Shown here: one piece after another, positions 1-16,875 of the stretch
Layout of the letters: each line of letters starts with the position of its first letter
Position numbering within the stretch: the first letter of the stretch is position 1
From: Chloroflexota bacterium
GTDB taxonomy: Bacteria > Chloroflexota > UBA4733
Assembly (NCBI GenBank): GCA_025449435.1
Contig: JANWJO010000193.1
Coordinates: forward strand, 1-16,875
Reading direction: 5' to 3'
DNA length: 16,875 bases
Notes under the pieces: model-generated
Told to the model about the DNA's origin: nothing
The model's input: only the letters and a program-made list of their open reading frames with translations
Database searches by the model: none
Program-made: the position numbers and the translations under genes

Positions 1-1
1 C

Positions 2-1174
2 GTGGATGCACACACTGTGAGCATCACCATCCCGGATGGTGGTGGCTCACGCATGGTATCAGGCGACACGTTCGTCATCGCCACGGGCAGCGAGGTGGCG
101 CAGGTGGGCGACATCGAGTGTGATGGCGTACATATCCTCAACTCGGATTCGGTGCTCACCATGCCCACTATTCCCAAGACCCTCACTGTGGTGGGCGCTG
201 GCGTGATCGGCTGTGAGTACGCCAGCATGTTCGCTGCGCTGGGCACGCGCGTCACGCTCATCGATGCGCGCAACGAACTGTTGCCCTTTGTAGACCGGGA
301 GATCACCGACGAACTCGCGCATCACCTACGCTCGGTGTGGGTCACCCTGTGGCTGGGCGAGAACGTCAAGACCTGTGCCGTCCTGCCCAACGGACATGTG
401 CGCACCGTGCTGGCGTCGGGCAAGGTGATCGTGACCGAGAAGGCGCTTCACACCATCGGCCGGCAAGGGGCGACGGCAGAGCTCAATCTGGCTGCTGCCG
501 GCATTGCCACCGATAAACGGGGGAAGCTCACCGTCAACGAACACTACCAAACCTCGGTGCCCCACATCTACGCGGTGGGCGACGTGGTGGGCTTCCCAGC
601 GCTGGCATCGACCTCGATGGGACAGGGGCGCATTGCAGCGAGCCACGCCGCCAATATGCCGGTGCGCCTGATGCCGGAAGTATTTCCCTACGGTATCTAT
701 TCCGTGCCCGAACTGAGCATGGTGGGCAAGACCGAGGAGGAACTCACCAAGGCCAACGTGCCCTACGAAATCGGCAAGGCCTATTACCGGCATGTGGCGC
801 GCGGGCAGATCATCGGCAATAGCGCAGGCATGCTCAAGCTGATCTTTTCACCCCAAACGCACTACATCCTGGGCGTACACATCATCGGTGAGAACGCCTC
901 CGAACTCATCCACACCGGACAAGCGGTGATGGCGTTGGGCGGCACCGTTGAGTACTTCGTCGACGCCGTGATCAACTATCCAACGCTGAGTGAGTTGTAC
1001 AAGATCGCGGCGCACAACGGGGTGAACCGGCTAGCGGGAGCGTCGGCCGACGTGTTGGGAGACCTGCCGCAAATAACCTCGGTGGTGGCGCACGAGGAAC
1101 GGGTCGAAGCTGCCGCCGCGGTTGCGGTCGCGACCCTGCCAGTTACCGGCGCCAACGGCACGGTGGCGCATTAG
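2..1174 (+). CDS. sthA: Soluble (Si-specific) NAD(P)+ transhydrogenase, 5'-truncated
   Basis: This flavoprotein of the pyridine nucleotide-disulfide oxidoreductase family moves hydride between NADPH and NAD+ in the cytoplasm. The window holds its last 390 residues; the N-terminal FAD-binding GxGxxG lies off the left edge, so position 2 is a frame, not a start. Visible are ATGS (27-30), the NAD(P)-binding VVGAGVIGCEY (63-73), the second FAD motif YAVGDVVG, and the dimerisation domain with KAYYRHVARGQIIG and NYPTLSE. Dihydrolipoamide and glutathione reductases carry a catalytic HPT at the last site; the Asn-Tyr-Pro-Thr form fits SthA and argues against a disulfide reductase. The redox CxxxxC region cannot be inspected. 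About 46 Ala/Val-rich residues follow the usual SthA C-terminus (NGVNRL). The gene ends 22 nt from the convergent nadD-like gene. Confidence 0.88.
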   Translation: MDAHTVSITIPDGGGSRMVSGDTFVIATGSEVAQVGDIECDGVHILNSDSVLTMPTIPKTLTVVGAGVIGCEYASMFAALGTRVTLIDARNELLPFVDREITDELAHHLRSVWVTLWLGENVKTCAVLPNGHVRTVLASGKVIVTEKALHTIGRQGATAELNLAAAGIATDKRGKLTVNEHYQTSVPHIYAVGDVVGFPALASTSMGQGRIAASHAANMPVRLMPEVFPYGIYSVPELSMVGKTEEELTKANVPYEIGKAYYRHVARGQIIGNSAGMLKLIFSPQTHYILGVHIIGENASELIHTGQAVMALGGTVEYFVDAVINYPTLSELYKIAAHNGVNRLAGASADVLGDLPQITSVVAHEERVEAAAAVAVATLPVTGANGTVAH

Positions 1175-1196
1175 GGGAGCAGCACCTGGCCCGCCG

Positions 1197-1934
1197 TTAG
1201 GCATTGGAGCGTGCGTACAGCGCATGGTCGCGCACATAGCTAGCCACACCTGGGGGCAGTAGCGCAGCCACGTCATGGCCGGCAGCCAGTTGGTTTCGCA
1301 CCCACGTCGATGACAGCGTGAGCTCTTCCTGGGTGAGCATATCCAGCGGGAGAAAGCGCACCCGCGAGGCATAGCGAGTATTCTCTGGCCGTCCGAAGAG
1401 AGCCGCAAGGTCCGCTTGATCAGCTCCTTCGCGCGGCGCTACCAGAAAGGTGGCGGCAGCAAATAAGCTATCGAGCGCGCTGTCACGATCGTCGTAGTAG
1501 CGCCGGTCTAGGATCTGCACGATCTTGTCGAAGCCCACCACGAACGTGAGTGCGCTCGGAGCCAGCACCTGGTGCGTCAGCAGCGCTTGATCCACGTACA
1601 GGCCCCGATTCCACACCAGGGCCACTAAGCGCGGCTCGGCACGTGCTTGCAACGCCATCATGGCCAGGCGATGCGCTAGGGGCGCGCCGGTGACCTGCTC
1701 CTTGTTCACGGTGCGCACGCTCAAGGCCAACAGCACGCGGTCGAAACTGCCGGTGGCCAGCGCCGCCAGCGCCAGCCCGCTATGGGCGCGGGTGGGTGGG
1801 TTGAACGAGCCGGGCAGGATGGCGATTCGCTGGCCTGGTTCACAGGTCCCGCCGAACACCAGCAGCGCTGGCGTCGCTGCACCGGCGACCGCAGAGAGGA
1901 GCGCCTCATAGCTCGCGAGCGACTGGCTGTCCAC
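1197..1934 (-). CDS. NadD-like nicotinate/nicotinamide-nucleotide adenylyltransferase
   Basis: This is a nucleotidyltransferase of the HxGH superfamily, of the kind that adenylates nicotinate or nicotinamide mononucleotide to make NAD precursors. From the GTG at 1934 the protein has 245 residues. GSFNPPTRAH (42-51) carries the T/HxxH nucleotide-binding motif, VVGFDK (132-137) matches the substrate loop, and SSTWVR (208-213) is the second conserved motif, usually ISSTxIR. The GTG was chosen because GGAGG lies 7 nt upstream; a longer reading to 2027 would overlap the upstream permease gene by 73 nt and lacks that support. About 38 residues precede the Rossmann core, longer than E. coli NadD. 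It is the last gene of the ABC-transporter operon, starting 20 nt after the permease stop. The family is clear; the exact substrate is not. Confidence 0.8.
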   Translation of the reverse strand: MDSQSLASYEALLSAVAGAATPALLVFGGTCEPGQRIAILPGSFNPPTRAHSGLALAALATGSFDRVLLALSVRTVNKEQVTGAPLAHRLAMMALQARAEPRLVALVWNRGLYVDQALLTHQVLAPSALTFVVGFDKIVQILDRRYYDDRDSALDSLFAAATFLVAPREGADQADLAALFGRPENTRYASRVRFLPLDMLTQEELTLSSTWVRNQLAAGHDVAALLPPGVASYVRDHALYARSNA

Positions 1935-1941
1935 TGCCCTA

Positions 1942-1946
1942 CCTCC
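1942..1946 (-). promoter_or_regulatory. Ribosome binding site of the nadD-like gene
   Basis: GGAGG on the minus strand sits 7 nt before the GTG at 1934, within the 20-nt gap after the permease stop codon. It decides the start of the nadD-like gene. Confidence 0.7.
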
Positions 1947-1954
1947 GCCCGCCA

Positions 1955-2749
1955 CTAGGCTGACGCACCCGTGTAGTGGCGCAGCGCATACCGCCAGAAC
2001 CAGGATGCGACCAGGAACAGCACACACGCCAGTGCCACGGTGCCAGCCACACCCAGCGCGTTAAGGTTGCCGGTCACCGCCTCGACCGGCACGGTGGTGG
2101 CGAACGCGATGGGCACAATGATGGTCAAGAACCAGCGCATCCAGCCCGGATAAATCGTGACGGGGTACCGACCGGCTTGCAGCATCACGCCGAAGATCAC
2201 CAGAATATTGTCGGCGCGAACGATCCAAAAGGTGGTGGTGGCCAGCACCAGACAGAAGCTATACACCAGCACCGCCCCGGCGCCCAGCACGATGACGAAG
2301 GCCACGGCCTCGGAAGGGTCCCACTGCACGCTCAGCCGCCATAGCGCGCCGGTGATGAGCGCCAGCCCCACCACTGCATCGGACAGCCCCCACACCTCCA
2401 CCACCCGGACGCTGGCGAGGACCTGGCTGCTCGCCGGCTTCACCAGCATGTAGTCCAGCGTGCCCAGGCGCACGTCTTCCATCACCTTGCCGAAACTAGG
2501 CTGGATCAGTGTGTTCCACAACCCACTGAACACAAACCACACCCCCAGCACTGCCACGATCTCCGGAGCGGTCCAGCCGGCCAGCGTGCTGGTGTTACTG
2601 AAGATGAGCGCGAGGTTCGCAGCGTTGGTGCCCAGATTGATCAGGGAGCGCAGGACCGCCATAACAAAGTTGGCACGGTACTGCAACTCGAAGGCCAGGT
2701 TCACTACGAAGTAGGTGCGCAGCAAGCGCACCAAGCTGATGGCGGTCAT
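1955..2749 (-). CDS. ABC-2 type transporter permease (COG3694/DUF990-like)
   Basis: Integral membrane subunit, 264 residues, of a three-gene ABC-2 exporter. Hydrophobic segments with about six predicted membrane spans include LALIFSNTS, IVAVLGVWFVFSGLW, VVGLALITGALW, FVIVLGAGAVLVYSFCLVL, FLTIIVPIAFATT and VALACVLFLVASWFW. The soluble stretch FGKVMEDVRLGTLDYMLVKP (residues 86-105) is typical of this permease family, where it contacts the ATPase. In many bacteria COG4586 (ATPase), COG4587 and COG3694 occur as a fixed triad, and all three are present here in that order. The ATG at 2749 lies 3 nt after the stop of the preceding permease, so translation is probably coupled. The substrate of this family is mostly unknown and nothing here reveals it. 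Confidence 0.82.
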   Translation of the reverse strand: MTAISLVRLLRTYFVVNLAFELQYRANFVMAVLRSLINLGTNAANLALIFSNTSTLAGWTAPEIVAVLGVWFVFSGLWNTLIQPSFGKVMEDVRLGTLDYMLVKPASSQVLASVRVVEVWGLSDAVVGLALITGALWRLSVQWDPSEAVAFVIVLGAGAVLVYSFCLVLATTTFWIVRADNILVIFGVMLQAGRYPVTIYPGWMRWFLTIIVPIAFATTVPVEAVTGNLNALGVAGTVALACVLFLVASWFWRYALRHYTGASA

Positions 2750-2752
2750 GCT

Positions 2753-3541
2753 TCACGCTCCCACAGCGCCGTAGGCGCGAATGGCCCGCTGCCACACCAA
2801 GCGGAAAGCCAGCAGCGCCACGGCGAGCCAGGCGAGTTCAAGGGCGAAGCCCTGCACGATATCGGCAGGCGCGAGGCGCCCCAACGCCAGCTCGGTGGGA
2901 AAGGCCACCATACAGCGGAAGGGGAGCACCAACGCCACGGCGTACACCGGTGGCGGCAAGATGGCGAGCGGCATCCAGTACCCAGATAGAAACATCAGCA
3001 GCGCGTTGTAGATATCGTTGAACGCACCGATACGTGTGGTCCAGAAGGCGACGCAAGCGAAGGTGTATTCCACGATAAAGCGCATGATGGCGGCCAGAAG
3101 CACGGCTGGCAGCGCGAGAAGCAAACTGCCAATGTTAGTGTTCCACACCGGCTGGAACGCGAGGTCGAGCACGACGAAGGTGGGGATCACCGTTGCCAGC
3201 GTCACGACCTTGTAGCCAATGTTATCGGCGACAGAGGCGTGGATCGGCAGCAGCGGTTTGAGCAGTTGCGGCGACAGCGTGCCGTTGCGGATCTGAAATT
3301 CAAAGTCGAAGTAGACCCAGGTGAACGTCACGTGCTCGACGACCATGGCAACAAGAAAGTAGGCGGCGAAATCGCCGCTGGTGTAGCCGTGTACGGTATT
3401 GGCCCCGGCGACGGCCCGCCACACCACAATGGTCATAATGGTGGGGATGAACAGGGTGATCATCCAGATGAGGGCGGCCACGCGATATTGAAACTGCAGC
3501 GCAATGCGCGTGCGCATGTACACAGCGTAGACACCGATCAT
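2753..3541 (-). CDS. ABC-2 type transporter permease (COG4587-like)
   Basis: Second membrane subunit of the exporter, 262 residues, with about six hydrophobic segments, for example ALIWMITLFIPTIMTIVVW near the N-terminus and LAWLAVALLAFRLVW near the C-terminus. The stretch FEFQIRNGTLSPQLLKPLLP (residues 80-99) matches the cytoplasmic loop of the partner permease, where RxGxLxxxLxKP recurs. The ATG at 3541 overlaps the TGA of the ATPase gene as ATGA, which supports translational coupling and fixes the start. The paired permeases probably form a heterodimer on an ATPase dimer. The substrate is unknown. Confidence 0.82.
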   Translation of the reverse strand: MIGVYAVYMRTRIALQFQYRVAALIWMITLFIPTIMTIVVWRAVAGANTVHGYTSGDFAAYFLVAMVVEHVTFTWVYFDFEFQIRNGTLSPQLLKPLLPIHASVADNIGYKVVTLATVIPTFVVLDLAFQPVWNTNIGSLLLALPAVLLAAIMRFIVEYTFACVAFWTTRIGAFNDIYNALLMFLSGYWMPLAILPPPVYAVALVLPFRCMVAFPTELALGRLAPADIVQGFALELAWLAVALLAFRLVWQRAIRAYGAVGA

Positions 3542-4524
3542 AGCGGTGCGCCCTGTTGAAACACCTGATCGATCACATCCTCGATCGGCGGGTCCTCGAT
3601 GGTGAGGTCCACCACCGGCAGCTCGGACAGGATGCGCGCGGTGCGCTGGGCGGCTTCATCTTTGGGGATGCGTAAGCGTATCTTGCCCTCCTCGTCAGGC
3701 AGCAGTTCACCATAGGTTTGCCAGAATGCCGCTGGCCGCGTGTCGTCCTCCAGGTCCAGCCGTACCAGCTTGAACGGCGCGAGCCGATCGGCCAGGCCAC
3801 TGAGCGCGCCATCGTACAGGAGGCGCCCCTGGTGGATGACGATCACCCGCTTGGCCAGCGCGGTGACATCGGCCATGTAGTGGCTTGTGAGCAGTACGGT
3901 AGCGCCGACGCGCTGGTTGTATTCCCGGATGAAGTTGCGGATGCGCCCCTGCGCGGTCACGTCCAGGCCAATAGTGGGCTCATCGAGGAACAGCACCCGT
4001 GGCCGGTGCAACAGTGCGGCAGCAAACTCGCACTTCATGCGCTCGCCCAGTGACAGCTGGCGCACTTGCTTGCCGAGTAGCGCGCTCAAGTCGAGCAACT
4101 CCGTGAGTTCGTCCAGGGTCTGCTGGTAGGTCGCCAGCGGCAGCTTGTAGATGGCGCGGTTGATCAGCAGGCTATCGATGGCTGGCAAGTCCCATAGCAT
4201 CTGCTGGCGCTGCCCCATGACCAACGTCATCTGGCGCAGGTAGTCGTGCGGTCGTTTCCAGGGCGTAAAACCGAGCACAGTAGCGCTGCCCGCATTAGGA
4301 TGCAGCAGCCCGGCCAGCATCTTGAGTGTGGTGGTCTTGCCAGCGCCATTCGGACCCAGAAAGCCCACCATCTCACCGGGCTCGATCCGGAAGCTCACGT
4401 TATCCACCGCACGCACCTCGCGTTGTTTGCGGCGGACCGCCCCGCGCAAGGCAGCGCCCAGGCCACCAGTTCGCTCACCCACTAGGTAGGTTTTGCTGAG
4501 CCCTTGCACTACGATGTCATCCAC
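3538..4524 (-). CDS. ABC-2 type transporter ATP-binding protein (COG4586-like)
   Basis: ATPase subunit, 328 residues, that would power the two permeases encoded directly downstream. All nucleotide-binding motifs are intact: Walker A GPNGAGKTTT (57-66), Q-loop in GQRQQMLWDLP (104-114), signature LSLGE (157-161), Walker B VLFLDEP (177-183) and the H-loop His215 in TSHYM. About 100 residues follow the ATPase core and end in DPPIEDVI, a tail usual in this subfamily. The GTG at 4524 gives MDDIVVQGLSKTY, the expected N-terminus; the Shine-Dalgarno is poor there (a G-run lies too far upstream), so a slightly different start is possible. First gene of the operon, divergent from the RAD52-family gene across 176 nt. 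Confidence 0.87.
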   Translation of the reverse strand: MDDIVVQGLSKTYLVGERTGGLGAALRGAVRRKQREVRAVDNVSFRIEPGEMVGFLGPNGAGKTTTLKMLAGLLHPNAGSATVLGFTPWKRPHDYLRQMTLVMGQRQQMLWDLPAIDSLLINRAIYKLPLATYQQTLDELTELLDLSALLGKQVRQLSLGERMKCEFAAALLHRPRVLFLDEPTIGLDVTAQGRIRNFIREYNQRVGATVLLTSHYMADVTALAKRVIVIHQGRLLYDGALSGLADRLAPFKLVRLDLEDDTRPAAFWQTYGELLPDEEGKIRLRIPKDEAAQRTARILSELPVVDLTIEDPPIEDVIDQVFQQGAPL

Positions 4525-4621
4525 AGAACATGTGTCCCATTCCCCCCACCGCCGAGACTACCACCAGAGGGGTAGCGGCCAAAAGAACCACACAATGCGC
4601 AGCACTGTTGGGCCCAAGGGC

Positions 4622-4651
4622 TTGCCATGCGGGCATAGCGTACCGTATACT
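4622..4651 (+). promoter_or_regulatory. Sigma-70-type promoter of the RAD52-family gene
   Basis: TTGCCA (4622-4627) and TATACT (4646-4651) each match five of six bases of the -35 and -10 consensus, with an 18-nt spacer. Transcription would start near 4658, about 43 nt before the ATG at 4701. The -10 abuts and overlaps the GAAC-N4-GTTC palindrome at 4650-4667, so a repressor bound there would block the promoter. The elements are read from sequence; the start site is inferred. Confidence 0.62.
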
Positions 4652-4674
4652 AGAACATCAGTTCTAGAAGAACT
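4650..4674 (+). promoter_or_regulatory. Probable LexA operator (SOS box), with an overlapping second half-site
   Basis: CTAGAACATCAGTTCTAG (4650-4667) is a perfect inverted repeat with 7-nt arms around a 4-nt spacer. Its core GAAC-N4-GTTC is the well-known Gram-positive LexA box core. A third half-site AGAACT (4669-4674) also pairs with the shared AGTTCT (4660-4665) around a 3-nt spacer. The site overlaps the -10 element and the likely start point of a DNA-repair gene, the normal position for an SOS operator. No lexA gene is in the window, so the binding protein is inferred. Confidence 0.68.
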
Positions 4675-4700
4675 GCGGATCGGCCGGAAAGGAACCAACG

Positions 4701-5333
4701 ATGACATTCTCAGCACAGCAACTGGACAAGCTCGGCGCCCGCATCGATGAGTCGCGCGTGCACACGCGCATGAAGAACCGCATCGAGTTGCGCTATCTGG
4801 AGGGGCACGACGTCATCGAGACGGCCAACGACATCTTCGGCTATCACGCATGGTCGTACAAGGTGACGCGCCTGGAGAACACCGCTGGCGTGTGGATGGC
4901 AACGGTACAACTCACGGTCACCTCGCCGGAAGGCGACCTCACGGTGCGTGAGGATGTGGGCGTCGGCTTGCCGTGGGCGTCGCGCGAGCAGGACGTCCCC
5001 TCGCTGGACAGCCAGGAAATGGCGATCAAAGGTGCGGTTACCGATGCGTTGAAGCGGGCGCTGCGCACGTTTGGTAATGCTTTCGGTAATAGCTTGTACG
5101 ACAAGAGCGAGGCCGTTGCGCCGGCGGTGCGGGATGAGCAGCCTCCCGCGCTAGCGATCGCTGGGAACAGCGAAACGGAGCAGCGATCAGAAGCGAATCG
5201 CTGCCCTTCCTGTGACCAGCCGATGGTGCTGCGCAATGGCACCACGCGCGACGGGCGGCCGTATAGCGCCTGGTTCTGCTCGTCCAAATGCGGCCAGCAG
5301 CCAATCTGGCTGACCAGTCGCAAGGCCAGCTAG
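4701..5333 (+). CDS. RAD52-family DNA annealing protein with C-terminal zinc ribbon
   Basis: Predicted recombination mediator of the Rad52/22 family, which binds single-stranded DNA and anneals complementary strands. The 210-residue protein starts with the family core: RVHTRMKNRIELRYLEGHDV (19-38), then NDIFGYHAWSYKV, and the hallmark VTDALKRALRTFGNAFGNSL (113-132) followed by YDK. After a linker rich in Ala, Glu and Pro comes a zinc ribbon with Cys168, Cys171, Cys193 and Cys197 (CPSC, then CSSKC). The ATG at 4701 has AAGGA 7 nt upstream. The promoter carries a LexA-type box, so DNA damage probably induces it. It ends 5 nt before the convergent LysM gene. No phage genes surround it, although many bacterial relatives are phage-encoded. 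The role of the zinc ribbon is unknown; extra DNA binding is the simplest guess. Confidence 0.85.
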   Translation: MTFSAQQLDKLGARIDESRVHTRMKNRIELRYLEGHDVIETANDIFGYHAWSYKVTRLENTAGVWMATVQLTVTSPEGDLTVREDVGVGLPWASREQDVPSLDSQEMAIKGAVTDALKRALRTFGNAFGNSLYDKSEAVAPAVRDEQPPALAIAGNSETEQRSEANRCPSCDQPMVLRNGTTRDGRPYSAWFCSSKCGQQPIWLTSRKAS

Positions 5334-5338
5334 CGCGC

Positions 5339-5548
5339 CTATTCTTTGCCCGGCAGTAGCAGGTCGGTGCCAACGTTGAGGTAGCCGGGGTCATCTATGC
5401 GCCAGGCATTGGCTTTGTAGATGACCTCCCACTTCCCCTCATCGCCATATTCGCGCAGCGCGATTTTGCGAAGGGTATCGCCGGGCTGCGACTTGATTGT
5501 CTTGCCTTTTGTGGGCGCTTCTTTTTTCTTGCCCAGCCCAAATGGCAT
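5339..5548 (-). CDS. Small LysM-domain protein, 69 residues
   Basis: This is almost nothing but one LysM module. A short basic head (MPFGLGKKKEAPTKGK) is followed by SQPGDTLRKIALREYGDEGK, then WEVIYKANAWRIDDP and NVGTDLLLPGKE. LysM modules bind N-acetylglucosamine-containing glycans such as peptidoglycan. There is no signal peptide or membrane segment, so either it is cytoplasmic with another role or it leaves the cell by an unrecognised route. The ATG at 5548 has AGGAG 6 nt upstream. It converges on the RAD52-family gene with a 5-nt gap and no visible terminator. Similar stand-alone LysM proteins exist in Chloroflexota and Actinobacteria (from memory); their role is not established. Confidence 0.82.
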   Translation of the reverse strand: MPFGLGKKKEAPTKGKTIKSQPGDTLRKIALREYGDEGKWEVIYKANAWRIDDPGYLNVGTDLLLPGKE

Positions 5549-5647
5549 GACCGGCTCCTCTCCAACGCGCTGGCCTTTCCGAAACGGCGGCCCGAGCGCA
5601 CGACGATGGTGCCTGCTGTGCCGGCGTCCGTCCGGAGCACGGTGGCG

Positions 5648-5676
5648 AGTCTACCAGTGTTAGCCTATACTCGCAA
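5648..5676 (-). promoter_or_regulatory. Candidate promoter of the small LysM gene
   Basis: On the minus strand TTGCGA (5676-5671) and TAGACT (5653-5648) are separated by exactly 17 nt, giving a start near 5641 and a leader of about 90 nt. Each hexamer matches four of six consensus bases. The 238-nt divergent gap (5549-5786) must also hold the exporter promoter. TATACT at 5666-5671 on the plus strand is a possible -10, but no good -35 precedes it. Confidence 0.35.
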
Positions 5677-5786
5677 GCGCATCGTGCTCGCGGGCTCCAG
5701 CGGCACCACCTGCCCCTGCAGCGTGACCAGCACTCCTACGGTACCCTAGGCGTTTGAACATTGGCAATTAGTGGAGAGAAATAGGT

Positions 5787-7340
5787 ATGGCCCCGGCCGC
5801 ACAGACCGGTCCGGCTCAAATGAGCAATCAGCGCAAGGCGGTCATCTTCGTCGCCATCATGCTCGCCACCTTCCTGACTGCGATGGAGGCGACGGTGGTG
5901 AGCACCGCTATGCCAACGATCATCGGTGACCTGCAAGGTATCAGTCTGTACGCCTGGGTGTTCTCCGCGTACCTACTCGCTTCGACGGCCACAGTGCCGC
6001 TGTACGGACGTCTGGCCGACATGATCGGCCGCAAGCCGGTGATGCTGGCAGGCATCTTTGTGTTCCTGGTAGGGTCAGCATTGTCGGGTCAAGCCCGCAC
6101 GATGCCCGAGCTCATCATCTTTCGCGGGTTGCAGGGCCTGGGTGCTGGGGCTGTTCAACCGATGGTATTCACCATCCTGGGCGATATGTTTACGCTGCAG
6201 CAGCGCGCGCGCGTCCAGGGGTTTACCAGTGCGGTGTGGGGCTCGTCGAGCGTGGTTGGGCCCGCTTTGGGGGCCCTGATCACACAGTCCATCGGCTGGC
6301 GTTGGGTGTTCTACGTCAACGTGCCATTTGGCACCGTGGCGATGCTGATCCTGTGGCAGGCACTGCAAGAGCATCGCGTCCAGCGGCAGCACGTACTGGA
6401 TATCCCCGGCGCGGTGGCGCTCACTACTGGCATTTCTTTACTCTTGCTCGGCATGCTCAACGGTGGGCAGCAGGGCACGATCGACCCGCCGTTCATAGCG
6501 TTGGGCTTGGTGCTGCTCGCCGTGTTTATCGCCATCGAGATGCGGGCCAAAGAGCCCCTGCTGCCCCTGTCGATCTTCCGGGAGCCCTTCATCGCCGTGC
6601 CCTGCATTGCCGGCCTACTGACCGGCGCCGTGCAGTTTGGTATTTCCTCGTATGTGCCACTGTTCGTCCAGGGCGTGCAACTCGGCTCCGCCGGTGATTC
6701 GGGGAAGGTGCTAGGGTCGCTGTCTATCGGCTGGCCGCTGGCCTCCTTCATCTCTCCGCGCCTGTTGCTGCGATTCGGCTTCCGGCCGGTGGCCATCATC
6801 GGCACAGCGTGCATCAGCATCGGCACCATTTTGTTGCTCGGCTATCAAGTGGGCACGCCAGGATGGTTTATGGTGGCCAACCTGTTCGTGCTGGGCGTCG
6901 GGCTGGGCTTTAGCAGCAACGCCTTCCTGTTGGCGGCACAAAACGCGGTCGGTTGGGACCGGCGAGGCGTGGTGACGGCCTCGGTGCAGTTTACGCGCAC
7001 CATTGGTGGCACCCTGGGCGTGGCCCTGCTGGGCGCCGTGCTCAATGCTGGCATGCGCACCACGCTCGCGGCAGCCGGAACGTCGGACCCTAACGCTATC
7101 CTCAACCCGGCCATTCGCAACACGCTACCTGCCTCGGCAGTGCACACAATTCAGGCGGGGCTGTCGTCCGGCCTCCATCAGGTGTACTTGTTGCTGGCCA
7201 TCGCGGCGGTGCTCGGTGCTGGCGCCGCGCTGTTTTTTCCGGCCGGCAAGGCGACCTCAACGCCACCCGCTGCCCCGCGACGGGAGCCGGAAACGGCCGC
7301 TACGCCCGTGCCAGCGGTCACCGCCGAGGCCGTACACTAG
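5787..7340 (+). CDS. DHA2-family MFS multidrug exporter, 14 TM
   Basis: Proton-driven exporter of the EmrB/QacA (DHA2) branch of the major facilitator superfamily, 517 residues. After a short polar head, the first membrane segment carries TFLTAMEATVVSTAMPTI, typical of the branch. Motif A, GRLADMIGRKPV, lies between segments 2 and 3; GLQGLGAGAVQPM lies in segment 4; and motif C, GSSSVVGPALGALI, in segment 5 marks drug:H+ antiporters. Hydrophobic segments run to about residue 480, followed by a disordered Pro/Ala/Glu-rich tail. The ATG at 5787 has GGAGA about 9 nt upstream; an internal ATG at residue 12 is possible. It stands alone, 12 nt from the convergent phosphotransferase gene. No regulator is adjacent. 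The substrate is not predictable. Confidence 0.87.
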   Translation: MAPAAQTGPAQMSNQRKAVIFVAIMLATFLTAMEATVVSTAMPTIIGDLQGISLYAWVFSAYLLASTATVPLYGRLADMIGRKPVMLAGIFVFLVGSALSGQARTMPELIIFRGLQGLGAGAVQPMVFTILGDMFTLQQRARVQGFTSAVWGSSSVVGPALGALITQSIGWRWVFYVNVPFGTVAMLILWQALQEHRVQRQHVLDIPGAVALTTGISLLLLGMLNGGQQGTIDPPFIALGLVLLAVFIAIEMRAKEPLLPLSIFREPFIAVPCIAGLLTGAVQFGISSYVPLFVQGVQLGSAGDSGKVLGSLSIGWPLASFISPRLLLRFGFRPVAIIGTACISIGTILLLGYQVGTPGWFMVANLFVLGVGLGFSSNAFLLAAQNAVGWDRRGVVTASVQFTRTIGGTLGVALLGAVLNAGMRTTLAAAGTSDPNAILNPAIRNTLPASAVHTIQAGLSSGLHQVYLLLAIAAVLGAGAALFFPAGKATSTPPAAPRREPETAATPVPAVTAEAVH

Positions 7341-7352
7341 CGCGTCAATCTG

Positions 7353-8282
7353 TTACTGAGCGCCATCGAACACCGTGTGCATGCGTGTGGCTACCTTGTC
7401 GAACTCGTCCCAACCCTGGGTGTAGGAATTGTAGACCAGGTGGGCCATACCGATGTGCGCCTCATAGCACTGCAGGCGCCGGGCAAGGGCTGGCACGGCG
7501 AGCCCAAGTGCGTCGAAATGGCGGCGAACTTCCTGTTTGAAGTCAATGGTATGCCAGGCTGGAAACCACGGCCACCAGAACGTAAACCAGGCGATGTCGT
7601 ACAGATAGTCGCCATACATGCCGCAGCCCCAGTCGAACACAGCATTGATGCGTGATCCATCGACCAGCACGTTGTAATGAAGCAGGTCACTATGGATCAC
7701 GTGGCGGAGCTCGGGCATAGACGGGACAAGTGCCGCAAACCGTTGCAGCATCGAGTCATAGGTGCGCAACCGATCTGGAAAAGCTCGGAGGTTGGCCTTC
7801 CAGTCACCGAGCCGGCCGCGCGGGTCATCGTCAGACACCGACAGTAGGGCCGCTTGCCAGCTAGGGGCCATACCATTGCCAGCGGCATCCCATGAGCCGT
7901 AGCCATGGCTGCCGCTGACATCCGCCGTGCGCGCGGCATCAAGGGCAGCAAAGAGAGCAGGCAACAGCAGGCGCAACTGTTCGGCGCTGGTGTCGTCGAG
8001 AAAGGTGCCGCTGGCCCGCTCGGTGACCGCGTAATAGCCATCCAAAGCTTTCCCTAACTCCACCATGCGGGGGATGGGCAACGCCGCTGAATTCAATGTG
8101 GCCGCAAAATGGTCCCTGAGAAAGTCCTCGTCCATGGTGCTGAAGCGAGCGACAAAGTGGCCTTGCTCGCTGTCGAACGCAAACGCTTGCGACCAGTCGC
8201 CGCCACTGAGTGGCTTAAGCGCGGAGACAGCGCCAAAGCGTGTGTTCAGAAATGCGCGAGCTTGTTCAACTGAAACCGCCAT
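7353..8282 (-). CDS. Phosphotransferase of the APH family, hygromycin-kinase-like
   Basis: A 309-residue aminoglycoside-phosphotransferase-fold kinase that would transfer phosphate from ATP to a small-molecule hydroxyl. The catalytic loop is HSDLLHYN (197-204) with Asp199 and Asn204, and the metal-binding Asp217 sits in VFDWG. Along its length it parallels hygromycin B phosphotransferase APH(4): an early VEQARAFLNTRFGAVSALKP block, NSAALPIPRMVELG (64-77), YGDYLYDIAWF and the Trp-rich WWPWFPAW (236-243). As I recall for APH(4), Arg46 stands where other APHs have the ATP-binding Lys. There is no signal peptide. The ATG at 8282 has only a weak Shine-Dalgarno, and a perfect inverted repeat arm lies just upstream. 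It may be an environmental homologue with another substrate; resistance is not shown by sequence. Confidence 0.8.
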   Translation of the reverse strand: MAVSVEQARAFLNTRFGAVSALKPLSGGDWSQAFAFDSEQGHFVARFSTMDEDFLRDHFAATLNSAALPIPRMVELGKALDGYYAVTERASGTFLDDTSAEQLRLLLPALFAALDAARTADVSGSHGYGSWDAAGNGMAPSWQAALLSVSDDDPRGRLGDWKANLRAFPDRLRTYDSMLQRFAALVPSMPELRHVIHSDLLHYNVLVDGSRINAVFDWGCGMYGDYLYDIAWFTFWWPWFPAWHTIDFKQEVRRHFDALGLAVPALARRLQCYEAHIGMAHLVYNSYTQGWDEFDKVATRMHTVFDGAQ

Positions 8283-8287
8283 TGCAG

Positions 8288-8380
8288 GCTTACCAGGTCC
8301 TCTCTTGGGCGCAAGTCCCGCATCAGCGCTTCGCCAGGCCAGTGTACGGGCTCACCGCTGTCAGGCAGCACCTGGTAAGC
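8288..8380. repeat. 11-bp perfect inverted repeat in the phosphotransferase leader
   Basis: GCTTACCAGGT (8288-8298) and ACCTGGTAAGC (8370-8380) are exact reverse complements separated by 71 nt. On the minus-strand mRNA the promoter-distal arm ends 5 nt before the ATG at 8282, where the ribosome would bind. The rest of the 190-nt gap (8283-8472) holds the open frame described separately; I found no convincing promoter or terminator in it. Confidence 0.45.
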
Positions 8381-8460
8381 AATTGCCTTGGGTCCGGCCC
8401 ACTCGCTACCATTGCCTCCGGCGAAGCGGCTGTCGCGACGCTGGCACTGCTCAGCAGGTA

Positions 8461-8465
8461 GAGGA
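8461..8465 (+). promoter_or_regulatory. Ribosome binding site of the 74-residue gene
   Basis: GAGGA lies 7 nt before the GTG at 8473 and is the main reason for choosing that start over longer upstream readings of the same frame. Confidence 0.45.
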
Positions 8466-8472
8466 ATCGTTT

Positions 8473-8697
8473 GTGAGCTTACCTCCCCTTCACCTTGGCA
8501 CGCAGCACGCGCGCAGCTTGCTTAACCAGTTGCGTACCGATATCGCCGGCGTGGAACGGCGGACGGCGCGGCACGCCAGCCGCCTGCGGCTATCACCCGA
8601 CGACCAGGAGCGCATGGCGAGCGCACTGGAAGCGGTTCGTGCGGCCCAACGCACCGTGGAGCGGCTGTTCGACGGCGCGCCGCACCCCAGCGCCTAG
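8473..8697 (+). CDS. Small hypothetical helical protein, 74 residues
   Basis: I do not recognise this protein. From the GTG at 8473 it is rich in Arg, Ala, Glu and Leu and strongly helical in appearance: SLLNQLRTDIAGVERRTARH, then SPDDQERMASALEAVRAAQR and TVERLFDGAP. There is no signal peptide, membrane segment or Cys pair. Leu and Val recur at heptad-like spacing, which would suit a helical hairpin or short coiled coil. The same frame is open upstream to 8065, but that part lies antisense to the phosphotransferase gene and reads as non-protein. The stop lies 21 nt before the uronate-dehydrogenase-like gene, so the two may be cotranscribed. Main doubt: whether it is translated at all. Confidence 0.5.
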   Translation: MSLPPLHLGTQHARSLLNQLRTDIAGVERRTARHASRLRLSPDDQERMASALEAVRAAQRTVERLFDGAPHPSA

Positions 8698-8718
8698 GCG
8701 AAGAGAGGAAGCACAGTT

Positions 8719-9459
8719 ATGCCCGACAAGAAGCGCATTCTCATTACAGGCGCCGCTGGCCGGATCGGCAGTAGCCTAGTCGATCTCCTGAAGGACCGCT
8801 ACGAAATTCGCGCCCTGTACCACCACAACATTCCAGCCGAGCCACCGGTCAAGGACTTCGTCATCGCCGACGTCAATAGCTTCGACCAGATGCGAGGCGT
8901 GTTGGGTGGCGTCGACGCCATCGTACACATGGCCGCTGACCCCAGCACTCAAGCCACCTGGGAGAGCGTCCTCGCCAACAACATCACGGGCACCTATAAC
9001 CTCTACGAAGCGGCACGGCAGGCCGGGGTGAAAAAGATCATCTTTGCCACCACCAACCACGTGATGGGCATGTACGACCGCGACGGCGAGTGGCCGATCT
9101 ATGCTAAGCAACCGGTCCGTCCAGACTCTCTTTATGGCGTATCGAAGGCCTTTGGCGAAGCATTATCGCGACACTACTCTGACCGCTACGGCATGTCGAT
9201 CATTTGCCTGCGCATCGGCTGGTTCCTGCAGCAACCACACGACGAAATTGCGCTCTGGATGTGGCTCAGTCCGCGCGACTGCGCTCAACTGGTCTGGCGG
9301 TCGATCGAGAGCGAACTGCCATTCGGCGTGTTCTACGCGATCTCGGCCAACAGCCGCCGTCACTGGGACATCACCGACACCGTGGAGCAACTCGGCTACC
9401 GCCCAGAGGACGACGCCGAACGCTTCGCAGCGGAAATTGAAGCAGCCGGCAAAGCCTAG
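8719..9459 (+). CDS. NAD-dependent epimerase/dehydratase, uronate-dehydrogenase-like
   Basis: Extended short-chain dehydrogenase, 246 residues. The NAD-binding GAAGRIG is at 11-17, an acidic DV at 51-52, and the catalytic YGVSK at 139-143 (Tyr139, Lys143). Several stretches match bacterial uronate dehydrogenase (Udh), which oxidises D-galacturonate or D-glucuronate to an aldarolactone: NNITGTYNLYEAARQAGVKK, the TNH motif at 112-114, RPDSLYGVSKAFGE and LRIGWF. Where Udh has Ser-Ser-Asn-His, this protein has Thr-Thr-Asn-His, so Thr takes the place of the catalytic Ser. Its length is somewhat short of the usual 265. The ATG at 8719 has GAGAGGAAG about 8 nt upstream. A KdgD-like gene at 15562-16488 could act later in the same pathway. 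Other sugar dehydrogenases of this family remain possible. Confidence 0.75.
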   Translation: MPDKKRILITGAAGRIGSSLVDLLKDRYEIRALYHHNIPAEPPVKDFVIADVNSFDQMRGVLGGVDAIVHMAADPSTQATWESVLANNITGTYNLYEAARQAGVKKIIFATTNHVMGMYDRDGEWPIYAKQPVRPDSLYGVSKAFGEALSRHYSDRYGMSIICLRIGWFLQQPHDEIALWMWLSPRDCAQLVWRSIESELPFGVFYAISANSRRHWDITDTVEQLGYRPEDDAERFAAEIEAAGKA

Positions 9460-9493
9460 AATGGATGGGGGGCGCAACCCCTTCTCCGGCGCC

Positions 9494-9533
9494 CGGGTGC
9501 CCCTGGGCGAGCACCCGTCCCCGGTCCCAGGGG
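9494..9533 (+). other. Two interlocking GC-rich inverted repeats
   Basis: CGGGTGC (9494-9500) pairs perfectly with GCACCCG (9511-9517), and CCCCTGGG (9500-9507) pairs perfectly with CCCAGGGG (9526-9533). The pairings cross, so they are either alternatives or an H-type pseudoknot. No T-run follows, so this is not a standard terminator. The rest of the 188-nt gap (9460-9647) has a small GGCAC/GTGCC hairpin (9605-9618) and no clear promoter. Confidence 0.4.
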
Positions 9534-9634
9534 CGGGGAGTAAAGCCACGGCGATTACGAGCCTCCCATCGAACTCTCAGATACGGGGACTACACTCCGC
9601 GTCTGGCACAACAGTGCCGTATGTGAGTTATTTA

Positions 9635-9640
9635 GAGAGG
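9635..9640 (+). promoter_or_regulatory. Ribosome binding site of the membrane protein gene
   Basis: GAGAGG lies 7 nt before the second of two tandem GTG codons (9645 and 9648). This favours 9648, since the first GTG would be only 4 nt away. Confidence 0.5.
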
Positions 9641-9647
9641 GCCAGTG

Positions 9648-10280
9648 GTGCCAAACACTGTTTCAATACTGGCTGAAAGCAGCGAGACGCAACATCGTGC
9701 CACCGAGGATCCTGGAGTAACTGGTAACGCCCGGCTCACCGGGACCGTAGCCATCATCCTCGTGGTACTGCTGGCCGTGTTGGGTGGAACAATACTGAGC
9801 ATCCATCGTTTGTTGCCGGCACATTTCTTCGTGGGCTTCCTGGTGCTTCCGGTTGTGCTGCTCAAAATGGCGAGTACAGGCTACCGGTTTTTCAGCTACT
9901 ACCTCGGCAATCCCCGCTATCGTGCCGCCGGGCCGCCCCAGCTCTTTTTGCGCTTGCTCGCTCCGATCGTGGTGCTATCAACGGTGGTGGTCTTTGCAAC
10001 AGGCATCGAGTTATGGCTCGTGGGGCGTGCCTGGGGTGACGTGTGGCTACGCTTGCACCAGCAGAGTTTTTTCGTGTGGTTTGGCGCAACAGGGCTGCAC
10101 GTCCTAGGGTACCTGCAACGCGCTCCGGCCTTAGCGCTCGCTGACTTTGCTCCGGGCACGCCGCTGCGCGGACGGGCAAGCCGGCGCTACGCGGCGGGTA
10201 TAACCATCCTGCTCGGCGTTCTGCTGGCCGTGATTGCTACACAGTGGACGTCCCCGTTTGTCGTGTACGGCGAGCGCTAG
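9648..10280 (+). CDS. Membrane protein with cytochrome-b-like histidine pairs
   Basis: Integral membrane protein of 210 residues from the GTG at 9648, with about five hydrophobic segments: VAIILVVLLAVLGGTILSI, FFVGFLVLPVVLL, LLAPIVVLSTVVVFATGI, FFVWFGATGLHVLGYL and ITILLGVLLAVIATQW. His53 and His59 flank the start of the second segment; His136 and His150 bracket the fourth, 14 residues apart, the spacing used for haem b in cytochrome b561-like bundles. The loop YYLGNPRYRAAGPP and the LHQQSFFVWF segment resemble uncharacterised actinobacterial membrane proteins (from memory). Haem binding is inference from the histidine pattern. It is preceded by a 188-nt gap and stands apart from the uronate-dehydrogenase-like gene, so cotranscription is uncertain. 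Function unknown. Confidence 0.7.
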   Translation: MPNTVSILAESSETQHRATEDPGVTGNARLTGTVAIILVVLLAVLGGTILSIHRLLPAHFFVGFLVLPVVLLKMASTGYRFFSYYLGNPRYRAAGPPQLFLRLLAPIVVLSTVVVFATGIELWLVGRAWGDVWLRLHQQSFFVWFGATGLHVLGYLQRAPALALADFAPGTPLRGRASRRYAAGITILLGVLLAVIATQWTSPFVVYGER

Positions 10281-10355
10281 GGACGACCCACCGCGACATC
10301 ACGGTCGGCAAGGTTCGCTACGCTCAGACCTATCATGCCAGGGGCCCACAGGTCG

Positions 10356-10387
10356 CGCATGCGTCGACGAAGCGCAACGCATGCGTT
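10356..10387. promoter_or_regulatory. Paired CGCATGCG palindromes, possible operator
   Basis: The 8-bp palindrome CGCATGCG occurs at 10356-10363 and again at 10378-10385, 22 bp apart, close to two helical turns. The second extends to a perfect 12-bp palindrome, AACGCATGCGTT (10376-10387). They lie 78-109 nt before the amidase start, in the 184-nt gap 10281-10464. A partial -35 (TTGGAC, 10396-10401) follows, but no good -10. No cognate regulator is in the window. Confidence 0.35.
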
Positions 10388-10464
10388 AACGATGATTGGA
10401 CTGTCCGGCGCGATACGACCTACACCACCGCTATGCACCGCTCCGGCGAAGGGAATGATGAAAC

Positions 10465-11697
10465 GTGTACCGAACGCTAGGGCCATTGCTGCTTATTGGG
10501 CTGCTGGTATTCTTGGCGCCACTTTCACAGGCAGCTCGGGCGGCCGGATCTCTGGCAGGGAAAACAATCGTTCTTGACCCGGGCGAAGGCGGCAGCAATC
10601 CCGGCGGTATGTCGGCAGGGGTTACCGAGAAGGCGCTCAACCTGGCGACGGCGCTGGACGCTGGAGCGTTACTTACCAGGCAGGGCGCCCAGGTGCTGTA
10701 CACCCGTCGTACGGATGCAAGTGTAAGCCTCGCACAACGGGCAGCAATTGCCAATACCGCAGGGGCTGATGCCTTTGTTTCCATTCACGCCAACGCATTT
10801 AATGACCCTTCCTATGCGGGAGTGACCACCTTCTACGGAGCACCCTCGGGCTTTGCTGGCTCCGTCACGCGCTCCGCTGGCCTAGTCCAGGATGGCCAGA
10901 ACCTCGCACAAGCAGTGCAGACGTCGGTACAGCGGCAAACCGGCGCCGTGAACGGTGGTGTGCAGCCAGCTGCCTTCTACGTGTTGGGATATACGCAAAT
11001 GCCTTCCATCCTCATCGAGACAGGATATATGACCAACCCAGCAGAGTTGCAACGGTTGGAGACCCCCTCCTATCAACAACAGATCGCTTACGGCATCGTG
11101 TTGGGCCTCGAACGTTACTTCAACGCGAGCGTGGTACCCAGCACCACCCCTTCGAGTGGAACGACAACTTCCACCACGACAGCCGGTTCGAACTACACGG
11201 TGCAGCCAGGTGACACCCTGTCCGGCATTGCACTGCAACTCGGCGTGAACGAGGCCACACTGGCCACCCTGAACGGCCTGAACGCCGTAGACGCGATCTA
11301 CGCTGGCCAGCGGCTGGTGTTGCCCAACCAGACAGGCACGGCCGCCACGACACCATCGAGCGCTGGAGGCACGACCTACACGGTGCAACCCGGCGACACG
11401 GTTTCGGGCATCGCGGTCCGATTCGGCGTCAGTGAGTCCGCGCTGGCATCGCAAAACAAGCTCAATGCAGGCGATGCGATCTACGCCGGCCAGCAACTGG
11501 TGCTACCGGATTCGGTAGGCGCCTCGCCGACTCCGCTGACCCCAGGACGCCAGCACACCTATGTCATTCAGCCCGGCGACACCCTCTCGGGCATCGCGGC
11601 ACAGTTTGGCGTGAGCGAGAACGCGCTAGCAGCACAGAATGGTATCCAGGACCCAAACAGGATTGTGGCTGGTACTACACTCACCGTACCGGCATAA
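10465..11697 (+). CDS. Secreted N-acetylmuramoyl-L-alanine amidase with three LysM repeats
   Basis: Peptidoglycan hydrolase (Amidase_3 family), 410 residues, which would cut the bond between MurNAc and the stem peptide outside the membrane. A signal peptide covers about residues 1-27 (hydrophobic core LLLIGLLVFLAPL, ending AARAA). The catalytic domain follows: VLDPGEGG (36-43), Glu55 in TEKAL, His108 in SIHANA, and the catalytic Glu185 in ILIETGYMTN. The usual first zinc ligand is His in DPGHGG; here residue 41 is Glu (codon GAA). A Ser/Thr-rich linker leads to LysM modules at 244-287, 305-348 and 366-409. The GTG at 10465 is the only start giving the signal peptide; its Shine-Dalgarno (AGGG, 11 nt upstream) is distant. 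It ends 6 nt before the convergent SDR gene. Confidence 0.85.
   Translation: MYRTLGPLLLIGLLVFLAPLSQAARAAGSLAGKTIVLDPGEGGSNPGGMSAGVTEKALNLATALDAGALLTRQGAQVLYTRRTDASVSLAQRAAIANTAGADAFVSIHANAFNDPSYAGVTTFYGAPSGFAGSVTRSAGLVQDGQNLAQAVQTSVQRQTGAVNGGVQPAAFYVLGYTQMPSILIETGYMTNPAELQRLETPSYQQQIAYGIVLGLERYFNASVVPSTTPSSGTTTSTTTAGSNYTVQPGDTLSGIALQLGVNEATLATLNGLNAVDAIYAGQRLVLPNQTGTAATTPSSAGGTTYTVQPGDTVSGIAVRFGVSESALASQNKLNAGDAIYAGQQLVLPDSVGASPTPLTPGRQHTYVIQPGDTLSGIAAQFGVSENALAAQNGIQDPNRIVAGTTLTVPA
11194..11691 (+). repeat. Three LysM coding repeats in the amidase
   Basis: Units at 11194-11325, 11377-11508 and 11560-11691 encode modules beginning YTVQPGDTLSGIA, YTVQPGDTVSGIA and YVIQPGDTLSGIA. The first two are also close at DNA level (TACACGGTGCA starts both), which suggests duplication. 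Linkers are Ser/Thr/Gly/Pro-rich. Such modules anchor hydrolases to peptidoglycan. Confidence 0.85.
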
Positions 11698-11703
11698 ACC
11701 CAG

Positions 11704-12453
11704 TTATAGGCTCGCTCCTCCGTCGATCTGCACGGTCATACCGGTGGCGAGGCTAAAGCCCGAAGCAAGGTCCAGCACGACCTCGCCAATATCGGCAGAG
11801 GTGGGCACGCGACCCAGGGGAGTACCGGCGGCTGCCCGCTGCACACGCTCCGACCGGCCGGTATTCCAGGGTGAATCGACCATGCCGGGCGCGATGGCGT
11901 TGACGCGTACGTCTGGGGCCATCGCACTGGCGAGCCCTTTGGTCAGCGCAATCACCGCTGCTTTCGAGGCGCCGTACGCAATGCTGCTGCCCTTCCCCGA
12001 GAAGCCAGCCATCGAGGCGATGTTGATCACACAGCCCTTGGCAGTGCGTAGGGCTGGGGCGGCTGCACGCGTGCACCAGAACAGGCCCTTGACGTTTACT
12101 GCGTAAATGCGGTCCCACTTGTCCTCGGTCATCGATTCGAAGTCAGCCAGGTCAATGAAGAACGTGGTTGCGGCATTGTTGACCAGGATGCCGAGTTTGC
12201 CAAAGTGCTGGATATGCTCGCCGATCATGGCGCGCACTCGTGCCTCGTCGGACACGTCTGCCTGGAGCAACATCCCCCTGCTGCCGTGCTTTTCGATGGC
12301 CGCCAAGGTATCGCGTGCACCAGCTTCTGATTTGGCATAGTTGATGCCGATACCGGCCGCACCTTCACGCGCAAAGGCGATCGCCGCCGCCTGGCCAATA
12401 CCGGACGATGCACCGGTGATCAGTGCGACCTTGCCCGCGAGCCGGCCAGCCAT
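11704..12453 (-). CDS. Short-chain dehydrogenase/reductase (classical SDR)
   Basis: NAD(P)-dependent oxidoreductase of 249 residues with every classical SDR landmark: TGASSGIG (13-20), NNAA (92-95) and the tetrad Asn120, Ser147, Tyr160 and Lys164 (YGASK at 160-164). APGMVDSPW and the C-terminal TGMTVQIDGGASL fit the FabG/glucose-dehydrogenase-like branch. The ATG at 12453 was chosen because AAAGGA sits 8 nt upstream and the protein then begins MAGRLAGKVALITG, as usual; the frame is open further to 12627 but would overlap the serine hydrolase gene. It is 77 nt downstream of that gene and may end the operon or have its own promoter. The tail converges with the amidase at 6 nt. The substrate cannot be deduced. 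Confidence 0.85.
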   Translation of the reverse strand: MAGRLAGKVALITGASSGIGQAAAIAFAREGAAGIGINYAKSEAGARDTLAAIEKHGSRGMLLQADVSDEARVRAMIGEHIQHFGKLGILVNNAATTFFIDLADFESMTEDKWDRIYAVNVKGLFWCTRAAAPALRTAKGCVINIASMAGFSGKGSSIAYGASKAAVIALTKGLASAMAPDVRVNAIAPGMVDSPWNTGRSERVQRAAAGTPLGRVPTSADIGEVVLDLASGFSLATGMTVQIDGGASL

Positions 12454-12461
12454 CTGTAGAG

Positions 12462-12467
12462 TCCTTT
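12462..12467 (-). promoter_or_regulatory. Ribosome binding site of the SDR gene
   Basis: AAAGGA on the minus strand lies 8 nt before the ATG at 12453 and decides that start against a longer open reading to 12627. Confidence 0.6.
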
Positions 12468-12530
12468 CGTACACCTGTCCTGTTGTCACCGCATCGATCC
12501 GGGCCATCGTAGCACGCAGCGACGCTGCCC

Positions 12531-13361
12531 CTAGGCGCGCTGCTGAAACGCTCGCCACACCGCCAGCGACATCTGCGCCATGGTGTTGGCAGCCACGACA
12601 TTGCTCTCGCCAGCACCCGATAGGCACACCAGGACATACGCGCCCTGGCCGCTGTTCACAATGCCGGCATCGTGCACGATGCCGGTGAGCGTGCCGGTCT
12701 TGTGGTAGACGTGCGCCTGCTCGGGCAGCAGGAGCGGAATGCGCGTGTTCGACGAACAGCGGCCCAGGTAGTCCACAGCAGCCTCACTCCCTGGCAACTG
12801 GCGTTTCCAGATGCACTCGAACAGGTTGGCCAATTCACCAGCGGTGACTGGGTTGCCGTGTGGTGAGCGCAGTGCGGCAAACTCGCCAAACCGCCGGGTG
12901 AACCGCGTGTTTTGGATGCCGAGGCTGCGCAGGTTGCTGTTGACCGACTCCATTCCGACCAGTTCGAGCAGGAGGTTGCTCGCCACGTTGTCGCTGAGGT
13001 TGATCATCAGCTCGCACAGGTCGCCCACGGTCACGCGAATGCCCTTGTGCAGGTGCACCAGCACACCGCTGCCCAGCTTGGCGTTCTCCTCGTCGTCGAC
13101 ATCGACGGCGATTTCTTCGGTCAGGCGATGCTGGCCAGCCGCCACTTGTCGCAGCGTTTCCACCAGCAGCGCCGTCTTGATGATGCTGGCGCCAGGGAAC
13201 ACACTCTCTGCATTGATGCGTACACCGTCGTCGTGGCGGAGGTCCTTGAACACGATGCCCCACTGCCCGCCGGCTTGCGCGGCGAGCAGGCGCACGTCTT
13301 GCTGCAACTGGCGCCAGGGATCGGCGGTTGGTTCAGTATCACCACCATGTGCCGCTGCCAT
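12531..13361 (-). CDS. Serine hydrolase of the class A beta-lactamase fold
   Basis: This 276-residue protein has the penicilloyl-serine-hydrolase motifs: SIIK (Ser59 nucleophile, Lys62), SDN (123-125) and KTG (221-223). Layout and length match class A beta-lactamase-like proteins. Two features argue against a working beta-lactamase: the omega-loop ExxLN is absent (the region reads RRFGEFAALRSPHGNPVT, with Glu160 the only candidate), and there is no signal peptide, since the N-terminus is polar. A cytoplasmic D-Ala peptidase, amidase or esterase is more likely. It starts 30 nt after the NamZ-like gene, with GGAAGG and GGCGGGA upstream of the ATG. NamZ-like genes in other bacteria are also found beside beta-lactamase-fold genes, which suggests a job in muropeptide turnover; that role is inference. 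Confidence 0.78.
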   Translation of the reverse strand: MAAAHGGDTEPTADPWRQLQQDVRLLAAQAGGQWGIVFKDLRHDDGVRINAESVFPGASIIKTALLVETLRQVAAGQHRLTEEIAVDVDDEENAKLGSGVLVHLHKGIRVTVGDLCELMINLSDNVASNLLLELVGMESVNSNLRSLGIQNTRFTRRFGEFAALRSPHGNPVTAGELANLFECIWKRQLPGSEAAVDYLGRCSSNTRIPLLLPEQAHVYHKTGTLTGIVHDAGIVNSGQGAYVLVCLSGAGESNVVAANTMAQMSLAVWRAFQQRA

Positions 13362-13391
13362 TTCCCGCCTTCCACCCTTCCGGACGAGATG

Positions 13392-14540
13392 TTACGGGCG
13401 CGCTGCGAGCACCTCAGTGCGCACCTGTGCGTAGGCCGCCAGGCCAGGTTGCCATGCAGCGGCGATCGTATCGGCTGACAGGCCAGCATCGATGTCACGG
13501 CGAATCGAGCGGTTGCCCAACAGGCGGTCGGCCGGGACCCCATCACGGATCCAAGTAAGGTCGTGGGGGTACATAGCGCGCAGCGTCGTGAGGATGTGCA
13601 AGCCGGTGCGCACCGGCCGGTAGGTGGTGCGGTCCAGCAGGTGCAATTGCACGCCGTGACACGTCTCGCCCTGCCACTTAGAGAACGACGGCCGGAAAGG
13701 GCAGGCGCGGAAGCGCACGCCGGGCAACTGGAGCCGGTTGAGCTCAGCCGCCAGTGCTCGCGCGTCGATATATGGCGCACCAAATAGCTCGAAGGGACGT
13801 GTGGTGCCGCGCCCTTCCGACACGTTGATGCCCTCGATGGGGCAGGTAGCAGCAAACGCCAGGCACGAGTCCAGTGTGGGCAGGTTGGGCGAGGGGTACA
13901 CCCAGGGTACGCCGGTTTGATCGTAATACCAACCGCGCTGCCAGCCTTGGAGTCCGACCACCGTCAAGTCGCAGCCGATCTGGCCGGCGCGATTGAAGTA
14001 GCGGGCGAGCTCGCCAATGGTCAGGCCGTAGCGGATGGGAATGCCAAAGGCACCGACAAACGACGAGACGTCGGGCTCGACCACGGGACCCTCGATGTCC
14101 AGGCCGCCCAGTGGATTGGGGCGGTCGAGCACGATCATCGGGATATGCGCCGCGGCAGCGGCTTCCATGCAGTGGGCCATAGTGAACAGGTAGGTGTAGA
14201 AGCGCGCACCAGCATCTTGCATGTCGTACACCAGCACGTCGATACCCTGCAGCATCTCCGGTGTAGGCTTTTGGGTAGCGCCGAACAGGCTGTGGATGGG
14301 CAACCCAGTCGCGGCATCGGTGGTGGTATGGACGTGCTCACCCGCCTGCGCGTCACCGTGAATGCCATGCTCCGGACCGAACAGCGTCACGAGCTTGGCG
14401 CCCGTGCGCGGCAGCGCATCGACGATGCTCTCCAGATCGGCGGTGACGCCGTTGGGGTTACTGATGATGCCCACCTTGTGACCGCGCACCAGATCTTGGC
14501 GCTCATCCAGCAAGACAGCAAGTCCGGTGCGCACGCTCAC
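13392..14540 (-). CDS. namZ: NamZ-like exo-beta-N-acetylmuramidase (DUF1343/GH171)
   Basis: Member of the former DUF1343 family, whose Bacillus subtilis member NamZ (YbbC) removes MurNAc from the non-reducing ends of peptidoglycan fragments. The 382-residue protein has the family pattern along its length: VGIISNPNGV (23-32), LFGPEHGIHGDAQAGE (53-68), the LFGATQKPTPEML block, VYDMQDAGARFYTY (104-117) and VLDRPNPLGG (137-146), then the C-terminal EGRGTTRPFE. There is no signal peptide, unlike the exported Bacillus protein, so it probably works inside the cell. The GTG at 14540 overlaps the TGA of the previous gene as GTGA, fixing the start and implying coupling. The neighbouring serine hydrolase and acyltransferase make a muropeptide salvage role plausible. 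Confidence 0.85.
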   Translation of the reverse strand: MSVRTGLAVLLDERQDLVRGHKVGIISNPNGVTADLESIVDALPRTGAKLVTLFGPEHGIHGDAQAGEHVHTTTDAATGLPIHSLFGATQKPTPEMLQGIDVLVYDMQDAGARFYTYLFTMAHCMEAAAAAHIPMIVLDRPNPLGGLDIEGPVVEPDVSSFVGAFGIPIRYGLTIGELARYFNRAGQIGCDLTVVGLQGWQRGWYYDQTGVPWVYPSPNLPTLDSCLAFAATCPIEGINVSEGRGTTRPFELFGAPYIDARALAAELNRLQLPGVRFRACPFRPSFSKWQGETCHGVQLHLLDRTTYRPVRTGLHILTTLRAMYPHDLTWIRDGVPADRLLGNRSIRRDIDAGLSADTIAAAWQPGLAAYAQVRTEVLAARP

Positions 14541-15562
14541 GACGCCGCCCCTGCCACGGCCACTTTGCGACCAACGGTGATGCGGTGGACATAGGTCACG
14601 GTGGGTCCAAAGTCGAACTTATAGGGTTCCGCACCGCGCAAGAAATCGAACACGGTGCAGCCCTGGGTGAAGGCCCACTCCATGGTGTAGCCGAAGATGG
14701 CCACGCCCACGCTGAACTGGGCGTACTCCGGATCGAGCCCGCTGTTATATCCCCACAGTTCCGAGCCCCAATGGTAGTTGAGCAAGGCGGCCACACGCCG
14801 CCCGCCGATCTCGATGAAGTGCAGCGTCACGCCGAGGGCTGCGCCGCTGGCCACGACGTCGAGGAAGAAGGCCCGCATGGCGTCGGTCATGAACGTGGCC
14901 TTGTCGTCGTTGCTCAAGATGTGCAGCGCCACGAAATCCTCCGCCGCCTGCTGGAGTACGGCGGGCTCGGTGCCGGCGGCTGTCAGGGTGACGTACTTGA
15001 AGCCGCGGCGGTTGGCGGCTTTACGCATCTTGCGCCGCAACTCGTGCCGGTCGTGCTGCGGCAGGCTTTCCAAGTAGGCCTCGAAGCTCTCCGGCAACGG
15101 CACGCGCGGGCAGGTTTCCTCCACCTCATCCTTGTGGCACCAGCCATGCTCTTTCGCCAGCGCCGCCACTACGGCTCGCGTGGGGGAGGCGGCTGGGATA
15201 TCTTGCAGCGTGAGCGTGGACCAGCCTCCGCGGGCGGCGAGCGTGTTGAACAGGGCCGCTGCTACCTCGTGCTCCCGCGTGGGTGCGGCAAGGATATCCA
15301 GATAGTCGGCGACCTCGAGGCCGCCGATGATTTGCAGCTCACCCGTGGGCAGGAGCATGAGCGGCGCCAGCCCGACCAGCACACCCGCATCACGAAACGT
15401 GTAGATCTGCAAGCGCTCGTTGCTGGCCTGGTGCTGCCACCACAAGCGCTGCCAGATAGGGTGTAAGAAGACGGGGGCGCTAGCTTGCGTCACCAGCGCT
15501 TGCCATTCCGCTTCGAGGTGCGCGAAAGCATCCGCCGAATCGAGGAGCACGATCTCCAGCAT
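14537..15562 (-). CDS. CelD/BioF2-like GNAT-family acyltransferase
   Basis: Protein of 341 residues with the two-lobed layout of the BioF2-like acetyltransferase family (Acetyltransf_6), related to FemAB peptidyltransferases. Seen: an N-terminal lobe with FLHPIWQRLWWQ (32-43) and the LIIGG-like QIIGGLEVADYLDI block; the basic DRHELRRKMRKAANRRGF (about 171-188) characteristic of the family; and near the C-terminus FDFLRGAEPYKFDFG. Members acylate polysaccharide or amino-sugar precursors, but the substrate here is unknown. There is no signal peptide. The ATG at 15562 overlaps the stop of the KdgD-like gene by one base (TAATG), and its own stop overlaps the NamZ-like start by 4 nt, so the three are translated as a coupled set. 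It could modify the products of NamZ action; that is speculation. Confidence 0.78.
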   Translation of the reverse strand: MLEIVLLDSADAFAHLEAEWQALVTQASAPVFLHPIWQRLWWQHQASNERLQIYTFRDAGVLVGLAPLMLLPTGELQIIGGLEVADYLDILAAPTREHEVAAALFNTLAARGGWSTLTLQDIPAASPTRAVVAALAKEHGWCHKDEVEETCPRVPLPESFEAYLESLPQHDRHELRRKMRKAANRRGFKYVTLTAAGTEPAVLQQAAEDFVALHILSNDDKATFMTDAMRAFFLDVVASGAALGVTLHFIEIGGRRVAALLNYHWGSELWGYNSGLDPEYAQFSVGVAIFGYTMEWAFTQGCTVFDFLRGAEPYKFDFGPTVTYVHRITVGRKVAVAGAAS

Positions 15563-16488
15563 TAGCTGCGCACTCCAGCAGGGGTGCGCACGCCGGCGGT
15601 CTCGAGCACCCGGCGCAACTCTTCGCGATCGGCAGGCGCGACGTTTACCAGCGGTGGACGCACCGGCCCAGCCCGCTTTCCCACGAGTTCCATGGCTTCT
15701 TTGACCATCGAGACCTCGTACCCCTTGCGCCGGACGCGCAGGTCGTACAGCCCCTGCACCTTCTGTGCCGTGAGGTCGCGCACACGGGCGAAGTCACCAG
15801 CACGGGCCTTCTCGAACAGTTCGATCGCGACCTCCGGCATGAAGTTGGCGATACTCGAAGTGAACCCTTTGGCGCCAGCACTAAAGTAGCCGCCGACCAT
15901 ATCGTCGCCGACGCCGCCGAGCCACAGGAAGCGATCGCCCAGGGCCTGACGCAACCGGCTGAACGCGCGCAAATCACCCTGTCCGTCCTTGAAGGCGATG
16001 ACATTGGGGATCTGGGCGAGGTCACGCAGCGTCTTGGGGGTGAAGGTCACCCAGTCGCGGCTGTAGGGGAACACACCCAGGCTGGTAGCTTCGGCGATCT
16101 GCCGGTAGTAGGCGATGAGCCCCTCAGGATCGGCATTGACGTAATACGGGGGCAGCATAAGGATGCCGTCCGCGCCTTCGGCTTCGGCGTTGCGCGCCAG
16201 TTGCCGGCCCAGCACCGTGCCGTAGCCGGTACCAGCAATCACCGGCACACGGCCGCGCACCGCCTGGGCGACGGTTCGCACCACGGCGCGGTGTTCGTCG
16301 GGGGTGAGCGAATATAGTTCACCGGTGCCGCCAGCGGCGACCAGTGCGTGGATGCCTGCGGCGACCATCTGCTCACAGTTGTCGTGCAAGGCCGGCAGGT
16401 CGAGTTCGAGGGTAGCGGTAAACGGAGTGACGGGGAAAGCGATAACGCCTTCGAGCCGGCTGCGAAGCTCGGCTGGGGACATACTCAC
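15562..16488 (-). CDS. DHDPS-family lyase, 5-dehydro-4-deoxyglucarate dehydratase-like
   Basis: TIM-barrel class I aldolase/dehydratase, 308 residues. Landmarks: GVIAFPVTPF (14-23), AAGGTGELYSLT (51-62), PVIAGTGYG (82-90), Tyr142 in PYSRD and the Schiff-base Lys167 in IAFKDG. The YSRD (usually YNRD) and FKDGQGD motifs and the tail GYEVSMVKEAMELVG with GPVRPPL fit 5-dehydro-4-deoxyglucarate dehydratase (KdgD), which turns that acid into 2-oxoglutarate semialdehyde, better than DapA. In this cell-wall operon it might act on another sugar acid, as N-acetylneuraminate lyase relatives do. The start is the GTG at 16488 (GTG-AGT-ATG), because AGGAAGGAA lies 6 nt before it and would be too far from the ATG. 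First gene of the cluster. Confidence 0.78.
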   Translation of the reverse strand: MSMSPAELRSRLEGVIAFPVTPFTATLELDLPALHDNCEQMVAAGIHALVAAGGTGELYSLTPDEHRAVVRTVAQAVRGRVPVIAGTGYGTVLGRQLARNAEAEGADGILMLPPYYVNADPEGLIAYYRQIAEATSLGVFPYSRDWVTFTPKTLRDLAQIPNVIAFKDGQGDLRAFSRLRQALGDRFLWLGGVGDDMVGGYFSAGAKGFTSSIANFMPEVAIELFEKARAGDFARVRDLTAQKVQGLYDLRVRRKGYEVSMVKEAMELVGKRAGPVRPPLVNVAPADREELRRVLETAGVRTPAGVRS

Positions 16489-16494
16489 AGGGTG

Positions 16495-16503
16495 TTCCTT
16501 CCT
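16495..16503 (-). promoter_or_regulatory. Ribosome binding site of the KdgD-like gene
   Basis: AGGAAGGAA on the minus strand sits 6 nt before the GTG at 16488 and 12 nt before the in-frame ATG at 16482, favouring GTG. Beyond it, the 185-nt divergent gap (16489-16673) holds a TAGACT (minus strand, possible -10) without a good -35, and a small GTTGC-TC-GCAAC hairpin at 16602-16613. Confidence 0.6.
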
Positions 16504-16673
16504 GACCTTCTTCTGTTGTCCACACCGTGAGTAGTCTAGCAGCAGGCATTAAGCAGTTGTTACCCAGACCTTGCGGGTGCGTCCTATGTGCAGGCGTCTC
16601 GGTTGCTCGCAACGGGAACTCCTCCTGGGGGCGGCCCGAGTGTCCGCATAGTCACCAGAAAGAGGTTGCAGCG

Positions 16674-16875
16674 ATGTCACGGCTCCTGGGCGCCTGTATA
16701 GTGCTGTGCGGCTTGTTGCTGCCGTCGCTGCCTGCGCTGACACCCGTGGCGAGCGCCGATAGCTGTAGTTTCGTGCTGGGCTTTGCCACTATCGCCAACG
16801 CCATTCCGGAGATCGTGGGGCAGTGCCTGGAGAACGAACAGCACAATCCGGCCAACGGTGATGGCTTGCAGCACA
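16674..16875 (+). CDS. Secreted protein, 3'-truncated (CSFVLGF-type)
   Basis: The frame from the ATG at 16674 runs off the right edge after 67 codons. It begins with a clear signal peptide, MSRLLGACIVLCGLLLPSL followed by PALTPVASA, with cleavage likely after the ASA. The mature start is DSCSFVLGFATIANAIPEI and continues VGQCLENEQHNPANGDGLQH. This two-cysteine module with CLENExxNPANGD is one I associate with secreted proteins of Chloroflexota, often followed by a TTxGLLVW-type segment; its function is not known. AGAGG lies 8 nt upstream. It is divergent from the KdgD-like gene. What follows the module cannot be seen. Confidence 0.72.
   Translation, partial: MSRLLGACIVLCGLLLPSLPALTPVASADSCSFVLGFATIANAIPEIVGQCLENEQHNPANGDGLQH

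Follow-up and report, generated by a model that had tools for sequence, protein, structure and literature searches.

A LexA-type box on the promoter of a RAD52-family gene suggests an SOS-linked annealing protein in Chloroflexota

The promoter of a RAD52-family gene in the window studied here (the whole stretch of 16,875 nucleotides analyzed, from a Chloroflexota bacterium) is overlapped by a palindrome that is very probably a LexA operator governing this promoter; LexA binding and damage induction are predicted from sequence comparison. An earlier note on this DNA had proposed an SOS-type operator at this place, and the proposal is supported by the presence of the box before lexA in 27 of 27 related genomes, by a score of 22.9 for the site with a lexA-derived matrix and by the recurrence of the box at 15 of 41 RAD52 places within the phylum. 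The recurrence of the same arrangement before other RAD52-type genes suggests that strand-annealing repair is part of the SOS response in Chloroflexota.

The site upstream of the RAD52 gene

The promoter lies on the plus strand and consists of a -35 hexamer TTGCCA (4622-4627) and, after a spacer of 18 nt, a -10 hexamer TATACT (4646-4651). Both were read directly as the earlier note had placed them, with the box on the -10, and a consensus promoter scan agrees: this is the sole consensus promoter in the region 4500-5420 (10 of 12 matches, against a mean of 0.2 in shuffled sequences). The LexA-type (SOS) box CTAGAACATCAGTTCTAG (4650-4667, plus strand), also read directly, has inverted GAAC and GTTC half-sites separated by a 4-nt spacer and overlaps the core promoter, including the last two bases of the -10. 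With transcription starting where the consensus promoter predicts, the start point would fall within the box along with part of the -10. TATACT ends one base from GAAC, the same geometry found in the lexA promoters of the relatives. The description of the site as a perfect 18-bp palindrome stands for the two 7-bp arms (CTAGAAC and GTTCTAG), which are perfect, but not for the central ATCA, which is non-palindromic; similarly, the distance between box and ATG, previously given as 34 nt, is 33 nt when counted. An extra GAAC half-site (4670-4673, plus strand, within GTTCTAGAAGAAC at 4661-4673) is found just 3' of the box. A Shine-Dalgarno-like AAAGGA (4688-4693, plus strand), read directly, precedes by 7 nt the ATG of the RAD52-family gene (4701-5333, plus strand, 210 aa). 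That the core of the box is the known Gram-positive LexA site is borne out by PMC3323433, which names GAAC-N4-GTTC as the box that LexA recognizes in Gram-positive bacteria.

The core GAAC-N4-GTTC appears once in the 16,875 bases, and its expectation in shuffled sequences (mean of 0.18, with at least one occurrence in 34 of 200 shuffles) makes the core alone unremarkable and a weak proof. We have therefore considered the full site, using a symmetric 18-column matrix trained on one box each from 27 lexA promoters of related genomes. The score of the window site (22.9) is above the median of the training boxes (20.9, range 14.7-25.9) and was reached in none of 150 simulated windows, with a maximum of 19.6. 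The second-best site in the window by the same matrix scores 11.0.

If the site works as proposed, a LexA dimer bound across the -10 and the start point would keep the RAD52 promoter shut in the undamaged cell. Upon DNA damage, RecA-driven self-cleavage of LexA would free the promoter along with those of lexA and the mutagenesis genes, and the RAD52-type annealing protein then made would presumably pair resected single strands.

LexA-type boxes in related genomes

The comparison of lexA and recA promoters was made in relatives, and the class to which the window belongs was assigned from the matches of two of its genes. The best matches of its ABC ATPase among 400 Chloroflexota genomes were in G134 (68%), followed by G299 and G257 (67%). 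A 382-aa protein (13392-14540) was present in 6 of the 36 genomes tried, with top scores in G110 and G214 (G134's class) and then G234 (the class of G257), and was absent from G134, G257 and G299. Ranked from these matches, the class of G134 (29 genomes) appears the likeliest and that of G257 (41 genomes, here the second class) comes next. Among the RAD52 relatives at 60-69% identity, the two that carry an organism name, P0010 and P0013, are both from Chloroflexota bacteria.

LexA matches were found in 27 of the 29 genomes of G134's class, at 36 places in all, of which 31 were examined (the other five are second copies). GAACN4GTTC was present within 350 bp upstream in 27 of these 31 places, one in each of the 27 genomes, and the lexA box of G198 has the same 7-bp arms as the window box. 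In 24 of these 27 boxed lexA promoters GAAC follows the end of a TANNNT hexamer by 0-8 nt, an arrangement seen in none of the 27 at a control position 60 nt further up. Second lexA-like copies lacking a box are seen in G158, G035, G214 and G134 (L261, L262, L263 and L332).

The expectation that the same motif would precede both lexA and recA held for lexA in all 27 genomes but not in its strict form for recA, where GAACN4GTTC was found at none of 25 loci of G134's class (at one locus the upstream sequence was just 11 bp long). After the strict pattern failed, the lexA-derived matrix brought to light a variant differing by one base in 21 of 24 testable recA promoters (L264-L288), GAAC-N4-GTGC in 20 cases and GTAC in one, all continuing into CTA. 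These variant boxes are located 68-151 bp before the RecA match and score 9.7-16.5. Stretches of 300 bp inside recA, used as control, reached at most 10.8, and 20 of the 21 variants are above this value, the one in G214 (9.7) falling within the control range. The 3' half of the variant box may double as part of the -10. The outcome is a defined LexA-type box, together with a recA variant, for one class of the little-studied phylum Chloroflexota.

Other classes carry the box less regularly. In the second class the strict box was found within 250 bp upstream in 3 of 30 lexA loci and in all three further copies (L333-L335), 6 of 33 altogether, and in six other Chloroflexota genomes 3 of 7 lexA loci had it within the same distance. 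Owing to this uneven occurrence the motif should not be transferred blindly to the window. Many lexA promoters of the second class display by eye (L180-L196, L200, L202 and L203) a GTTC-N7-GTYY form, for example TTGACCGTTCGCTTATTGTCCGGTA, which resembles the GTTC-N7-GTTC LexA box known from alphaproteobacteria; a pattern search for this form before 27 recA genes of the second class found none.

Along a different line, we have searched the genomes of G134's class for the longer box TAGAACN4GTTCTA regardless of the genes behind it. The pattern occurred 47 times, in 20 of the 29 genomes (its reverse occurred 4 times), and five of the 47 sites are lexA boxes already counted. Out of 68 listed ORFs, 30 were hand-picked by distance and ribosome-binding site and scanned with Pfam, and 17 matched a family while 13 did not. 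Error-prone polymerases were among the former, which comprised two each of IMS polymerases, DnaE-type polymerases, RecA-fold proteins, RAD52-family proteins (G222 and G198), radical SAM proteins and sigma-region-4 proteins (one of these scoring below the cut-off). The other five were an IrrE-like M78 peptidase, FtsX/MacB, DUF2461, SH3 and phage portal. That RAD52 genes surfaced in a scan blind to gene identity is, we consider, the strongest single support for the proposed operator. A 16-base box identical to that of the window, TAGAACATCAGTTCTA, appears in G166 before a DUF2461 gene (L319:787-1485).

The RAD52 protein, its subfamilies and their surroundings

The assignment of the gene after the box to the RAD52 family was confirmed. 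The 210-aa protein matches PF04098 over residues 7-140 with 88.3 bits (E 6.5e-25, cut-off 20.3) and TIGR00607 with E 6.6e-21, although the 74.5 bits of the latter are well under its curated cut-off of 224.8. With a profile built from 31 relatives, RAD52 chains of yeast and human in the PDB are matched, the former at 3.6e-26 and the latter at 6.7e-24 to 8.8e-24. The RAD52 core spans approximately residues 7-140, with a low-confidence linker at about 129-164 and a C-terminal segment containing four cysteines (C168, C171, C193 and C197). A basic LKR..R stretch precedes the FGN motif as in yeast RAD52 (alignment to 8g3g), and K118, R119 and R122 are invariant across the 31 rows of the alignment of relatives. 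We take this stretch to have a role in ssDNA binding. The monomer model is of moderate quality (pLDDT 76.5, pTM 0.46), and its top Foldseek matches are human RAD52, with a best E of 5.6e-9, yet with a low TM of about 0.3. An annealing activity is predicted for this RAD52-family protein.

Using the window protein as query, matches at 1e-15 were obtained in 4 of the 400 Chloroflexota genomes and in none of the 29 of G134's class, and alignment A1 as query found 2 of the 41 genomes of the second class. The RAD52 matches in the plasmid and phage collections were all weak (1 and 11 records, respectively), and none covered 80% of the query. Single Chloroflexi MAGs can carry several RAD52-family genes on separate contigs, as seen with 4-5 genes in MPNM01 (L027, L031, L041, L048 and L052) and in VXOI01 (L028, L051, L056 and L065).

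A search with PF04098 over the 400 genomes retrieved 41 places in 29 genomes. The strict box was found within 400 bp upstream of the match in 15 of them, where 0.18 were expected (one place had 283 bp only), and in none of the 41 within 400 bp downstream, as far as the sequence ran; the remaining 26 places lacked it upstream over the same distance. As in the lexA promoters, the box mostly follows the end of a TANNNT hexamer by 0-8 nt: this holds for 14 of the 15 boxed RAD52 promoters, and for none of the 15 at the control position 60 nt further up. In G134's class, RAD52 genes are present in 13 of the 29 genomes. All ten genes of a divergent, low-scoring clade are preceded by the box, and all four higher-scoring genes (in G087, G062 and two in G095) are without a strict one. 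Boxed RAD52 genes outside this class were found in G098, G106, G387, G257 (C13) and G299. The boxed proteins of G198 and G222 are 65% identical, and that of G198 is 29% identical to the window protein over 116 residues.

In order to place these genes we have used a tree of 106 proteins, made with a quick method that gives SH-aLRT support only and contains several long branches (rows shorter than 90 aa, L362 among them, were dropped). The window RAD52 shares a clade with P0002 and others as well as with L081 and L082, both from viral contigs, and stands apart from the boxed clades. For the 80 rows with known upstream DNA, four changes of the box label are required on this tree, in which the clades of G198 and of the window are more secure than the grouping of G387, G098, G106 and G257 (C13). 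The strict GAACN4GTTC was absent from all 148 loci of our first RAD52 sets (80 from genomes and 68 viral, from 400 bp upstream to 60 bp inside the match, as far as the sequence ran), and those of their members that entered the tree fall outside the boxed clades. The window RAD52 belongs to a phage-associated subfamily distinct from the boxed clades, so that at least two subfamilies of RAD52 have LexA-type boxes in front of them.

L081 and L082 are the nearest RAD52 copies with upstream DNA, 62% and 57% identical to the window protein over residues 1-209, and neither is preceded by a box. The search for a box before related genes succeeded in one clade (10 of 10) and in part of the phylum (15 of 41), but not at these two copies. 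Their neighbors are mobile-element genes, an SSB and an anti-restriction protein in one case and a methyltransferase and an HNH nuclease in the other. In contrast, the window copy is boxed and stands alone, its neighbors being an ABC transporter gene (3538-4524, minus strand), a small LysM ORF (5339-5548) and an MFS transporter gene. The ABC transporter gene is divergent from RAD52 and has the intergenic region in common with it, and the LysM ORF, identified by a LysM domain match, is convergent. When three ORFs of the window were scanned against phage families, RAD52 matched recombinase and annealing-protein families, the LysM ORF matched endolysin and baseplate families through its LysM domain, and the third matched none; these matches leave room for a small phage remnant, which may be present at the locus. 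Judged by its sequence relatives, the window RAD52 looks like a phage-type gene standing alone in a chromosome-like neighborhood under a LexA-type box. A LysM-like stretch (L347:1260-1403) is also found near a short RAD52 frame of G062, arranged differently from the window.

These phage affinities bear on the identity of the regulator. The palindrome could bind a different dimeric repressor unrelated to SOS, for example a mobile-element regulator that arrived with the phage-type RAD52, and the viral-contig copies in its clade, the neighbors of these copies and the phage-family matches of the adjoining LysM ORF point in that direction. We regard this as improbable, given that the phage-linked copies themselves (L081 and L082) have no such palindrome upstream and that the window site fits the lexA-derived matrix above the median lexA box. 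Still less probable is a box that serves the divergent ABC transporter gene instead of, or together with, RAD52: both genes do share the intergenic region, but about 125 nt separate the transporter start from the box, which sits on the -10 of a plus-strand promoter, and the consensus scan found no minus-strand promoter in 4500-5420. A chance palindrome located at a promoter, for which only the expectation of 0.18 cores per window speaks, is hardly credible and was rejected in view of the full-site score (0 of 150 simulated windows), the placement of the box over the -10 of a gene for DNA repair and the recurrence of this arrangement at 15 further RAD52 places.

With LexA as the preferred regulator, we lean towards the broader view that several lineages of Chloroflexota have RAD52 single-strand annealing as a standing SOS arm and acquired it on more than one occasion. 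At least two subfamilies would have come under LexA boxes, including a phage-associated one that the host apparently captured. As the box recurs before different RAD52 subfamilies, the hypothesis can be tested in any cultured member of Chloroflexota that has a boxed copy.

Relation to known SOS and damage regulons

The usual SOS genes include lexA, the Y-family and DnaE-type polymerases and recA, and the classical response is built on RecA. If the operator is real, a damage-induced, RecA-independent route of strand pairing could exist in Chloroflexota, as in eukaryotes. The core is the same as in the Gram-positive LexA regulon (PMC3323433). In the relatives the box precedes lexA and both kinds of polymerases, with a variant at recA; the RAD52-family annealing gene is the addition here. 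No report of a LexA-controlled RAD52 gene was found in the literature searched, and the main text of a paper on Rad52 groups (PMC11783212) contains neither "SOS" nor "Chlorofle". RegPrecise, according to part of PMC3840689, includes a Chloroflexi collection, in which a database prediction of this kind may already exist.

A close parallel is DdrA of Deinococcus, a RAD52-family protein behind an RDRM motif, for which PMC1978522 proposes regulation by DdrO and states that LexA is no candidate. Both cases involve a bacterial RAD52-family protein with a DNA-damage operator near the start of its gene, but the operator is RDRM/DdrO in Deinococcus and a LexA-type box in the window, whose palindrome of GAAC-N4-GTTC form is unlike the RDRM sequences given in that paper. 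The window gene would then be a LexA counterpart of DdrA under DdrO. The IrrE-like M78 peptidase gene found behind a LexA-type box belongs to G087 (L312:1555-2064), and its position there hints that LexA may be connected with control of the DdrO/IrrE kind.
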